64,000 nucleotides of DNA from Gemmatimonadota bacterium (GTDB lineage Bacteria > Gemmatimonadota > Gemmatimonadetes > Longimicrobiales > Gaopeijiaceae): assembly GCA_022827345.1 (NCBI GenBank), contig JAJDTB010000009.1, positions 62,001 through 126,000 on the forward strand, read 5' to 3'. How positions within the stretch are numbered: the first letter of the stretch is position 1; each line of letters opens with the position of its first letter. Positions 1 to 64,000 of this stretch are shown here, piece by piece. The notes beneath the pieces are model-generated. The model searched no databases and was not told where the DNA came from. It saw only the letters and a list, made by a program, of their open reading frames with translations. A program made the position numbers and the translations under genes.

Positions 1-360
1 GGGGCGGACATGGGGGCGGCCTGGCTGCTGCCGCGGATCGTCGGGATGGGGCGTGCGACGGAGCTGCTCATGACCGGCGCGTTCATCGACGCCGCGGAGG
101 CGCACCGGATCGGACTGTACAACCGGGTGGTGCCGGACGGCGAGGTGGTGAACGCGGCGACGGAGTTGGCCGGGAAGCTGGCGCGGGGGCCATCGTTCGC
201 GCTGCAGGTGACGAAGAAGGCGCTGAACGGCGAGGCGCACATGGGGCTGGAGGAGGCGCTGGAGGCCGAGGCGCGGGCGCAGGCGGTGTGCATGCTGAAC
301 CCGAACTTCCGCGAGGCCTACGATGCGTTCGTGGAGAAGCGGAGGCCGCGCTTTGTTTGA
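1..360 (+). CDS. Enoyl-CoA hydratase/isomerase family protein, C-terminal part
   Basis: The reading frame is open from the left edge, so only the last 119 residues are visible. They match the C-terminal third of a crotonase: the segment with VPDGEVVNAATELAGKLA followed by a helical tail ending EKRRPRF, the usual crotonase ending. The oxyanion-hole and catalytic glutamate regions lie outside the window. Its stop overlaps the next gene, an acyl-CoA dehydrogenase, by 8 nt, and the operon continues into an aminobenzoyl-CoA monooxygenase/reductase and kynurenine-pathway genes. A role in the beta-oxidation-like steps after ring reduction of anthraniloyl-CoA is inferred from this context only. Confidence 0.85.
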   Translation, partial: GADMGAAWLLPRIVGMGRATELLMTGAFIDAAEAHRIGLYNRVVPDGEVVNAATELAGKLARGPSFALQVTKKALNGEAHMGLEEALEAEARAQAVCMLNPNFREAYDAFVEKRRPRFV

Positions 361-1576
361 CGCGGGCGGGCTGTCGCTGGATGCGGTGGCGGCGTTCGTG
401 GAGGCGTCGCATCGGGAGTATCGGGAGCGGGTGGTGGCGTTCTGCCGGGAGGAGATCGGCGAGCGGCACGACCCGGATAGCGACGGCGCGGCGCGGGTGC
501 GGGCGCGGGAGCTGGTGGGGCTGATGGGGCGGGCGGGGCTGTTCCGGCCGATCGCGGAGGGGGACGTGCGCGGCTGCCTGGTGGCGCGCGAGGTGCTGGG
601 ATGGTGGTCGCCGCTGGCGGATGCGGTGTTCGCGCTGCAGGGGCTGAGTTCGACGCCGGGGCTGATTCGGGGGGAGGATCCGGGGGGATGGGTGGCGCGC
701 GCGATGGCGGGCGAGGCGATGGGCGCCTTTGCGATGACGGAGTGGGAGGCGGGGTCGGATGTGGCGGCGATGGCGACGGCGGCGGTGGCGGAGGGGGTGG
801 CGACGGACGAGGGGGCGTCGGGCGATGGCGGGTCGACGGGAGCGGGAGCGGGTGCGGGCGGCCCCGCTCACTACCTGCTGAACGGCGGCAAGACATTCAT
901 CTCGAATGCGGGCGTCGCTGACTTCTACGTGGTTTTTGCGACGACCGATCCCGGTGCCGGCACCCGCGGGATTTCCTGCTTTGTGGTGCCGGCCGATGCG
1001 GACGGACTGGAGTTCGCGGGCGCGCAGGTGATGAGCGCGCCGCATCCGCTGGGGGAGATCCGGTTCGACGGCTGCCGCGTGCCTGCGGCGGCCATGCTGG
1101 GCGCGCCCGGGACCGGATTCAAGACCGGGATGGCGGCGCTGGACCGCCTGCGGCCCACAGTGGCGGCCGCGGCCTGCGGGATGGCCGGGCGGGCGCTGTG
1201 GGAGGCGGTCGAGCATGCGCGCGAGCGGCGGCAGTTCGGCAGGGCGCTGGGGTCCTTCCAGCTTGTTCAGGAGAAGCTCGCCACCTCGGCCACGGAGCTG
1301 ACGGCCGGGCGGCTGCTCGCCTACCGCGCGGGGTGGGAGAAGGACCGGGGGGCGTCGCGCATCACGCAGGAGGCGGCCATGGCGAAGGCGTTCTGCACGG
1401 AGGCCGCGCAGCGGATCGTGGACCGGGCGGTGCAGGTGCTGGGAGGGCGCGGCGTCATCGCGTCGCACCCCGTCGACCACCTCTACCGCAGTGTGCGGGC
1501 GCTGCGGATCTACGAGGGGACGACCGAGATCCAGCACCTGATCATCGGGGGAACGCTGGTCCGAGGCGACGGGTGA
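353..1576 (+). CDS. Acyl-CoA dehydrogenase
   Basis: A 407-residue FAD-dependent acyl-CoA dehydrogenase of normal length. FAD/substrate motifs [13 protein letters not shown] and [14 protein letters not shown] are present, as are the C-terminal QVLGGRGV and IYEGTTEIQ motifs; the glutamate of YEGTTE is the likely catalytic base (about residue 388). The start is taken as TTG 353 because GGAGG lies 7 nt upstream. An ATG at 323 would add ten residues and a longer overlap with the hydratase. A Gly/Ser/Asp-rich insert (about residues 155-175) lies before YLLNGG and is unusual. It probably oxidises a CoA thioester formed from reduced anthraniloyl-CoA; the substrate is inferred from neighbours. Confidence 0.88.
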
Positions 1577-1619
1577 TGCGCGGGCCGGCGCGCCGGAGGC
1601 CGGCACGGAGCCCGGCGCC

Positions 1620-3992
1620 GTGAAGGTCAACGTCATGGGCGGCGGGCCCGGCGGACTCTTCGCCGCACTCCTCCTCAGGAAGGACGACCCGGGCCGGTCG
1701 GTCGAGGTGTTCGAGCGCAACCGCCCGGACGACACCTTCGGCTTCGGTGTCGTGTTCTCGGACGCGACGCTGGAGGAGGTTGCCGAAGCCGACCCCCCCA
1801 CGTTTCGCGCCATCGAGGAGCGCTTCTACCACTGGGACGACATCCACATCCACTACCAGGGCCGCCGCATGGAGTCGACCGGCCACGGCTTTGCGGGGCT
1901 GTCGCGGCGCGAGTTGCTCCTTCTGCTGCACCGGCGCTGCCGCGAGGTGGGGGTCGGGCTCCACTTCGAGGCCGATGTCGCCGATGTCGCGCCGTATCTG
2001 GATGCCGACCTCGTCATCGGGGCCGACGGCATCAACAGCACCGTGCGCCGCCACTTCGCCGACGCCTTCGAGCCCGCGGTCGACCTGCGCCCCAACCGCT
2101 TCGTATGGCTGGGCACGACCCGCCCCTTCCCCGCCTTCACCTTCTATTTCCGGGAAAGCGAGCACGGCCTCTGGCGGGTGCACGCCTACCAGTACGACGC
2201 GTCGGGCAAGTCCACCTTCATCGTCGAAGCCACCGAGCGCACCTGGCGCCGCGCCGGGATGGACACCGCCACCGAAGCCGAGACCGTGCGCTTCCTGTCG
2301 CACCTCTTCGCGGAGGAGCTCGACGGCCATCCTCTGATCCGCAACCGCTCCGTCTGGCGCCAGTTTCCGACGATCGTGAACGCGCGCTGGGCGGCCGGCA
2401 ACGTGGTGCTCATCGGCGACGCGGCCCACACGGCCCACTTCTCGGTCGGGTCCGGGACGCGCCTGGCCATGCTCGACGGGATCGCGCTGGCCGAAGCCGT
2501 GCGCGCTACGCCTCCGGACGTGGCCCGGCCCGGCGAAGGGCCCGGTCGCAGCCCCCTCGCCGATGCCCTCGCCGCCTACGAAGCCGAGCGCCGCCGCCCG
2601 GTCGAATCGCTCCAGCGCGCCGCCCAGGCCAGCCTCCAGTGGTTCGAGGACACGGAGCGCTACTTCCGCCTGGAGCCCGAGCAGTTCGCCTTCTCGCTCC
2701 TGACCCGCAGCCTGCGCATCTCGCACGAGAACCTGCGCGAGCGCGACCCGGCGTTCGTCGACGAGGTGGACCGGTGGGTGGCGCGGAAGGCCGAAATCCA
2801 GGCCGGTGTGACGATCGATGAGCATGAAAGGGCGCTGGGGATCGTGCGTGCCGCGGGTGACCGCGCGCCTCCGCCCCCCCTGTTCACCCCGTTTCGCCTG
2901 CGTGATCTCACCCTGGCCAACCGGGTGGGCGTGTCGGCCATGTGCCAGTACTCGGCGCTGGACGGCCGCGTCGACGACTGGCACCTCGTCAACCTCGGCT
3001 CGCGCGCGATCGGCGGCGCGGGACTGGTCATGGCCGAGATGACCGCGATCGGGCGCGACGGACGCATCTCGCCGGGGTGCGCGGGCATCTACACCGGCAG
3101 GCACGTCACCGCGTGGCGGCGCCTGGCCGACTTTGTGAAGCGATTCACAAGCGCGAAGATCGGGATCCAGCTCGGCCACGCGGGGCGCAAGGGATCGACG
3201 CGGCTGGACTGGGAGGGCCCCAACGAGCCCCTGGACGAAGGCGGCTGGCCGATCGTGTCCGCCTCGCCGATCGGGTTCTTCGAGCACAGCCCGGTCCCGG
3301 CCGAGCTGGACGAAGCCGGGATGGACGCCCTGATCGCCGACTTCGAGCGCTCCACCGGGATGGCGATCGAGGCCGGCTTCGACATCGTCGAGCTCCACAT
3401 GGCGCACGGCTACCTGCTGGCGAGCTTCCTGTCGCCGCTCACCAACCAGCGAACCGACCGCTACGGCGGCAGCCTGGAGAACCGGCTGCGCTTCCCCCTT
3501 CGCGTCGTGCGGGCGGTGCGCTCGCTGTGGCCCGACGAGCGCCCGCTCTCCGTGCGCCTCTCGGCCGTGGACTGGTGGCCCGGCGGCAACGAACCAGAGG
3601 ACGCGGTCGCCATTTCGCGCGCGCTGAAAGCCCACGGCTGCGACGTCGTGGATGTGTCGGCCGGTCAGACGGTGCCCTACCAGCAACCCCGCTACGGACG
3701 CCAGTTCCAGACGCCCTTCGCGGACCGCATCCGCCACGACGTCGGGATCGCGACGATGGCCGTCGGCAACATCTCGTCCTTCGAGGACGTGAACGGGATC
3801 ATCGCCGCGGGCAGGGCCGACCTCTGCCTGATGGCGCGCGCGCACCTCTGGGATCCATACTGGACCCGTCACGCCGCCTACGCGCTGGGGTATCCGCTGC
3901 CCTGGCCGTCGCAGTACGAGACTCTGGACAACTACACGCCGCGGTTCGGCGCGGCTTCGGGGGCCTACGGCCCGGAGACCGAAGATGAGTGA
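1620..3992 (+). CDS. Bifunctional 2-aminobenzoyl-CoA (or salicylyl-CoA type) monooxygenase/reductase
   Basis: A 790-residue fusion of two flavoproteins. Residues 1 to about 400 are a class A FAD monooxygenase: the Rossmann GGGPGG is near the N-terminus and GDAAHTAHFSVGSG supplies the second FAD motif near residue 266. Residues about 420-780 are an Old Yellow Enzyme/NADH:flavin oxidoreductase domain (LFTPFRLRDLTLANRV, QLGHAGRKGS, HMAHGYLLASFLSP). This order is that of the 2-aminobenzoyl-CoA monooxygenase/reductase and salicylyl-CoA 5-hydroxylase family. Next to tryptophan dioxygenase and kynureninase, anthraniloyl-CoA is the most likely substrate. The start is GTG 1620, since the next ATG (1635) would cut the first beta strand. 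No aminobenzoate-CoA ligase is in the window; it may lie upstream. Confidence 0.88.
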   Translation: MKVNVMGGGPGGLFAALLLRKDDPGRSVEVFERNRPDDTFGFGVVFSDATLEEVAEADPPTFRAIEERFYHWDDIHIHYQGRRMESTGHGFAGLSRRELLLLLHRRCREVGVGLHFEADVADVAPYLDADLVIGADGINSTVRRHFADAFEPAVDLRPNRFVWLGTTRPFPAFTFYFRESEHGLWRVHAYQYDASGKSTFIVEATERTWRRAGMDTATEAETVRFLSHLFAEELDGHPLIRNRSVWRQFPTIVNARWAAGNVVLIGDAAHTAHFSVGSGTRLAMLDGIALAEAVRATPPDVARPGEGPGRSPLADALAAYEAERRRPVESLQRAAQASLQWFEDTERYFRLEPEQFAFSLLTRSLRISHENLRERDPAFVDEVDRWVARKAEIQAGVTIDEHERALGIVRAAGDRAPPPPLFTPFRLRDLTLANRVGVSAMCQYSALDGRVDDWHLVNLGSRAIGGAGLVMAEMTAIGRDGRISPGCAGIYTGRHVTAWRRLADFVKRFTSAKIGIQLGHAGRKGSTRLDWEGPNEPLDEGGWPIVSASPIGFFEHSPVPAELDEAGMDALIADFERSTGMAIEAGFDIVELHMAHGYLLASFLSPLTNQRTDRYGGSLENRLRFPLRVVRAVRSLWPDERPLSVRLSAVDWWPGGNEPEDAVAISRALKAHGCDVVDVSAGQTVPYQQPRYGRQFQTPFADRIRHDVGIATMAVGNISSFEDVNGIIAAGRADLCLMARAHLWDPYWTRHAAYALGYPLPWPSQYETLDNYTPRFGAASGAYGPETEDE

Positions 3993-4776
3993 ACAACGAG
4001 ATCAGATGGACTACCAGCGCTTCGCGATGCTGCCGGAGCTGCTGTCCCTGCAAAAGCCGCTCGCCGACCCTCCCGAGCACGACGAGATGATCTTCATCAT
4101 CGTCCATCAGGTCCATGAGCTGTGGTTCAAGGCCGCGCTTCACGAGCTGGACCACGCACGAGGGCTGTTCATGGCCGGCGATGAGCCGAGGGTGTCGGCG
4201 ACCCTCAAGCGCGTGCGCTCGATCATGAAGGTACTGGTGGGCCAGCTCGACATCCTCGAGACGATGACCCCCGTCGAATTCGAGTCCTTCCGCGACCGCC
4301 TCGACACGGCCAGCGGTTTCCAGTCGGCCCAGTTCCGCGAGCTGGAGTTTGCGCTGGGGATCAAGCGCGCGTCGTTCCTCAAGGCGTTTCCGTATCCCGA
4401 TGAACAGCGGCGGCTCAGGCGCAGGCTGGAGGAGCCTTCGCTCTGGGATGCCTTCCTCCGGTTCCTGGCCGGCAAGGGATGCAACGTCCCTGAGCGGGCG
4501 CTGACGCGCGACGTGACCAAATCCGTGACACCCGACCCCGAGCTGCAGGAACTGCTGATCGAGATGTACCGCACGGACCCGGGTATCGTGAACCTGTGCG
4601 AGCGCCTGGTCGATCTGGACGAGGGGTTTCAGGAGTGGCGGTACAGGCACGTCAAGATGGTGGAACGCACGATCGGCAACAAACCGGGCACGGGCGACAG
4701 CGCGGGGGTGGCCTACCTGGCGACCACGCTTACCGCGGCGTTTCCGGATCTGTGGGAGATGAGGTCGTCGCTGTGA
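3985..4776 (+). CDS. kynA: Tryptophan 2,3-dioxygenase
   Basis: A 263-residue haem dioxygenase that opens the indole ring of L-tryptophan to N-formylkynurenine, the first step of the kynurenine pathway. The family signature HQVHELWFKAALHELD is present, as are SGFQSAQFRELEFALG and the C-terminal YRHVKMVERTIGNK with the proximal haem histidine and GTGDSAGVAYL. The length is normal. The ATG overlaps the end of the monooxygenase gene by 8 nt and has GGAG upstream, so the two are translationally coupled. Kynurenine formamidase, needed between this enzyme and kynureninase, is not in the window. Confidence 0.95.
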   Translation: MSEQRDQMDYQRFAMLPELLSLQKPLADPPEHDEMIFIIVHQVHELWFKAALHELDHARGLFMAGDEPRVSATLKRVRSIMKVLVGQLDILETMTPVEFESFRDRLDTASGFQSAQFRELEFALGIKRASFLKAFPYPDEQRRLRRRLEEPSLWDAFLRFLAGKGCNVPERALTRDVTKSVTPDPELQELLIEMYRTDPGIVNLCERLVDLDEGFQEWRYRHVKMVERTIGNKPGTGDSAGVAYLATTLTAAFPDLWEMRSSL

Positions 4777-4819
4777 CGTCGGCGGACGCTCATCCCGACG
4801 GCTTCTCGCGGCGGACCCC

Positions 4820-6016
4820 ATGACGGATACCGGCGCGGCCGCGCTCGCCGCACACTATTCCCGCTTCCGCGTGACGGACCGCGTACTGCTCACCGGCCAT
4901 TCGCATCAGGCGTGGCCGGACGTGGCCTTCGACGCCCAGAAACAGGCGTGGCTGGATGCCGCCGAGCATGTGGATGACAAGTGGGGACGGGCCTTCGCGG
5001 TCGCCGACGAGGTGCGGGCCGGGTATCGGCGTCTGCTGGACGATGCGGACGGCCAGATCACGCTGGGGCAGAACACGCACGAGCTGGTGATCCGGTTCCT
5101 GTCGGCGCTGCCGCTGGGTGACCGGCCGCGGCTGGTTACCACCGACGGCGAGTTCCACACCGTTCGGCGGCAGCTGGACCGGCTGGAGAGCGAGGGGATC
5201 GAGATCGTCCGGGTTGCGACGCGCGAGGGTGTCGGTGCGGACCGGTCGGGGGCGGTGGCCGACGGGCTGGCGGCCGCGGTGGACGATCGAACTGCGGCGG
5301 TGCTGGTGTCGTCGGTTCTCTTCCGGGACGCGCGGATCGTCGAGGGGCTCGACGGGGTGGCGCGGGCGTGTGCGCAGGTAGGCGCCGAGCTGCTGGTCGA
5401 CGCGTATCACTCGCTCAACGCGGTACCCTTTTCTGTGGCTGAAATGGACCTCGAGGACGCCTTCGTCGTGGGCGGCGGCTACAAATACTGCCAGCTGGGG
5501 GAAGGGAACTGCTTCCTCCGGTTCCCGCGCGAATGCACCCTGCGTCCCGTGCTCACGGGCTGGTTTGCGGAGTTCGGAACGCTGGCGCAGGCGCCGGGCG
5601 ACGGCGGCGTGGGGTACGGCGAGGGCCACCTGCGCTTCGCCGGATCGACCTACGACCCGGTGAGCCATTACCGCGCGGCGTCGGTCTTCCGCTTTTTCCG
5701 CAAGCGGGGGCTGAATGCCGTCCGGCTGCGTGAGATCAGCCTGGCGCAGATCAGGCGGCTGGCGGCTGCCGTGGATGCGCTGGAGCTGGATCCGGCCGTT
5801 CTGACCCGGGACCGTTCGGTGCCGTTGTCGCGCCGGGGCGGCTTCCTGGCCCTGGAGACACCGCGCGCCGGGGAGATCGCCTGCAAGCTGCGCGGGCGGG
5901 GCGTCTACGCCGACTCACGCGGGAGCGTGCTGCGCCTCGGGCCGGCGCCGTACGTGACCGATGGGCAGCTGGATGAGGCGGTGGCCGTGTTGGGGGAGGT
6001 GGCGGCGGGTAGCTGA
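4820..6016 (+). CDS. kynU: Kynureninase-type PLP enzyme
   Basis: A 398-residue fold-type I PLP enzyme of the class V aminotransferase/kynureninase group. The PLP lysine is K222 in GGGYKYCQLGEGN, preceded by the aspartate motif LLVDAYHSLNAVPF. Early motifs GHSHQAWP and LGQNTHELVIRFLSAL fit kynureninases. It would hydrolyse kynurenine to anthranilate and alanine, giving the substrate for the CoA-dependent ring oxygenase encoded in the same operon. It lies 43 nt after kynA. A generic class V aminotransferase is the alternative, but operon position makes kynureninase much more likely. It converges with the M24 peptidase gene 4 nt away. Confidence 0.85.
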   Translation: MTDTGAAALAAHYSRFRVTDRVLLTGHSHQAWPDVAFDAQKQAWLDAAEHVDDKWGRAFAVADEVRAGYRRLLDDADGQITLGQNTHELVIRFLSALPLGDRPRLVTTDGEFHTVRRQLDRLESEGIEIVRVATREGVGADRSGAVADGLAAAVDDRTAAVLVSSVLFRDARIVEGLDGVARACAQVGAELLVDAYHSLNAVPFSVAEMDLEDAFVVGGGYKYCQLGEGNCFLRFPRECTLRPVLTGWFAEFGTLAQAPGDGGVGYGEGHLRFAGSTYDPVSHYRAASVFRFFRKRGLNAVRLREISLAQIRRLAAAVDALELDPAVLTRDRSVPLSRRGGFLALETPRAGEIACKLRGRGVYADSRGSVLRLGPAPYVTDGQLDEAVAVLGEVAAGS

Positions 6017-6020
6017 GCCC

Positions 6021-7472
6021 CTACCGCACCATCGCCTCCAGCGCCTCCGGATCCCGCGGCAGCCCCCGCGTCAGCACCTCCACCCCGTCCTCCGTCACCA
6101 GCACCACCTCCTCCACGAACACCGACACCCCGATGTCGTGGTTGTAGTACCACGGCTCCACCGTGAAGACCATCCCCGGCGCAAGCGGCTCGTCGAGCAG
6201 CGCGGGATCGCCCACCGAAAGGCCGATGTGGTGGCCGAAGAACGAAGGCGTCTGCATGTACGGCTCCTCGTCGTCGGGAATTGCCTCGTAGGCCACCGCG
6301 GTCAGGTCGCGCAGCGTCACCCCGGGCCGCACCGCCGCGATGATCGCCTCGGCCGCCCGGTTGCTCACCTCCAGCTTCTCGCGCTGCACATCCGAGAACG
6401 ACCCGTTCACCGGGAAGGTGCGGCCGACATCGCTCACGTACCCGTTCACCTCGCAGCCGACGTCGAGAATCACCAGATCGCCGTCCTCCATCGCCCGATT
6501 GCGGCGGTCATAATGCGCGGCCAGAACCCGCCACGGCCACAGACTGTTCGGCCCCGACTTCACGATCGGCGTGAACGGGATCGACTGCGCGCCGAAACTC
6601 CGGCACGAGCGCTCGAACTCCCCCTGCAGACTCCGCTCGTCCACACCCGGCCGAATCCGGTCGGCGGCGGCACGGATCCCCGCCATGGTCGCGTCCGCGG
6701 CCCCTCGCATGCGCCCGATCTCGGCCGGCGATTTCACCATCCGCATGCGCGCCACGACCTCGAACGCATTCGCGATCTCCGCCTCCGGGTAGTCGGACCG
6801 CAGTCGGTGGATGAGGGCGACGTGAGCCTCGACGGCCCCGATCAGCGGCACCTCCGGCTCCGGCACCGGCCCCGCCGCGCCTGCGTTGACACGCACGATC
6901 GCCCCTTCGGCGAGCCGTCCGCGCAGGTAGGCGTCCAGCTCCGCGATGTCCCGGTATTCGTCGATCCCCGCGTTGCTGCGCAGCTGGTAATCATCGAGGA
7001 GCGGCCGTCCCGGGAAGTCGTTCGGCCTCCCCGGATTGTCGAATCGCGGATCGCGCGGCGGCATGAAGAGGAGCGAGCGGCCCCGGTCGGCGTCGAGCAC
7101 GAGCATCGACTGCGGGACCTCGAGGCCGGTGAGGTACCAGAAATCCTCCACCTGGCGGAAGGTGCCGCCGTGGGTCGAGCCATCCGACGACGGCGTGAGC
7201 AGGAGGCCGCCGCCGGACGCCTGCAGCCCGTCCATCGTGCGGCCACGGCGGAATTCGTACTCCTGCGGCCGGAAGTCGCGCCGGACCCAGTCGCTGTAGC
7301 GCTGCTCGGGTGTCTGGGCGGTGAGCGCCAAGGGGGAAAGGCCGGCGATGGCGGCGGCGCAGGCCAGGAGAAGCGATCCACCGGCGCGCCGCCGGACGGT
7401 CGACGAACGGGTCCGTTGCCCGGCAGAGCTGTGCGGGACCGAAACGCGCGTCCCTTCATGGTGCAGAATCAT
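6021..7472 (-). CDS. Exported Xaa-Pro aminopeptidase-like M24 peptidase
   Basis: A 483-residue protein with a Sec-type signal (RRRAGGSLLLACAAAIAGL, probable cleavage after LTA). An aminopeptidase P N-terminal domain (about residues 55-200) precedes an M24 'pita-bread' catalytic domain. All five expected metal ligands can be seen: two aspartates in ILDVGCEVNGYVSDVG, the histidine of FFGHHIGLSVGD, the glutamate of TVEPWYYN and the glutamate of FVEEVVLV. It would remove N-terminal residues before proline in the periplasm. The start ATG at 7472 has AAGGGGAAGG 5 nt upstream; the frame stays open further upstream but runs over the divergent ketopantoate reductase gene. Confidence 0.9.
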   Translation of the reverse strand: MILHHEGTRVSVPHSSAGQRTRSSTVRRRAGGSLLLACAAAIAGLSPLALTAQTPEQRYSDWVRRDFRPQEYEFRRGRTMDGLQASGGGLLLTPSSDGSTHGGTFRQVEDFWYLTGLEVPQSMLVLDADRGRSLLFMPPRDPRFDNPGRPNDFPGRPLLDDYQLRSNAGIDEYRDIAELDAYLRGRLAEGAIVRVNAGAAGPVPEPEVPLIGAVEAHVALIHRLRSDYPEAEIANAFEVVARMRMVKSPAEIGRMRGAADATMAGIRAAADRIRPGVDERSLQGEFERSCRSFGAQSIPFTPIVKSGPNSLWPWRVLAAHYDRRNRAMEDGDLVILDVGCEVNGYVSDVGRTFPVNGSFSDVQREKLEVSNRAAEAIIAAVRPGVTLRDLTAVAYEAIPDDEEPYMQTPSFFGHHIGLSVGDPALLDEPLAPGMVFTVEPWYYNHDIGVSVFVEEVVLVTEDGVEVLTRGLPRDPEALEAMVR

Positions 7473-7559
7473 CGATGCCTTCCCCTTGTCGCCTGACCGG
7501 GTGGTCTGTGCGTCCGACCGGACTTTGAGCCCGCCCATGATCAGGGTAACTTCGCCCCC

Positions 7560-8498
7560 ATGAGAATCGCCATCTACGGCGCGGGGGGCGTCGGCGGCTA
7601 CTACGGCGCGGTTCTGGCCCGCGCCGGCCACCAGGTCTCCCTGATCGCGCGCGGCGCCCACCTGACGGCCATTCGCGAACGGGGCCTCGGCGTGCGCTCG
7701 CCGGGAGGGGACTTCACGGTGCGGCCGGCGGCCGCGTCCGGCGACCCCGGCGACATCGGCCCGGTCGACGCCGTCATCGTGGCGGTGAAGTCGATGCAGC
7801 TGGCCGCCGTCCGCGAAGGCATCGCGCCGCTGCTGGGCCGCGGCACCCTGGTGGTCCCGCTGCTGAACGGCGTCGATGCCCACGACGCCCTGGTTCCCGC
7901 CGTGGGGCGCGGCCGCATGGGGAAGGGGCTTACGCGCATCATCAGCGAAGTGGCGGCACCTGGCGAAATCCGGCACGTGGGCGTGGACCCGTACGTGGCG
8001 ATCGCCGAGTGGGACGGCGGCGGATCCCCCCGGGTCGACGCGCTTGTGGCCGCCCTGCAGGGCGCGGGGGTCGACGCCGAGGTGCCGGCCGACATCGATG
8101 CGGCAATCTGGCTGAAGTTCCTCTTCGTCTGCTCGGTGGGCGGTGTCTGCGGTGCGTGCCGGATGCCGTTGGGGCCGGTGCGCACCCTCCCCGAGAGCCG
8201 GTCCCTTCTGAGGCGAGCCATGGAAGAGATCGCGGCGGTGGCGGTCGCTCACGGGGTGTCACTGCAGGGCGATGCGGTTCGCTTCGCGCTGAACACCGTG
8301 GACACCTTCCCGGCCGAGGGCACCTCGTCGCTCCAGCGCGACATCGCCGCGGGCCGGCCCTCCGAACTCGATGCCTGGACCGGGGCGGCCGTGCGGTTGG
8401 GGGCAACCGTCGGCGTCCCCACACCCGTCCACTCCTTCATCCACGCGGTGCTGCTTCCCGGCGAGTTGCAGGCGCGGGCCGATGGCTGCGGCGGGTGA
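7560..8498 (+). CDS. panE: 2-dehydropantoate 2-reductase family protein
   Basis: A 312-residue NADPH-dependent reductase of the ApbA/PanE family. The N-terminal dinucleotide motif GAGGVGGYYGAVLARAGH and the substrate region VPLLNGVD (about residue 103) are present. The C-terminal helical domain holds the family lysine region (IDAAIWLKFLF), TSSLQRDIAAGRPSELD and VPTPVHSFI. The expected role is reduction of ketopantoate to pantoate in CoA biosynthesis. The family has many paralogues with other 2-oxoacid substrates, so the exact substrate is not certain. It is transcribed divergently from the M24 peptidase with 87 nt between the starts. Confidence 0.86.
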   Translation: MRIAIYGAGGVGGYYGAVLARAGHQVSLIARGAHLTAIRERGLGVRSPGGDFTVRPAAASGDPGDIGPVDAVIVAVKSMQLAAVREGIAPLLGRGTLVVPLLNGVDAHDALVPAVGRGRMGKGLTRIISEVAAPGEIRHVGVDPYVAIAEWDGGGSPRVDALVAALQGAGVDAEVPADIDAAIWLKFLFVCSVGGVCGACRMPLGPVRTLPESRSLLRRAMEEIAAVAVAHGVSLQGDAVRFALNTVDTFPAEGTSSLQRDIAAGRPSELDAWTGAAVRLGATVGVPTPVHSFIHAVLLPGELQARADGCGG

Positions 8499-8640
8499 AA
8501 GCCCGCCCTGGCGCTCACCGGCAAACCGCGCGGCCGATGGGCGACCCGCGGACACCGATGGTCCACCCGCGTGGCCACGAATAGATTTGTCACAGGATGA
8601 AAAGTGATTCGAGAATCCCGGCGGAGAAGAGGGTAGCCGC

Positions 8641-9411
8641 GTGCTGATGACGCCATGGGTGCAGCGCCTGTTGCTGGCCAATGTGGTCATCTACCTGCTC
8701 ACATCCTTCAACCCGGGTCTCCGCAGCGACTTCGCGTTCATCCCCGTGCTGGCGATCTTCAGGCCCTGGACGCTCGTGACCTATGCGTTCCTGCACGCGA
8801 ATCTCGCGCACATCTTCTTCAACATGCTCATGCTCTTCTTCTTCGGACCGAGGCTGGAAGAGCGGCTCGGGAGCAGGACCTTCATCTGGTTCTACGTGCT
8901 GTGCGGCGTCGGGGGCGCGCTGCTTTTCTTCGCGTTCTCGCCCACCGCCGCGGTCGTCGGCGCGTCCGGGGCCGTGTACGGAGTGGTGCTGGGGTTCGCC
9001 CGCTACTGGCCGCGCGAGGAGATCTACATCTGGGGCGTTCTTCCCATCCAGGCCCGCATGCTCGCGCTGTTCATGGTGGCATCGAGCCTCTTCGCGGGGG
9101 TAGCTGGCGCGCAGGACGGGATCGCGCACTCCGCCCATCTGGGGGGACTCGCCACCGGCTGGCTGTTCCTGCGCGCGTGGGAGCGCCGCCGGCACCGCCG
9201 GGTGGTCGTGCGAACGCCGTCGACCCAGGTCGCGCCCGAGGCGACCGATGCCGATGCGCTCACCCGCTGGGACGCCATTCCCCGGGACCGGCTCCACGAG
9301 ATCAACCGCGAAGAGGTGGATTTCCTGCTGCGGAAGGTCAGGAAGGTCGGCCCCAGGGCGCTGACGCCGGATGAGCGCGCGTTTCTGGACCGGATGGCGA
9401 AGACGTTCTAG
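8641..9411 (+). CDS. Rhomboid family intramembrane serine protease
   Basis: A 256-residue membrane protease with six hydrophobic segments. The catalytic serine is S109 in VVGASGAVYG and the catalytic histidine is H166 in HSAHLGGL; HANLAHIFFNM is the usual rhomboid loop/TM2 motif. A soluble C-terminal tail (about residues 200-256: EINREEVDFLLRKV, ALTPDERAFLDRM) is typical of many bacterial rhomboids and faces the cytoplasm. GTG 8641 is chosen as start because GAGAAGAGGG lies just upstream; ATG 8647 is possible. It is monocistronic, with a small GC hairpin 4 nt after the stop. Confidence 0.92.
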   Translation: MLMTPWVQRLLLANVVIYLLTSFNPGLRSDFAFIPVLAIFRPWTLVTYAFLHANLAHIFFNMLMLFFFGPRLEERLGSRTFIWFYVLCGVGGALLFFAFSPTAAVVGASGAVYGVVLGFARYWPREEIYIWGVLPIQARMLALFMVASSLFAGVAGAQDGIAHSAHLGGLATGWLFLRAWERRRHRRVVVRTPSTQVAPEATDADALTRWDAIPRDRLHEINREEVDFLLRKVRKVGPRALTPDERAFLDRMAKTF

Positions 9412-9414
9412 AGG

Positions 9415-9430
9415 GGGGAGACGGCTCCCC
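9415..9430 (+). terminator. Possible weak hairpin terminator after the rhomboid gene
   Basis: Arms GGGGAG (9415-9420) and CTCCCC (9425-9430) flank an ACGG loop directly after the rhomboid stop. There is no T-run after it, so this is only a candidate. Confidence 0.35.
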
Positions 9431-9476
9431 GATCCACCCGCCGGCTACCCTTGCGGCGTCCGATGACACCCGCTAT

Positions 9477-9512
9477 CATATGTCCGAATGGCAAATTGAA
9501 ATATTCCATATG
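9477..9512. promoter_or_regulatory. AT-rich block before the Xre/RES operon, possible operator
   Basis: An AT-rich stretch in GC-rich surroundings carries two CATATG hexamers (9477-9482 and 9507-9512). Related GGCAAATT and GGCAATTC words lie nearby (9490-9519). It ends 8 nt before the antitoxin start. Toxin-antitoxin operons of this type usually autorepress at such sites; the assignment here is inference. Confidence 0.35.
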
Positions 9513-9520
9513 GGCAATTC

Positions 9521-9940
9521 ATGCACTATTCCAAGCCGGTAACCGGGTCGACGCTGTATCCTCTTCTCGTCCGTGAAGGAGCTGTGGCCGCTGTTCGGCG
9601 CGGTCTGCCGTTCTCCACTCTGGATCAGGTCGCCGACACTGTTGGCGTTGGCCGCCTCGCGCTGGGCAAGGTCATCGGGCTGTCGACCACGACCCTGGCC
9701 CGTAGGCGGAAAGCGGGCGCGCTGACCTCGGAAGAGTCCGACCGCCTGCTCAGCGTGGCCCGCCTGGTCGCCATGGCCCACGAGATGATGGGCGACGATG
9801 CCCCGGCAGCCCGCAGGTGGCTCAGAGACCGACACGAGCTGCTCGAGGGCGAGTCACCGCTGACGCGAGCCTCGACGGAAGCGGGCGGCAGAGAGGTAGA
9901 GCAACTCATTGGACGCCTTCGCGACGGCGTATTCAGCTGA
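9521..9940 (+). CDS. Xre/MbcA/ParS-type antitoxin
   Basis: A 139-residue protein. Its N-terminal half is an Xre-like helix-turn-helix (LDQVADTVGVGRLALGKVIGL then STTTLARRRKAGALTSEESD). The C-terminal half is the MbcA/ParS toxin-binding region (ARLVAMAHEMMGD, AARRWLRDRHELLEGESPL), which in this family inserts its C-terminus into the toxin active site. The RES-domain toxin follows directly, so this is a standard type II pair and the antitoxin probably autoregulates. The C-terminus is a few tens of residues longer than in minimal family members. Confidence 0.88.
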   Translation: MHYSKPVTGSTLYPLLVREGAVAAVRRGLPFSTLDQVADTVGVGRLALGKVIGLSTTTLARRRKAGALTSEESDRLLSVARLVAMAHEMMGDDAPAARRWLRDRHELLEGESPLTRASTEAGGREVEQLIGRLRDGVFS

Positions 9941-9948
9941 CCGCCGGC

Positions 9949-10443
9949 GTGGCCGACCGTATCGAGGCGTGGCGACTGGCCGGGCCGGAGCATTCCGGGA
10001 CCGTCGAAGACATGCTGTCCGGAGACGGGGCATTCCGGTACGGCGGACGGTGGAACAGCCCTGGCCGCCGAGCCGTGTATCTGGGTGGCAGCCTGGCCCT
10101 CGCAAGCATGGAGCTGCTCGTTCATCTGCGGATGCCCGAAGTCCTGCTGACATACCGGAAGCTGCGAGTTCGCATTCCCGCGGGACTGATCCAGGATGTC
10201 GACTCCCGCGATCTGCCCTCTGATTGGGCTGCGCCCGGTCTGCGTCCGCCCACCCGGGAGACCGCGGACCGCTGGCTGGATTCGCGTCAATCCGCGGTAC
10301 TGCGCGTGCCGAGCGCCGTCGTCATGGGCGAGGTGAACTACATCCTGAACCCGGCCCACGTGTGCGCCTGCCAGGTCGAGACTGGCCGAATAGAGGACTT
10401 CCGCTACGATTCGAGGATTCTGAAGACCCTCGAGGGCCGCTGA
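9949..10443 (+). CDS. RES-domain toxin
   Basis: A 164-residue toxin of the RES family. Characterised members (MbcT, ParT, Xre-RES toxins) consume or modify NAD+ or ADP-ribosylate targets. The conserved arginine of IEAWRL, the signature GGRWNSPGRRAVYLGG and the ASMELLVHL segment with the conserved glutamate are all present. The frame is open further upstream over the antitoxin; GTG 9949, 8 nt after the antitoxin stop, gives the usual family N-terminus. CTG 9937, overlapping the antitoxin stop, is the alternative. It looks intact. Confidence 0.88.
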   Translation: MADRIEAWRLAGPEHSGTVEDMLSGDGAFRYGGRWNSPGRRAVYLGGSLALASMELLVHLRMPEVLLTYRKLRVRIPAGLIQDVDSRDLPSDWAAPGLRPPTRETADRWLDSRQSAVLRVPSAVVMGEVNYILNPAHVCACQVETGRIEDFRYDSRILKTLEGR

Positions 10444-10482
10444 TCCCGCCCCTCACCCACCCCAGGCCCGAGGAAACACACC

Positions 10483-10884
10483 ATGCACGAAGTCAATCTG
10501 CTCGCAGTCCTGGTCGCGGGAATCGTTCCGATGATCATCGGCGCGCTCTGGTACGGCCCGCTTTTCGGCAAGCGCTGGATGGCCCTGATGGAAACGACCG
10601 AGGAGGAGCTCCGCGAGGGATTCAATCCCCTCAAGACCCACGGCCTGGGCTTTCTGCTGTCGCTCGTCACGGCGTTCGTGCTGGCCCAGCTGCTCGCGGA
10701 GTACGCGGGCGGCGCCAGGGTCGGCGTGCATGTGGGGCTGATGGCGCTGGTCGCGTTCGTGCTCCCGGTCTCGCACCAGTCGGTCGCCTACGAGGGACGC
10801 AAGGCGGGGCTGGCGTGGCTGAACATCCTGTACAACGGGGTCGCGCTGGCGGCGCAGGGGATCGTCATCGCGTCCTGGCCATAG
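10483..10884 (+). CDS. DUF1761 membrane protein
   Basis: A 133-residue protein with four predicted membrane segments and the DUF1761 pattern: an N-terminal helix followed by GALWYGPLFGKRWMALM, then LGFLLSLVTAFVLAQLL and a C-terminal pair of helices. The family has no established function. GAGGAAAC lies upstream of the ATG. It follows the RES toxin by 39 nt but is probably unrelated to it. Confidence 0.8.
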   Translation: MHEVNLLAVLVAGIVPMIIGALWYGPLFGKRWMALMETTEEELREGFNPLKTHGLGFLLSLVTAFVLAQLLAEYAGGARVGVHVGLMALVAFVLPVSHQSVAYEGRKAGLAWLNILYNGVALAAQGIVIASWP

Positions 10885-10917
10885 GGCCGCACTCGCCCCG
10901 GCCGGAACGGTCTGCTC

Positions 10918-11457
10918 TCACGAACCTTCGCGGCTCGCTTTCCGCTTGGGGATCACCTTGCCGGTTTCGCGGTCGTAGTCCACGATGTTCTCCCACTCCG
11001 AGGCGTCCGAGCGGGCGACGACGGCCACCACGTCCTCCGTTTCGCTGATGTTGACGACTTCGTGGGGGACGCCGGGCTCGATGAAGATGAAGTCGCCGGC
11101 CCGGTTGACGATGGACTCGCGCAGGTGGGGGCCGAAGTCGTGGCGCACGGTGCCCTCGAGGATGTAGAGCATCACCTCGAAGTCGACGTGGATGTGAGCG
11201 AAGGCCACCCCGCCCGGCGGGATCCGGGCGACGTTCATGGACAGCTCGCGGGCGGGCACGTTCTTCGCCGAGAGGCCGGTCTTGTAGTGGATCCCGTTCC
11301 AGCCGCGGTGGATGCCGCTGCCGCGGATGGTGTAGACGCCGTCGCGGCCGTCCGGCGTGCCAGGGGAGTTCGAGCTGGCAGGGGCGCGTGACGCGGAGTG
11401 GCTGTCGGCGCTGCGCTCTGCGTGCGGGCCGCCGGACCCTGGGGAGCCGTTGCTCAT
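10918..11457 (-). CDS. Cupin-domain protein
   Basis: A 179-residue protein. Residues 1-38 are Ser/Gly/Pro-rich and probably disordered; the rest is one cupin barrel with the two metal motifs HIHVDFEVMLYILEG and PGVPHEVVN. The ATG overlaps the stop of the upstream HAD hydrolase gene as ATGA, so the two are translationally coupled. Such single-domain cupins bind a divalent metal and act as small-molecule isomerases, dioxygenases or sensors. The substrate cannot be told from sequence. Confidence 0.82.
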   Translation of the reverse strand: MSNGSPGSGGPHAERSADSHSASRAPASSNSPGTPDGRDGVYTIRGSGIHRGWNGIHYKTGLSAKNVPARELSMNVARIPPGGVAFAHIHVDFEVMLYILEGTVRHDFGPHLRESIVNRAGDFIFIEPGVPHEVVNISETEDVVAVVARSDASEWENIVDYDRETGKVIPKRKASREGS

Positions 11458-12161
11458 CGGTCGGCCTGCAACAGGTCGACCACGCCGGCCATGTCGGGTA
11501 CCTCGGCGTCGGGACGGGCGCTGGAGGGGGGCGTGGCGCCGCTCCCGCTTCCGCGGCTGGGCCGGTTCACATGCACGGTGGCGTAGCCCAGCGCCGACGC
11601 CGGGCCGATGTCGTGGAAGAGGCTTTGCGCGACATGCAGCGTCCGGTCCCTTGGAATCCCCGAGCGCATGACCATCTCGTCGAAGTGCGCGGGAGCGGGC
11701 TTGTAGCTGCCCACCTGCTGCGCGGTGACGATCCAGTCGAAATCGATCCCCAGGCGCCTGGTGGTCTCGGCGAAGAGATCGTCGTCGACGTTTGAAACTA
11801 TGCCGAGCCGGTAGCGTGCGCCCAGTCGCTGAAGAGCCGCCCGAGTATCGGGAAAGGGCGGCCAGTCTCCGACCGAGGCCGCAAACGCGTCACATTCGGC
11901 GCCGGTGGGGCGGAAGCCGAGCGAGCCGCCCATTTCTGCGAGCGTGAGCGCCAGAACCTCCCGGTAGGTGCGGTATCGTTCCCCCTGAACCACGTGCTCC
12001 GCTTCGCCGAAGGCGGAGAGAATCTCGTCCTCGGCCGGAGACACCCCGTGGTTCGTGCAGACGTGCCCCGCCGCCGTGATGATGCCCGCTTCCCAGTCGA
12101 CCAGCGTTCCGTAGCAGTCGAATGTGAGGAGGTCGAAGTTCCCGGGATGGAGTGTTCGCAT
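11454..12161 (-). CDS. Haloacid dehalogenase-type HAD hydrolase
   Basis: A 235-residue HAD-superfamily enzyme. Motif I is FDCYGTLVDW with the nucleophilic aspartate, motif II is IVSNVD, motif III is the lysine of GSYKPAP, and motif IV corresponds to HVAQSLFHDIGPA. The FDCYGTLVDWE form matches type II 2-haloacid dehalogenases and related phosphatases. The C-terminal region has a Ser/Gly-rich loop. It is followed by the coupled cupin gene. A broad phosphatase is as likely as a dehalogenase. Confidence 0.82.
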   Translation of the reverse strand: MRTLHPGNFDLLTFDCYGTLVDWEAGIITAAGHVCTNHGVSPAEDEILSAFGEAEHVVQGERYRTYREVLALTLAEMGGSLGFRPTGAECDAFAASVGDWPPFPDTRAALQRLGARYRLGIVSNVDDDLFAETTRRLGIDFDWIVTAQQVGSYKPAPAHFDEMVMRSGIPRDRTLHVAQSLFHDIGPASALGYATVHVNRPSRGSGSGATPPSSARPDAEVPDMAGVVDLLQADR

Positions 12162-12251
12162 GGCAGGAAGCTAGCGCAAGCGACCGCGGGCGCGAGAGCC
12201 GCCCGCACCTCCCGGCTGCGGACGTCGTTCCTGGATGCCGGGAGGTCGGGC

Positions 12252-12758
12252 CTACATGTTCGGGAAATCGGCGGTCGGCCCGAACGTCTGAGGCACCGGC
12301 ACGTCGAGGAGACGCAGATAGACGCCCAGCTGAGCCCGATGGTGGATCATGTGGTCGAAGACGAAGGTGCGGAGGACAGCGGCCTTCGGCATCGTGAAGC
12401 GCGGTTCGCCATCCAGGAGCAGGGTCCAGGGACCCGCGAGCACCTCGTCCGAAGTGTTCTCGATCGCGATCCGGGCCGTAGCGGTACTGATCTCGAATGC
12501 TTCAAGCACCTCCTCCTTCGTTGCGAATGCAGCCCTCGGCGGGGGTCCGCCAGCATCCGGAGACAGTTCGAGTTCGGACCGGACAAGCGTTGGAACCGCC
12601 CAGTTCGGGAGGTTTGCCAGATGGCTCGCGAGTTCACCGAGCGTCCACGACTTGTCGTGAGGACGCCAGTCCATCCGGTCCTCCGGGACGGCCGCCAGAA
12701 CCGACCTCGTGCCAGCTGCGACGTGGTCGAACGCTGCGAGTCTGCCCTTTTGCGACAT
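12252..12758 (-). CDS. DinB-family protein
   Basis: A 168-residue four-helix-bundle protein of the DinB/YfiT metalloenzyme superfamily. The three expected metal histidines are in LASHLANLP and HMIHHRAQLG; TLGELASHL and HHRAQLGVYLRLLDVPVP are characteristic. The start at 12758 is fixed by GGAGGAAAG immediately before the ATG, although the frame is open 66 nt further upstream. Members act as thiol-dependent transferases or remain uncharacterised. A palindromic repeat lies 112 nt upstream. Confidence 0.88.
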   Translation of the reverse strand: MSQKGRLAAFDHVAAGTRSVLAAVPEDRMDWRPHDKSWTLGELASHLANLPNWAVPTLVRSELELSPDAGGPPPRAAFATKEEVLEAFEISTATARIAIENTSDEVLAGPWTLLLDGEPRFTMPKAAVLRTFVFDHMIHHRAQLGVYLRLLDVPVPQTFGPTADFPNM

Positions 12759-12869
12759 CTTTCCTCCAACGGCTTTGATCGGGGTTCGGCGGGTTTCAGG
12801 CGGCGCCGTGACCGTAACATACAAGGCGGGGACGACCGGAGGCGCGCAGAATCAATCCCGGAGTGGGTT

Positions 12870-12903
12870 TTGTCCGCCACTTTCGCCCATTTTTGGCCAA
12901 CAA
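12870..12903. repeat. 34-bp near-palindromic element, intergenic copy 1
   Basis: The copy starts TTGTCCGCCA and ends TGGCCAACAA, with a 14-nt centre. The same arms at the same spacing occur at 19810 and three times at 42906-43041. The arms are inverted repeats apart from one or two mismatches. This copy has one substitution (A for G) in the right arm. It lies between the stop of the TonB-plug gene and the start of the DinB gene. Confidence 0.8.
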
Positions 12904-12941
12904 TGCACGAAGCACTCCCCCACACGGCCGAAGAGGTGTCG

Positions 12942-14225
12942 CTAGCGCCGCACCCGGCGGAACAGCCGATCCGCCACCACGGTGGCCACCGGGGCCCCGA
13001 GCACCGCCATGACGATCCCGATCTCCGTCGATGCGGGGAAGCCGTCCTTGTCACTCGTGATCGCCAGCACGATTCCGGGGACCGCCATGATCGAACCCGC
13101 GACCGCATTCGTCCACATGCTGCCGCGCGAAAGGTCGGTGGCGCCCACGCGCCCCGCGAGGTAGCCGACGCCGATCTGGGGCGTGCCGTACAGGAAAAGC
13201 CTCGACCCGGCATTGCCCAGCGCGCCGCAACGCGCACCGGTGAAGTGCCGCGACAGATCGTCGAAACTCAGGCACCTCTGCGACACGGCGTACCCGGCCA
13301 GAAGTCCGGCTGCGTTCGCGACAAAAGCGGTGCCGAGCGCTTTGGTCCAGGGATAGGGCTCCGACTCGAGCGCCCAGTTGTATGTCCTGTCCCGGTACGG
13401 CGGGTTGCTGCCGTCGCCCGGCCGGGGAAGAGGCGCGCCGCCGGCCACGGTCTCGATGAGGATCACGCCGTAGCTGGAGTCGGCACCGTAGCGCACACCC
13501 GCTTCACTGGGCGATACCGCCTCGACGCTGCGAATGTGGCTGACCGGGAGGGTGTTGAGGGTGACGAGGCCATTGGACTGGCGGACGTTGTCGACGATGA
13601 CCAGCGGCGTCCGGCACCCCGGGGAGGCCATCGAAGCCGGATCGCGGAACTCCAGGCAGACGAGTTCGCCCGGCTGACTGCGCCCGCTGCGAACGCGCAC
13701 CCCCGGCAGGAGGCGAGCGAGGGCGTTGGCCAGGTGGTCGCCGGATCTCGAAAGCGGTTCCAGCTGTGCCGCCGTGAGCCTTCTGCGGGCGGTGCCGAGG
13801 GCCCGGTCCCGGCGCGCCCCGTCGCTGAAGACTTCGACGGTGACGGGCTCCAGCGCGATCGCGGTGGGGGAAAGGGTGACGCGGAGGACGATGCGGTCAC
13901 CCGGTGCGATCGCGACTTCTTCGCCCAGGGTGCCGTAGGCGATGTGGGTGACCGTCAGTCGGTGGCTGCCGGATGCTGCCTGCTCGAACCGGAACATCCC
14001 CGCGCGATCGGTGACAGTCTCGGCGCGGGCCGAATCCCCCGCCCCGGCCCCGAGGCGCCCCAGCACGATCGTGGCTCCTTCGACCGCGGCGCCCGTCGTG
14101 CGGTCGACCACCCTGCCCTCGATGCGGGGCGGCCGCTCCTGGGCGGCTGCGACGCTCGCGGCGACGCATGCCAGCACGGCCCCGAGCGCGCATACGCCTT
14201 GACGCGCCCGCCGAGGCCACCTCAC
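12942..14225 (-). CDS. Carboxypeptidase-regulatory plus TonB-plug domain protein without a beta-barrel
   Basis: A 427-residue exported protein. It has a signal peptide (GVCALGAVLACVAASVAAAQ) and a CarboxypepD_reg-like beta-sandwich (about 35-125: IEGRVVDRTTGAAVEGATI). A TonB-dependent receptor plug-like domain follows (about 130-260: LANALARLLPGVRVRSGR, TPLVIVDNVRQSNG, AGVRYGADSSYGVILIET). Instead of the 22-strand barrel there is a short tail with two or three hydrophobic, Gly-rich segments. GTG 14225 overlaps the stop of the upstream CehA-type gene, indicating coupling. It may dock on another barrel or be a stand-alone adaptor; no function is claimed. Confidence 0.75.
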   Translation of the reverse strand: MRWPRRARQGVCALGAVLACVAASVAAAQERPPRIEGRVVDRTTGAAVEGATIVLGRLGAGAGDSARAETVTDRAGMFRFEQAASGSHRLTVTHIAYGTLGEEVAIAPGDRIVLRVTLSPTAIALEPVTVEVFSDGARRDRALGTARRRLTAAQLEPLSRSGDHLANALARLLPGVRVRSGRSQPGELVCLEFRDPASMASPGCRTPLVIVDNVRQSNGLVTLNTLPVSHIRSVEAVSPSEAGVRYGADSSYGVILIETVAGGAPLPRPGDGSNPPYRDRTYNWALESEPYPWTKALGTAFVANAAGLLAGYAVSQRCLSFDDLSRHFTGARCGALGNAGSRLFLYGTPQIGVGYLAGRVGATDLSRGSMWTNAVAGSIMAVPGIVLAITSDKDGFPASTEIGIVMAVLGAPVATVVADRLFRRVRR

Positions 14226-17200
14226 CACTCGATTCGCCAGATCCTCCCCCCTTCTCCGGCGGCCCAGCCCACCCGGCCGCCCGGCGCAAACTCGACCGCC
14301 CAGGCGCTCACACCCGGAAGTGGGTGCCACGTAGCACCCATGTCGCTGGTGTACGCGGCGCCGGGCGGCGCCACCGCCACGATGTTCCGGTAGGGGCCCC
14401 AGCGGCCGACCGCGCTCCCGTACACGGCTCCGTCGATCGGCGCGGCGCTGGCGGCCGTCCAGGTGCGGCCCCCGTCCCTGGTGACGGCCGCGTTCGCCGC
14501 GACCACCTCTTCGCGCACGCCCAGATCGCCGCCCAGCGCCATCAACGGCGACCCGTCCGCCATGGCGAGCGTGAAGTTCCCCGCGGCATCGCCCCTCGCC
14601 ATGGGTACCTCGGCCGCCGTCCACGTCTCACCGTAGTCCATCGTGGTGAACGCGCGCGCGGAGCCGCCCGCCCCCGTGACGATCCAGCCGCGTCCTGAAT
14701 CGCCCGCGCGGGCGCAGGTGCCGCTGGCCGCGAAGCCGCCCTCGCCGTCATTGGCCGCCGGGGCGGCATCGGCGGGGATCCGCGCCCAGCTCCGCCCGCC
14801 GTCCCCGGTGAGCAGGATGTACGGGACGCCGTCGAAGGAATCGCCATACGCGAAGCCCCGCTCGCCGTCCCAGAAGTCGAGGCAGTCGAGGAAGCCTTCG
14901 GGCGCGTCCATCAGGAAGCCGAGCGTCCAGGTCTCGCCGCCGTCGGCGGTACGGTAGATGCGCGACGCCGGTCCCGTGCCGGCGGTCAGCGCAATGGCCG
15001 TGCGGGACGAGAACCCGTGGATGTCGCGGAACTGGAGCGAATCGGCCGCCGGCGCTGCAACCCGCTGCCACGCTTCGCCGCCGTCGACCGTCCGCAGGAT
15101 CACTCCGCCGTGCCCGCTCGCCCACACGGTCTCCGCCGACACCGGGCTGATCGCCTGCAGGACCTCGGTCGTGCCGCTGGACTGCTCGTTGATGGCGGGA
15201 AGGGGTGTGGCGGTGCCGCCTGCCGCGCCGGTGCCCCGTGCCATGCCGGGGTCACCGCCCGCTGCAACCGCGTCGTCTCCCGCCTCCGCCCCACGCCGCC
15301 GGTATACTCCCCGCGCCTCGTCAAACTGAGCGGACACATGCTCCTTCTCCCACTCCGACCGCCACCCCGGCCACACCTGCGCCATTGCCTCCAGCTTGTC
15401 GATCCAGCGCAGCGCGTAGTCCGCGGCGGCGGCGCTCCGGATCGGGCGGCTCGCGACCGTCACCCAGACCGGGTTGGTGAACGCCTGCGGATACGACGTG
15501 TCGAGCGGCCAGCTGTCCTCGGGGGCGCCCTCGACGCGCAGGTGGATCCAGCCGCTGGCGCCGATGGCCAGGGTGTCGTCGATGTCGAGGGATTTCCTGT
15601 CGCCGGCGGGTTCCCAGGTGCGGACCACGTCGCCGTCGACGACCAGCTCGACCCTTTCCATCGGCACCACGCCCCACACCCGGCCACGCAACCGCACCTC
15701 GCCGGGCCTGTCGAGGTCGAGCTCTTCCCCCGGCCCCTTGCCATCGACCGTGAACTCGATCAGCGGGCCGGAGCTGACGAACGAGTTGCCGTCGCGAATC
15801 CCCTGGAACCATCCGTCCATGGTGAGCTCGCCGTCCGGCGTGCGCACGTACGTCCGCATCGACCCCACCAGGGGCGTCGCGTGGAGGCTGGAGATCGAGT
15901 CTTCGCCCCCGACCACGGTTGCGCGAATCCCGTTGCTCCAAACGGCGTAGACCGGGGGCCAGCCGTCCTGGGGCGTGGACCACTCGACCGCGTCCGCGGC
16001 CGCGAGCGCGGCATCGACGACGAAGCCCTTGGCGCCACCGAGGTTCCCCTCCAGCGGGTCGCCGTTGTAGAACGAGTGGACGTAGGCGGTCGTCGCTCCC
16101 TGGGCCTTGGCCTTCAGCATCATGTCCGTGTTGCTCGGGTAGAGGCTCTCGATCCCGGTGCCTTCGTACCCCATCGCGTACGGCGCGATCAGGTGTTCCC
16201 GGTGGCCGAACATGAAGACATGTCCATAGAAGGGCGGGCGGTACTCCTGCCCGACGACCAGCAGGCGGTCGGGTTCCGAAAGGGGATGCGGGCCCCCGCC
16301 CGGGATCCAGTACTGGTGGTCGAGGATGCGGTTGTCCTTGTTGGCGACCTGCTCGGCGACCACGTCCTGGTCCTCCGCGGCGGACATCATCATCAGGTTG
16401 GCGAGGCTGTTCCGCAGGTTGCCGGCGTAGTTCATGTGGACGTGGGTGGAGCCCGAGAACCAGCCTTCGTCGGAGAGGTCGGATATCTCCGCGAGCGTGA
16501 CCGTCACCCTGGTGGTTTCGCCGGGACGGATGACGGCGGTGGAGGTCACGGGCTCGGTTTCGAATCCGCGCACGACGGTCATCTCGACTTCGCCCGCCGG
16601 GAGCTCCACGGTGAAGGAGCCCGGGTGATGAAAGATCCGGTCGCCTTCGCGGGCCACGCGGGCATAGGCGTCGGCGGGTGCGTGGAACTTGCCGTCGGAG
16701 GCGGTCAGGTGGACTCGGCTGGCCAGTGACACGCCCGCGGCGTCGGTGGTGGTCACGGACAGAGTGCCCGTCGGCCGCGCCCAGTGCCGTTCGGTGATGT
16801 CGACGCGCCGCAGTCTGCCGCCGTTGGCCTCCAGCAGGTACAGCTGCGGCAGGCCGTTCGGGTTGCGCGGCCCGCCGCCGTTCGCGACGAAGGCGATCCA
16901 CTCCGCGTCGGGCGACCAGCGCGGGTGGAAGGCGTCGTGGTCGAAGAAGGTCATCTTGTACGGCTCGCCGCCCGTCGTGGGCTGGACGTACAGGTTCTGG
17001 AACTGGTCCGCGGCGCCCGCGGTCGAGGAGTAGACGAAGCGCTGGCCGTCGTACGAGACGTGAGGCTGGGTGCGGTAGAGGGTCTGCTCGGCGAGGACGA
17101 GCTGGCGGTCCTCGATGCCGCCGGCCCGGGCCGGAACACGGTACACGTTGCCGCTGCCGAGTGCGACGTCGCGGTTCGACACGATCAGCAGTTCCTCGCC

Positions 17201-17911
17201 GTTCGGCAGCCACGCAGGCGAGATGTGCATGTCCCAGGAGCCGAAGTAGAGCCGGTCGCGGCCGAAGGAGTTGTCGGACGTGACCGAGACCTCGGGCCCG
17301 GCCCAGGCGCCATCGGCGAACGGGCGGATGTAGACGTTGAAGTAGCCGCCGGGGGCGGTGGAGACGTACGCGATGCGGCCGCCGTCCGGCGAGAAGCGGG
17401 GGTCGGTGTGGATGTGGGCGCCTTCGGTGAGGCGGTGGCGCTCGCCGGTGGCCGTGTTCATGACCTCGAGGTCGATCGTGCCGCCGCCGTCGTCGGCGGT
17501 GTAGAGCAGCCACGCGCCGTCGGACGAGTAGTTGGGAGACGAGTAGTAGTCGGGGCCGTAGACGATCTCGTGGGCGTCGCCGGTCGCGATGTCCACCTCC
17601 CAGAGCGACCCGCTCATGGCCACCGCGACGCGCTCGCCGCCGGGGTGCCAGGCCGGGTACCAGGGCGACGAGGAGGGTGCCGGCGGAAAGTAGAAGTTGT
17701 GCATGTAGTTGCCGCCGTGCGAGGCGGCGGGGTAGGCGCGCTGGGCGGCGAGGTGGGCTGGGGGCGGGGCGAGGGTGGCGGCGAATGCGATGGCGGCGGC
17801 GAGGAGCCGGATCGCCGGGGCGGAGCACCGAGGCGTGCGGGCGAGGGCGTGCGTGCCGGGGGCCGGGGTGGGCGCCGAAAAGATGGCCGCCGCGAGGGTG
17901 ATTCGAGTCAT
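14222..17911 (-). CDS. Secreted three-part protein: PD40 propeller, CehA/McbA-type metallohydrolase, Ycf48/BNR-like propeller
   Basis: A 1229-residue exported protein (signal RLLAAAIAFAATLAPPPAHL). Residues about 65-400 are TolB/PD40 repeats (SPDGGRIAYVS, WSPDAEWIAFV, LPNGEELLIVSN). Residues about 410-900 hold a beta-sandwich then a CehA/McbA-like PHP domain with the metal motif GSTHVHMNYAG, VGQEYRPPFYGH and YVHSFYNGDP. A Gly/Ala-rich linker (about 925-960) leads to a C-terminal propeller with BNR/Ycf48-like repeats (TADGGETWTLGFL, TRDGGRTWTAAS, DYGETWTAAEV). CehA-type enzymes hydrolyse esters or carbamates. The third domain on one chain is unusual. The frame is uninterrupted. Confidence 0.82.
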   Translation of the reverse strand: MTRITLAAAIFSAPTPAPGTHALARTPRCSAPAIRLLAAAIAFAATLAPPPAHLAAQRAYPAASHGGNYMHNFYFPPAPSSSPWYPAWHPGGERVAVAMSGSLWEVDIATGDAHEIVYGPDYYSSPNYSSDGAWLLYTADDGGGTIDLEVMNTATGERHRLTEGAHIHTDPRFSPDGGRIAYVSTAPGGYFNVYIRPFADGAWAGPEVSVTSDNSFGRDRLYFGSWDMHISPAWLPNGEELLIVSNRDVALGSGNVYRVPARAGGIEDRQLVLAEQTLYRTQPHVSYDGQRFVYSSTAGAADQFQNLYVQPTTGGEPYKMTFFDHDAFHPRWSPDAEWIAFVANGGGPRNPNGLPQLYLLEANGGRLRRVDITERHWARPTGTLSVTTTDAAGVSLASRVHLTASDGKFHAPADAYARVAREGDRIFHHPGSFTVELPAGEVEMTVVRGFETEPVTSTAVIRPGETTRVTVTLAEISDLSDEGWFSGSTHVHMNYAGNLRNSLANLMMMSAAEDQDVVAEQVANKDNRILDHQYWIPGGGPHPLSEPDRLLVVGQEYRPPFYGHVFMFGHREHLIAPYAMGYEGTGIESLYPSNTDMMLKAKAQGATTAYVHSFYNGDPLEGNLGGAKGFVVDAALAAADAVEWSTPQDGWPPVYAVWSNGIRATVVGGEDSISSLHATPLVGSMRTYVRTPDGELTMDGWFQGIRDGNSFVSSGPLIEFTVDGKGPGEELDLDRPGEVRLRGRVWGVVPMERVELVVDGDVVRTWEPAGDRKSLDIDDTLAIGASGWIHLRVEGAPEDSWPLDTSYPQAFTNPVWVTVASRPIRSAAAADYALRWIDKLEAMAQVWPGWRSEWEKEHVSAQFDEARGVYRRRGAEAGDDAVAAGGDPGMARGTGAAGGTATPLPAINEQSSGTTEVLQAISPVSAETVWASGHGGVILRTVDGGEAWQRVAAPAADSLQFRDIHGFSSRTAIALTAGTGPASRIYRTADGGETWTLGFLMDAPEGFLDCLDFWDGERGFAYGDSFDGVPYILLTGDGGRSWARIPADAAPAANDGEGGFAASGTCARAGDSGRGWIVTGAGGSARAFTTMDYGETWTAAEVPMARGDAAGNFTLAMADGSPLMALGGDLGVREEVVAANAAVTRDGGRTWTAASAAPIDGAVYGSAVGRWGPYRNIVAVAPPGAAYTSDMGATWHPLPGVSAWAVEFAPGGRVGWAAGEGGRIWRIEW

Positions 17912-18136
17912 GCTCGCGTCCAGGACGGGGTGGGTCGCCGCAGGGCGGACGAGGTGGCAGGGCGTGCAGGGATCGTACCTTGTGGCGGGGTGGGGGGCCA
18001 GTGGTGGCGGGGTGGTGCGCTCGCGGCAGCGTGGGGTGGTGGTCGCGTGGGGTACGCCGCCGGGTGGCCGGGTTGCCGCGGGGTGAGGTCGGCGGCTACA
18101 TAGTGCGGTGGATCATCACGCAGGTTCGTTGTCGAC

Positions 18137-18175
18137 TGTAAGGTAGAGGTTACGAATTGTAATGTTGACTTTACA
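18137..18175 (+). promoter_or_regulatory. Paired TGTAA-N8-TTACA palindromes over the amidase start codon
   Basis: Two 18-bp dyads, 18137-18154 (TGTAA-N8-TTACG) and 18158-18175 (TGTAA-N8-TTACA), lie 21 bp apart, about two helical turns. The amidase ATG (18162) is inside the second dyad, 4 nt from its edge. The same arrangement recurs at 24497-24535 and 49597-49634. The inner TTAC-N4-TGTAA junction resembles BlaI/MecI/CopY-type TACA/TGTA boxes. A repressor dimer pair binding here would block initiation; this is inference. Confidence 0.7.
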
Positions 18176-19739
18176 CTGTCGGGTCGCCCTTGTCCTACTC
18201 ACACTCGCGTCCGGGACCGGACAGCTCGCCGCCCAGAGTTTCGAGGTCGAGGAAGCGACGATCGCCGATGTGCATGCCGCCTTCCTGTCCGGTGAGCTGA
18301 CCTGCGTCGGCCTGGTGCAGGCGTACCTGGACCGGATCGAGGCGTACGACAAGCAGGGGCCCCGGCTGAACGCCGTTGCCACGCTGAATCCGCGGGCGCT
18401 GGACGAGGCTGCGCGTCTGGACGAGGCCCTCGCGGCCGGCGGGCTCACGGGACCGCTGCACTGCATCCCGGTGCTGCTCAAGGACCAGGTCGAGACCAGC
18501 GACATGCGCACGACATACGGCTCCGCGCTCTTTGCCGACTTCGTGCCGGAGCGGGACGCGACGATCGTGACGCGGATGAAGGACGCGGGCGCGATCATCC
18601 ACGCCAAGGCGAACATGGGCGAGTTCGCGTCGCGCTACGTGGGGTCGGGGTTCGGCGTGATCCGCAATGCGTACGACCCGCTCCGCAACCCGAGCGGGTC
18701 CTCGGGCGGGACGAGTGTGGGAATAGCGGCCAACTTCGGCATGGTCGGGATCGGCGAGGACACGGGCGGTTCGATCCGCGGTCCGGCGGCGGTGGCGTCG
18801 CTGGTGGGGCTGCGGCCGACGCTCGAGTTGGTGAGCCGCTTCGGCCTGATGCCGGCCAACCCCACGACCGACACGCAGGGCCCGATCACGCGCACCGTGA
18901 TGGACGCGGCCATTCTTCTGAGCGCGATCGCGGGGTACGATCCGAACGATCCCGTGACCGCTCGTGCGGCGGGGCACGTGCCGGAGTCGTATGAGGGCGG
19001 ACTTGGCAGCGACGGGCTGGAAGGGGCGCGCATCGGGGTCATCCGCGATCCGATGGATCAGTCGGTGGACCCGGACTCGGAGGGATTCCGGCAGGTTCGC
19101 GCCCGCGTGGACGCGGCGGTGGCGGATCTGCGGCGGCTCGGGGCCGAGGTGGTGGACGGTGTCGCGATCGCCGGCATCGAGACGGTGAACCCGGTGTTCG
19201 GGAGCAACGTCTTCGAGACGGAGGAGGCGACGGACGCCTACCTGGCTGAGCATGCGAACGCCCCGTACCGGACGCTGAGGTCGATCCTGCTGACGGGGCG
19301 GGTCACGCCGTGGCGGGCTGCGGGAATGGGGGGACTGCTGGGCAAGTCGACCAGCGATCCGGGTTACGGGGCATACCTGCAGGCTCGCGACCGGATCCGG
19401 CGCGATGTCCTTGTGGCCATGGCCGACCACGACCTCGACGCGCTCCTCTACGCCACCTTCGACCACCCGGTGACGCTGATTGCGGAGGACGCGGAGACCA
19501 ACCCCGCGCCGGCGGATCGGTACGGGCTCGGCGACAACCGGCTGCTCAGCCCGATCACGGGGTTCCCGGCGCTGACCGTGCCCGGAGGGTTCACGCCGGA
19601 CGGGTTGCCGGTGGGGATCGAGTTCTTGGGGCGCCCTTTCACCGAGGCGATGCTGCTGCGGTTCGGGTACGCGTTCGAGCAGGGGACGGGGTATCGGCGG
19701 CCGCCGGAGAGTGCGCCGCCGTTGGATGGTGGGAGATAA
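18162..19739 (+). CDS. Exported amidase-signature hydrolase
   Basis: A 525-residue amidase with a short signal peptide (VALVLLTLASGTGQLAAQS). The Ser-cisSer-Lys triad can be placed: lysine in IPVLLKDQVETS, serines in NPSGSSGGTSVG and GEDTGGSIRGPAA. It resembles GatA by fold, but export and the lack of a GatB neighbour argue for a periplasmic amide hydrolase. The ATG lies inside a palindrome with no Shine-Dalgarno sequence upstream, so the message may be leaderless or controlled by a repressor at the start codon. GC content and codon use match neighbours after the first five codons (MLTLH). Confidence 0.88.
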   Translation: MLTLHCRVALVLLTLASGTGQLAAQSFEVEEATIADVHAAFLSGELTCVGLVQAYLDRIEAYDKQGPRLNAVATLNPRALDEAARLDEALAAGGLTGPLHCIPVLLKDQVETSDMRTTYGSALFADFVPERDATIVTRMKDAGAIIHAKANMGEFASRYVGSGFGVIRNAYDPLRNPSGSSGGTSVGIAANFGMVGIGEDTGGSIRGPAAVASLVGLRPTLELVSRFGLMPANPTTDTQGPITRTVMDAAILLSAIAGYDPNDPVTARAAGHVPESYEGGLGSDGLEGARIGVIRDPMDQSVDPDSEGFRQVRARVDAAVADLRRLGAEVVDGVAIAGIETVNPVFGSNVFETEEATDAYLAEHANAPYRTLRSILLTGRVTPWRAAGMGGLLGKSTSDPGYGAYLQARDRIRRDVLVAMADHDLDALLYATFDHPVTLIAEDAETNPAPADRYGLGDNRLLSPITGFPALTVPGGFTPDGLPVGIEFLGRPFTEAMLLRFGYAFEQGTGYRRPPESAPPLDGGR

Positions 19740-19788
19740 AGTACACATTTTTCTCCACTCTTGGAGGATTATGTATACATTTTCCGCC
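19736..19788. repeat. Imperfect 21-bp direct repeat pair after the amidase gene
   Basis: Units 19736-19756 and 19768-19788 match at 16 of 21 positions, sharing the core GTAYACATTTT. They are AT-rich and start 32 bp apart. The first unit overlaps the amidase stop codon. With the 34-bp element at 19810 they occupy most of the 149-nt gap to the convergent MNT gene. The function is unknown. Confidence 0.55.
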
Positions 19789-19809
19789 ATCGCCCGTCAA
19801 AAGGCGCTT

Positions 19810-19843
19810 TTGTCCGCCAAATCCGGGCAATTCTGGCCGACAA
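19810..19843. repeat. 34-bp near-palindromic element, intergenic copy 2
   Basis: Arms TTGTCCGCCA (19810-19819) and TGGCCGACAA (19834-19843) around a 14-nt centre. The arms are identical to those of the three tandem copies in the PIG-L gene. It lies between the amidase and the MNT nucleotidyltransferase genes, which converge here. Confidence 0.82.
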
Positions 19844-19888
19844 ACGCAAACCTGCGGAACCCTGCTGACATGCAGGGACCGATTGCGA

Positions 19889-20209
19889 CTATCGTTGTCG
19901 CCTCAGCACCACATGGTCGCGCTTGATCTCTTCCCGGAATCGCTCGGGCTGGCGTGCCCAGTCGCGGGCCTCGACCAGGAAGGGAATGTTGGAATCCCTC
20001 AAGGCCTCCCTGAGAGCCCCGAGTTGCCGGAGCGGGATCGGACGCAGGCCCGGCGCGCGCAACACGAGATCGAGGTCGCTGCCATCGTGGCTCCGTCCAT
20101 TCACGCGGCTTCCGTAGGCCCACACTTCCACCCCCGGGAGGGCGCAATCAAGCAGACCCTCGATGACCCGGCGGTGTCTCCGCGACAGATGAAGCCGGTC
20201 AGGCGTCAC
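19889..20209 (-). CDS. MNT-type minimal nucleotidyltransferase (antitoxin partner)
   Basis: A 106-residue nucleotidyltransferase. The catalytic signature is YGSRVNGRSHDGSDLDL, with the GS and DxD elements in normal spacing, preceded by LPGVEVW. It overlaps the end of the upstream HEPN gene; GTG 20209 preceded by GAGG is chosen, and ATG 20227 is a possible longer start. In characterised pairs the MNT protein AMPylates and so neutralises the HEPN RNase. It is short but complete for a minimal MNT. Confidence 0.86.
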   Translation of the reverse strand: MTPDRLHLSRRHRRVIEGLLDCALPGVEVWAYGSRVNGRSHDGSDLDLVLRAPGLRPIPLRQLGALREALRDSNIPFLVEARDWARQPERFREEIKRDHVVLRRQR

Positions 20210-20669
20210 GCGGCACCTCGAGTCCATCGGCAAGCACCCTCGCGTCGGCGAGGAACCGGGGAAGCAGGGCAAGGGTTGCCTCTGCGAAGACCTTCCCGTA
20301 GTCATGCGCCGTTTCGTTACGGTTGTCCCGATACTCCAGCCACCGTTCGCAGGCGTCCGCGCTGATCAAGCCGTACCTGGACGCGTAGCGAAAGACATCC
20401 TTGAAGACGAGGCGGTCGACCTGGCGATTGTTGGCGAAATACGGAGCCAGTCGCTTCCGCAGCAGTTTGCCGCTCTGTTCGAGCACCAGTTCGAATTCCT
20501 TTACGCAGGCGGCCCGGAAGACGTCATACTCGATGTCGTCGGGATTGCACTGATCGAGGGACGCCAGGGCGTGTTCCAGAGTGCCGAGGCATCGGTTCAG
20601 GAAGGTGGTGTCGACAGCTGGCGAGGGACGCGGCCGGCTCATCGGGTTGGCTGTAGGGTCATGGGGCAT
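20199..20669 (-). CDS. HEPN-family (HI0074-type) toxin partner of MNT
   Basis: A 156-residue, all-helical protein of the HI0074/nucleotidyltransferase-substrate-binding HEPN group. Key segments are FRAACVKEFELVLEQSGKLL, the region around VFKDVFRYASRYGLIS, and the HEPN RNase motif R-N-E-T-A-H (Rx4H) followed by DYGK. It precedes and overlaps the MNT gene, the standard HEPN/MNT order. ATG 20669 or 20642 may be the start; neither has a clear ribosome site. Confidence 0.86.
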   Translation of the reverse strand: MPHDPTANPMSRPRPSPAVDTTFLNRCLGTLEHALASLDQCNPDDIEYDVFRAACVKEFELVLEQSGKLLRKRLAPYFANNRQVDRLVFKDVFRYASRYGLISADACERWLEYRDNRNETAHDYGKVFAEATLALLPRFLADARVLADGLEVPRDA

Positions 20670-20758
20670 CTGCGTTGCGGGGGTCGGTCCCTCAAGTTAG
20701 GCTGGCCGTTCGGGCGCGGGAATGTTCAGATGCGCCCAATTTGCCTCGGGAGGCGCTC

Positions 20759-21955
20759 GTGAAGCCGAATCCTCTCCTTGCGCTGCTGATTCCGGCCAGC
20801 CTGGCCTGCGAGCAAGGCCGGTCCACCGCGACGCTCGCAACCACCGTCCGCGACAGCGCGGGCATCCGGATCGTCGAGAACGCCGCACCGCCCGAAGGGT
20901 CACGGCTGGGATGGACGATCGGGCCGGAGCCCACCGTCACCATCGGAGTCGCGGAGGGCGAGGAGCCCTACATGCTCTACGGGGCCATCGACGCCGCCAG
21001 GCTCGACGACGGACGCATTGTCGTCGCGAATATCGGCACGAACGAGTTGCGGGTCTTCGACGCAGCGGGGACCCATCTCGCGACCTGGGGCGGGAGGGGC
21101 GAGGGTCCGGGCGAGTTCAGGAGCCTCTGGCGAGTCGAACCCTGGCCGGGAGACTCGATCATCGCCTGGTACGCGCCGCGCCTGGGGGTTTCCGTGTTCG
21201 ACGCGCAGGGGAACCACGGCCGCTCCTTCACTCTCGCGCACAACGAGGCTGTCACGCCCATGCAGTCGTTTCGGCCCGAGTACGCCACCCGCGACGGATC
21301 GATCCTGGCGATTCACCTGCCCGAGGATGCGGACACCATCGTGGCGCAGCTCCGGGGCCCGGAAGGAGAAGTCCTGAGTTCGCTCGGGACGCACCCGGGC
21401 ATGGAACCGTACCTCTACCGTGACGGCGAGCGGTCGATGCTCTTCTGGACGATCTTCGGACGCGAGCCGGTGTGGGCCGCCTGGGGCGACCTGGTCGTCG
21501 TCGGCCATACCGGCAGCTACGAACTGAAGGCGTTCCGGGCGGACGGCTCGGTGGCCAGGATCGTGAGGCGCGATCATGTGGCGCACGCGACCACCGAGGG
21601 CGATGTCGACGCCTACATCGAGCGCCAGGCCGGCTACAGCACCCTCACACCGGCGGCCGAATCGCGGCGTCGGTACGAGTCCGTTCCGGTCGCGGAGCAC
21701 TTTCCGGCGTTCGAGTCGGTGAGGTCCGACGCGGTAGGCCACCTCTGGGTTGCGGAGTACGAATTCTCGGAGGAAGAGCGGCCCCCGCGACTCTGGACCG
21801 TCTTCGATCCGGAAGGCCGGGCGCTGGGCTACGTGGAGACGCCAGAGGGTCTGTGGATCCACGAGATCGGGGATGACCATGTCCTGGGGACGACCTATGA
21901 CGAACTCGACGTGGAGCGTGTGCAGCTGTGGGCGCTGGAGCGGTCGGAAGGCTGA
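20759..21955 (+). CDS. Six-bladed beta-propeller lipoprotein (paralogue A)
   Basis: A 398-residue protein. It starts at GTG 20759 with GGGAGG 5 nt upstream and a lipoprotein-like signal ending PASLACEQ. The rest is a six-bladed propeller with repeated blades such as DGRIVVANIGTNELRVFDA, GRGEGPGEFRSLW and LWTVFDPEGRALGYVETP. The GxGPGEF motif is typical of the BF3164/NHL-like propellers common in Bacteroidota and Gemmatimonadota. It is probably an envelope protein that binds an unknown ligand. The following gene is a close duplicate, only 14 nt away. Confidence 0.82.
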   Translation: MKPNPLLALLIPASLACEQGRSTATLATTVRDSAGIRIVENAAPPEGSRLGWTIGPEPTVTIGVAEGEEPYMLYGAIDAARLDDGRIVVANIGTNELRVFDAAGTHLATWGGRGEGPGEFRSLWRVEPWPGDSIIAWYAPRLGVSVFDAQGNHGRSFTLAHNEAVTPMQSFRPEYATRDGSILAIHLPEDADTIVAQLRGPEGEVLSSLGTHPGMEPYLYRDGERSMLFWTIFGREPVWAAWGDLVVVGHTGSYELKAFRADGSVARIVRRDHVAHATTEGDVDAYIERQAGYSTLTPAAESRRRYESVPVAEHFPAFESVRSDAVGHLWVAEYEFSEEERPPRLWTVFDPEGRALGYVETPEGLWIHEIGDDHVLGTTYDELDVERVQLWALERSEG

Positions 21956-21969
21956 AGGAGATGCCGCGA

Positions 21970-23184
21970 ATGAAAGAACGGCTTGCAGCGATTGTCGCAG
22001 GGGTGGTCGCCGCCGCGACCGCGGCGTGCCAGGGGGGCGGCGACGATCCGGCCGGGCTCCACAGTGAAGTCCGGGACAGCGCCGGCATCCGGATCGTCGA
22101 GAATGCCGCACCGCCCGAAGGGTCCCGGCTGGGATGGACGATCGGGCCGGAGCCGACCGTCTCCATCGGCGTCCTCGACGGCGAGGGACCCTACATGCTC
22201 TACCGGGCGTACGATGCCACCATGCTGTCCGACGGGCGGATCGTGGTGGCGAACACCGGCACCCAGGAACTGCGCGTGTTCGACCGGTCCGGGACGCATG
22301 TAGCGACCTGGGCCGGCGCCGGTCAGGGCCCGGGCGAATTCACCGATCTCTCCCAGATCGAGCCCTGGCCGGGCGACTCGATCCTGGCCTGGTACGGACC
22401 GCAGCTGGGCTTCTCGGTCTTCGGCCCTGACGGCAACCACGGGCGCAACTTCGTGTTTGTCGACCAGGGGCGCGTCTCCCCCATGCAACGGTTCTGGCCC
22501 GCCGCCGCCGGCAGGGACGGCTCGATCCTGGCGCGGCACATGCCCGAGGCCGCCGACACAATGGTCGTCCAACTCAGAGGCCGCGACGGCGAGGTGGTCG
22601 GCTCGTTCGGGACGCATCCAGGCTATGAGTGGCACCTTCTTGCCGAGGGCGACCGCTCGATCCTGATTCGGAAGAGCCTGGGACGTGAGCCGGTTGCGGC
22701 GCTCTGGGGTGACCTGGTCGTGATCGGCCACACGGGCCGGTACGAGTTGAAGGCCTTCGCGGGGGACGGAACCCTCGCCCGGATCGTCAGGCGTGATCAC
22801 GCGCTCCGCGTCCCGACGGCGGCGGAGGTCAGTGCATACGTCGATACCGAAATGGATCGGAACCGCTGGGCCACCGGGTCGGAGGCCGTGACATTGCGCC
22901 GGCGGTTCGAGGCGGTTCCCGTGGCGGACCACCTCCCCGCCTTCACGTCGATCATGACCGACGCGCTCGGCCACCTCTGGGTCGAGGAGTACGAGTCGCC
23001 CGCCGACCCACGCCCCGTCAGGCTCTGGACCGTTTTCGATCCCGACGGAAGGGTGCTGGGACTTGTCGAGACGCCGAAGGGTCTGACGATCGACGAGGTC
23101 GGGGAAGACTACATCCTGGGTGGTGCGCTGAGCGACCTCGATGTCGAGATGGTGCAGGTGTGGCCGCTGGTGCGGTCACGGTGA
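21970..23184 (+). CDS. Six-bladed beta-propeller lipoprotein (paralogue B)
   Basis: A 404-residue tandem paralogue of the preceding gene, with signal AAIVAGVVAAATAACQGG and probable lipid cysteine. ATG 21970 is chosen because GGAG lies 9 nt upstream; ATG 21961 is too close to it. Nucleotides 22075-22170 are nearly identical to 20850-20945, so the duplication is recent at its 5' end, with divergence later. Blades include NTGTQELRVFDRSGTHVATW and LWTVFDPDGRVLGLVETP. The stop overlaps the end of the convergent ATPase gene by 9 nt. Confidence 0.82.
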   Translation: MKERLAAIVAGVVAAATAACQGGGDDPAGLHSEVRDSAGIRIVENAAPPEGSRLGWTIGPEPTVSIGVLDGEGPYMLYRAYDATMLSDGRIVVANTGTQELRVFDRSGTHVATWAGAGQGPGEFTDLSQIEPWPGDSILAWYGPQLGFSVFGPDGNHGRNFVFVDQGRVSPMQRFWPAAAGRDGSILARHMPEAADTMVVQLRGRDGEVVGSFGTHPGYEWHLLAEGDRSILIRKSLGREPVAALWGDLVVIGHTGRYELKAFAGDGTLARIVRRDHALRVPTAAEVSAYVDTEMDRNRWATGSEAVTLRRRFEAVPVADHLPAFTSIMTDALGHLWVEEYESPADPRPVRLWTVFDPDGRVLGLVETPKGLTIDEVGEDYILGGALSDLDVEMVQVWPLVRSR

Positions 23185-24408
23185 GGGCCAGGGTGGCACA
23201 GCTGGGAGCAGATCGACCATCTCCCGCAGACCGATCGCTTCCGCGCCACCGGGAAGCGGAAAGCGCTCCGCGCCACCGTACACGACAAAGGCCTTTTCGG
23301 GCTTGACGTCGTCGAGCGCGACTCGGAGTTGCCTGGATGACGAGGCTGCAAGCCCGCGCTTGACCTCTATCGCCCACACTGGGCCGCCCGGTAGCTCCAG
23401 CACCAGATCGATCTCCACGCCCGTGGCCGTGCGGTAGAAGCTGGCCTGCGTTCCGTCCGGTGCTGCGCGGATCAGTGCTTCCAAGGCGAACCCCTCCCAA
23501 CTGGTTCCGGCGACCGGGTGACCGAGGACTGCGTCCAGATCTCCCAAACCCAACAGCGTGTGGAGGATGCCGCTGTCTCGAAGATACACCTTGGGCGATT
23601 TTACCAGTCGTTTGCGCACGTTTGCATGGAAGGGAGGCAAGCGGCGAACGAGCAGCAGGTCGACCAGGAGATCGAGGTAGCGCATCACGGTCTTGCCGTC
23701 GACACCGAGGCTGCGAGCCAGCCCGGACGCGTTCCAAAGCCCGCCCTGCGAATGGGCGAGCATGGTCCAGAATCGGCGTAGCGTCTCGGCCGGAATGCGC
23801 GGCCCCAGCATGGGAATGTCACGTTCCAGATAGGTGCGGATGAAGTTCCGGCGCCAGAGAGCGCTTGCGGCGTCGCTGGGGGCCAGGAAGCTTCGCGGGA
23901 ATCCGCCGCGGACCCACAGGCGCGTCGATTCATCCGGCACTATCTCGCGGATGTCCAGCGGGTCGAGCGCGAGGTATCCGATCCGTCCGGCGAGACTTTC
24001 TCCCGACTGGCGCATGAGGTCCATCGAAGCCGATCCGAGGATCAGGAAATGGCCTGCAAGCTCCCCGTCGCGGATGCGGTCGTCGATGATCCCGCGGAGC
24101 ACCTGAAACAGGTGCGGGACTCTGTGGATCTCGTCGAGCACAACCAGCCGATCGCGCACCGAGCCAAGGTAGCCGCGAGCATCCGACAAGCGCTCGATAT
24201 GGGCAGGGTTTTCGAGGTCGAGGTAGAGCCCGGAAACGGAAGCGACTGATCCGGACGGGGCTTCCGCACCGCCAGGCGAATCGGCGATGGCCCGGGCCAA
24301 CGTGGTCTTGCCGACCTGGCGTGGACCAAGCAGGGCGACGGCCGGAAACAGCGTGAGGTGCTCCTGGAGGGTCGACCGTAGTGTGCGTGGGAGGATTGGG
24401 ATGCTCAT
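23176..24408 (-). CDS. AAA-type ATP-binding protein with DUF4143 domain
   Basis: A 410-residue protein with Walker A GPRQVGKTTLARAI (about residue 29), Walker B LVVLDEIH (about 90), sensor FLILGSAS, a central winged-helix region and a C-terminal DUF4143/PD-(D/E)XK-like segment (IDLVLELPGGPVWAIEVKRG). The family is widespread on mobile and accessory DNA and its function is unresolved. The ATG sits in the right arm of a long perfect palindrome (24407-24447) with no separate ribosome site, which suggests autoregulation at the start codon or leaderless translation. An in-frame 27-codon upstream ORF (24427-24510) ends 18 nt before it. Confidence 0.88.
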   Translation of the reverse strand: MSIPILPRTLRSTLQEHLTLFPAVALLGPRQVGKTTLARAIADSPGGAEAPSGSVASVSGLYLDLENPAHIERLSDARGYLGSVRDRLVVLDEIHRVPHLFQVLRGIIDDRIRDGELAGHFLILGSASMDLMRQSGESLAGRIGYLALDPLDIREIVPDESTRLWVRGGFPRSFLAPSDAASALWRRNFIRTYLERDIPMLGPRIPAETLRRFWTMLAHSQGGLWNASGLARSLGVDGKTVMRYLDLLVDLLLVRRLPPFHANVRKRLVKSPKVYLRDSGILHTLLGLGDLDAVLGHPVAGTSWEGFALEALIRAAPDGTQASFYRTATGVEIDLVLELPGGPVWAIEVKRGLAASSSRQLRVALDDVKPEKAFVVYGGAERFPLPGGAEAIGLREMVDLLPAVPPWPSP

Positions 24409-24447
24409 CCTTGCAATATCGGTATGTTATTCCGATATTGCAAGGAT
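24407..24447. promoter_or_regulatory. Perfect 16-bp-arm palindrome over the ATPase start codon
   Basis: Arms ATCCTTGCAATATCGG (24407-24422) and its exact complement CCGATATTGCAAGGAT (24432-24447) flank a 9-nt spacer. The ATPase ATG (24408-24406, minus strand) begins at the edge of one arm. As DNA it could be an operator; as RNA it would form a stable hairpin burying the start. Which of these applies cannot be read from sequence. Confidence 0.75.
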
Positions 24448-24496
24448 ATAAACCTGATCACTCCCGCGGTAGACCGCTTCGTCCGCCCGGACACCA

Positions 24497-24535
24497 TGTA
24501 ATGTAAACATTACACAATGTAATCTGCTGTTTACT
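24497..24535 (-). promoter_or_regulatory. Paired TGTAA-N8-TTACA palindromes upstream of the ATPase gene
   Basis: Dyads 24497-24514 (perfect TGTAA-N8-TTACA) and 24518-24535 (TGTAA-N8-TTACT) are 21 bp apart. Read on the minus strand, the proximal dyad contains an ATG (24510) 4 nt from its edge, as at the other two sites. It opens a 27-codon ORF (M-F-T-L-H...) that is in frame with the ATPase but stops at 24427. The rest of the gap between the ATPase and GMC genes holds the long palindrome and a hairpin. Confidence 0.7.
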
Positions 24536-24565
24536 ACTTGTGTCCTCCAAGCTCCGCTCTTCGTT

Positions 24566-24605
24566 GCCTTTCAGGCGAATAGCGCGGCTATTCCCCTCTC
24601 AAAGC
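24566..24605. terminator. Imperfect 40-nt hairpin downstream of the GMC oxidoreductase gene
   Basis: The core GAATAGC-GCG-GCTATTC (24577-24593) is extended on both sides by partly paired GCCTTT.. and ..AAAGC segments. It lies about 50 nt past the GMC oxidoreductase stop on the minus strand. There is no T-run, so it is a structural candidate terminator only. Confidence 0.4.
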
Positions 24606-24655
24606 GACTTGCCAACGCTGCGCCTCGATGCTCACGCGGGATTATCCACGGACCC

Positions 24656-26377
24656 CTAGATCTCACCCCGCCGGGCCGCCCACACCGCGTAGTGACTGGC
24701 CCTCGCCGCGAACGCCATGTAGGTCAGCGACGGGTTCTGGCACGCAGACGACGTCATGGACGCGCCGTCGATGACGAACAGGTTGGGCACGTCCCACGCC
24801 TGGTTGTGGGCGTTGAGGACGGAAGTTGCGGGATCGCGGCCCATCCGCGCCGTGCCCATTTCGTGGATGGTCAGCCCCGGCGGCGTCATGTCGGTGTCGA
24901 TCGTGATGTCGCGGCCGCCGCCGGCCTCCAGCATCTCGGCGGCCTGGAGGGCGGCGTCGCGCATCATGGCGCGCTCGTTGTCGCTCCAGGCGCAGCTGAT
25001 CCGCAGGGTGGGGATGCCCCATTTGTCGACCTGTCCGGGATCGAGGGCGATGTGGTTCTCTTCCCGCGGGAGGCACTCGCCGAAGCCGCTGATTCCGAAT
25101 GACCAGGGGCCCGGGCGCATCAGGTCGCTCTTGAAATCCGCACCAAACCCCGGCATCGACGTGCCCCGGCCCCAGCCTTCCCTCGTCGCCGAACCCTGGT
25201 ACCCGTAGCCGCGCAGGAAGTCGGGCGAAGCGTCGGTGACGTTGCGGAAGCGGGCGATGTAGACGCCGTTGGGACGCCGCCCGCGGGTGGTGCGGTCCCC
25301 CCAGCCGTCGAAGGTGGCGCGCGCGCCGACGCCCATGGTGTGGTCCATGAGGTACTTGCCGAGGACGCCGCTGGAGTTGGCGAGGCCGTCGGGGAAATCG
25401 GCAGACTTCGAGTTGAGGAGGATGCGCGTGGATTCAAGCGCGGAGGCGGCGAGGAAAACGGTGCGGGCGCGGAATTCGAGCTCGTCGCGGGACTCGGCGT
25501 CGATCACGCGGACGCCGGCTGCGCGGCCCCTGCCCGCGTCCCAGATGACCTCCGGCACCACGCTGTTGGGGCGCAACGTCAGGCGGCCGGTGGCTTCGGC
25601 GGCGGGCAGCGTCGCGTTGATCGAGCTGAAGTAGCTGCGGGTGCGGCATCCGCGGTGGCAGGGGCCGCAGTAGTGGCAGGCGCGGCGCCCCTTGTGGTCG
25701 CGGGTGAGAACGGCGGTGCGGCCGATCGTCATGCGCCGGCTGCCGCCGAAGGCCCGGTCGATCGCGCCACGGACGTGCTCTTCGACGCACGACATCTCCA
25801 TCGGCGGGAGGAAGACCCCGTCCGGGACATGCGCCAGCCCCTCTGCGCGCCCGCTGATGCCGACGAAGGCCTCGACGTGGTCGTACCAGGGGGCCAGATC
25901 GGCGTAGCGGATGGGCCAGTCGACGCCGTACCCCTCGCGCGCATTCGCCTCGAAGTCGAGGTCGCTCAGCCGATAGCACTGCCGCGCCCACATGATCGAG
26001 CGGCCCCCCACCTGCCGTCCGCGGATCCACAGGAACGGCTTGTCGGGATCGGTCGTGTACGGGTTCTCGATGTCGTTGACGAAGAACTTGCGGCCCACTT
26101 CGTCGCAGGCGTAGCACTCGCCCTGGACCGGCTGATCGGCCGCCACAGTCTTGCGGTCGTTCCAGCCCCGGTAGGGCATTTCGGAGGTGAGCGTGTGCTC
26201 GGCGTAGTCGCGTTCGGGGACGATCATCGGCCCCGCTTCGAGGACGAGCACGTTGGCGCCGAGTTCGGTGAGCTCCTTGGCGGCCCAGCCGCCCGACATG
26301 CCCGAGCCGACGATGATCGCGTCGTACTCCTGGCGGCGCGGGCGGATGTGGAAGAGATGGCGGCGGGAGATGTTCAT
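24656..26377 (-). CDS. GMC-family oxidoreductase (large FAD subunit)
   Basis: A 573-residue FAD protein of the glucose/alcohol/gluconate dehydrogenase group. FAD-binding signature YDAIIVGSGMSGGWAAKELT (about residue 17), IRGRQVGGRSIMWARQCYRL, a Cys-rich CHYCGPCHRGCRT segment and the C-terminal HEMGTARMG and NPSLTYMAFAARAS motifs are all present. The start at 26377 overlaps the upstream small-subunit stop as ATGA. The partner carries a twin-arginine signal, so the complex is probably exported folded and acts on a sugar or alcohol in the periplasm, passing electrons to a membrane acceptor. Confidence 0.9.
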   Translation of the reverse strand: MNISRRHLFHIRPRRQEYDAIIVGSGMSGGWAAKELTELGANVLVLEAGPMIVPERDYAEHTLTSEMPYRGWNDRKTVAADQPVQGECYACDEVGRKFFVNDIENPYTTDPDKPFLWIRGRQVGGRSIMWARQCYRLSDLDFEANAREGYGVDWPIRYADLAPWYDHVEAFVGISGRAEGLAHVPDGVFLPPMEMSCVEEHVRGAIDRAFGGSRRMTIGRTAVLTRDHKGRRACHYCGPCHRGCRTRSYFSSINATLPAAEATGRLTLRPNSVVPEVIWDAGRGRAAGVRVIDAESRDELEFRARTVFLAASALESTRILLNSKSADFPDGLANSSGVLGKYLMDHTMGVGARATFDGWGDRTTRGRRPNGVYIARFRNVTDASPDFLRGYGYQGSATREGWGRGTSMPGFGADFKSDLMRPGPWSFGISGFGECLPREENHIALDPGQVDKWGIPTLRISCAWSDNERAMMRDAALQAAEMLEAGGGRDITIDTDMTPPGLTIHEMGTARMGRDPATSVLNAHNQAWDVPNLFVIDGASMTSSACQNPSLTYMAFAARASHYAVWAARRGEI

Positions 26378-26982
26378 CGGCCGGCCTCGGCCGGGGTCAG
26401 CGGCGCGCATCCCTCGAAGGTGCGGAAGGTCGTCCGGTAGCCGAGCGCGTCGAGACCCACATCCGAGGTGAACCAGGCGGTCAGGGTGAAGCGTTTGACG
26501 TCGTGGAAGAAGTGTTGAGTCTCGTCCGCGGCCGGGTCCTCACGGAGTCGGGTGAGCTCGTCGTCGAGGTCCTGGACGAGGGCCGCCTGTTCACCCGGCG
26601 CGCACTCCGCGAAGGGGCGGCCGAAGCGCTCGCGGCAGGAGGGGTCCACCGTGTCGAGCCCGGCGAGGAAGCGGTCCCGGTCGTCGTCGTCGAGCCACCC
26701 GTCGACCAGCGCGCCCACGAACTCGGTCACGCCGGCTTCCGATGCGCCTGGCGTGTCCGTCGCCGGGATAATGACTTCGGCGAGGGCTTCCATGACGCGG
26801 GCGCGAGGGGGCGTGAGGCGGGAACCGACCTGGGTCGCACCGGTGTCCTGGGGCGGTCCTGTCCCGGCCGAATCCTGCACTCGCTCGCGCCAGGCCAACA
26901 GGCGCTCGATCTCCTCGACGGGCATGAGAAGGGGCGCGCCCGCCACCCCGCCCAGCACGCCGATGGCCCGCCGTCGCTTCAT
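26374..26982 (-). CDS. Gluconate 2-dehydrogenase subunit 3-type protein
   Basis: A 202-residue small subunit with a twin-arginine-like N-terminus (MKRRRAIGVLGGVAGAPLL). The family motif region includes VMEALAEVIIPATDTPGASE and the C-terminal FFHDVKRFTLTAWFTSD followed by LGYR. In known complexes this subunit accompanies the GMC flavoprotein and carries it through the Tat pathway. The two genes overlap by 4 nt. Confidence 0.87.
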   Translation of the reverse strand: MKRRRAIGVLGGVAGAPLLMPVEEIERLLAWRERVQDSAGTGPPQDTGATQVGSRLTPPRARVMEALAEVIIPATDTPGASEAGVTEFVGALVDGWLDDDDRDRFLAGLDTVDPSCRERFGRPFAECAPGEQAALVQDLDDELTRLREDPAADETQHFFHDVKRFTLTAWFTSDVGLDALGYRTTFRTFEGCAPLTPAEAGR

Positions 26983-27060
26983 GCGTTACCGTTTCCGCCG
27001 CTTTTGCGCGGCCCCGCTGCCGTGGAGGGTTCCCCCGCACGGACGGACACGGAGGAAGAG

Positions 27061-27996
27061 ATGCCGAACCTTACGCGCCGCCAGGCCATCAGGGCAACCG
27101 GAGCGGCTTCGCTGGGGCTGGTCCTGCCGGGATGCGGCAGGCAGCCGGATCAGCCTGGGCGTGCGCCGAATACGGGCGATGACACTGGCCGTGCCGGTGC
27201 CCGGTCCGCCTCCGCCGAACCCGCCGCCCAAACCGGCATCACCCAATCCGTCGCCCGCTGGTGCTACGCCGACATTCCCCTGCCGTCGTTCTGCGCCTCG
27301 GTCGCCGATATCGGCCTGACCGCGATGGACCTTCTCACCGTCGACGAGTGGGCCGTCGCTCACGATCACGGCCTGGTCGTCTCGTGCGGCGATGTCGGCG
27401 CGGGCACCATCGAGGACGGCCTCAACGACCCCCGCAACCACCCCACGATCATCGGCGCATTCGAAGAGCACATTCCCCGCGCGGCGCGGGAAGGCGTCCC
27501 CAACGTGATCTGCTTCTTCGGAAACCGCCGCGGAATGGACGACGTACCGGCTATCGCCAATTCCATCCGGTGTCTGCGCGAATGCGCTCCGATCGCCGAG
27601 GCCGAAGGAGTCACGATCCTGGTGGAAGTGCTGAATTCGAAGCCCGGCGGGCACGTCGACTACATCGGCGATCACATGTCGTACGCCCTCGAGATCATGC
27701 GCGCAGTCGAATCGCCGCGCTTGCGCATCCTGTACGACATCTTCCACATGCAGATCATGGAAGGCGACATCATCTCGACGCTCACGGACGCCGCCGAATG
27801 GATCGGCCACTATCACACCGGGGGCGTTCCCGGCCGCGCCGAAATCGACGAAACACAGGAGCTGTACTATCCCGCGATCGTGCGCGCGATCGGCGATACC
27901 GGCTTCAGCGGATTCATGGCGCACGAGTTCATCCCCCGCAGCGACGATGCGCTCGGCTCGCTTGCACAAGCCGTCGAGTTGTGCGCAAACGCATGA
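27061..27996 (+). CDS. Tat-exported lipoprotein of the sugar phosphate isomerase/epimerase (hydroxypyruvate isomerase-like) family
   Basis: A 311-residue TIM-barrel protein. The N-terminus has a twin-arginine motif (TRRQAIRATGAASLGL) ending in a good lipobox LPGC, so it is probably a Tat-exported lipoprotein. Barrel motifs include MDLLTVDEW, VICFFGNRRGMDD, ILVEVLNSK, LRILYDIFHMQ and MAHEFIPR, with metal-binding Glu/Asp/His in the usual places. ATG 27061 has GAGGAAGAG before it; the frame is open far upstream over the minus-strand genes. It is probably part of the envelope sugar/polyol oxidation set with the GMC genes. Confidence 0.85.
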   Translation: MPNLTRRQAIRATGAASLGLVLPGCGRQPDQPGRAPNTGDDTGRAGARSASAEPAAQTGITQSVARWCYADIPLPSFCASVADIGLTAMDLLTVDEWAVAHDHGLVVSCGDVGAGTIEDGLNDPRNHPTIIGAFEEHIPRAAREGVPNVICFFGNRRGMDDVPAIANSIRCLRECAPIAEAEGVTILVEVLNSKPGGHVDYIGDHMSYALEIMRAVESPRLRILYDIFHMQIMEGDIISTLTDAAEWIGHYHTGGVPGRAEIDETQELYYPAIVRAIGDTGFSGFMAHEFIPRSDDALGSLAQAVELCANA

Positions 27997-28024
27997 CATC
28001 ATCCCCAAAGCACAAAACGAACCC

Positions 28025-28948
28025 ATGCTACAGATCCGAAATCTCGTAAAAGTCTATCCGGGCCCGGTCGCCGCGCTTCAAGGGGTCTCTCTCGACGTAT
28101 CGAAGGGAATGTTCGGCCTCCTCGGCCCGAACGGCGCCGGCAAGACCACGCTCATGCGCATCGTCGCGGGGCTGCTGGAGCCGACATCCGGGACGGTCGC
28201 GTTCAACGGCGAGGACATCGTCGCCGATCCCCGCCGCATCCGCCGGCAGCTCGGCTACCTGCCCCAGGACTTCGGGTTCTATCCCCACCTGAGCGGCGAG
28301 GCGATGCTTCGCTACCTGCTCGTGCTGAAGGGCGTGCAGGCTCCCCAGGGGCTGAAGAAGCTCGCGTCCGAGCTGCTTGAACGAGTCAACCTGTCCTACG
28401 CGGCGAAGCGCAAGGTGAAGGGATACTCGGGCGGGATGAAGCAGCGGCTGGGGATCGCGCAGGCGCTGGCGGGCGACCCGCGGCTCATCATCGTCGACGA
28501 ACCCACCGCGGGCCTCGATCCCGAGGAGCGGATCCGCTTCTACCGGCTGCTGGCGGAGCTGGCCGAGGACCGCACCGTGCTCCTGTCCACGCACATCGTC
28601 GAGGACATCTCGGTGCTCTGTCCGCGCGTGGCGATCATGTACGGCGGACACTTCGTGGCCGACACGACCCCGGGCGAGGCGCGCAAACGACTGACCGGCA
28701 CGATCTACCAGGGCGCGGTGGCCAAGGAGGACCTGTCCGACATCGAGCGGCGCTACCGCATCACGCAGGCGATCCTGATCGAGGGCCGCAACCAGGTCCG
28801 GATCCACCTGCCGCCGCACGAGGCGGGACAGGACGGCGTGCCGGACGGCTTCGACCCGGTGGATCCCACGCTGGAGGACGCCTACCTGCTGCTGGCGCAG
28901 GCGAACGGATCCGGGGGGAACGCCGGCGCGCCGGAGACCGGCTCGTGA
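28025..28948 (+). CDS. ABC transporter ATP-binding protein
   Basis: A 307-residue ATPase with Walker A LLGPNGAGKTTLMRIVAG, Q-loop LGYLPQDFGFYP, signature YSGGMKQRLGIAQAL, Walker B LIIVDEPTAGLDPEER and the H-loop STHIVED. The long C-terminal tail ends VDPTLEDAYLLL. It belongs to the ABC-2-type drug/peptide export group. GTG of the next gene overlaps its stop (GTGA), so it forms an operon with the permease/M1 peptidase fusion. No Shine-Dalgarno sequence is clear at 28025. Confidence 0.93.
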   Translation: MLQIRNLVKVYPGPVAALQGVSLDVSKGMFGLLGPNGAGKTTLMRIVAGLLEPTSGTVAFNGEDIVADPRRIRRQLGYLPQDFGFYPHLSGEAMLRYLLVLKGVQAPQGLKKLASELLERVNLSYAAKRKVKGYSGGMKQRLGIAQALAGDPRLIIVDEPTAGLDPEERIRFYRLLAELAEDRTVLLSTHIVEDISVLCPRVAIMYGGHFVADTTPGEARKRLTGTIYQGAVAKEDLSDIERRYRITQAILIEGRNQVRIHLPPHEAGQDGVPDGFDPVDPTLEDAYLLLAQANGSGGNAGAPETGS

Positions 28949-31900
28949 ACGGTTTCACAAGGTGGTGGGAAGTCACCCGCAGGGAACTGCTGACGGGGCT
29001 GCGGCGACCGGCCTACTGGCTGCTCTTCGCGATCCTGCTGCTCATGGCCTGGGGCTGGTCCGAAGGGGCGGTAACGATCTCCTCGGGAGACTCTACGGTG
29101 GGCGGCGAACAGTCCCACGTCACCTCGGTCTTCGCCCAGAGCATGATCCAGTGCATCGTGGTGATGGGGATCGGGGCGTGGTTCCTGGCCATCGCCGCAG
29201 GGCTGGTCGTGATCCGCGACCTGGAGCTTCAGGTCACGGAGGTCTTCCATTCCACCCGCCTGACCCCGCGCGAGTACGTGTGGGGGAAGTTCGCCGGCGC
29301 GGTGGGCGTCTTTCTCGTGATATGGATCCTCTACCTGTGCGTGGGGGCGGTGTTCAACCACATCCTGGCCGCAGGGGAGGACGCCCGGCACATCGGGCCG
29401 TTCGCCCTGGGCAACTACCTGTACCCTACCGTCCTCTTCGGGCTGCCCCAGATCCTGCTCTTCGCCGGCGTACCGTTCTTCCTGGGAACCTGGACGCGCC
29501 GCCCGATCATCGTCTTCTTCTTTCCGATCCTGGTGTTGCTGGTCACCCTCGGGTTCCTGACCACCTGGTCGCCCGACTGGCTCCCGCCAGACGTGAACCG
29601 GGCGTTGATGATCTTGGACCCGTCCGGCTTCAGGTGGCTCAACGAGACTTTCCTCAAGGTGGATCGCGGGGTCGAGTTCTATAACACGGCGGCGCTGCGG
29701 CCCGACGCGGGGTTTCTGGTGAGTCGGATTGCCTACGGTGCGATCGGTCTGCTGGCAGTGTCCGGAGCCGCGATCAGCTACGCCGGCCGGCTGCGCAGGG
29801 GAGACAGCGATTCGAGGGTGTTGCGGTCGTTCACCAGGAGGATGATGCAGCTCGCCTGGCTGGCCTGGCCATTCACGCGGGTATCGGGACGTCGCCGCGC
29901 ACATGTTGCAACCACGGCCGAGCCTTCGTCCGCCGATTCGACCCTTCGGGATCTCGACATGGCCACCGAGCCCCTCGGTTTCTGGAAAGCAGCCCGCGCA
30001 ATCGGTCGTGAAGAGGTGCGGGAGCTCGTTCGGCGGCCCGGGATGTATCTCTTTGTGCCGCTGATCCTCTACCAGTCCATCTTTACGACACTCGTCGCCG
30101 TCGGGCCCTTCAACTCGCGTCTGCTCCTGACGTCCGGGGCGGTGGCGGTGCGGCAGCTGAACACGCTGAGTCTGCTCATCTGCTTCCTGCTGCTCTTCTA
30201 CACCGTCGAGTCGCTGCACAAGGAGCGCAGCCGCCGACTGGCCGAGATCTTCCACGCCACGCCCATCGGGACGGGCTCGATTCTGCTCGGCAAGACCATC
30301 GGCAACAGCGTGGTCGCCGGACTGATTCTGGTCGTCGGCGTCGTGGCGAGCTGGGGGGTCATCCTCTATCAGCAGCTCTTCGAGGGGAGCCCGGTGAGCT
30401 TCGACATCGTCCCGTTCGTCGCGACGTGGGGGGGCGTGCTGGTGCCCACCTTCATCTTCTGGACCGCCCTTGTGACGACGCTGTTCGCCTTTTTCCGGAA
30501 CCGTTACGCCGTGTACGCGATCGGATTCGCGCTGATCATCTACACGGTCTACCGGATGGACATCGACGACTCGTTCGGCTGGGCGCTGAACTGGATGGCC
30601 TGGGACGCAGTCCAGTGGAGTGACCTGGGTGCGTTTTCGCTGAATGGGCGCGAGTTGCTGCTCAACCGGATCCTCTACCTGAGCATGGTGCCGCTGCTGG
30701 TGATGCTGGCGGTGAAATGGTTTGGCCGGTTTGACTTCGACGCCACGCGGCTCGTGCACCGCATCCGGCCGAAACCGCTGCTGATCGGGGCCCTGCGCCT
30801 GCTCCCGTTCGCGCTCCCTGCGATCGTGCTCGCACTGGTGCTGCACTTCGGAGGCGAGGCGGGGCGGCAGGGAGATGCCGCCGAGGAGGCGGGCAAGGAC
30901 TACTGGCGTGAGAATGTCCAGACGTGGACGGACTTCGAGATGCCGTCGGTGTCCAACGTCGACGTGGCGCTTGACCTGGAGCCCGCCGAGCGCTCGGCGT
31001 CGGTGGAGGGCGAATACACCTTCTACAACCACCGCGACTACCCATACGACCAGATCCCCGTAACCGCCGGGCAGTGGGACCCGATCGGATGGACGCTGAA
31101 CGGAGAGGAGCACGAGCCCGACGATCGGTCCAACCTCTTCGTCTTCACACCCGAGAATCCGCTGGGTCCCGGGGACTCGCTCACGATCGGGTTCAGCTAC
31201 GAAATGGAATTCCCGCGGGGCATGAGCAAGCGCGCTGGCGGTGCCGGGCAGTTCATCCTGGATGCCGGGGTCGTTCTGACCGCCTTTTCGCCCACCTTCG
31301 TTCCGATTCCGGGGTACGATCCGGGGATCGGCGTGGATGGCGACAACTCCTCCGAGCCCAGGGACTACCCGGACGACTTCTACGAGGGCGAGACCGAGCC
31401 GATCTTCGGCTGGGGCGGCGAGCCCTTTACGGCGCGCACGCGCATCACGCTGCCGGAGGAGTACACGGCCAACGGCGTGGGCCAGAAGGTGAGCGACGAG
31501 GTGACGGACGGGCGGCGCACGGTGGTGTGGGAGACGGACCACCCCGTGGCGCTGTTCAACGTCGTCGCGGGCAGGTACGCGGTGAAGGAGGGCGACGGCA
31601 CTGCGATCTACTATCACCCCGAACACGACTACAACATCGAGGAGATGTCGGCGGCGCTCGATGCCGCGCGCAGGTATTTCTCCGAGTGGTTCTACCCCTT
31701 CCCGTGGGATCCGCTCAAGATCTCCGAGTTCGCGGCGTTTGCGACGTATGCACAGGGGTTCCCGACCAACATCACCTTCAGCGAGGGGATCGGGTTCCTG
31801 GCGAAGAGCGACCCGCGGTCGCATGTGGCCTTCCTGGTCGTCGCGCACGAGGCCGCTCACCAGTGGTGGGGCAACCTGCTTACGCCGGGGCGCGGCCCGG

Positions 31901-32631
31901 GCGGCAACATCCTCTCGGAGGGGATGGCGCACTATTCGACGATGCTCCTGCACGAACAGGTGTACGGCGACCGCTACCGGATCGAGTTCGCCAAGCGGAT
32001 TGAGCAACTGTACGGCGACCAGCGCTTCGTGGACTCGGAGCGGCCGATGGTAAAGATCGACGGGAGCCGCGCGGGAGACGGCACGGTCACCTACAACAAG
32101 GGCGGCTGGGTCCCGTGGATGCTGCAGCAGGAGATGGGGCGCGAGAACATCCTCGCCGGACTCCAGGCCTTCATCGCGAAGTACAACCCGGACCCGGATT
32201 TCCCGGTCATCCAGGACATGCTGGCCGTGCTGCGCGGCTTCGCCCCCGACACGACAGCGTTCGATGCGTTCGCCGAGCAGTGGTTCTTCGATGTGGTGGT
32301 GCCGGAGTACCGGTTCTCGGAGGTGACGAAGGTGCGGGAGGGCGGGGAGTGGGTGGTGAGGGGGACGGTGGAGAACGCGGGCACGGGCCGGATGCGCGTG
32401 CAGGTGGGCGCGACGTCGGGCGAGCGGTGGTCGGATGAGGATGATGATGGGGGCCGCACCGTGGTGAACGAGGATTACCGCGACGCCCGCACCGAAGTGG
32501 AACTGGGCGCGGGGGAGTCGGCCGGGTTCGTGATCCGGGCCGATTTCGAACCCGAGCGGGTGCTGATCGACCCGGATGTGCTGGTGCTTCAGCTCAACCG
32601 GGAGTTCGCGGTCTTCGAGTTCGAGGGGTGA
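28945..32631 (+). CDS. ABC-2 permease fused to M1-family peptidase domain
   Basis: A 1228-residue fusion. Residues 1 to about 640 hold two ABC-2-like permease units with roughly a dozen membrane helices. Residues about 670-1130 form an exported M1 aminopeptidase-like domain with HEAAHQWWGN (first His about residue 968) and the downstream zinc glutamate in ILSEGMAHY, then TYNKGGWVPWML. The spacing between the second zinc His and the Glu is 19 residues rather than the canonical 18. A C-terminal beta-sandwich follows. Fusions of this type are known in several phyla; the transported substrate is unknown. Coupled to the ATPase gene by a 4-nt overlap. Confidence 0.9.
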   Translation: MNGFTRWWEVTRRELLTGLRRPAYWLLFAILLLMAWGWSEGAVTISSGDSTVGGEQSHVTSVFAQSMIQCIVVMGIGAWFLAIAAGLVVIRDLELQVTEVFHSTRLTPREYVWGKFAGAVGVFLVIWILYLCVGAVFNHILAAGEDARHIGPFALGNYLYPTVLFGLPQILLFAGVPFFLGTWTRRPIIVFFFPILVLLVTLGFLTTWSPDWLPPDVNRALMILDPSGFRWLNETFLKVDRGVEFYNTAALRPDAGFLVSRIAYGAIGLLAVSGAAISYAGRLRRGDSDSRVLRSFTRRMMQLAWLAWPFTRVSGRRRAHVATTAEPSSADSTLRDLDMATEPLGFWKAARAIGREEVRELVRRPGMYLFVPLILYQSIFTTLVAVGPFNSRLLLTSGAVAVRQLNTLSLLICFLLLFYTVESLHKERSRRLAEIFHATPIGTGSILLGKTIGNSVVAGLILVVGVVASWGVILYQQLFEGSPVSFDIVPFVATWGGVLVPTFIFWTALVTTLFAFFRNRYAVYAIGFALIIYTVYRMDIDDSFGWALNWMAWDAVQWSDLGAFSLNGRELLLNRILYLSMVPLLVMLAVKWFGRFDFDATRLVHRIRPKPLLIGALRLLPFALPAIVLALVLHFGGEAGRQGDAAEEAGKDYWRENVQTWTDFEMPSVSNVDVALDLEPAERSASVEGEYTFYNHRDYPYDQIPVTAGQWDPIGWTLNGEEHEPDDRSNLFVFTPENPLGPGDSLTIGFSYEMEFPRGMSKRAGGAGQFILDAGVVLTAFSPTFVPIPGYDPGIGVDGDNSSEPRDYPDDFYEGETEPIFGWGGEPFTARTRITLPEEYTANGVGQKVSDEVTDGRRTVVWETDHPVALFNVVAGRYAVKEGDGTAIYYHPEHDYNIEEMSAALDAARRYFSEWFYPFPWDPLKISEFAAFATYAQGFPTNITFSEGIGFLAKSDPRSHVAFLVVAHEAAHQWWGNLLTPGRGPGGNILSEGMAHYSTMLLHEQVYGDRYRIEFAKRIEQLYGDQRFVDSERPMVKIDGSRAGDGTVTYNKGGWVPWMLQQEMGRENILAGLQAFIAKYNPDPDFPVIQDMLAVLRGFAPDTTAFDAFAEQWFFDVVVPEYRFSEVTKVREGGEWVVRGTVENAGTGRMRVQVGATSGERWSDEDDDGGRTVVNEDYRDARTEVELGAGESAGFVIRADFEPERVLIDPDVLVLQLNREFAVFEFEG

Positions 32632-32655
32632 GCCGCGAGGTTTCCGGGACAGGCA

Positions 32656-33480
32656 CTAAGCCGGCGCCTCCCCGCGAATCGTCACCCGGTATCCCGACCG
32701 CGTCGCCGGCCAGTAATCCCAGATCGCGTGATGCTGGGCGCAGCGGTTGTCCCAGAACGCGACCGAGTTGGGCCGCCAGCGGAACCGGCACTGGAAGTCC
32801 GGGCGCGCGACATGCTCGTACAGCAGGCTCAGAATCCCGCGGCTCTCGGCGGGCGGCAGCCCCACGATGAACTGCGTGAACATCTGATTGACGAAGAGCG
32901 CCTTGCGTCCGGTCACCGGATGGGTGCGCACCACGGGATGCTCCGCCGAGGGATAGCTGCGGCCGCCATCGTCCCGGCCGATGATACGGTTCGTCTCCCG
33001 GTAGTAGGGGCCACCGTCATGGACGGCCGTCAATCCGTCCAGAAAGGCCCGCATCCGGTCCGAGAGCGCCTCGTAGGCCGCGTACATGTTCGCGAAGAGC
33101 GTGTCGCCGCCGGTCTCGGGCACCGTGTGCAGCCGCAGCATGGAACCCATCGGCGGCCGGGAGTCGCACGAGACATCGGAGTGCCACTGCTCGCCGGCGA
33201 CCCGGCGCGAGTTCTCGTCGGCGTGGATCGGCATGACCTCGGGGTGGCCGTCGACTCCGGGGTCGTTAGGGTGCGCGACCAGTTCGCCGAACCTCGCGCC
33301 CAGCTCCTTCTGGCTCTCGATCGAGATGTCCTGGTCGCGGAAGAAGATCACGCAATGGTCCATCAGCGCGTCGTGGATCAGCTGAAAGTCGGCGTCGCTG
33401 ACATCGTCGAGGTCGAGGCCGTGGATCTCGGCGCCGATGACGGGTGTGACGGGTCTGACGGAAGGCTTGGCTGGGCTCAT
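32656..33480 (-). CDS. TauD/TfdA-family Fe(II)/2-oxoglutarate dioxygenase
   Basis: A 274-residue alpha-ketoglutarate-dependent dioxygenase. The facial triad is in EQWHSDVSC (HxD) and the distal histidine of NRCAQHHAIWDYW; the 2-oxoglutarate arginine is in SGYRVTIRGE. HCVIFFRDQDIS near the N-terminus is also typical. It probably hydroxylates a small acid or sulfonate such as taurine. No sulfonate transporter is nearby, so the substrate is open. Confidence 0.88.
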   Translation of the reverse strand: MSPAKPSVRPVTPVIGAEIHGLDLDDVSDADFQLIHDALMDHCVIFFRDQDISIESQKELGARFGELVAHPNDPGVDGHPEVMPIHADENSRRVAGEQWHSDVSCDSRPPMGSMLRLHTVPETGGDTLFANMYAAYEALSDRMRAFLDGLTAVHDGGPYYRETNRIIGRDDGGRSYPSAEHPVVRTHPVTGRKALFVNQMFTQFIVGLPPAESRGILSLLYEHVARPDFQCRFRWRPNSVAFWDNRCAQHHAIWDYWPATRSGYRVTIRGEAPA

Positions 33481-33636
33481 GGTCGGTGCGTGTTGTAACA
33501 GGTTTGTGAAGCAATTTGCCGGGGCGGCGACGCGGGGTTAGGGTCACCGTCCTTGACAAATCTAAACCGGACCGGGGAAGGCGGCGCCAGAGCCGGGTTT
33601 GCCGCACTCCATCGGGCGCGAAAGCGAGGGGCAAAC

Positions 33637-35568
33637 GTGTTCGATTTGGATCGGAAATGGGTCGGATTGGCGCTGCTGTCGGCCCTTGGGGCCGGGGGGT
33701 GCGGAGATCGAGACCGGGCGCGAGGGGGCGTCGAGTTCACGGAACGCTCCCGCGAAGCCGCGAACGGCGGCGACGCAACGCATCTGGAATGGCTCCGCGC
33801 CAACTACGACAAGTCCGAGCACATGGTCCCGATGCGGGACGGGGCCGAGCTCTACACGATCGTCTACACGCCCCGTTTCGCGACCGGTCCGGTGCCGGTC
33901 ATGCTCTTCCGCACGCCGTATTCGATCGCGCCCTACGAGCCGGGCGAGTACCGCAACCCGCTGGGCCCCTCCGCCGAGTTCGACCGGGCGGGGTACGTGT
34001 TCGTTTTCCAGGACGTGCGCGGGAAGTTCAGGTCGCAGGGCGATTTCGAGGTCATCCGCCCACTGGCGACGAAGCCCAAGGGCCCGACCACCGTCGACGA
34101 GAGCACCGACAACTACGATGCCATCGAGTGGGCGCTGGCCAATGTGGAGGGGCACAACGGCAAGGTGGGGCAGTGGGGGATCTCGTACCCGGGCTGGCAG
34201 ACGGTCATGGGGATGGTGGATGCGCATCCGGCGCTCGCCGCGTCGTCGCCGCAGGCATCCCCCTCCGACATGTTCATCGGGGACGATTGGCACCACAACG
34301 GTGCCTTCAGGGTCATGTACGCCTTCTCCTGGCTCGCCAGAAACGCACGCCGGCGCGATGCGCCCACCGACGTGCGGCCGGGCGGCTTCGACTACGGCAC
34401 CAATTCCGGCTACGACTTCTTCCTCGAGGCGGGCTCGGCCGCGAACATCGACGCGCTCTACTTCCACGGCGATGTCCCGGCCTGGAACGACTTCATCGAG
34501 CACGACACGTACGACGACTACTGGCAGCGCCAGAACGCGCTCCCTCACCTCCGCAAGATCAAGCACCCGATCCTGAACGTGGCCGGCTGGTTCGACACCG
34601 AAGACTTCTACGGCCCCATGTCGATCTACCGGACGATCGAGACCAGGAACCCCGGCACCGAGAACACTCTGGCGGCGGGCCCGTGGCTGCACGGCGGCTG
34701 GTCCCGCATGCTCGGCGACCACCTGGGCTGTATCGAGTTCTCCGACCGGACGTCCGTCACCTTCCAGCGCGACGTGCAGCTGCCGTTCTTCGAGCACCAC
34801 CTGCGGGGCGCCGGCGGTTGGACCGCGCCCGAGGCGTTCGTCTTCGAGACCGGCACGAACGTGTGGAGGACCCACGACCGCTGGCCGCCCGCAAACGTCG
34901 AGCAGGTGCCGCTGTACCTGGCGGGCAACGGCGGCCTGAGCTTTGCCAGCGCGGGCCCGCCCGGCGGTTCCGACAGCTACACCAGCGACCCCGACGACCC
35001 CGTGCCCTTCTCGGCGGAAGAGCGGACCACGCTCGGGCACCTGTGGAAGGTGGAGGACCAGCGCTTCGCCTCGGCGCGGCCCGACGTGCTCGTCTATCAG
35101 TCCCCGCCGCTCCAGGAGGACCTCACGATCGCGGGGCCGATCCTGGCCGACATCTTCGTGTCCACGACCGGCACCGACTCGGACTGGATCGTGAAGGTGA
35201 TCGACGTCTACCCGGACGACGCACCCGACTCGCCCTTCTGCGACGTCCCCATGGGCGGCTACCAGATGCACCTGGCCGGCGAGATCATGCGCGGCCGCTT
35301 CCGCAACAGTCTGGAGCACCCCGAAGCGATGGTGCCGGGCGAGATCACCCCGATCCGCATCGACCTGCGCGACCGCTACCACACCTTCAGGGCGGGACAC
35401 CGGATCATGGTGCACGTGCAGAGTTCGTGGTTCCCGGCGTACGACCGCAACACGCAGCAGTTCGTGGATACCTACCGGGCGACGCCGGACCAGTACATCA
35501 CGGCCGAGCAGACGGTGTACCGGGGCGCGGATCATCCGTCGCGCGTGACGTTCGGGGTGGTGCGGTAG
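33637..35568 (+). CDS. CocE/NonD-family serine hydrolase (X-Pro dipeptidyl-peptidase S15-like), exported
   Basis: A 643-residue alpha/beta hydrolase. GTG 33637 has GAGGGG 5 nt upstream and gives a lipoprotein-like signal (LALLSALGAGGCGDR). A TTG at 33553 would give a longer protein lacking an N-terminal signal. The nucleophile serine lies in GISYPGWQT; the acid is probably in VAGWFDTEDFYG and the histidine in GPWLHGGW. A jelly-roll C-terminal domain follows (about residues 400-640), as in cocaine esterase and glutaryl-7-ACA acylase relatives. It is likely a periplasmic peptidase or esterase. Confidence 0.88.
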   Translation: MFDLDRKWVGLALLSALGAGGCGDRDRARGGVEFTERSREAANGGDATHLEWLRANYDKSEHMVPMRDGAELYTIVYTPRFATGPVPVMLFRTPYSIAPYEPGEYRNPLGPSAEFDRAGYVFVFQDVRGKFRSQGDFEVIRPLATKPKGPTTVDESTDNYDAIEWALANVEGHNGKVGQWGISYPGWQTVMGMVDAHPALAASSPQASPSDMFIGDDWHHNGAFRVMYAFSWLARNARRRDAPTDVRPGGFDYGTNSGYDFFLEAGSAANIDALYFHGDVPAWNDFIEHDTYDDYWQRQNALPHLRKIKHPILNVAGWFDTEDFYGPMSIYRTIETRNPGTENTLAAGPWLHGGWSRMLGDHLGCIEFSDRTSVTFQRDVQLPFFEHHLRGAGGWTAPEAFVFETGTNVWRTHDRWPPANVEQVPLYLAGNGGLSFASAGPPGGSDSYTSDPDDPVPFSAEERTTLGHLWKVEDQRFASARPDVLVYQSPPLQEDLTIAGPILADIFVSTTGTDSDWIVKVIDVYPDDAPDSPFCDVPMGGYQMHLAGEIMRGRFRNSLEHPEAMVPGEITPIRIDLRDRYHTFRAGHRIMVHVQSSWFPAYDRNTQQFVDTYRATPDQYITAEQTVYRGADHPSRVTFGVVR

Positions 35569-35647
35569 GGAGCGGTACGATCAGCGGCCTCCAGGGCTGC
35601 GCCCGGCGGTCCCGCAGCGGTCCGCGGGCGAGCAACGGCCAGTCTGG

Positions 35648-35677
35648 TTGACAGAGGTCGGACCCGGACCCTACCCT
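35648..35677 (+). promoter_or_regulatory. Candidate promoter of propeller paralogue C
   Basis: TTGACA (35648-35653), 18 nt spacer, then TACCCT (35672-35677). It lies 32 nt before the ATG of the propeller gene, whose GGAGGAGG ribosome site is at 35698-35705. Confidence 0.5.
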
Positions 35678-35709
35678 TCTCCTAAATCCATAGGAATTGG
35701 AGGAGGACC

Positions 35710-36960
35710 ATGCACTGGAGACAGCCCCGGCCGCGTTTCAACACAGCGCTCATTCGGCTATTGATGCCGCTCGCCGCTATCGGGGGCACTGCGTGCGAGG
35801 ACGCCGCGGAGACCGATGGTGCAGACATCGATGTCACCGCCGAGTCACGGGACAGTGCCGGAGTGCGGATCGTGGAAAACGCTCGTCCGGCCGACGACTC
35901 CCGGCTGCCGTGGCGGATCGGCCCGGCCCCTGCCGTGTCGATCGGCGTGGAGTCCGGCGAAGAACCGTACATGCTCCACGAGGCCGACGACGCCCTGACG
36001 CTCGCCGACGGCCGGATCGTGATCGCGAACACGGGCACCAACGAGCTTCGGGTCTTCGATGCAACCGGTGCCCACCAGGCCACATGGGGCGGCGCGGGAG
36101 GGGGGCCGGGCGAGTTCGCCGCACTGGCCGGCGTCGATACCTGGCCTGGCGATTCGATCGTGGCGTGGGACGGCCGGACAGGGGCGGTCTCCGTCTTCGA
36201 CTCCGACGGCGGGTTCGGTCGCTCGTTCGTGCTCGAGACGGGTGAGGAGCGTCCGCTCACGCCGCGGTTCGCATTCCGCGACGGCAGCTTCCTGGGCCTG
36301 ACCGAAGAGGCGACGGGCGACGGATACCGGCGCTCGGAGGTGTCCTATGAGCGCCGCACGGCCGATGGTGCGATGCTCCTCTCCTACGGCACGCACCCGG
36401 GGCGGGAGTCCTTCTTCGGGTTCGCCGGCGGCATGCCCATCATGTTGGCGGGCCTGCCGTTCAGCCGCTTCCTCGTGGAGGGAGCCTGGGGAGATCTGGT
36501 CATCATTTCCCCCAACGACGACTACGAGATTCGCGCTTACGACGGCGCCGACGGCTCGCTCGCCAGGATCGTTCGCCGCGAGCACGCGAATCGCGCACCG
36601 ACCTACGCCGAGGCCGAACAGTTGTTCGAAGACAACCTGGCCAGGATCAGCTTGCCGGAGCAGGCCCTCAGCTCGTTTCGCGAAGCCTTTCCGAATGTGC
36701 CGGTGGTGGAGCGTTTCCCGGCATATGACGGCATTCTGGTCGACGGCCTCGACCATCTCTGGGTCCGCGAGGCCAAGTTCACCGGCACGGAGCGGCCGGT
36801 GCCGCTATGGACGGTATTCGATCCGGAGGGACGCGTTCTCGGGTTCATTGAAACGCCTGACGGGCTGACCATCCTGGAAATTGGCGCCGACTACGTCCTG
36901 GGCCACACAACCGACGACTTGGGCGTGGAGTCGGTGCAGGTGTGGCCGCTGGAGCGGTAG
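35710..36960 (+). CDS. Six-bladed beta-propeller lipoprotein (paralogue C)
   Basis: A 416-residue paralogue of the two propellers at 20759 and 21970. It has a signal peptide ending GGTACED (probable lipid cysteine), the shared opening RDSAGVRIVENA, and blades including IANTGTNELRVFDATG, GGAGGGPGEFAAL and LWTVFDPEGRVLGFIETPDG. It is more diverged than A and B are from each other. A strong GGAGGAGG site precedes the ATG, and a promoter-like TTGACA/TACCCT lies upstream. The ligand is unknown. Confidence 0.82.
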   Translation: MHWRQPRPRFNTALIRLLMPLAAIGGTACEDAAETDGADIDVTAESRDSAGVRIVENARPADDSRLPWRIGPAPAVSIGVESGEEPYMLHEADDALTLADGRIVIANTGTNELRVFDATGAHQATWGGAGGGPGEFAALAGVDTWPGDSIVAWDGRTGAVSVFDSDGGFGRSFVLETGEERPLTPRFAFRDGSFLGLTEEATGDGYRRSEVSYERRTADGAMLLSYGTHPGRESFFGFAGGMPIMLAGLPFSRFLVEGAWGDLVIISPNDDYEIRAYDGADGSLARIVRREHANRAPTYAEAEQLFEDNLARISLPEQALSSFREAFPNVPVVERFPAYDGILVDGLDHLWVREAKFTGTERPVPLWTVFDPEGRVLGFIETPDGLTILEIGADYVLGHTTDDLGVESVQVWPLER

Positions 36961-36980
36961 GGGACCAGACTCCGCGCTGG

Positions 36981-37400
36981 TTACAGAACGGTGAACCCTT
37001 CCCGGTGCGCCGCCTGCGAGAGGCGATCGTCACTGCAGACCAGGTCCAGCCGCTGCGGGTCTTCATCGGCGGCCGTCAGTGCCGCCGCCAGCTGCAAGGC
37101 GTCGGCCGCGCGCAGGGGGTGAAGCCGGAGCAGCCTCATGGCCCGCTTGCGCAGTTGCTCCAGAGGCTCGATCTCCAGCCAGGCGGTCGCCAGCAGCTCA
37201 AGCTGGTTCATTGCCCGGTTGAACCCGCCCGCTTCGAAACGGCGCTCCCGCTCGAGACGGTTCAGGGCCGAAGCGCACTCGATCCGGCTTCCCCACCAGG
37301 TCACGATCACCGGATCCCGCCGGATCGTCTCCCGGCGCTCCGCGCTCTGTGGCTCGTCTACAAGGAGCGCGACCAGCGCCGAGGAATCCCAGTATTTCAA
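36981..37400 (-). CDS. PIN-domain (VapC-type) toxin
   Basis: A 139-residue PIN RNase. The acidic residues of the active site can be placed: YWDSSALVALLVDE, the glutamate of RIECASAL, the aspartate of RAADALQLAAAL and VCSDDRLSQAA near the C-terminus. The start is TTG 37400, overlapping the antitoxin stop as TTGA, so the pair is translationally coupled. VapC toxins cut specific tRNA or rRNA sites. Confidence 0.9.
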   Translation of the reverse strand: MKYWDSSALVALLVDEPQSAERRETIRRDPVIVTWWGSRIECASALNRLERERRFEAGGFNRAMNQLELLATAWLEIEPLEQLRKRAMRLLRLHPLRAADALQLAAALTAADEDPQRLDLVCSDDRLSQAAHREGFTVL

Positions 37401-37696
37401 CGGCTCGCCCGGCGCTCGGCCGCGATGATCTCGCTGGCCGGGACACCTCCGGTCAGCCGTGGTACCGGTCCCCCCAGGAATCGCTCGACATCAAGCGGTG
37501 CGCGTGGTGGGACCGCAACGCCCCGGCTCAGCAGCTCGGCAGCAGCGCGGTCCGCGCCGGGGCCGTCAACGCGACAGGGTTCAATCCGCGCGACCGGCGT
37601 GCCCCGATGCGTGATCAATACGGTCTCTCCGCGGCGCACCTCGCTCAGCAGCCCACTGAGTCCGTTCTTCGTTTCGCTGACGCTAGCCCGTTTCAT
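37397..37696 (-). CDS. Phd/YefM-type antitoxin
   Basis: A 99-residue antitoxin of the prevent-host-death family: MKRASVSETKNGLSGLL, then VRRGETVLITHRGTPVARI, which form the DNA-binding half, and a disordered toxin-binding tail. It precedes and overlaps the PIN toxin gene. No ribosome site precedes the ATG; the near-palindrome TGGCCATAATGGCCA starts 1 nt before it and is the likely autorepression site. Confidence 0.88.
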   Translation of the reverse strand: MKRASVSETKNGLSGLLSEVRRGETVLITHRGTPVARIEPCRVDGPGADRAAAELLSRGVAVPPRAPLDVERFLGGPVPRLTGGVPASEIIAAERRASR

Positions 37697-37697
37697 C

Positions 37698-37712
37698 TGG
37701 CCATAATGGCCA
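37698..37712. promoter_or_regulatory. Operator-like near-palindrome before the Phd/PIN operon
   Basis: TGGCCATAATGGCCA is palindromic except at its centre, and a further GGCC half-site follows at 37722. It directly abuts the antitoxin start codon, as expected for Phd-type autorepression. Confidence 0.6.
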
Positions 37713-37800
37713 TGTTAATGTGGCCTGTCAAGCGTCAAAGGCCAGCGCGATCAATCGACTTGGGTGCGCACGGGCATGGCTCCGCACCCATCGCCTGATA

Positions 37801-39240
37801 TCACTCCAATTCCGGCAACACATTCTTCTGCAGCCGGCACATCTCGTCGATCAAGGCCACCGATTGCCGGTAGGACTCGGTCGTGGGATCCAGGAGCAGC
37901 GCCTGGAGGAGGGGGCGCCGCGAGCGGGATGCGAAAGCGTCCACGAGGAGCCGGTTGATGCTGACCTGGGTGCGCAGCAGCGCCAGGATGCCCTCGGGCA
38001 GCGGCTTCATGGTGAACGGGTGCAATCCAGATGCACATGCTCTGGCCGGAACCTCTACGACCGCGCCGTCGGGCAGGCCCGGGATGCAGGCCACGTTGGG
38101 AACGTTGACCGCGTCCAGGTAGCGCTTCTTGCCGCAAAGGACTCCTTCGAGAAGGGGGACGGCGAGTTCGCCGGAAGGTGACAGGGGCGCATCTGCGGAC
38201 GACTGCGTGTCGGTGCCCGCATCGCCCTCGTGCTCCTGCCGGATGTCCCGCGCAGGCTCCTGCCGGCCGTCCCGCGCACGCTCCTCGCGGCTGCCCCGCG
38301 CGCGCTCCCGCCGCTCCCCGGGGAACAGCGGCGTCTGGGTCGGATTATCGCCGAGGTTGTAGATCCAGGTGGGGACTTCGCCGGTCTCCCAGGGATGGCC
38401 ATCGGCCGGGTCGTAGAAGAACTGGAGCGCGCTGCTGGCGAGGAAGTCGCCCGCCCAGCGGATGTACTCGCCGATGTGATTGGCGCCGGGGCTGGGGAAG
38501 CGGCCGAAAACGCGGAAGAGGATGCGGCTGAGCGCGATCTCGTCCCAGTCGTGCATCAGGTCGCCGGTACGCTCGCGCTGGCGCAGCCGGGGGTAGAGGT
38601 CGTCGCCGGTTTCGCGGTCGGTCACGGATTCGAACCAGGAGAAGTGGTTCAGGCCGCTCGCGCGGGCGTCCAGGCGCTCGGGCGGGAGTTCCAGGATGCG
38701 CGCCATCTGCTCGATGCCGTGGAAGACGCCGTGGCACAGGCCGACTGTGCGGATGTCGCTCAGGCGGCTCACCGCTTCGCAGAGCTTGGTCAGGGGATTG
38801 GTGTAGTTGACGAGCCAGGCGTCCGGGCAGTGGCGTTCCATGGCGTGGGCGACGTCGACGGTCGGCCCCATGTTGCGGAGCGCGTGGAAGAGGCCGCCGG
38901 GCCCGCCGTTCTCGCCGTAGATCTGGCGGAAGCCGAAGGCGCGGGGCACGTGGAAGTCCTGTGCCCAGTAGAAGTAGCGGTTGATTTCGATCGAGAGGAT
39001 GACGGCGTCGGCGCCGGGGAGGGCGTCGGCCACGCGGGTGGAGCTCGTCACCGTGGCCGAGCGGTCCAGGCGGTGCGCGACGGCCTGGGCGTAGTCGGAC
39101 GCGCGCGGCAGCCCCGACGGGTCGATGTCGACCAGGGCGATCTCGATGCCGCTGTCGCAGAGGGGGTCGCTGAGGAGGATGTCGCGGATGGAGGCGGGGC
39201 CGAATTCGCGGCTGCCGGCGCCGACGAGGACGATCTTCAT
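37801..39240 (-). CDS. Glycoside hydrolase family 4-type NAD-dependent glycosidase with repeat insert
   Basis: A 479-residue enzyme of the GH4 alpha-glucosidase/6-phospho-glucosidase/alpha-galactosidase family. Members use NAD+ and a divalent metal in a redox-elimination mechanism. The N-terminal dinucleotide motif is VLVGAGSREFGP, followed by NYTNPLTKLCEAV, GLCHGVFHG (metal-binding Cys/His) and GLNHFSWF. Residues about 300-350 are a charged Arg/Glu-rich insert coded by a 24-nt tandem repeat, absent from ordinary GH4 enzymes. The ATG overlaps the upstream symporter stop as ATGA, so uptake and hydrolysis are coupled. The exact sugar is unknown. Confidence 0.87.
   Translation of the reverse strand: MKIVLVGAGSREFGPASIRDILLSDPLCDSGIEIALVDIDPSGLPRASDYAQAVAHRLDRSATVTSSTRVADALPGADAVILSIEINRYFYWAQDFHVPRAFGFRQIYGENGGPGGLFHALRNMGPTVDVAHAMERHCPDAWLVNYTNPLTKLCEAVSRLSDIRTVGLCHGVFHGIEQMARILELPPERLDARASGLNHFSWFESVTDRETGDDLYPRLRQRERTGDLMHDWDEIALSRILFRVFGRFPSPGANHIGEYIRWAGDFLASSALQFFYDPADGHPWETGEVPTWIYNLGDNPTQTPLFPGERRERARGSREERARDGRQEPARDIRQEHEGDAGTDTQSSADAPLSPSGELAVPLLEGVLCGKKRYLDAVNVPNVACIPGLPDGAVVEVPARACASGLHPFTMKPLPEGILALLRTQVSINRLLVDAFASRSRRPLLQALLLDPTTESYRQSVALIDEMCRLQKNVLPELE
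38232..38327 (+). repeat. 24-bp tandem repeat (4 units) inside the GH4 gene
   Basis: Four units start at 38232, 38256, 38280 and 38304, each opening GCTCC. They code on the minus strand for an octapeptide series of the type R-x-x-R-Q-E-x-A. The unit length is a multiple of three, so the frame is kept. Confidence 0.75.
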
Positions 39241-41108
39241 GGGGTCTCGGACGCCGCGGCCGAGCCGACCAGCGTTGGGCTGCCATCGTCGGAGGGCAGG
39301 GGCTGACCTGCGCCACCGGGGGGCGGGTTGTCGGCGTCGGCCAGCCGCACGGTCACGACAGCGGCTGCGACGGAAACCGCCAGCAGCAGCACGCCGACAA
39401 GGGCCCGTCCCGTCAGCATGCAGCCGATCCCGAGCAGGCTGCCGTAGACGAAGAGCGCGCCGAAGCCGAAGCCCGTCCACATGCGGGCCGCCCCCGGATC
39501 GCCCGACACCACGCCGGTCCGCGCCGCGACCGGGGCCCACCAGCCGCCCGGCCGCACCCGCCGGTGGAAGCGGTCCAGCACTTCGTCCCTTTCGGGGCTT
39601 GTGAAACGGATCACAATCAGCCAGACCAGCGTGCAGGTGACGAGGATGACCACGGCCCGCACCAAGTCCATCTCCGGCGCGTAGAAGCGGTCTGCAAAGT
39701 TCAGGAATGCGGCCGGCAAGGGAATGGCGGCCTGCACCGCGCCCAGGAGCAGGCGGCCGTTCGCAAGCACCACCGAGCCCGCCATGGCGGCGATCTCCGC
39801 CCACGCGTTCACCCGCCACCAGTACCACCGGAGCAGCCATACCACCGCGACGCCCGCCGTCAACTCGATGACATAGATCCACCCTCGCTGGATCGACTCC
39901 ATCTGCCAGGCCACGAAAGCCGCCAGCACGGCCAGCCCCACCACCGCCACCCGCGACGCGGTCACGTAGTGGCGCTCGGACGCGTCGCGCCTGACGAAAC
40001 GGCGATACATGTCGTTCACCATGTACGAAGCGCCCCAGCACAGGTGCGTATCCATGGTGCTCATGAAGGCCGCGAGAAAGGTCGCGACCATCAGGCCGCG
40101 AAGCCCTGCGGGCATGAGTTCGCGGATCATCATCGGGTACGCGAGCTCCGGGTCGGCCAGCAGCGCCGGATCCGCCCCCGCTCCCATCGGGAACACCAGC
40201 AGCGACCCCAGTCCGGCCACGATCCACGGCCACGTCAGCAGCACCGTCCCCGCGAAGGCGAACCAGAGCGACGCCATGACCGACTGCCGCTCGTCCCGGG
40301 TCGCGAACAAGCGCTGCGCGGTATACCCGCCGCCCTGGCCGCTCCTCATCCACAGAATCAGGATCAGGCACAGGAACGACAGCACCTCGAGGGAGGACGC
40401 GTTCGCCGCGGTCGGCACAAGGTCCAGCGCACCCGGCGGCGCGTCCGGCTGCTCCCGGATCGCTTCGGCCATCCCGCTGGGGCCCCCGAACCGCGCCAGC
40501 ACGATCCCCGCCAGCGTGATCGACCCGAACATGCCCGCCGCGAACTGCAGCACGTCGGTCACCACCACCCCCCACAGCCCCGACGCCACCGTGTAGACCA
40601 GCGCCAGCCCCACGCACACGGTCAGCGTCAGCGCGGCGTCCCACCCGAGCAGCACCTGGCTGAACTTCACCATCGCCAGCATCACCCAGCCCATGATGAC
40701 CGCGTTCTTCACCAGCCCCTGGTACACCGCCGAGACCCCTCGCAGGATCCGCGCGGGCGCCCCCCCGTAGCGCAGCTCGATCACCTCGGCGTCGGTAAGG
40801 ACCCCGGCCCGCCGCAACAGCCGCGCGTAGAAGAAGGTCAGCATCAGGATGCCGGCCGCCTCGTACCACCACAGCCAGTTGCCGAACACTCCCTGGCGGC
40901 GAACCAGAGCCGCCGTCGCCAGGGGCGCGTCGCTCGCGAACCAGGTCGCCGCGATGGACGTGCCCGCGATCCACCAGGGCAGCGACCGCCCCGCCACGAA
41001 ATAGTCCTCGACGCTGCGCCCCGCGCGCCGGGCGAGACGAAGCCCGATCGACAACACGAGCGCGCCGTAGAGCGCGACGACGATCCAGTCGGCTGTGCCG
41101 AGGCTCAC
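39237..41108 (-). CDS. Sodium:solute symporter family protein
   Basis: A 623-residue membrane protein of the SSS family with about 13-15 helices. Landmarks are SVEDYFVAGRSLPWWIAG near the N-terminus, the TM region SIAATWFASDAPL, GLWGVVVTDVLQF, and LRGLMVATFLAAFMSTMDTH with the Na+-site serines and threonine. It lies between the PIG-L gene (20 nt gap) and GH4 (4-nt overlap), so it probably imports the glycoside or sugar that GH4 processes. Confidence 0.9.
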   Translation of the reverse strand: MSLGTADWIVVALYGALVLSIGLRLARRAGRSVEDYFVAGRSLPWWIAGTSIAATWFASDAPLATAALVRRQGVFGNWLWWYEAAGILMLTFFYARLLRRAGVLTDAEVIELRYGGAPARILRGVSAVYQGLVKNAVIMGWVMLAMVKFSQVLLGWDAALTLTVCVGLALVYTVASGLWGVVVTDVLQFAAGMFGSITLAGIVLARFGGPSGMAEAIREQPDAPPGALDLVPTAANASSLEVLSFLCLILILWMRSGQGGGYTAQRLFATRDERQSVMASLWFAFAGTVLLTWPWIVAGLGSLLVFPMGAGADPALLADPELAYPMMIRELMPAGLRGLMVATFLAAFMSTMDTHLCWGASYMVNDMYRRFVRRDASERHYVTASRVAVVGLAVLAAFVAWQMESIQRGWIYVIELTAGVAVVWLLRWYWWRVNAWAEIAAMAGSVVLANGRLLLGAVQAAIPLPAAFLNFADRFYAPEMDLVRAVVILVTCTLVWLIVIRFTSPERDEVLDRFHRRVRPGGWWAPVAARTGVVSGDPGAARMWTGFGFGALFVYGSLLGIGCMLTGRALVGVLLLAVSVAAAVVTVRLADADNPPPGGAGQPLPSDDGSPTLVGSAAASETP

Positions 41109-42905
41109 GATGCGCGCGCCCTATCCGCTCATCCGGCCGGCGGGCGCGGCCAGAGTACGTTGGACAGGATCCGGTACGCCCCCGGCACCCCGTACGGCAG
41201 CTGCCGGTGCAGCGCCAGCGCCAGGTAACTGTAGCGACCCGCTCCGACCTCCGCCGCCAGCCAGACGCCCAGCTGCGGCTCCTGGCCCGTGTCATGCGTT
41301 TCGACCAGCGGCGTGTACGCAGGATCCCATTCGGTGAAGAACTTCGAGCCCCGCTGCTCCAGCCAGCCGTCGAAATCGGCCGAGGAGATCCGGTTCGGGC
41401 CGGCCAGCAGCGGATGATCCGGTGCCAGCAATTCGACCGGCGCGTCCTCTTCCGACACTTCCTCCGCCCCCTGCGGCAGCGACGCCGGATAGGGCGCCAT
41501 CTCGCCCGGCACAAACTCCTGCGTCTGGTAGAGCACGACCACGTTGCCGCCGCCCCGCGAGTAGTCGAGCAGCCGCTGGTTGTTCTCGATCAGGTCGCGC
41601 CGAACCGCGTATGCGCGCGTCCCAACCACGATCGCGTCGAAACCCTCCAGCGCACCCCCGGTCAGGTCGGCCTCTCCAAGCAGCCGCACGGTCGCGCCGA
41701 GCGCTTCGATCGCCGCCGGCACCTGGTCCCCCACGCCCATCACATAGCCGACGGTCACGCCGTCGAGGGGCGCCGCCGCCACCGACCGGACCAGGGTGCT
41801 TGCCGGGTGCCGCAGCCTCGCGAGCGGCAGATCGCGATGGTCGATCGTCCGGTAGCCGGCGCGGTACTCGCGCTCGGTGCCGTCCCGCATGGCCCGCACG
41901 ACCGCATCGACTACAGCGTCGCCGGTCCAATCCGGGGCGGGTGTGATGGAGAAAAGAGCCTCGGCCACCTCGCCCCGGCTGCGGAAGCCGTGCCGCACCG
42001 AGGAGGGCGTCCCAGTCCAGCCTGCGGGAAGTTCGAGCCTCGCCTCGGCGGAAACATCCGGCGCATGGGCCTCCATCCGCACGAGAACCGGGATCGAGCG
42101 GCTGACGCCGCCATCACCCCCATCGCTCTCCCCAGGCACGATTCGCACGGCCGGGGTCATCGATACCGCCACCGGAGGCAGCACCTCCGCTCGCCGCGCA
42201 AGGGAACCGTACGGCGTGTTCGGCACCCATCCAACGATGGGTTGCGTCCGGGCCACCTCGATTCCGTCCACCACCAGGTCGAGCTCGGCGAAGAACCGGG
42301 GCGACCGCCATGGCAGATGCAAGGCTGAGGAGTCCGAGACCTGATAGTGGTTTGTCGCCAGTCCATCACGGTGGAAGTGCGGCCCCTCGGTCGCGGCATC
42401 GGCGGGAATCCGGACATCCGTTCGTCCGTCCGGTGAGACCTCCACGGCCTCGCCGCCGCCGGGAACAATCCGTGCCCCGACCACCTCGACGCGCCCGGGG
42501 ACCGCACTCTCGACCCGCACGACTACCCCCACCACCTCACCCGGCACGACCACCGCGCCCCCGGCGCCCGCCACGCCACCCCCCCCGCCGCCAGCCGCCG
42601 CCAACTCGGCCACCACCTCCACCCCCGCCGCGGCGACGATCGCGTCCTCGAACTGCCGCTCCTTCACGGCCAGCTGAAAGCCCATCTCCGCCGACACCCC
42701 CGCACCACCCCTCACGGCACGCAGCAACGCCAGCCCGCGCGCGAGCCCGGCCACCGAAGCCCCCGGCGCGGTGAAGTCGAAGTCGCGAACCACCTCGTCG
42801 ATGACCTCCTGCACATCCGCCAGCCGCCCGGCCACACCCGGATCGACCTCCTCGCCCAGGAGCGCCGGCAGCCCCGTGAGCCTGGTGTCGAGTCCGGCGA
42901 AGAAG

Positions 42906-43041
42906 TTGTCCGCCACTTGTGGCCCATTCTGGCCGACAACACCGATTCCCTGACCGTTGTCCGCCATATCGGGCCGATTCTGGCCGACAAACGCTCCATT
43001 TCGACCGTTGTCCGCCAATTCGGGCCCATTTTGGCCGACAA
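42906..43041. repeat. Three tandem 34-bp palindromic elements, 51-bp period, inside the PIG-L gene
   Basis: Copies at 42906-42939, 42957-42990 and 43008-43041 each begin TTGTCCGCCA and end TGGCCGACAA; the linkers are 17 nt. The 51-nt period keeps the frame and codes for V-G-Q-N-x-P-x-x-A-D-N units on the minus strand. Arms are identical to the intergenic copy at 19810 and nearly so to that at 12870. Confidence 0.88.
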
Positions 43042-43062
43042 ATCCACCCTCCCGCGGGCGGC

Positions 43063-43134
43063 CGCGTGGCTCCGGGTGGTTGCGTGGCTCCGGGCGGTTG
43101 CGTGGCTCCGGGCGGTCCCGTGGCTCCGGGCGGC
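43063..43134 (+). repeat. 18-bp tandem repeat (4 units) inside the PIG-L gene
   Basis: Units at 43063, 43081, 43099 and 43117 share the core CGTGGCTCCGGG. They code for the minus-strand hexapeptide series PEPRxR. They lie directly next to the three palindromic elements, so this segment has expanded by two separate repeat types. Confidence 0.82.
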
Positions 43135-44059
43135 CGCGTACCTCCTGCCCGGTCCCATCGAGCCGCTCGTACCAGTACACCTGCCCGCCGCCCCGCCTCA
43201 TCCGCCCCGACGTCTGCGACCGCTGCAGGCTCAGGCCGAGGCTCGCCCAGCGCTGGTAGGTGGTCCCGAGCGACGGAGAGTAGCCGTTCGCATCCACCGC
43301 GACGTGGTACGGCTCGCCCACGCGCACGCCGCCGCGATAGACCCGCGGCACCTGCCACGGCCGCAGCCCCTCGCGCGCGATCTGCTCCGGAAAACGGGTG
43401 GGATCGGCCGCCGCGGCGACCGCCTCCGGGGTGAGCACCCCTGCGCGTGATGGTTCCCGTGGCCGTCCCGCCGCGTCCCGTGAAAACGCGACACGACCGC
43501 GAACGGGCGATTGAGGCGGATCACGCGCACCATGTCCTCCAGGACGGCCTCGCGGTCCCAGCTCCGGAACGCCTCCTCGACGGACTTCGAGTAGCCGTAG
43601 TCGAGGGCGGTCGTGAAGTAGAGGTCGTCAAGGCCGTAGTAGCGCCCCGAGAGGACGAGTTCGCGGGTGCGGATCAGGCCCAGGCCGTCGAAGAGCTCGG
43701 GGCCGATCGCGTTGGCGCCCGCTTCGCCGCGGTTGAGGCTGAGCAGGGCGGTGCGGGCGCCCCAGCCGCGGCTGGCCAGGGTGAGCATGCCGGAGTGCTC
43801 GTCGTCGGGGTGGGCGGTGACGTGCAGGATGCTGGCCGTGGTGGCGAGCTTGCGGATCCGGTGCCAGGCGCCCGCCGCGCCGCGGTCGGGGTGCAGCTCC
43901 TCGCCGGGGATGGGGCGGGGGAAGGCGAGGACGCGGTCGGGGGTGGGCGGGGGCCGGGTCGCCGGTGGGACCTGCGCGGCTGGCCAGGCGTGGGCCGCGC
44001 CCGGCGTCGCCAGTGCGGCGATGGCCGCCAGGAAGACCCGTGCCGACATCCGCCGCTCC

Positions 44060-44410
44060 CTACCGCGCCACCATCGGTCCCACCGGCCGGCCGCCCATGA
44101 GGTGCAGGTGCAGGTGGTAGATCTCCTGGCCGCCGTGGTCCTTGCAGTTGATCATCACCCGGTAGCCGTCGTCGGCGATCCCCTCCTCCTCGGCGATGTG
44201 CGCCGCGACGCGCAGCATCCTTCCCAGCAGGGCTTCGTCCTCGTCCGACACGTCGGCCAGGGTGGGGATCACGCGGTTGGGCACGATGAGAACGTGCGTG
44301 GGGGTGAGGGGGCGGATGTCGCGGAAGGCGGTGACGAGGTCGTCCCGGTAGACGATGTCGGCGGGAATCTCGCCGCTTACGATCTTCGAGAAGAGGGTGT
44401 CCTGGGCCAT
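44060..44410 (-). CDS. HIT-family (histidine triad) nucleotide-binding protein
   Basis: A 116-residue HinT-like purine nucleoside phosphoramidase. The triad motif is [16 protein letters not shown] at the C-terminus; the N-terminus [20 protein letters not shown] and [13 protein letters not shown] are also family hallmarks. The ATG at 44410 has GAGGAG upstream. It is first in the operon running into the PIG-L gene 10 nt downstream. Confidence 0.94.
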
Positions 44411-44556
44411 GTGGGCTCCTCATGGTCCGGCTGGAGGGTCGGGGTGGATGGGGGCGTGATCGGCGGGCCGGGAAGTGAACCATACATCGCCCGCAGCCGT
44501 GCTTCCAGCGGTGCGGAGGCGAAGTTCCGGGGGCCGCGTCCGAATCTCCGCCCTGA

Positions 44557-44579
44557 GGCAGCCCGCCGCGCGGGCTGCC
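44557..44579 (-). terminator. Strong GC hairpin ending the SusC/SusD operon
   Basis: Perfect 9-bp arms GGCAGCCCG (44557-44565) and CGGGCTGCC (44571-44579) with a 5-nt loop lie directly after the stop of the last operon gene. There is no T-run. Confidence 0.6.
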
Positions 44580-44581
44580 GG

Positions 44582-45097
44582 TCACCAGGGAAAGCGCCAG
44601 ACGATCCGAATGCCCCCCGATTCGCGTGGACGGAGGCCGGACTTCTCCAGAGGAGGGTCCACCGGCGGTTCGCCGGAGCTGTTGTCGCTCGCGAGCCTGG
44701 CCCAGCCGAGTGCGGCCGCCACGATCCCGACGCCCAGGGCGATGGTCCTGCCCTTGTCGAGCTGCGCCACTTCGACCGCTTCCACGGCGCTTGCCGGCAG
44801 GCCGGGACGAGCGGTGGCGAAGGGTGCCCCGGGATCGGCCGCCACGCCCGCGACGAGCGAGTCGTTGACCAGGATCGGATTGCGCAGGGTCATCTGCGAG
44901 CCTCCAGGGACGGTTACGCGCACGCGCTCGGGGCGCTCCGCTGCGATCAAGTCCTCAAGGCTCGTGGTCGTGGGCTGCCAGGTGCGGCACGCGCTTGCCG
45001 ACGCCGCCACGGCCAGCAGCGAGAGGAGGCGGGCGAGACGCGGGAGCCCGCGACGGAAGCGTCCGCCGCGGGCCCCCGGGTGGGTCCGGCGTCTCAA
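44582..45097 (-). CDS. Putative lipoprotein downstream of SusD
   Basis: A 171-residue protein of no recognised family. It has a basic N-terminus, a signal (LARLLSLLAVAASASAC) with lipobox ASAC, and a small beta-rich domain (VRVTVPGGSQMTLRNPILV, LVAGVAAD). A hydrophobic segment (RTIALGVGIVAAALGWARLA) lies near the end. TTG 45097, 1 nt past the SusD stop, is taken as the start; longer starts would overlap SusD. Position suggests an accessory of the SusCD uptake system. Confidence 0.6.
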   Translation of the reverse strand: MRRRTHPGARGGRFRRGLPRLARLLSLLAVAASASACRTWQPTTTSLEDLIAAERPERVRVTVPGGSQMTLRNPILVNDSLVAGVAADPGAPFATARPGLPASAVEAVEVAQLDKGRTIALGVGIVAAALGWARLASDNSSGEPPVDPPLEKSGLRPRESGGIRIVWRFPW

Positions 45098-45098
45098 G

Positions 45099-46391
45099 TC
45101 AGCTGCCCGAGATCGACGGGTTGTTCTGGAACTCGGTGGCGGGAAGCTCGAAGCAGATCTCGTCACCGTAGGCGCCGCCGAAACCGTCGTCGGTCCCGGT
45201 CGGCGGGTAGAGGGGGATGTTCAGGCGCTTCAGGTCCTGCAGGTGCTGGCCCTCGAGGTAGTTCTCGGCCGCGCGCTCGTAGATGAGCTGGGTCATGAGG
45301 GCGGTGGCGGTCACGTCGCCGTCGTATTCCGGCAGCTCGGCGAAGCGGTGAAGCATGTTGAAGATCGAGACCGCGCCGTCGAGGTTGCCCGCGTCGATCT
45401 GTCCCTCGGCGATGATCAGCTGCGCCTCGGCGTATCCGGCCATCTCGATCGGGGACGAGGCGTCCGGGTACTTCGCGGAGACGTAGATCGGGATGCCGGT
45501 CTGGGAATTGGTGGATCCGGCGCTGCGGACCGCTACGCGCGGGTCGGGGATGTCGGCGTACCGGACGTCCCGGTAGGGCTCGGCGACCGTGACGTTCTCG
45601 TGGTCGATGTTGAACTCCCACAGCTTGTTGCGGGTCACGGCCTCCGCGTTGGAGTAGTGCAGCTGGAAGGAGAACCCATCCGGTACGGAGGATGCGGTCG
45701 ACATCGCTTCCGACTTCTGGTTGAGGTTGAGCTGCGCGCGCGCCTTGCCGACCTGGGCGGCGTGCAGGATGTCTCCGCTCGCCCCCGCGGCCATCGCCTG
45801 GTCGAACCGTGCGATCGCCAGGTTGAAGGCGTCGGCGGGCATCTGCTCGGGACCCTCGTCGAAGGCGACCGTGCACATCGACTCGCCGAACAGGATGTAG
45901 GAGTAGCCCGCGTAGAGCGCCACTTCGGCCTCGTAGGCGGCCTTGTTCGGCACCTCCTCGGTGGTCCACTCGGACAGCAGGCCCAGCGTGTAGTCCGCCA
46001 GCCACCGGGTGCGGGACATGGGCCGGTAGAGGGCGGGCTGGCCGCTCCCGCAGTCGGCGCTCGCGTACTGGGATCCGTATCCGCTGGTGTCGTGCACCCG
46101 CTGGTCCCAGATGTTGAGCACGGAGTTGTTGGAGGCGTCGCGCCATTCGTTACCGGTCAGGGCGCTGGCGGCCGCGTAGTAGGTCAGCGTGCAGCGGAAC
46201 TCGTTCGCGACGCTGGCCACGAGCAGTCCGGCCGAGGCCGGGTTTTCGAGGTCACTCGCGATCACCCGCGACGGGGCGTCCACGCTCAGCAGTTCGTCGA
46301 GTGCGTCACAGGCGCTCAGGGCCGGGATGGCGAGCACGAGGGCTGCCTGGACGACGGTTTTCGTTGATCGATTCATCAGTCGATTCGTCAT
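45099..46391 (-). CDS. RagB/SusD-family outer-membrane lipoprotein
   Basis: A 430-residue SusD-like protein with signal VVQAALVLAIPALSAC and lipobox LSAC. The helical TPR-like core is visible (NKAAYEAEVALYAGYSYILF, ALMTQLIYERAAENYLEGQH, then DLKRLN). It would sit as a lid on the SusC channel encoded just upstream and capture a glycan or peptide. GGAG lies 9 nt before the ATG. The gap to SusC is 13 nt. Confidence 0.9.
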   Translation of the reverse strand: MTNRLMNRSTKTVVQAALVLAIPALSACDALDELLSVDAPSRVIASDLENPASAGLLVASVANEFRCTLTYYAAASALTGNEWRDASNNSVLNIWDQRVHDTSGYGSQYASADCGSGQPALYRPMSRTRWLADYTLGLLSEWTTEEVPNKAAYEAEVALYAGYSYILFGESMCTVAFDEGPEQMPADAFNLAIARFDQAMAAGASGDILHAAQVGKARAQLNLNQKSEAMSTASSVPDGFSFQLHYSNAEAVTRNKLWEFNIDHENVTVAEPYRDVRYADIPDPRVAVRSAGSTNSQTGIPIYVSAKYPDASSPIEMAGYAEAQLIIAEGQIDAGNLDGAVSIFNMLHRFAELPEYDGDVTATALMTQLIYERAAENYLEGQHLQDLKRLNIPLYPPTGTDDGFGGAYGDEICFELPATEFQNNPSISGS

Positions 46392-46404
46392 GGTTCCGGT
46401 CTCC

Positions 46405-49383
46405 TTACATGCCCAGGCGGACGGTGAGCGTCAACCCGGTCAGCGGCGGGACCGCGGAGTCTTCCTGCGGTTCGCGGTTTCCACTGAATGTGTTGCTGGG
46501 GTCCACGACTTCGGGATCGTGATGTGGCCATTCCTGCCAGTTGGTCCAGAGCATCCCGAGGTTGCGGGCCGCCAGGGTGAGGCTGCCGCGGCTCGCGCCG
46601 ATCCGCTGCACCCACTCGTCGGGCATGGTGTAGATCGCCGAGAGTTCACGGAAGCGGACGAAGGAGGCCTCGTTGACCCATAGGGCGAACTCGCCGCTGG
46701 CTCCGAACTGGGCTTCGGCGACCTCGTTGATGTTGTATTCGTGCGGGTAGAGGTTCAGCCGCGTTTGCTGGAAGGCGGCGTACCTCCACCAGCCCTGCAG
46801 GTCGTACTTCGTCTGGCCGATCTTGCCCTGCACAAGCGCGTCGATGGTGAGCCGCTCGCCGATCTGGAAGGACGAGCCGAAGGCCATTTCGACGTTGGGA
46901 TCGGGGTGGCCCTGGTAGAGCCATGCGTCCGGGTCGCAGGCAACGGGCTGACCCTGTCCGTTGTCGCAGCGCATCGTGTCGCGGTTGATCTGGTCGGTGC
47001 CGGGTACGAACTCGGCAAAGAGCACCTCGGGGGCGAAGAACGAGCCGACCGGATAGCCCTCCGCATGGCGCGTGGTCCATCCGAGCTGCAGGAAGTTCCC
47101 CTCGCCGAGGCCGAGCTCGACGACCCGGTTGCGGTTCGTGGTCAGGTTGAGGTTCATGTCCCAGGCGAACGAAGGCGTTTCGATCGCGCGGGCGTACAGG
47201 CCGAGCTCGATGCCGCGGTTGTTGACCTCGCCGACGTTGACGAAGCGTTGAGAGGTGAAACCGGATGAAGGCGACACGTTGCGCGCCACGATCGCATCCT
47301 TGGTGGTCTGGTCGTAGTAGGTGAGGTCGATCGTGAGGCGATCGTTGAACATGGTCGCGTCGAAGCCGGCTTCGATCTCGACGCCGCGCTCGGGCCCGAG
47401 CTGTGAGTTGCCGGGCGAGAGCGGACGCAGCGTCGCCTGTCCGGACGGCGAGGCTCTGGTGGTGAAGCTGCGCAGGGCGTCGAAGGCGTCGGGCTGCTGA
47501 CCCGACTCGCCGTAGGCGCCGCGGAGGCGGAAGGAGTTCAGGAAGCCCGAGGTGCCGTCCGAGTCCTTGACCACCCACGAGCCGCTCACCTTGGGGTAGT
47601 AGACCAGGTCGAAGTCCTCACCGAACGCGCTGTTGTCGTCGGCCCGGATCGCCGCGGTGATGAAGAGCCGGTCCTGCCACCCCATCTGCTGCTGCAGGTA
47701 CACGCCGACGGTGTTGTTCTCGACGATGGCGTCAAATCCGGTGCGAATTCCTGCCGCGCTTACGCTGGACAGGCCGGGGGCCGGAAAGCGGTCACCGTCC
47801 GCGGTCAGGTCCTCGATGGTCCTGGTGTACACCTGGAAGCCCAGGGAGGTGGTGGACCGGAGGTCTTCCGATATGTCCCGGGTTCCCGAAGCCGCATAGT
47901 CGAAGGTGGTGTAGATGACCGACTCGCGGTTCTGGAATCTGCCGCCCAGCGCCGCGTTCGGCGAGTAGAATTGCGCCGATTCGGGGCTCAGGAAGTTGTC
48001 GAGGTAGCTCTCCAGCGCGTCGGTCACGTCGAGTCCGAAGGTGAGTCGGTGCGTGAACCAGTCGAAGGGCGTGTGATTGGCGGTGAGCCCGGCGGTCATG
48101 CGATTCGCTTCGTTGATGTCGAAGTCCTTCTCGATCCGGGATTCGGGAGTCGCCCGGCGGTAGCCGCGTCGCGCGTCGCCGGAGCCCAGCCGGGTCGGGT
48201 CGGCGTAGACCGCTTCTTCATAGGGGTAGTCGCTCGGGACCCGAAGCCGGACGAGGGCGATACCGGCGTTCGCCGAGATCTCCAGATCGTCCGCGGGCTG
48301 CGCTCTCAGGTTGATCCGGCCGTTGTACTTCCTGGCCCAGCTGTTTTCCGTGACTCCTTCATCCGACCCTGCGGAGCCGCCGATGAAGTACTGGAAGGTG
48401 TCGGTTCCTCCCGACACGTCCAATCCGTAGTACTGGGTGTGTCCGTTGCGGAAGATCAGATCCGACTCGGCCTGGTCTTCCAGGATGTTCAGCGATTCGA
48501 TCTGACCGGTGCTGGGATTCACGCCCCAGTTGGTGGGGGTGTGACCGGCGGGATCCTGGAACCACTGCGAGCCCTGCCGCATGGTGAAGTTCCACTGTGC
48601 CGCGCCGACCCCGCCGCCCTTCGTCTTGATGTTGATGACGCCGTTGGCGGCCTCGGTCCCGTACAGCGTCGCCGCCGCCGGTCCCTTGATTACCTCGAGG
48701 CTCTCGATCATCGCGGGGTCGAGGTCGTCGATGCGGGAGACGTCGCGCCCGCCGCTCTCCATCCGGTTGCTGACCCGGACGCCGTCGACGTAGACGAGGG
48801 GCCCGTCGTTGACGCGCCGCATGGTGGAGCTGCCGCGGATCTTGATCGTGGACGCCGTGCCCACGTCGCCCGAGCCCTGCTGCACCACGACCCCGGGGAG
48901 CCGGGCCCTGAGGAGGTCGGAGACGTTGCTGATCGGCTGGACTTCCGCGATCCCCGCGTCGAGCACCGCGACCGAGTTGCCGATCTCCCTGACGCGGCTC
49001 GCCGCCGCGGTCCCGGTCACGACGAGTTCGTCGAGCTGGAGCGCCTGTTGGCTCAGGAAGAAGTTCTGGACCACGCTCTGGCCCGCGGCGACGGTGACAA
49101 CGACCGACTCGGACCGGAAGCCGAGGAACTGGACTGTGAGCGTGTGGCTGCCGGCGGGCACGTCGGTGATCGAGTACGAGCCGTCGGCCTGGGTGAGGGC
49201 GCCCAGGTTGAGGCCTTCAAGGAAGACCTGGGCCGCCGCGACGGGGTCTCCCGAGCCCTGGTCGCGCACCGTGCCGGTGATCGACTGGGCCTCGAGGACG
49301 GTCGGCGAGGCAGTGAACATGAGTGCGAGGGCGAGGAGCAAACCGGCTCTCCCCCGCGCGCCTTTCAAGTGATTTCGTCTCAT
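46405..49383 (-). CDS. SusC/RagA-family TonB-linked outer-membrane protein
   Basis: A 992-residue receptor. It has a signal peptide (LLLALALMFTASPTVLEAQ), a CarboxypepD_reg domain (about 33-115: ITGTVRDQGSGDPVAAAQVF) and a plug (about 120-240: LVVTGTAAASRVREIGNSV, VSDLLRARLPGVVVQQG, EVIKGPAAATLYGTEAANG). A full 22-strand barrel then runs to the C-terminus ending LTLTVRLGM. With SusD it forms a TonB-powered importer. GGAGG precedes the ATG and a TTGACA promoter lies about 115 nt upstream. Confidence 0.93.
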   Translation of the reverse strand: MRRNHLKGARGRAGLLLALALMFTASPTVLEAQSITGTVRDQGSGDPVAAAQVFLEGLNLGALTQADGSYSITDVPAGSHTLTVQFLGFRSESVVVTVAAGQSVVQNFFLSQQALQLDELVVTGTAAASRVREIGNSVAVLDAGIAEVQPISNVSDLLRARLPGVVVQQGSGDVGTASTIKIRGSSTMRRVNDGPLVYVDGVRVSNRMESGGRDVSRIDDLDPAMIESLEVIKGPAAATLYGTEAANGVINIKTKGGGVGAAQWNFTMRQGSQWFQDPAGHTPTNWGVNPSTGQIESLNILEDQAESDLIFRNGHTQYYGLDVSGGTDTFQYFIGGSAGSDEGVTENSWARKYNGRINLRAQPADDLEISANAGIALVRLRVPSDYPYEEAVYADPTRLGSGDARRGYRRATPESRIEKDFDINEANRMTAGLTANHTPFDWFTHRLTFGLDVTDALESYLDNFLSPESAQFYSPNAALGGRFQNRESVIYTTFDYAASGTRDISEDLRSTTSLGFQVYTRTIEDLTADGDRFPAPGLSSVSAAGIRTGFDAIVENNTVGVYLQQQMGWQDRLFITAAIRADDNSAFGEDFDLVYYPKVSGSWVVKDSDGTSGFLNSFRLRGAYGESGQQPDAFDALRSFTTRASPSGQATLRPLSPGNSQLGPERGVEIEAGFDATMFNDRLTIDLTYYDQTTKDAIVARNVSPSSGFTSQRFVNVGEVNNRGIELGLYARAIETPSFAWDMNLNLTTNRNRVVELGLGEGNFLQLGWTTRHAEGYPVGSFFAPEVLFAEFVPGTDQINRDTMRCDNGQGQPVACDPDAWLYQGHPDPNVEMAFGSSFQIGERLTIDALVQGKIGQTKYDLQGWWRYAAFQQTRLNLYPHEYNINEVAEAQFGASGEFALWVNEASFVRFRELSAIYTMPDEWVQRIGASRGSLTLAARNLGMLWTNWQEWPHHDPEVVDPSNTFSGNREPQEDSAVPPLTGLTLTVRLGM

Positions 49384-49495
49384 TCCCTGCCTCCTTTGCT
49401 CCGGGTGTGGGTTGTCCCGTCACGGTTGCGGGTACATTGTGCCGGTGACTACGGTCATCGGCTCCGCTGATTACCGGCGGGTCTTCGGGGGCGTG

Positions 49496-49525
49496 ACCAT
49501 AGGATAACGACCGGCACGCTGTCAA
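49496..49525 (-). promoter_or_regulatory. Candidate promoter of the SusC/SusD operon
   Basis: On the minus strand, TTGACA (49525-49520), an 18-nt spacer and TATGGT (49501-49496). It would give a leader of about 105 nt before the SusC ATG. The 440-nt gap 49384-49823 otherwise holds only the paired palindromes and the decayed small ORF on the plus strand. Confidence 0.5.
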
Positions 49526-49596
49526 TCAGGGGATTCGTGCTGTTGCCGGCGCTGGGGCCTGCAGCCACCTGGAATCCGGCCCGCGTGACGCGGGAA

Positions 49597-49634
49597 TGTC
49601 ACGTTAACATTACACATGTAATGAGTAGATTACA
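49597..49634 (+). promoter_or_regulatory. Paired TGTMA-N8-TTACA palindromes, third site
   Basis: Dyads 49597-49614 (TGTCA-N8-TTACA) and 49617-49634 (TGTAA-N8-TTACA) are 20 bp apart. The inner junction TACACATGTA fits the TACA-N2-TGTA form of CopY/BlaI-type boxes. An ATG (49621) sits 4 nt inside the proximal dyad, exactly as at 18137 and 24497. Confidence 0.7.
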
Positions 49635-49772
49635 CTGAACAAGCTCTCCTTGGCGGTTGCCGTCGTCGTGATAGCGTCCGCCGCGCTCGGTTGCGCGCCG
49701 TGGACTGGTACGACATCGGGGGACTCGACCTGGGGTTGCGGTAGGCTCGATCCCCACGATCAGGGCCTCTGA
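49621..49772 (+). pseudogene. Decayed small lipoprotein gene starting inside the palindrome
   Basis: ATG 49621 reads M-S-R-L-H then TGA. One base added at about 49637 would join it to a frame reading N-K-L-S-L-A-V followed by a good lipoprotein signal (VVVIASAALGC) and ending at TGA 49772. The amidase at 18162 starts the same way (M-L-T-L-H then a signal peptide). It looks like the remains of another exported gene under the same start-site palindrome. Only about 50 codons remain. Confidence 0.5.
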
Positions 49773-49823
49773 CATCGCAGCCTGCTCAGACCATGCCGAC
49801 CTGACAGCGCCAGCGGCGATCCC

Positions 49824-50609
49824 CTACCGTCCCTTGAACACCGGCTCACGCTTCTCGACGAACGCCCGGGGGCCTTCATCGTGATCCTCCGACTCCAGCA
49901 TCCGCTCGTAGCCGGGGAACTGCCGGTCGTGGAGCGCCTGGAAAGCGCCCTGCACAGACATCCCGTCGATCCCGTGCACGATCTCCTTGATCGCCCACAG
50001 TGAAAGCGGCGCGCTCTGCGCCAGCCCGTCGGCGATCTCCCGGGCCCTGGTCATCACCTGGTCCGCCGGCACCACCCAGTTCACCAGTCCCCACCGATGC
50101 GCCTCCTCTGCCGACATGCGGCGGCCGGTCATCAGCATCTCCATCGCCACATTGAAGGGGATCTTGCGCGGCAGGCGCTGAACCGCGCCCGCGTCGGCCA
50201 CGTTCCCCAGGCGGGCCTCCGGGTACCAGAAGGCGGCGTCCTCGCTCGCGACCACGAGATCGGCTGCCAGCATCAGCTCGCATCCTCCGCCCACCGCGAG
50301 GCCGTTCACGGCGGCGATCACCGGCTTGTGCAGGTCCCAGAGCTCGGTGATGCCCGCGAAGCCGCCCGGCCCGTAGTCCATGCGCTCGTGTTCGCCCTCG
50401 GTCGCGGCCTTCAGGTCCCAGCCCGCCGAAAAGATGCGGTCGCCCGCCCCCGTCAGGATCGCCACCCAGAGGCTGTCGTCGTCGCGAAAGTCGCAGAAGA
50501 TCTCGCCCATGCGTATGCTTGTAGCTGCGTCGATGGCGTTTGCCTTGGGCCGGTTCAACGTGACTTCGAGCACGCGGCCACGGCGCACGGTCTTGAGAGG
50601 CTCGGACAT
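49824..50609 (-). CDS. caiD: CaiD-like crotonobetainyl-CoA hydratase (crotonase family)
   Basis: A 261-residue crotonase, the same length as E. coli CaiD and very similar along its whole length as recalled: LNRPKANAIDAATSIRMGE, FSAGWDLKAATEGE, GPGGFAGITELWDLHKPVIA, MLMTGRRMSAEEAHRWGLVN and the C-terminal EDHDEGPRAFVEKREPVF. Oxyanion-hole residues lie in FSAGWDLKA and GLAVGGGCEL. It would hydrate crotonobetainyl-CoA or a related enoyl-CoA. A CaiC-like ligase is encoded 4.5 kb away, but no CaiA, CaiB or CaiT gene is seen, so carnitine as substrate is a suggestion. Confidence 0.82.
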   Translation of the reverse strand: MSEPLKTVRRGRVLEVTLNRPKANAIDAATSIRMGEIFCDFRDDDSLWVAILTGAGDRIFSAGWDLKAATEGEHERMDYGPGGFAGITELWDLHKPVIAAVNGLAVGGGCELMLAADLVVASEDAAFWYPEARLGNVADAGAVQRLPRKIPFNVAMEMLMTGRRMSAEEAHRWGLVNWVVPADQVMTRAREIADGLAQSAPLSLWAIKEIVHGIDGMSVQGAFQALHDRQFPGYERMLESEDHDEGPRAFVEKREPVFKGR

Positions 50610-50669
50610 GGGAGGTATTCCTTTCCGGGGTGGAAGTGTCCACGCAGCAACAACGATGGAGGAGAATCC

Positions 50670-53663
50670 GTGAGGGCGATACTATGTACGATGGCTTTGG
50701 CGGTCGCTCTGGCGACGGGCGCCGAGGCCCAGCAGGCGAGCCGGACGCAGCCCGTCGAGGGCATGCGCGACAACGGCACGGGATACCACGCCCTGGTGGG
50801 CGCCCGGGTCGTGACGGGGCCGGGACAGGTCCTGAACGACGCGACGATCGTGATCCGCGACGGGCTGATCCAGTCGGTCGGGCGGGGCACCGATGCGCCG
50901 GCGGGGGCGCGCGTGTGGGACCTGGACGGACTGACCGTCTACCCGGGCTTCATCGACGCGCATGCCGATCTGGAGATGGACGCGGTGCCGGAGGGCGGTG
51001 ACGTCGGGCCCACGCACTGGAATCCGCAGGTGCGGGCCTGGTTTTCCACCACGGCGAACCTGCAGGACGACGAGGACCGGCGGGCGGCGCTCCGCTCGCA
51101 GGGCTTCGGGACGGCGCTGGTGGTTCCGAAAGAAGGGCTCTTCCGGGGGACGGCCTCGGTGGTCAACCTGGGGGACGAGGGTGTGCGCGATCGCGTGCTC
51201 CGGCCCGACGTGGCACAGGCGATCGGCTTCCAGCGCTCGTTCGAGCTGGGCGGATCGTACCCGAACTCGGCGATGGGCACGATCGCGCTCATGAAGCAGA
51301 CGCTCATGGACGCCGAGTGGTACATGCGCGCCTGGGATGCCTATGAGGCCAGCGGGCGTGCGTTCCTGCCGCCGGAGACCAGCGAGGCACTGGCGGCGCT
51401 CGGCGACGTGGTGCAGGGCAATCAGCCGGTCATCTTCGAGACCGGAGGCGAGGAGGAATACCTCCGGGCGCACCGGCTCGCGACCGAATTCGGGCTCACC
51501 CCGTGGTTCCGCGGCAACGGTCAGGAGTATCGCCTCATCGACCTGCTGAGCGGGCGCAGCGATCCCCTCATCGTTCCGCTCGATTTTCCCGACGCCCCCG
51601 ATGTCGGTTATCCGGGCGCGGCGCTCAATGCCTCCCTTGCCGACCTGCGCCACTGGTACCTGGCGCCGGCCAGTCCCGGACAGCTGGCCGATGCCGGGGT
51701 CCGCTTTGCCATCACCACCGACGGTCTTTCGTCGCTGAACGAGTTTCTGCCCAATCTGCGGATCGCGGTGGCGCGGGGGCTCGATGTGGACGACGCCTTG
51801 GCGGCGCTCACCACAACACCGGCCTCGTGGCTCGGGATCGATCGCACCCACGGGACCATCGCCGAGGGCAAGGTCGCGAACCTGATCGTGAGCGAGGGCG
51901 ATCTCTTCACGGAGGAGGCCGAGGTCCGCGACGTCTGGGTCCGGGGAACGGTCTACGGGATAACCCGTCCCGCGCAGTTCGACCCGAGGGGAAGCTGGGA
52001 GATCGCCTCGGAGGACGAGTGGGGCTTCGACGCCCTCCTGGTGCTGGAGGGTCCGTTGAACCGGCTGCGCGGCCATCTCGACATCGCGAGCACCGGGCCG
52101 GAGCTGCCGGGCGGCGCACGGGTCGAGCTCGCGTCGGCCAGGGCGGTTGCGGAGACCGGGCGGATCGACGCGCGCTTCAACGGCGAGGTGCTCGGCTATC
52201 AGGGCATGGCGCTGCTGTCGGGCTCGGTGCGCGGCGACGAGTTCTACGGGTGGACTTCGCTCCCGAACGGGGCGGATCCCTCCTTCCGGGGAACCCGCAC
52301 GGAGGGCTTCGAAGGTCCGGCCCGCGGCACCGTGGCGATGGACGTGCCGGAGATCGACCTTCCCTTCATCCGTCCGATGATGGACTACGGCCGCAGCTCG
52401 ATGCCGGAGCAGCCCGCCGCGGTCGTCGTGCGGAACGCCACCGTGTGGACCCAGGGCCCGCAGGGCCTGCTGGAAGGCGCCGACCTCCTGGTTCGCGCCG
52501 GGGTCGTCGAGGCGGTCGGCATGGACCTGGACGCCCCGGGCGGCGCGGTCGAGATCGACGCGACGGGCAAGCACGTGACTCCGGGGCTGATCGATCCGCA
52601 CATCCACTCCGGCGTGAGCGCCGTGAACGAGAGCGGCTTCGCGATCGTGCCCGAAGTTCGGATGGGCGACGTCGTCACCCACAACAACATCTGGATGTAC
52701 CGGCAGGTGGCCGGCGGACTCACCACGGCGCACATCAAGCACGGCTCCGCGAATCCCATCGGGGGCGAGAACGTCTTCGTGAAGATGCGCTGGGGCTCGC
52801 TGCCCGAGGATCTCAAGCTGGAGAACGCGCCGCGCACGGTGAAGTTCGCGCTGGGCGAGAATCCGAAGCGGCGCCAGGGACGCTACCCCGATACCCGCAT
52901 GGGGACGCAGGAGATCATCCGCGACCACTTCATGGCCGCGCGCGACTACGAGCGCGAGTGGCAGCAGTGGGAGGAGAGTGGCGAGGGACTGCCCCCGCGG
53001 CGCGATCTGCGCATGGAGGCGATCCTGGACATCCTCGGCCAGGAGCTGCTCATCTCGTCGCACGGGTACCGCGCGGACGAGTTCCTCGCGCTCGTGCGGC
53101 TGGCGGAGGAGTTCGGCTTCCGGGTCCAGACGCTGCAGCACGGCGTCGAGGCGTACAAGATCGCGCCCGAGCTCGCCGCGTCCGGGGTGGCCGCGGTCGT
53201 CTGGAGCGACTGGGGCGCCTTCAAGATGGAGGCGTACGATGCGACGCTCTACAACGCGCGCATCCTGATCGAGGCGGGGGTGGTCACCTCGCTGCACTCC
53301 GACAACAGCGAGATCGCCAGCCGCATGAACTGGGAGGCGGGGAAGCTGCTCCGCACCGGGCTCACGCCGCAGCAGGCGCTCTCGACGGTGACCATCGGGT
53401 CCGCCCAGGCGATGGCGATCGACGATCGGGTAGGCTCGCTGGAGGCGGGCAAGGACGGGGACTTCGTGATCTGGAGCGGCGACCCGCTCTCGCAGTTCAC
53501 GCGCGCCGAACAGACCTGGATCGATGGCCGCCGGTACTTCTCGCTCGAGGAGGACGCGGTCATGCGGGACCGGATTGCAGAGGAACGCACACAGCTCATC
53601 CAGGCCATCCTGTCCGCCGAGGGCAGCGGAGGCGGCCGGAATGCTCAGACGGAGAGTAACTGA
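50670..53663 (+). CDS. Exported protein with two amidohydrolase-type domains
   Basis: A 997-residue protein with signal ILCTMALAVALATGAEAQ. Two imidazolonepropionase-like amidohydrolase halves lie in tandem. The first (about 45-430) has YPGFIDAHADLEMD, where one histidine of the metal HxH motif is replaced, so it may be inactive. The second (about 590-970) has the full TPGLIDPHIHSG and later SLHSDNSEIA and LTPQQALSTVTIGSAQAMAI. GTG 50670 has GGAGGAG 5 nt upstream; the frame is open much further upstream without support. It overlaps the next amidohydrolase gene by 1 nt. Confidence 0.86.
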   Translation: MRAILCTMALAVALATGAEAQQASRTQPVEGMRDNGTGYHALVGARVVTGPGQVLNDATIVIRDGLIQSVGRGTDAPAGARVWDLDGLTVYPGFIDAHADLEMDAVPEGGDVGPTHWNPQVRAWFSTTANLQDDEDRRAALRSQGFGTALVVPKEGLFRGTASVVNLGDEGVRDRVLRPDVAQAIGFQRSFELGGSYPNSAMGTIALMKQTLMDAEWYMRAWDAYEASGRAFLPPETSEALAALGDVVQGNQPVIFETGGEEEYLRAHRLATEFGLTPWFRGNGQEYRLIDLLSGRSDPLIVPLDFPDAPDVGYPGAALNASLADLRHWYLAPASPGQLADAGVRFAITTDGLSSLNEFLPNLRIAVARGLDVDDALAALTTTPASWLGIDRTHGTIAEGKVANLIVSEGDLFTEEAEVRDVWVRGTVYGITRPAQFDPRGSWEIASEDEWGFDALLVLEGPLNRLRGHLDIASTGPELPGGARVELASARAVAETGRIDARFNGEVLGYQGMALLSGSVRGDEFYGWTSLPNGADPSFRGTRTEGFEGPARGTVAMDVPEIDLPFIRPMMDYGRSSMPEQPAAVVVRNATVWTQGPQGLLEGADLLVRAGVVEAVGMDLDAPGGAVEIDATGKHVTPGLIDPHIHSGVSAVNESGFAIVPEVRMGDVVTHNNIWMYRQVAGGLTTAHIKHGSANPIGGENVFVKMRWGSLPEDLKLENAPRTVKFALGENPKRRQGRYPDTRMGTQEIIRDHFMAARDYEREWQQWEESGEGLPPRRDLRMEAILDILGQELLISSHGYRADEFLALVRLAEEFGFRVQTLQHGVEAYKIAPELAASGVAAVVWSDWGAFKMEAYDATLYNARILIEAGVVTSLHSDNSEIASRMNWEAGKLLRTGLTPQQALSTVTIGSAQAMAIDDRVGSLEAGKDGDFVIWSGDPLSQFTRAEQTWIDGRRYFSLEEDAVMRDRIAEERTQLIQAILSAEGSGGGRNAQTESN

Positions 53664-55036
53664 TGACGACGATGCAACGAGGAACGACGATGGCAACCAG
53701 GGCGCGGGCGGCCGGCATGGCCTGTGCGGCCCTGGCGGTCCTGTGGGCGATCGCACCGGTGGAGATCGGCGCGCAGGTACGGATGACGGTGCCGCCGCAA
53801 TCCCAACCCGTGGCCCTGACCGGAGCCACCATTCACACCGTCACCAGCGGTGTCATCGAGAACGGGACGATCCTCCTGGAGAACGGGTTGATCACCGCGA
53901 TCGGCACGGACGTGGACATCCCGGCCGGCGCCCGTGTGGTCAACGCTGCGGGCAAGCACATCTATCCGGGGCTGATCGACGCCTTCAGCACGGTGGGGAT
54001 CGCCGAGATCGGCGCGGTCGACGTCTCGAACGACGTCAACGAACTGGGTGACTTCAATCCGAACGTGCGCGCGGACGTGGCCGTAAACGCGGAGAGCCGT
54101 CACATCGGCACGACGCGCTCGGCCGGCGTGCTCACGACGCTCACGACGCCGGGCGGCGGACTCGTCTCCGGCATGTCGTCGGCGATGGCCCTCGAGGGGT
54201 GGAGCTGGGAAGAGATGTCGATGCAGTCGGCCGCGGCACTCAACGTGAACTGGCCGAACCCGAACCCTCGCCGTTTCCGTGGGTTCGGCGGCTTCAGGTT
54301 CGGCCCGCAGGAGGAGCAGCCGAGCTACGAGGAGCAGGTCCAGCAGCTCAAGGACTTCTTCGCCGAAGCGCGGGCCTACCGGGACGCGGTCGCGGCCGGT
54401 GAGGAGGTGCGCAGCGATTCCCGCTACCTGGCGATGATCCCGGTCATTGACGGGGCTATCCCCGTCGTGGTCGCGGCGGACGACGCGGCCCAGATCAACG
54501 ACGCCATAACCTGGGCCCAGGAGGAGGGGGTCCGGATCGTCATCCGCGGCGGACAGGACGCCATTCATGTGGCGGACCGCCTGGTCGCCGAGGACATCCC
54601 GGTGATCCTGACGTCTACCATGGCCGCTCCCGGCCGGCAGTACGAGGGCTACGACGGCGCCTACTCGATGCCGGCGCGGCTTCACGAAGCGGGGGTGCGG
54701 TTCGCGATCTCGGGCGGTTCGGGGTCGCTGTACTCGAACCGGCTGCCCTTCGAGGCTGGCGTGGCCGTCGCATTCGGGCTTCCCGAGGAAGAGGCGCTGA
54801 AGGCGGTGACCATCAACCCCGCGCAGTTCCTGGGGCTGGACGACCGTATCGGCTCTCTGGAGCCCGGCAAGCAGGCGACCTTCCTGATCACGACGGGGAC
54901 GCCGCTCGACATGACCAGCGACATCGAGCAGGCCTACATCCAGGGCCGCGAGCTCGACATGAACGACATCCAGAAGCACTTCTTCGAGAAGTACATGGAG
55001 AAGGTCAGGCAGCACATGCGGCGGGTGATCAGCTAG
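53663..55036 (+). CDS. Exported amidohydrolase-family protein lacking the metal HxH motif
   Basis: A 457-residue protein with signal GMACAALAVLWAIAPVEIGAQ and the beta-sandwich/TIM-barrel layout of amidohydrolases (ENGTILLENGLITAIGTD, ending INPAQFLGLDDRIGSLEPGK). Where family members have LIDxHxH it reads GLIDAFSTVGI, and the late metal aspartate region reads AISGGSGS. It is therefore probably non-catalytic or uses another chemistry, perhaps as a partner of the preceding two-domain protein. Its ATG overlaps that gene's TGA by 1 nt. Confidence 0.82.
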   Translation: MTTMQRGTTMATRARAAGMACAALAVLWAIAPVEIGAQVRMTVPPQSQPVALTGATIHTVTSGVIENGTILLENGLITAIGTDVDIPAGARVVNAAGKHIYPGLIDAFSTVGIAEIGAVDVSNDVNELGDFNPNVRADVAVNAESRHIGTTRSAGVLTTLTTPGGGLVSGMSSAMALEGWSWEEMSMQSAAALNVNWPNPNPRRFRGFGGFRFGPQEEQPSYEEQVQQLKDFFAEARAYRDAVAAGEEVRSDSRYLAMIPVIDGAIPVVVAADDAAQINDAITWAQEEGVRIVIRGGQDAIHVADRLVAEDIPVILTSTMAAPGRQYEGYDGAYSMPARLHEAGVRFAISGGSGSLYSNRLPFEAGVAVAFGLPEEEALKAVTINPAQFLGLDDRIGSLEPGKQATFLITTGTPLDMTSDIEQAYIQGRELDMNDIQKHFFEKYMEKVRQHMRRVIS

Positions 55037-55100
55037 GCGGAATCCGTGATCGCCCACGCGGCCACCTGATGACGGCTCGCTCAGGTCCCGGGGTCCGGTG

Positions 55101-56693
55101 ATGCCCGCCGCGATCCCGGGTACCGGGCGGCTCAGGGAGCTGGTCGGCACCGAGAACGCGAGCACGCCGCAGGTGCTCCGCGCGCGGGCCGGGCGGACCG
55201 GCGGCCGGACGTTCCTGAAGTGGCAGGGCGCGCAGTGGAGTTACGCCGAGGCCTGGGAGGAGATCCGGCGTTGGGCAGGGTTCCTGCGGGGGCTGGGGGC
55301 CGGGCCGGATCCGGACGGCTCGCGTGTGGCGGGGTACCTGCACAACCGTCCCGAAACGGTATGGACGCTACTTGGAGCGCACGCCGCCGGATCGGTCTAC
55401 GCGGCTCTCAATCGCAGGCACAAAGGGGCGATACTCGCTGACCATCTGCGCCGGTCGCGTGCCCGTATCCTGGTCACTGAAGCTTCTGCACTCGACTCCC
55501 TGCCCGACCTTGCCGGGATGGGCGTTCGCTCGCTCGTAGTGGTCGACCGCGCTTCCTGCCGCGAGTGGATCGGGGGCGACGAGGCCCGGCGCGCGGCTCC
55601 GTGGGTTGGCGCCGAACCCGGGCCCGGCGATCCCGCAACGATCATGTTCACGTCGGGGACGACCGGCCGCTCCAAGGCGGCTGTGATCCCGCACAACCAG
55701 CTTTGCCGCGGCGCTGCGAATCTTGCGGAAGCGGTCGAGATGACATGCGACGATGTCTTCCACGCCTGGCTGCCGCTCTTTCACATCGCCGGTCAACTTC
55801 ACGTCACGATGACGATGGCCGTCGCAGGGGGAGCGCTCGGGCTCGTCCCGCGGTTCTCGGCTTCGCGGTTCTGGAGCGAGGTCCGGGCGTCCCGCGCCAC
55901 CGTGATCTCCGGCCTCCCGGCTACCGCGCGCATCCTGTGGGAGAAGCCTGTCGGGGCGGATGAGCGGGCCGCCACCTCGCACCTGCGCCTCGGAATCTTC
56001 GGCCCCATGACGCCGGAGCTGCACCGCCCCCTGGAGGAGCGGCTCGGGATCCGGATCGCCGACACCTACGGCATGACCGAGGCCGAGCCGCTTACCGTGC
56101 CCGTTCCGGGGTTCGTGCAGCCCGTGGGGTCATGCGGCGTTCCCGGCCCCGACTTCGAGATCCGCATCGCGGGGGAGGACGGTGCGGTGCTGGCGCCCGG
56201 CGAGAGGGGCGAGATCTGTGCGCGACCGCGACGCCGCGACGTGCTCTTCCTGGGCTACGAAGGTGACGAAGAAGCCACGCGCGCGACCTGGCTGGATGGC
56301 TGGTTCCGGACCGGCGACCTGGCCTGGCAGGAGGAGGACGGCTGGGTGTACTACGTGGACCGGCTGGCCCACTTCATCCGGCGGCGCGGCGAGAACGTGA
56401 GCGCGTGGGAGCTCCAGCGGCAAATCGAGGAGCATCCGGATGTGGCGGAGGCGTTCGTACTGGGTGTGCCGTCGCCGATGGGGGAGGAGGAGGTGAAGGC
56501 GGTGGTGGTCGCGAGTGGCGGGGCCGTGCTGGATCCGGCGGCGCTGCATGTCTGGTGCCGCGGCCGGATGGCGGCGTTCATGGTCCCGCACTTCATCGAG
56601 GTGCGCGACGAGATGCCGCACATCTCCGTGGGCAAGGTGGACAAGGAGAAGCTGCGGGGGGTGGGGGAAGGGGTTTGGGAGGCGCCCGGGTAG
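55101..56693 (+). CDS. AMP-forming acyl-CoA ligase, CaiC-like
   Basis: A 530-residue ANL-superfamily ligase. The P-loop motif is TIMFTSGTTGRSKAAVIPHN (about residue 180); other motifs are IADTYGMTEAEPLT (A5), GWFRTGDLAW (A7), RRRGENVSAWELQ (A8) and VGKVDKEKLR with the catalytic lysine (A10). The overall pattern is close to crotonobetaine/carnitine-CoA ligase, with other acids possible. GTG 55098 is an alternative start. It may work with the CaiD-like crotonase at 49824. Confidence 0.85.
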   Translation: MPAAIPGTGRLRELVGTENASTPQVLRARAGRTGGRTFLKWQGAQWSYAEAWEEIRRWAGFLRGLGAGPDPDGSRVAGYLHNRPETVWTLLGAHAAGSVYAALNRRHKGAILADHLRRSRARILVTEASALDSLPDLAGMGVRSLVVVDRASCREWIGGDEARRAAPWVGAEPGPGDPATIMFTSGTTGRSKAAVIPHNQLCRGAANLAEAVEMTCDDVFHAWLPLFHIAGQLHVTMTMAVAGGALGLVPRFSASRFWSEVRASRATVISGLPATARILWEKPVGADERAATSHLRLGIFGPMTPELHRPLEERLGIRIADTYGMTEAEPLTVPVPGFVQPVGSCGVPGPDFEIRIAGEDGAVLAPGERGEICARPRRRDVLFLGYEGDEEATRATWLDGWFRTGDLAWQEEDGWVYYVDRLAHFIRRRGENVSAWELQRQIEEHPDVAEAFVLGVPSPMGEEEVKAVVVASGGAVLDPAALHVWCRGRMAAFMVPHFIEVRDEMPHISVGKVDKEKLRGVGEGVWEAPG

Positions 56694-56703
56694 CCCGCGG
56701 ACC

Positions 56704-56719
56704 AAACCCGCACGGGTTT
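56704..56719 (+). terminator. Short hairpin terminator candidate after the ligase gene
   Basis: AAACCC-GCAC-GGGTTT forms a 6-bp stem with a 4-nt loop 10 nt past the ligase stop, ending in TTT. It lies between convergent genes and could serve both. Confidence 0.45.
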
Positions 56720-56800
56720 CGGGCGGCGTTGTCATCCACGGACTACGGGCGCCCCGCGCCGCCTCGGTGTCGGCGGCACGGGACGCTACCTGCGCTGACG

Positions 56801-57799
56801 CTAGTCGCCGTAGCGGCGCCGCAGCGATTCGCGCCGGCTCCGGTACGGGGCGTACCCGGTGCGGTCGGACCGTTCCCGCTCGCGCCCGGGCTCCGAGAAT
56901 GCCGTCAGGTGGACCACCGTCTCGTCGTTGACAAGGGCACCGGCGACCAGGCCGTCGCCGACCACGCCGACGTCCCTGCCGAGACCGACAGCGGGGTGGT
57001 CGTCATAGTCGCCCTCGACGATTGACTGGAGGAACGCCGTGGCGGCGTCCCGGGGGGAGTTCCCGCCGCGTGGCCTTCGCAGGGTGTCGACGGCATAGCT
57101 GCGGAGCAGTTTGGGGAAGAAGGCCGCGAAGGTCGAAGCCTTGTCGAAGAGATCGAGGCCGAATCTGCCCCTCTCCATCGCGAAGATGGCGCCGACCTGG
57201 TCGGGGGCCGCCTCGAGCGACTTGACGAAGTCGTCGAGTGCGCGCGCGTGCCGCTCGAAGAGTTCGCTCATGGCCCCGGTGGGGGAATGCGCTTCCAGCG
57301 CGTCCGCCTCTTCCTCGAGAGATGCCCACACGCGTCCCTGATCCGATCTGGGCGCGCTTCCCATGCGAATCGACTCGCGAACATCCTGGAGTTTCTCGGC
57401 CCGCCCCCGGGCGTTCTGCACCCGGTCGGTCACGCCGAAGTCCCGTCTGCTGTAGGACCAGCGCCCCGCCTCCACGCAGGACACGGGGATGTTCGTGGTC
57501 TTCGCGGCGGGGATCAGCATGGTGAGATTCGCGACCCGGTTCTGCTTGGCACCCACCAGTTCCTCGCCGTCGACGATCAGGAGGGGCAGCCGGGACCGGT
57601 TTTCAACCGTCAGTTCGGGGACGCTGCCGCCCTTCGACACCTCGCGAATGGTGACGAGATCCCGGTCAAGCCCGTCTTCCAGGAGCAGGTACTCGAGGCT
57701 CCCGTTGGGTTCGGAAGCCAGGGGAATGACGGTCAGGCCCTGGTGCGTCGCCGGCTCTCCGAGCTTCAGTTGCGAGAGGGCGGTCTTGACGTGGTTCAA
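56801..57799 (-). CDS. ARPP-1 domain protein
   Basis: A 332-residue protein of the ARPP-1 family, recognisable by LGEPATHQGLTVIPL, VSKGGSVPELTVENRSRLPL, VDGEELVGAKQNRVANLTML and IPVSCVEAGRWSY. The C-terminal third is Arg/Gly-rich. The family has no established activity. The start is TTG 57799: AAGGAGG lies 6 nt upstream, while the open frame beyond it crosses the palindromic promoter region. It is divergent from a MerR-type regulator 119 nt away, which probably controls it. Confidence 0.84.
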   Translation of the reverse strand: MNHVKTALSQLKLGEPATHQGLTVIPLASEPNGSLEYLLLEDGLDRDLVTIREVSKGGSVPELTVENRSRLPLLIVDGEELVGAKQNRVANLTMLIPAAKTTNIPVSCVEAGRWSYSRRDFGVTDRVQNARGRAEKLQDVRESIRMGSAPRSDQGRVWASLEEEADALEAHSPTGAMSELFERHARALDDFVKSLEAAPDQVGAIFAMERGRFGLDLFDKASTFAAFFPKLLRSYAVDTLRRPRGGNSPRDAATAFLQSIVEGDYDDHPAVGLGRDVGVVGDGLVAGALVNDETVVHLTAFSEPGRERERSDRTGYAPYRSRRESLRRRYGD

Positions 57800-57833
57800 T
57801 TGGTGCCTCCTTTTAGTTGGCAGTAAATGATCA

Positions 57834-57849
57834 GTTATTGAACAGTAAC
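57834..57849. promoter_or_regulatory. Operator-like dyad between the ARPP-1 and MerR-type genes
   Basis: GTTATTGAACAGTAAC is a near-perfect dyad in an unusually AT-rich 119-nt divergent gap. CAGTAA and GTCAACAGTCA words repeat on either side. It is a likely target of the MerR-type regulator encoded at 57919. Confidence 0.5.
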
Positions 57850-57918
57850 CAGGTCTTTCATTCATGTCAACAGTCAAACATCAGTCGATGACATATATCA
57901 GCAGATGAATCACGGATA

Positions 57919-58722
57919 ATGCCGAGCTACACAGCCAGGGAGCTGGAGCGCGAATCGGGATTCGACCGCCGGACGATCGCCTACTACGTGCAGGAGGGGC
58001 TGCTTCCCAAGGTCGGACGCCGCGGACCGAGGACACGGTATCCGCAGCTGTTCCTCGACCGGCTGCTCTTCATACGGCGGGTCCGCGAGGCCGAGGAGGA
58101 AGGCACGGTGCCGCCGCTGTCACTCGGCGACCTGCGCGATCTCTTCAAGCGGATTCCACCGTCGATCGTCGCGCGTGTCGCCGCGGAGAGGATTGCCGTC
58201 ACGCAGGATCTGGTGTCTTCGCCGACCACCGCATTTCGGCTTCCCGAGATGGTGGCAGAGGACGCCGTCGCCAGCCCGAGCGGCCCGGCTGTCCTCTTCC
58301 GCCGCAGCGCAAGCGCGCGCCTCGAGCGGATGGAGTCCCGGCTGCTTCAGAGGCGTGAGCCTGCTGCAATGGCGCCTGCTGATGCCGCATTGGACTTCGC
58401 ACCCGACGACGCCGTCGCGGCAGAAGCCCCACCGCCCGAGCCGGAAGACCTCTTCTACGGCGTGCGCGAGGGGCGTGCAGACGACGAGCGCTTGCTGGGG
58501 AGGTTGCTGGCCGCAGCCGAGAGCATCGGCGGGCACCGGGGCACCTCGCAAGATCCCGTGGAGACCTGGTCGCGCATCAGGGTCGCGCCCAACATCGAAC
58601 TGTCGATTCGTGGCCTCGCTGAAGAGGATCGATCGCTTGCCGATAGCCTGCGACAAGTGATGCGACGCCTGATCCGGCGGGTTGGCGCGGCTCGGTCGCC
58701 GGACCCGGCGTCCGACGAGTAG
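57919..58722 (+). CDS. MerR-type transcriptional regulator
   Basis: A 267-residue protein. The N-terminal winged helix is MerR-like: YTARELERESGFDRRTIAYY, VQEGLLPKVGRRGPRTRYP, then LLFIRRVREAEEEG. The remainder (about 75-267) is not a known effector domain; it is Ala/Glu/Pro-rich with two predicted helices at the end (RSLADSLRQVMRRLIRRVG). It is divergent from the ARPP-1 gene, so local control of that gene is likely. Confidence 0.82.
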   Translation: MPSYTARELERESGFDRRTIAYYVQEGLLPKVGRRGPRTRYPQLFLDRLLFIRRVREAEEEGTVPPLSLGDLRDLFKRIPPSIVARVAAERIAVTQDLVSSPTTAFRLPEMVAEDAVASPSGPAVLFRRSASARLERMESRLLQRREPAAMAPADAALDFAPDDAVAAEAPPPEPEDLFYGVREGRADDERLLGRLLAAAESIGGHRGTSQDPVETWSRIRVAPNIELSIRGLAEEDRSLADSLRQVMRRLIRRVGAARSPDPASDE

Positions 58723-58776
58723 CAACCAGATACCTGCCGTCCAGGTCCCGTCCGGACCCGTCGGTCGTCCCTGCGA

Positions 58777-59658
58777 CTAAACGGTCGCGGGCTCTCGGAC
58801 GCCTGTGAGTTCCTTGGGCCACGCCAGGGACTCGACCTTCCCGACACCGCCGGAGCTGGCCAGTTGATCGATAATTACACCCTCGATGTACTTTACGCCG
58901 CCACGCTGCCGCACCGGGCCGGGCGCAGCGCCAAGCGTCCGGCGTACGAGTCTTCGGTAGTTCGACCGGTCGGAGAAGCCGAGGGCCAGAGCCACCCCAC
59001 CGGATTGCTGGCGACTCCACTCGGACAGCCTCTCTACCGTGAACACTCGAGCCAGGGAAAGGAGCTGCTTCGGCGAAGGGATGCCGAGCGCGCTGCAACG
59101 GCGCTGCAGTGTGCGCACGGAAAGCTGCGACCGGGCGGCGAGGCCCGCGACCGAGCAGGGTTCGGTGGCGTTCTCCAGGGCACATGCGAACAGCGCCTGC
59201 GTTTCCATGTGCGCGGTACGCTGGATGCGCTCGAGCAACCGCCGGGGCCGCTGCACATCGATGCTCTTCAGAATGGCCGAATCGATCGAGGAGAACAGCC
59301 GATCCTCGTCGGGCCGCAACCAGGCGGCAAAGGGAACGACCGTCTGATCCAGCTGATCCTTCTGGTGGGCATCCAGTTGTGCGTAGCAGATGAGGGGCAC
59401 CGACGACCAGTCGGCATTTGAGAAGTCGCGCTTGCCCCTGAACGGGTCGCAGCCGCCACCGAAGAACGGATCGACTATGGCCGGCGAACCGGGAAATCGG
59501 GCCGCGAGGTCCCGGAGCTCCTGCCAGCCCGAGGTGAAGATGACCGGCCCGATGATTCGGAGCGCGTTTCCTGAATGCAGAGCGAACTGAATCTGCCGAC
59601 GGGCCCAGGTGCTCCCGAGCAGTGCGAACAGCGGAGGAGTCGTGTGGGTGCTGATCAT
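58777..59658 (-). CDS. AraC-type helix-turn-helix regulator
   Basis: A 293-residue protein. Residues about 35-75 look like the start of a receiver-like alpha/beta fold (LRIIGPVIFTSGWQELRDLA) without a clear phospho-acceptor set. The C-terminal half (about 165-260) carries the AraC pair of helix-turn-helices: AGLAARSQLSVRTLQRRCSA and ALALGFSDRSNYRRLVRRTL. It lies 173 nt downstream of a membrane-protein gene. A GTCG-N5-CGAC motif is about 100 nt upstream and recurs before the redoxin gene, so both may be its targets. Confidence 0.8.
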   Translation of the reverse strand: MISTHTTPPLFALLGSTWARRQIQFALHSGNALRIIGPVIFTSGWQELRDLAARFPGSPAIVDPFFGGGCDPFRGKRDFSNADWSSVPLICYAQLDAHQKDQLDQTVVPFAAWLRPDEDRLFSSIDSAILKSIDVQRPRRLLERIQRTAHMETQALFACALENATEPCSVAGLAARSQLSVRTLQRRCSALGIPSPKQLLSLARVFTVERLSEWSRQQSGGVALALGFSDRSNYRRLVRRTLGAAPGPVRQRGGVKYIEGVIIDQLASSGGVGKVESLAWPKELTGVREPATV

Positions 59659-59759
59659 GTGCGTCTTCCAACTTTCTGTCGTAGGGCCTCACCCGTCCGG
59701 TCTCGAAGACCGAGTTCCTGCGTCACGCCCCTTTAAACGCATGCGGGTGGGAAAGGTGG

Positions 59760-59804
59760 GGGGTCGTTTTGCGACAATCGCACATGCGGGCAAAACGACG
59801 CCCC
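59760..59804. promoter_or_regulatory. GTCG-N5-CGAC motif within a larger inverted repeat
   Basis: GGGGTCGTTTTGCGACA (59760-59776) matches 63138-63154 at 16 of 17 positions. Its TCGTTTTGC core is repeated inverted as GCAAAACGA (59790-59798), followed by CGCCCC. It lies upstream of the AraC-type gene (minus strand). Confidence 0.55.
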
Positions 59805-59831
59805 ATGTTGACACCCTCCGAAGAGCCCGTG

Positions 59832-61040
59832 TCAGACTGCGGCTGAGGAAAACGCCCTGGCCTTGTCGCGGCACGCGATCTCGATGGTGGCCCACGCTCC
59901 CAGCGCCCCCGCGGCGGATGCCGAGACAAGGGTTGGTGCCGCGATGTCGGCGCCCCCCAGGAGGAGGAGCCCGGTTGTGAGGCTTATCCAGATCACAACC
60001 ACCGCGGCCGCGATCTGCGCTCGGCCGGGACCGGGCAGCGGGTCATCCGGCAGCGGAGCGACCTGCAAGTCGGGACCGGGTCTGGTGGCCAGCACATCCA
60101 CGATCTCCCGAACGCGCGACTCGTCGATCGCGCTGGCGGCCGTAGCCCCGACACGACTCAGCCCGCCCACCAGGACTGCCATTTCGCGATCCGCGTCACC
60201 CCTTGCAATCACCGCTGCGGCGGCCGCTTCGGGATCATCGGCCTCGCGAATCGCCGTGACCAGATCGTCCAGCGCCGCAGGGTCCATCCGCGGGCGCCGG
60301 TCACGGATGCGGCTGACGAGAGACTCGGCGATGCGCGCACAGTCTCTCCCTGCGACAGCGCAGGTCAGCAGGAACGGAACCAGGGGCGGAGCGATCGCGA
60401 GCCACAGGGGAGACAGCGCACCGTGCATGACGATGAGTTCGCCGACAACGAAGGTGGTGGAGAAAAACAGTGCCACCAGCAGCACGCCCGCGACCCATCG
60501 CGTGACGATGCGCCGGTCATCTGAAAGCCCCCTTGTCCTGCGGCCGATGACGGAGCCGGTGATGGCGGCGACGACTACGAAGAGAGTTATCGCGACGGGG
60601 ACCAATGCTCGTGCGTTAGCGTGCGCAACCATGCCTTCTTGGGGACGAGCCGCACCAAATCCCCCTGCCGACTGCGCTGCGGATTCTAAGGCGAGTGGAC
60701 CTAGGCCCGCAGTCAGACCGGCGCCTAACGCAACCATCCCAAGAAAGGTGAGGTGACGTTCGCGGATACCGGAAACCCGTTCTCCCCACAGATCGAGGTC
60801 ATCCAGAGAAGCGATGAACACCGCAGGTGCGATCAACAATGGGAGCGGAAAGGTCGCCATGCCGACGACCGTGACAAGACGGTAGCTAAGCGACGTGCCC
60901 GGTTGGAGTCCGATGAGTGCACCAACAGCGTAAACCCCGTACAGAGCACTCAGCCCCACAAAACCGGCCCCGACTAGTCCTGGAAAGCTACCTGCCCGCT
61001 GCAATCGGTGGTGCATGTTCTGATAGGAATGTGTCGGCAT
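59832..61040 (-). CDS. Uncharacterised multi-pass membrane protein
   Basis: A 402-residue protein of no recognised family. About six membrane helices occupy residues 20-235 (GLVGAGFVGLSALYGVYAVG, GVLLVALFFSTTFVVGELIV). A soluble helical region follows (about 245-340, PAALDDLVTAIREADDPEAA), and one or two further helices lie near the C-terminus. It begins 6 nt after the Cys-rich peptide gene stop, so it is probably in the same transcript. A role in export, processing or immunity for that peptide is possible but only inferred from position. Confidence 0.6.
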   Translation of the reverse strand: MPTHSYQNMHHRLQRAGSFPGLVGAGFVGLSALYGVYAVGALIGLQPGTSLSYRLVTVVGMATFPLPLLIAPAVFIASLDDLDLWGERVSGIRERHLTFLGMVALGAGLTAGLGPLALESAAQSAGGFGAARPQEGMVAHANARALVPVAITLFVVVAAITGSVIGRRTRGLSDDRRIVTRWVAGVLLVALFFSTTFVVGELIVMHGALSPLWLAIAPPLVPFLLTCAVAGRDCARIAESLVSRIRDRRPRMDPAALDDLVTAIREADDPEAAAAAVIARGDADREMAVLVGGLSRVGATAASAIDESRVREIVDVLATRPGPDLQVAPLPDDPLPGPGRAQIAAAVVVIWISLTTGLLLLGGADIAAPTLVSASAAGALGAWATIEIACRDKARAFSSAAV

Positions 61041-61046
61041 CGTCCA

Positions 61047-61259
61047 CTACGCCTCACCGCATTCGACCTTGTAGCCGCAGCCCCACGGGATCCAGCAACA
61101 CTGGTCGCAACAGTACTCCCCACCGCGGGAACTCTCCTTGCAACAGTCATTGAGCCGCTGCGAGGACGCCGCCGCCTCTCCCGAATACCCCACGGTAAAG
61201 GGCAGCAGCAGTGCGTTGATTACCAGGGCGATGATGATCCAGATCTTCCTGTTCTTCAT
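61047..61259 (-). CDS. Small exported Cys-rich peptide
   Basis: A 70-residue peptide. The first half is a basic start plus hydrophobic segment (KIWIIIALVINALLLPFTVG), a signal peptide or anchor. The second half has eight cysteines including three CC pairs (LNDCCKESS, EYCCDQCCWIPWGCGYKVEC). Its ATG overlaps the stop of the propeller lipoprotein as ATGA, so it is translated with it. A redoxin gene lies just upstream of the propeller. The arrangement of a small Cys-rich leader peptide, six-bladed propeller and thioredoxin-fold protein recalls NVEALA-type loci in Bacteroidota. The sequence itself is not an obvious family member. Confidence 0.78.
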   Translation of the reverse strand: MKNRKIWIIIALVINALLLPFTVGYSGEAAASSQRLNDCCKESSRGGEYCCDQCCWIPWGCGYKVECGEA

Positions 61260-62485
61260 TGGTCCGATACAACCTTTGTGTTTGATGTAGATGGTGCCTC
61301 GGCGTGTGTCGAGGGGCTTGCGAGGAATTCGACCGTGGCGAGGCGCTGCAGGGAAACGGAGTCGGTCACAACGCCAAGCGCGCGCGATTCGGTAATGCGG
61401 TATGGCGTGAAGCCGGGGGGGAAGGCGACCTGGGCGAACCGGGTTTCGGGTCCTTGCCTCGATACGGTATGCCAGCGCGGCCCGTACCCCAGGGGATGTG
61501 AAGCGCCGTCGAATTCCTGAATCCAGACCCGGTGGGCGGTGCACCTCAGGTCGACCCCGATCGGGGCGTACCTCGGGAACATCTGCTCCGCGCCGGCCAG
61601 GACCGATTCGGCGAGCTGGTCAAGCTCGGACACCGGCATATCCTGGCCTCGCAGTTCCGCCGCCAACTGGTGCTTCATGTACCGCAGCCTGTCGTCCCGG
61701 CCGAGCTCCACAGCCTCGAAGGGCAGCGCGATGGCGTCCGGACTCCCCGGCTCAGGACCGAACATGTACAGCGTGCGGGCAATGGGATCCAGCACGGCGA
61801 CCTGTCCGTCGGGGCAGCCGTCCCAGAGCGGTACCGGGACGAGAACGGCGGGTGCGCCGGGACGACTGTCAGCTCCGGGCAGGTCACGGGTGAAGTCGAC
61901 GATGACCTCGTCAGCCGCGGCTTCGTCTTCAAAGGCGCGCACGAGTCTGCCCCGCCACAGATCGTCGGCTCCCGAGACCACGGCGTCGTACCGCCCGAGC
62001 ACCACCGCGCCCGCTTCCTTGAAGACACGGAAGGGGTCGCCGAAGGTTACGGTGCGAATGTCGGCCCGGATAACCCCAGGCTCGGCGATCGACCGCGAAG
62101 ACACGAGCCTGCCGGTGCTCGACAGGGTGAGCGCCGCTGCCTGGCCCGCATCCCACACGGTAACCGTGGCTTCGGACTCTCCCGGCCACAGGCCGTAGGG
62201 AAACCGGAGTTCGCCGGGACCCTCTCCGGAAACCCCGAAGGCGGCCACCCGCGCGCCGCTCGGCGCGAACCCGTGAACGAACGGAGCGGATCCGGTCAGC
62301 GCCCACAGGGTACCGCTGTGCTCCAGGATGTCCCGGACTTCCCAGAGCGCATCGTTGGCCGGCGAGACCAGCGTCAGTGTCTGCTCGCCGAATTCCGTGG
62401 ACGGGAGTTGATCCGGCCCGTCCCTGCTGCACGCGGAGATGCCCAGGGCCAGGACCAGCGTGGCCCGCGAAGCAAAACGAATCAT
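61256..62485 (-). CDS. Six-bladed beta-propeller lipoprotein
   Basis: A 409-residue protein with signal ATLVLALGISAC (lipobox ISAC). Propeller blades include SGTLWALTGSAPFVHGFAPS, AFGVSGEGPGELRFPYGL and QVAVLDPIARTLYMFGPEPG. The GxGPGE motif is shared with paralogues at 20759, 21970 and 35710, but the sequence is otherwise distant. GGAAAGGAAGG lies 7 nt before the ATG. It follows the redoxin gene by 22 nt and is coupled to the Cys-rich peptide, so it probably acts with that peptide at the envelope. Confidence 0.78.
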   Translation of the reverse strand: MIRFASRATLVLALGISACSRDGPDQLPSTEFGEQTLTLVSPANDALWEVRDILEHSGTLWALTGSAPFVHGFAPSGARVAAFGVSGEGPGELRFPYGLWPGESEATVTVWDAGQAAALTLSSTGRLVSSRSIAEPGVIRADIRTVTFGDPFRVFKEAGAVVLGRYDAVVSGADDLWRGRLVRAFEDEAAADEVIVDFTRDLPGADSRPGAPAVLVPVPLWDGCPDGQVAVLDPIARTLYMFGPEPGSPDAIALPFEAVELGRDDRLRYMKHQLAAELRGQDMPVSELDQLAESVLAGAEQMFPRYAPIGVDLRCTAHRVWIQEFDGASHPLGYGPRWHTVSRQGPETRFAQVAFPPGFTPYRITESRALGVVTDSVSLQRLATVEFLASPSTHAEAPSTSNTKVVSDQ

Positions 62486-62507
62486 GGCGCAACCTTCCTT
62501 TCCGGTT

Positions 62508-63062
62508 TCATTGGGCTGCCGCCGCCAGGGCAGCGACGGCCTGCGAGGCCCGGTCCAGTTCCCCGCCGTAGTCCTGAAAGCGAAGTACGCCCTCGGAATC
62601 GAAGACGAAAACCCATGGCGTGCGCGACACCAGCGAGTACTTCACGTCCGAGCGGCTCAGCTCCGGCATGCTCAGAAGCTCGACATCCCAGCCGAACCGC
62701 TCGGCGTATGCGGCAGCGGCCCCCGGAGCGTCTCGCGTGACCGCCAGCGTGCGCGCGCCGGCCATCGCGGGACCGCCGCCGGCGAAGTGCCGGGCCCAGT
62801 CCTCGGCGACGGTGTCCGAGTGCGCGCAGTCGGGGTGAAAGGCGAAGAGCACCGTGGCGGTTCTCCCGGTTTCGGCGAGGCCGAGACGTGTGGGGCCGCC
62901 GTCCGCGGCAAGCCCGGCCAGCTCTCTCACCGCATCTCCAACGGACAGCGGCGGCGCGGATACGACGCTCAGGTCCAGCGGACGCAGGTGGCCGGCGGCA
63001 ACAGACAGCTGCACGGCGACTCCCGCCAGGAGAGCAGCCAGCAGCAGATCACGACGTGTCAT
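62508..63062 (-). CDS. Exported thioredoxin-fold (redoxin/TlpA-like) protein
   Basis: A 184-residue protein with an N-terminal anchor or signal (LLLAALLAGVAVQLSVAAG) and a thioredoxin-like fold: TVLFAFHPDCAHSDTVAEDW, then the cis-Pro region SRTPWVFVFDSEGVLRFQDY. The active site reads DCAHSD, with one cysteine where classic TlpA has CxxC. That suggests peroxidatic or thiol-transfer chemistry rather than a simple disulfide reductase. Start 63062 is chosen for AAGGAAGG 5 nt upstream; the frame is open far beyond. It probably serves the cysteines of the peptide encoded two genes down. Confidence 0.78.
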   Translation of the reverse strand: MTRRDLLLAALLAGVAVQLSVAAGHLRPLDLSVVSAPPLSVGDAVRELAGLAADGGPTRLGLAETGRTATVLFAFHPDCAHSDTVAEDWARHFAGGGPAMAGARTLAVTRDAPGAAAAYAERFGWDVELLSMPELSRSDVKYSLVSRTPWVFVFDSEGVLRFQDYGGELDRASQAVAALAAAAQ

Positions 63063-63137
63063 CCAGTCCTTCCTTTGCATTTGATGACGGATTGCGGGGT
63101 ATACGCCTGTACAAATGCAATTAAGGACTGGGGGTGA

Positions 63138-63154
63138 GGGGTCGATTTGCGACA
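63138..63154. promoter_or_regulatory. GTCG-N5-CGAC motif upstream of the redoxin gene
   Basis: GGGGTCGATTTGCGACA, 16 of 17 bases identical to 59760-59776. It is about 76 nt upstream of the redoxin start, in the 128-nt gap after the sigma factor gene. The shared site suggests common control of the redoxin-propeller-peptide block and the AraC-type gene. Confidence 0.55.
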
Positions 63155-63190
63155 TCGAACCAAAGACGAGAAAAAGGCGCCGGGACCGGG

Positions 63191-63796
63191 TCATCCTTCT
63201 TCCATCCAGTCCTGGATCAGGAGCCGGACCTTCTTCATCCGCCGGAGCCGGTACATCGCCCGCTGCAGGATGTACCGCACCGCCGCCGGTGCGACCCCGA
63301 GAATTTCCGCCGACTCCCGCGTGCTCCGGCCTTCGAACAGCCGAAGCACGATGGCATCGCGTTCCCGGTCCGGAAGCGTTGCGACCGCTTCGAAGACGAT
63401 CTCGCGCTCCCGCCGCGCTATCGCCAGCTCCAGCGGATCGGGCTCGTCGCTCGGCACCTTCGCGACATCGTCCAGCGGCATGGTCCGTTTGCGCCCGCCT
63501 GTCAAGCGGCGCAACCTCGTCCTGCCGACGTTCCTGCTGACCGCGATTGCCCACGCGGTGAACGACCCGCGGTGCTTGAAGGCGTCGAGGCGGTCCAGAA
63601 TCTGGACCCAGCAGTCCTGCAACAGTTCGTGCGCGTCCTCGTCGGTGAGCGCATAGCGCCGAATGGACGCACTGATTCGCGGACTGAGGTCGCGAACCAG
63701 TCTTGTCAGCAGCGTGCGGTCCCGGGCGTGCAGGCGCGCAAGGTCGATCGAGTCGTCGATCGAACGGCGCCCGCGCGCCGGGTCCGCTTCGGTCAT
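63191..63796 (-). CDS. ECF-type RNA polymerase sigma factor
   Basis: A 201-residue sigma-70 family protein with region 2 (HELLQDCWVQILDRLDAFKH, then GSFTAWAIAVSRNVGR) and region 4 (AVATLPDRERDAIVLRLFEG, then STRESAEILGVAPAAVRYIL). The variable linker between them is normal in length. Its ATG overlaps the stop of an upstream, partly visible gene as ATGA. No anti-sigma factor is recognisable in the visible part of that neighbour. It likely drives expression of this locus or a related regulon. Confidence 0.92.
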   Translation of the reverse strand: MTEADPARGRRSIDDSIDLARLHARDRTLLTRLVRDLSPRISASIRRYALTDEDAHELLQDCWVQILDRLDAFKHRGSFTAWAIAVSRNVGRTRLRRLTGGRKRTMPLDDVAKVPSDEPDPLELAIARREREIVFEAVATLPDRERDAIVLRLFEGRSTRESAEILGVAPAAVRYILQRAMYRLRRMKKVRLLIQDWMEEG

Positions 63797-64000
63797 TCCT
63801 TGTCTCTGGGGGGACGCGGCCGGTGCATTCTCAGGGTGGTGCCGCCACGAAACCCCGAGCCGCTCCGCTCCACCTCGTGCTCGCCGTCATGGAGGTAGTC
63901 GAGGATTGCCTGGTCCCACGACAGCCCCGCCTTGGCCACGAGCTCCATCCAGGGACCGTACGCGGTCTCGTCCGGCGCCTCGGTGGTCCCGCTCCAGATC
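63793..64000 (-). CDS. C-terminal end of an unidentified protein coupled to the ECF sigma gene
   Basis: Sixty-eight residues of a frame open to the right edge, with segments YGPWMELVAKAGLSWDQAI and LDYLHDGEHEVERSGSGFRG. It ends HRPRPPRDKE. Its TGA overlaps the sigma factor ATG by 4 nt, so the two are cotranscribed and coupled. The family cannot be told from this fragment. Confidence 0.65.
   Translation of the reverse strand, partial: IWSGTTEAPDETAYGPWMELVAKAGLSWDQAILDYLHDGEHEVERSGSGFRGGTTLRMHRPRPPRDKE

What the first reader, a model, noticed from the sequence alone, without database searches (positions are those of the whole stretch)
42906..43134. Two unrelated repeat types expanded side by side in the PIG-L linker
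Directly next to the three palindromic elements are four 18-bp units coding PEPRxR. Both unit lengths are multiples of three. The segment sits between the catalytic domain and downstream sandwich domains, where extra length would be tolerated. This makes it a hotspot for in-frame repeat gain.
Basis: seen in the sequence. Interest (0 to 1): 0.5.

Follow-up and report, generated by a model that had tools for sequence, protein, structure and literature searches.

The report
Toxin-type DNA sites scattered genome-wide
The three palindromes inside this enzyme gene belong to a family of nearly eighty similar DNA docking sites scattered over the chromosome of a sponge-associated bacterium, and the same kind of site sits beside genes for a Fic defence toxin in other bacterial phyla, so they are probably landing sites for a protein of that family.

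Summary
Confirmed: three 34-bp palindromes with exact 51-bp period (42906-43041) and an 18-bp array (43055-43139, PEPRxR) lie in the PIG-L linker. 'Two repeats expanded in a hotspot' holds only in part: the 18-bp array is in 1 of 14 readable orthologs, palindromes in 7 of 14 and in other genes. The palindrome TTGTYSGCCA-N14-TGGCSRACAA has 78 copies in this genome and 0-57 in 22 congeners. At shared sites arms differ at 0.5% of positions (0.9% with three more found by synteny), cores and spacers at about 20%. Half-sites are 24 bp apart in 143 of 143 close pairs, neighbouring sites 51 bp apart in 48 of 55. Position-6 bases do not co-vary, so these look like protein-binding sites, not hairpins. 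The same sites, in a shared half-site grid, lie beside SoFic-type Fic genes in four phyla. Best reading: binding sites of a SoFic-family winged-helix protein, multiplied through the chromosome and kept by selection. Not shown: binding, the function of dispersed copies, or whether SoFic follows site number across species. The SoFic gene found here has an altered active-site motif and no intact site, and the plasmid SoFic nearest to the genus's own lacks the grid.

The parts
42906..42939 (.). palindromic site 1 (10-bp arms, 14-bp core)
42957..42990 (.). palindromic site 2, 51 bp from site 1
43008..43041 (.). palindromic site 3, 51 bp from site 2
42940..42956 (.). 17-bp spacer; sequence differs between arrays, length usually conserved
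42991..43007 (.). 17-bp spacer
43055..43139 (-). 18-bp tandem array coding PEPRxR, in 1 of 14 readable orthologs
41129..43438 (-). C-terminal part of the PIG-L protein gene carrying both repeats
43231..44049 (-). N-terminal PIG-L (PF02585) ORF, other frame
12870..12903 (.). single dispersed copy of the same site, between genes
19810..19843 (.). single dispersed copy of the same site, between convergent genes; absent in G009

Best explanation
Each palindrome is a double-stranded DNA binding site for a dimeric Fic-family protein of the SoFic type, which carries a C-terminal winged helix-turn-helix. Two inverted 10-bp half-sites (TTGTYSGCCA), 24 bp apart, take the two winged helices of one dimer; neighbouring sites sit in near-constant register (51 bp, rarely 40 or 62), suggesting contacts between dimers along one face of the DNA. 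The ancestral place of such sites is beside the SoFic gene, presumably for autoregulation. In this sponge-associated genus they were multiplied to tens of dispersed copies, gained and lost as blocks, tolerated mainly at gene ends and in protein linkers where the frame coding xVGxx...xADN is acceptable, and kept intact by selection while present. The PIG-L linker holds one such array. Shown: the sites, their constancy, the selection signature and the adjacency to SoFic genes. Inferred: binding by the Fic protein and every function of the dispersed copies.
For: Copy number and strict architecture: (half-site distance 24 in 143 of 143 perfect pairs within 60 bp). Selection: fixed arm positions 3/640 changed against 123/560 in cores, 45/238 in spacers and 1302/13070 in flanks between G000 and G009 (Fisher p about 3e-42 against core plus spacer, 3e-24 against flanks); with the Y/R positions 8/720. 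Position 6 complementary in 77 of 157 sites, as expected by chance, so duplex half-sites rather than a hairpin. SoFic adjacency: G021 and G006 pairs directly upstream, Gemmatimonadota RHO2_bin_5 on both sides, Coriobacteriaceae (3' side), Niabella, gamma OY282378 (C-terminal piece only held) and gamma IMCC1989. PADLOC SoFic E 4.3e-92 to 1.9e-110 for five of six proteins scanned, 5.4e-20 for the sixth, IMCC1989. Half-site intervals 14,16,24,16,14 identical in three arrays of two phyla, with up to 2 mismatches per half-site allowed. 34-bp palindromes 69-70 bp apart before 5 of 14 plasmid SoFic genes. The model of the G021 protein matches SoFic 3zcn/3eqx best (TM 0.81/0.78) and its C-terminus has the element order of a winged HTH. 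Precedent: CccR binds 10-bp inverted half-sites (PMC9755527, passages); CbFic2 is regulated by DNA binding through its winged HTH (PMC10628234, abstract and passages).
Against: In G000 and G009, the two site-richest genomes of those searched, the SoFic gene found has HPFMDGNGP instead of HPFxDGNGR, and its upstream site is decayed (2 mismatches in G009; best 4 in G000, a score also reached in 2 of 68 control windows). G017 (31 sites by the pattern) has no SoFic at the syntenic place. 9 of 14 plasmid SoFic genes show no such grid; the five that do are the closest to the Niabella protein (48-58%), but the plasmid protein closest to G021's own (Novosphingobium, 45%) is among the nine. That grid criterion was set after seeing the sequences. 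Sites come and go as blocks, which also fits a mobile repeat. No binding has been measured; PMC10628234 states SoFic DNA binding had not been shown.
Confidence: 0.52

Rival explanations
1. A small mobile palindromic repeat (MITE or Rickettsia-palindromic-element-like) that inserts in frame and is tolerated in linkers.
For: Dispersed; five of eight G000 loci that could be checked by synteny (L010, L018, L086, L091, window 19810) lack the site in G009, with flanks 92-96% identical; clean absence in the GH gene of G002 and G015; 11 of 13 intragenic loci (grouped into orthologs by hand) in one reading frame.
Against: At shared sites arms are nearly invariant while cores diverge about 22%, unlike a neutral insert; block lengths vary; Y1/RAYT transposase found in 0 of 23 genomes; arms are not kept complementary.
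Confidence: 0.22
2. Binding site of a different chromosome-organising or global regulatory protein (Noc/SlmA/MatP-like), whose sites resemble the SoFic operator by common descent or by chance.
For: Tens of sites, often at gene ends, duplex half-sites, fixed register; in G021 all 24 sites (at most 2 mismatches) lie in one half of the chromosome around dnaA.
Against: The regional bias is weak when G000 arrays are mapped on G021: 11 of 17 mapped arrays inside that half, one on its edge, where 42.5% of the fetched sequence lies; 1 of 6 mapped control loci (of 20) inside. It does not explain the identical grid beside SoFic genes in other phyla.
Confidence: 0.16
3. Recombination site of a tyrosine recombinase (34 bp, 13-8-13 like loxP; the comparison is recalled).
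For: Length and AT-rich positions 12-13/22-23; one array lies directly beside a tyrosine recombinase gene in G000.
Against: That recombinase is 81-82% conserved in site-poor G013, G015 and G002, and site-rich G009 and G021 have no close ortholog; tandem sites at 51 bp would be unstable under recombination (inference).
Confidence: 0.03
4. Transcription terminator or RNA hairpin.
For: Inverted repeat; 12 of 44 arrays in G000 lie between convergent genes.
Against: Position 6 complementary in only 77 of 157 sites; no Rfam match up to E 1 in 41129-44049; 10 of 44 G000 arrays inside predicted genes.
Confidence: 0.03

Closest known systems
CccR operator of Yersinia pseudotuberculosis (Fic protein with C-terminal HTH; PMC9755527)
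   Same: Fic-HTH dimer, two inverted 10-bp half-sites with a long gap, autoregulation
   Different: 26-bp gap and another half-site sequence; the authors found no such elements at the other genes it affects
SoFic / Sofic anti-phage Fic protein (3eqx, 3zcn; PMC12249575)
   Same: same protein family as the genes beside the sites; toxic dimer whose C-terminal domain controls activity
   Different: no DNA site described in what I read (abstract, Results, word search); neutralisation there is by the small protein AS1
CbFic2 of Coxiella burnetii (PMC10628234)
   Same: winged HTH whose DNA binding switches the Fic enzyme
   Different: assayed with random DNA; no specific site in the passages read
Rickettsia palindromic elements (recalled; papers seen only as a listing)
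   Same: palindromes inside open reading frames, kept in frame
   Different: longer and hairpin-forming (recalled); here arms are under strong selection without pairing constraint and sites are phased
Noc/SlmA/MatP chromosomal sites (recalled)
   Same: tens of conserved sites over the chromosome
   Different: 34-bp bipartite site, arrays in register, adjacency to SoFic genes

Membership tests
Operator-type site of SoFic-family Fic proteins | lies next to SoFic-family genes in unrelated genomes | tested here: met
   seven genomes, four phyla; IMCC1989 matches SoFic only weakly and for OY282378 only a C-terminal piece is held
Operator-type site of SoFic-family Fic proteins | bipartite inverted half-sites in a conserved grid at those genes | tested here: met
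   identical 14,16,24,16,14 grid in L229 and twice in L230; 69-70-bp period in 5 of 14 plasmid loci only
Operator-type site of SoFic-family Fic proteins | the protein has a winged-helix C-terminal domain | tested here: met
   model and match to SoFic structures for the G021 protein; DNA binding itself not tested
Operator-type site of SoFic-family Fic proteins | intact site beside the SoFic gene of this genome | tested here: not met
   best pseudo-site upstream of the G000 gene has 4 mismatches; other SoFic copies in G000 not searched for
Operator-type site of SoFic-family Fic proteins | protein binds the site | not testable with these tools
   needs an in vitro assay
Operator-type site of SoFic-family Fic proteins | SoFic gene content follows site number across the genus | not tested
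REP element with RAYT | Y1 transposase (PF01797) in the genome | tested here: not met
   0 of 23 genomes; control rang in 5 of 14 genomes
MITE / Rickettsia palindromic element | presence/absence as a discrete insert | tested here: met
   block absences; lengths vary, no constant duplication seen
MITE / Rickettsia palindromic element | pairing arms kept complementary | tested here: not met
   position 6 complementary in 77 of 157
Noc/SlmA-type chromosomal sites | depleted around the terminus | tested here: inconclusive
   G021 suggestive, G000 mapping weak
Tyrosine-recombinase site | recombinase distribution follows the sites | tested here: not met
   for the one recombinase tested

The most novel reading that the evidence does not exclude
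The chromosome itself serves as the antidote: dozens of dispersed sites hold SoFic-type dimers in a DNA-bound inactive state, so that loss of host DNA during phage attack releases the toxic form. In the site-richest species an altered Fic protein may survive purely as a DNA-binding, chromosome-coating factor on these phased arrays.
Probability: 0.1. Interest if true: 0.9.

Novelty: new variant of a known kind. Interest (0 to 1): 0.62.

Why it matters
It offers a concrete candidate DNA site for the SoFic defence proteins, whose DNA binding was stated in 2023 to be unproven (PMC10628234), and a case where what looks like a toxin operator has spread over a whole chromosome, into reading frames, under strong selection. 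Whether DNA regulates SoFic toxicity becomes directly testable with short oligonucleotides. It also warns that 'repeats' inside symbiont proteins can be DNA-level signals rather than protein features.

Tried and rejected
RAYT-mobilised REP: Y1_Tnp in 0 of 23 genomes. Tyrosine recombinase beside the L074 array: distribution does not fit. RNA family: no Rfam match up to E 1 in 41129-44049. Hairpin or terminator: no co-variation at position 6 (67 of 128, 77 of 157). Terminus exclusion: suggestive in G021, weak in G000. Viral contigs: 0 exact sites. The first pattern search had a 13-base core by mistake and found nothing. Plasmid SoFic genes: 0 of 14 have the TTGTYSGCCA site with 3 or fewer mismatches nearby; palindromes of all lengths are enriched upstream and 34 bp is not special over all 14; it stands out only with TTG/CAA ends, in 5 of 14 (Rhodobacter only with relaxed ends), a criterion set after seeing the sequences. 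Literature: in the listings of searches I saw no paper on these dispersed sites or a SoFic operator, CccR being the nearest; the library is open-access only.

Limits of the selection test. The 40 sites compared are those matching with at most 2 mismatches in both genomes and aligned in register, out of 46 G000 copies in 24 locus pairs; two pairs (L005/L106, L078/L109; 4 sites) are of doubtful orthology and were kept. In the second check 18 G000 locus queries were run against 14 further G009 stretches: 8 gave no hit (L006, L009, L013, L015, L084, L085, L088, window 12870), L073 and L074 had no usable alignment at their sites, and of the remaining 8, L090 was intact, L019 and L020 had 2 and 1 arm changes, and L010, L018, L086, L091 and window 19810 lacked the site. 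With the three shared sites arms are 6/688.

Full report
The observation. The finding is correct at its coordinates. Three 34-bp palindromes (42906, 42957, 43008) recur every 51 bp and an 18-bp array of 4.7 units follows at 43055-43139. Five sites exact to the pattern occur in the window and none with up to two mismatches in 20 Markov windows. On the minus strand they read FVGQNGPELADN-type units and PEPRxR units within the C-terminal part of a PIG-L protein. The gene is split between two frames near 43438 here, whereas the matches in G009, G021 and G017 lie in one open frame of 964-974 aa.

The two repeats are independent. Of 23 genomes of the genus, 15 gave a close PIG-L ortholog that I aligned (55-100% identical to the C-terminal part); G005 gave only a fragment and the others only distant paralogs. 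Of the 15, G007 is a fragment. Among the 14 with a readable linker the 18-bp array is present only in G000. Palindromes are present in G000, G009 and G021 (three each, one of G009's with an arm change), G017 and G006 (one each), and in altered form in G018 and G012. They are missing or unrecognisable in G015, G013, G002, G019, G004, G001 and G016. In G021 the two spacers are nearly identical, which suggests 51-bp tandem duplication. A tree of the protein without the linker places site-poor G015/G013/G002 as sister to site-rich G000/G009 (support 100/99), so a loss there is the simpler reading.

A genome-wide family. G000 has 78 sites with at most 3 mismatches against 1 for the reversed control pattern. 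Its 22 congeners have 0 to 57 (at most 2 mismatches; six have none), and genomes outside the genus almost none. Among perfect half-sites in genus loci facing each other within 60 bp the distance is 24 bp in 143 of 143 pairs. Adjacent sites in the genus are 51 bp apart in 48 of 55 pairs, orthologous arrays counted separately; the others are 50 (2), 40 (2), 53, 54 and 62. The 40/51/62 series differs by 11 bp, about one helical turn (inference). Core positions 12-13 and 22-23 are over 90% A/T, and 16-19 mostly G/C, over 128 sites.

Selection on the arms. Between G000 and G009, 40 sites in register differ at 3 of 640 fixed arm positions (8 of 720 with the Y/R positions), 13 of 80 S positions, 123 of 560 core positions, 45 of 238 spacer positions and 1302 of 13070 flank positions. 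These sites were chosen as matching in both genomes. A second, synteny-based look at G000 arrays could judge eight loci: one intact site, two with one or two arm changes, and five without the site in G009, flanks 92-96% identical; arms are then 6 of 688. So sites are gained or lost as blocks, and those that remain mostly keep their arms. The two S bases are complementary in 77 of 157 sites, which argues against a hairpin.

Where they lie. Of 44 arrays in G000, 10 lie inside predicted genes, 3 partly, 14 between tandem genes, 12 between convergent and 5 between divergent genes, by a simple codon-usage gene caller written here. Among 13 intragenic loci of four genomes, grouped into orthologs by hand, 11 use the same frame (p 2e-4). 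A second host gene, an MGH1-like glycoside hydrolase, shows in-frame arrays of 2, 2, 1, 1, 2 and 3 units in G000, G009, G017, G018 (one arm altered), G006 and G021, and none in G002 and G015. In the single-contig genome G021 (OX639991.1 by length) all 24 sites lie between 0.63 and 2.80 Mb; dnaA is at 1.41 Mb (dnaN and parAB beside it named by eye). Mapping of G000 arrays gives 11 of 17 in that stretch against 42.5% of the fetched sequence, and 1 of 6 mapped controls, so I treat this as open.

The link to SoFic. In dense stretches of G021 and G006 a pair of sites lies directly upstream of a Fic gene. Of 31 listed loci that I took as not sponge Gemmatimonadota, 24 matches lie inside a reading frame of at least 90 codons, most of which look like chance. 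L203, L229 and L258 have a Fic gene next to the site (L258 is one of the 24 only through an early alternative start), and L232 carries the C-terminus of one. L228, titled a gammaproteobacterium, has the same sequence as G033 of the window's own family. Gemmatimonadota L230 has sites on both sides of its Fic gene. Five of six proteins scanned match PADLOC SoFic at E 4.3e-92 or better; L203 only at 5.4e-20. The half-site intervals 14,16,24,16,14 are identical in the L229 array and both L230 arrays, allowing 2 mismatches per half-site (the window has 0.78 such half-sites per 200 bp), and L232 and L258 follow the same grid with gaps. On plasmids, SoFic genes of Riemerella, two Shinella, Paracoccus saliphilus and Rhodobacter have 34-bp palindromes with TTG/CAA ends (relaxed in Rhodobacter) 69-70 bp apart with other half-site sequences; the other nine do not (three such motifs in the 14 control windows). 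These five are nearest to the Niabella protein (48-58%); the one nearest to G021's (Novosphingobium, 45%) is among the nine. A model of the G021 protein (mean pLDDT 84.8, alignment of four) matches SoFic structures best and ends in the helix-strand-helix-helix-strand-strand order expected of a winged helix.

Against the link. G000 and G009 carry a SoFic gene (58% to G021's) with HPFMDGNGP in the Fic motif and a decayed site upstream; it evolves under constraint (dN 0.047, dS 0.175). G017 lacks SoFic at that place.

Literature. CccR, a Fic-HTH protein, represses its own promoter through AGATAATCAT-N26-ATGATAATCT (PMC9755527, abstract and passages). CbFic2 is switched by DNA binding through its winged HTH, and its authors write that SoFic DNA binding has not been shown (PMC10628234, abstract and passages). 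Sofic is a toxic dimer controlled by its C-terminal domain; the words winged, palindrome and transcription are not found in the main text of that paper (PMC12249575, abstract, Results section and word search). Of other papers I saw only listings.

Verdict. I file the palindromes as SoFic-type binding sites with 0.52 confidence, lowered from 0.55 on checking because the plasmid relative nearest to the genus's own protein lacks the grid; the freed odds went to the mobile-repeat and other-binder rivals. It is a new variant: a dispersed, phased, selected set. Its role is unknown. The boldest reading not excluded is that chromosomal DNA restrains the toxin.

Noticed in passing
window 38232-38313: A 24-bp x 3.4 tandem array (score 108) inside a minus-strand ORF coding Arg/Glu-rich units, another minisatellite of the PEPRxR kind.
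   Followed up: no
window near 43438: The PIG-L gene is broken between two frames; close orthologs are single frames. Assembly error or recent mutation not distinguished.
   Followed up: partly
L398:8322-9530 and L399:8004-9212: SoFic genes of G000 and G009 have P instead of R in HPFxDGNGR, yet evolve under constraint.
   Followed up: partly
L230:596-689 and 1908-2001: A SoFic gene bounded on both sides by the same six-half-site array, like the ends of a cassette.
   Followed up: partly
L074:4264-5371 (G000 C23): A tyrosine recombinase gene ends 1 bp before a pair of sites spaced 62 bp, on a 12.4-kb contig with at least six sites.
   Followed up: partly
L253:3872 and L259:2536: Gammaproteobacteria MAGs (SB0662_bin_11, SB0675_bin_31) with single sites of the dispersed type between genes in the same context.
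   Followed up: no
L168-L170, L171-L172: A dense cluster of sites shared by G021 and G006 around the SoFic gene.
   Followed up: yes
L249:2338-2401 and L236:878-971: Further grid-like half-site arrays (Coriobacteria RUG440, gamma OY282353) whose neighbouring genes were not identified as Fic.
   Followed up: no
L431:1396-3370: A plasmid SoFic-like Fic gene next to Hachiman HamA in Aminobacter.
   Followed up: no
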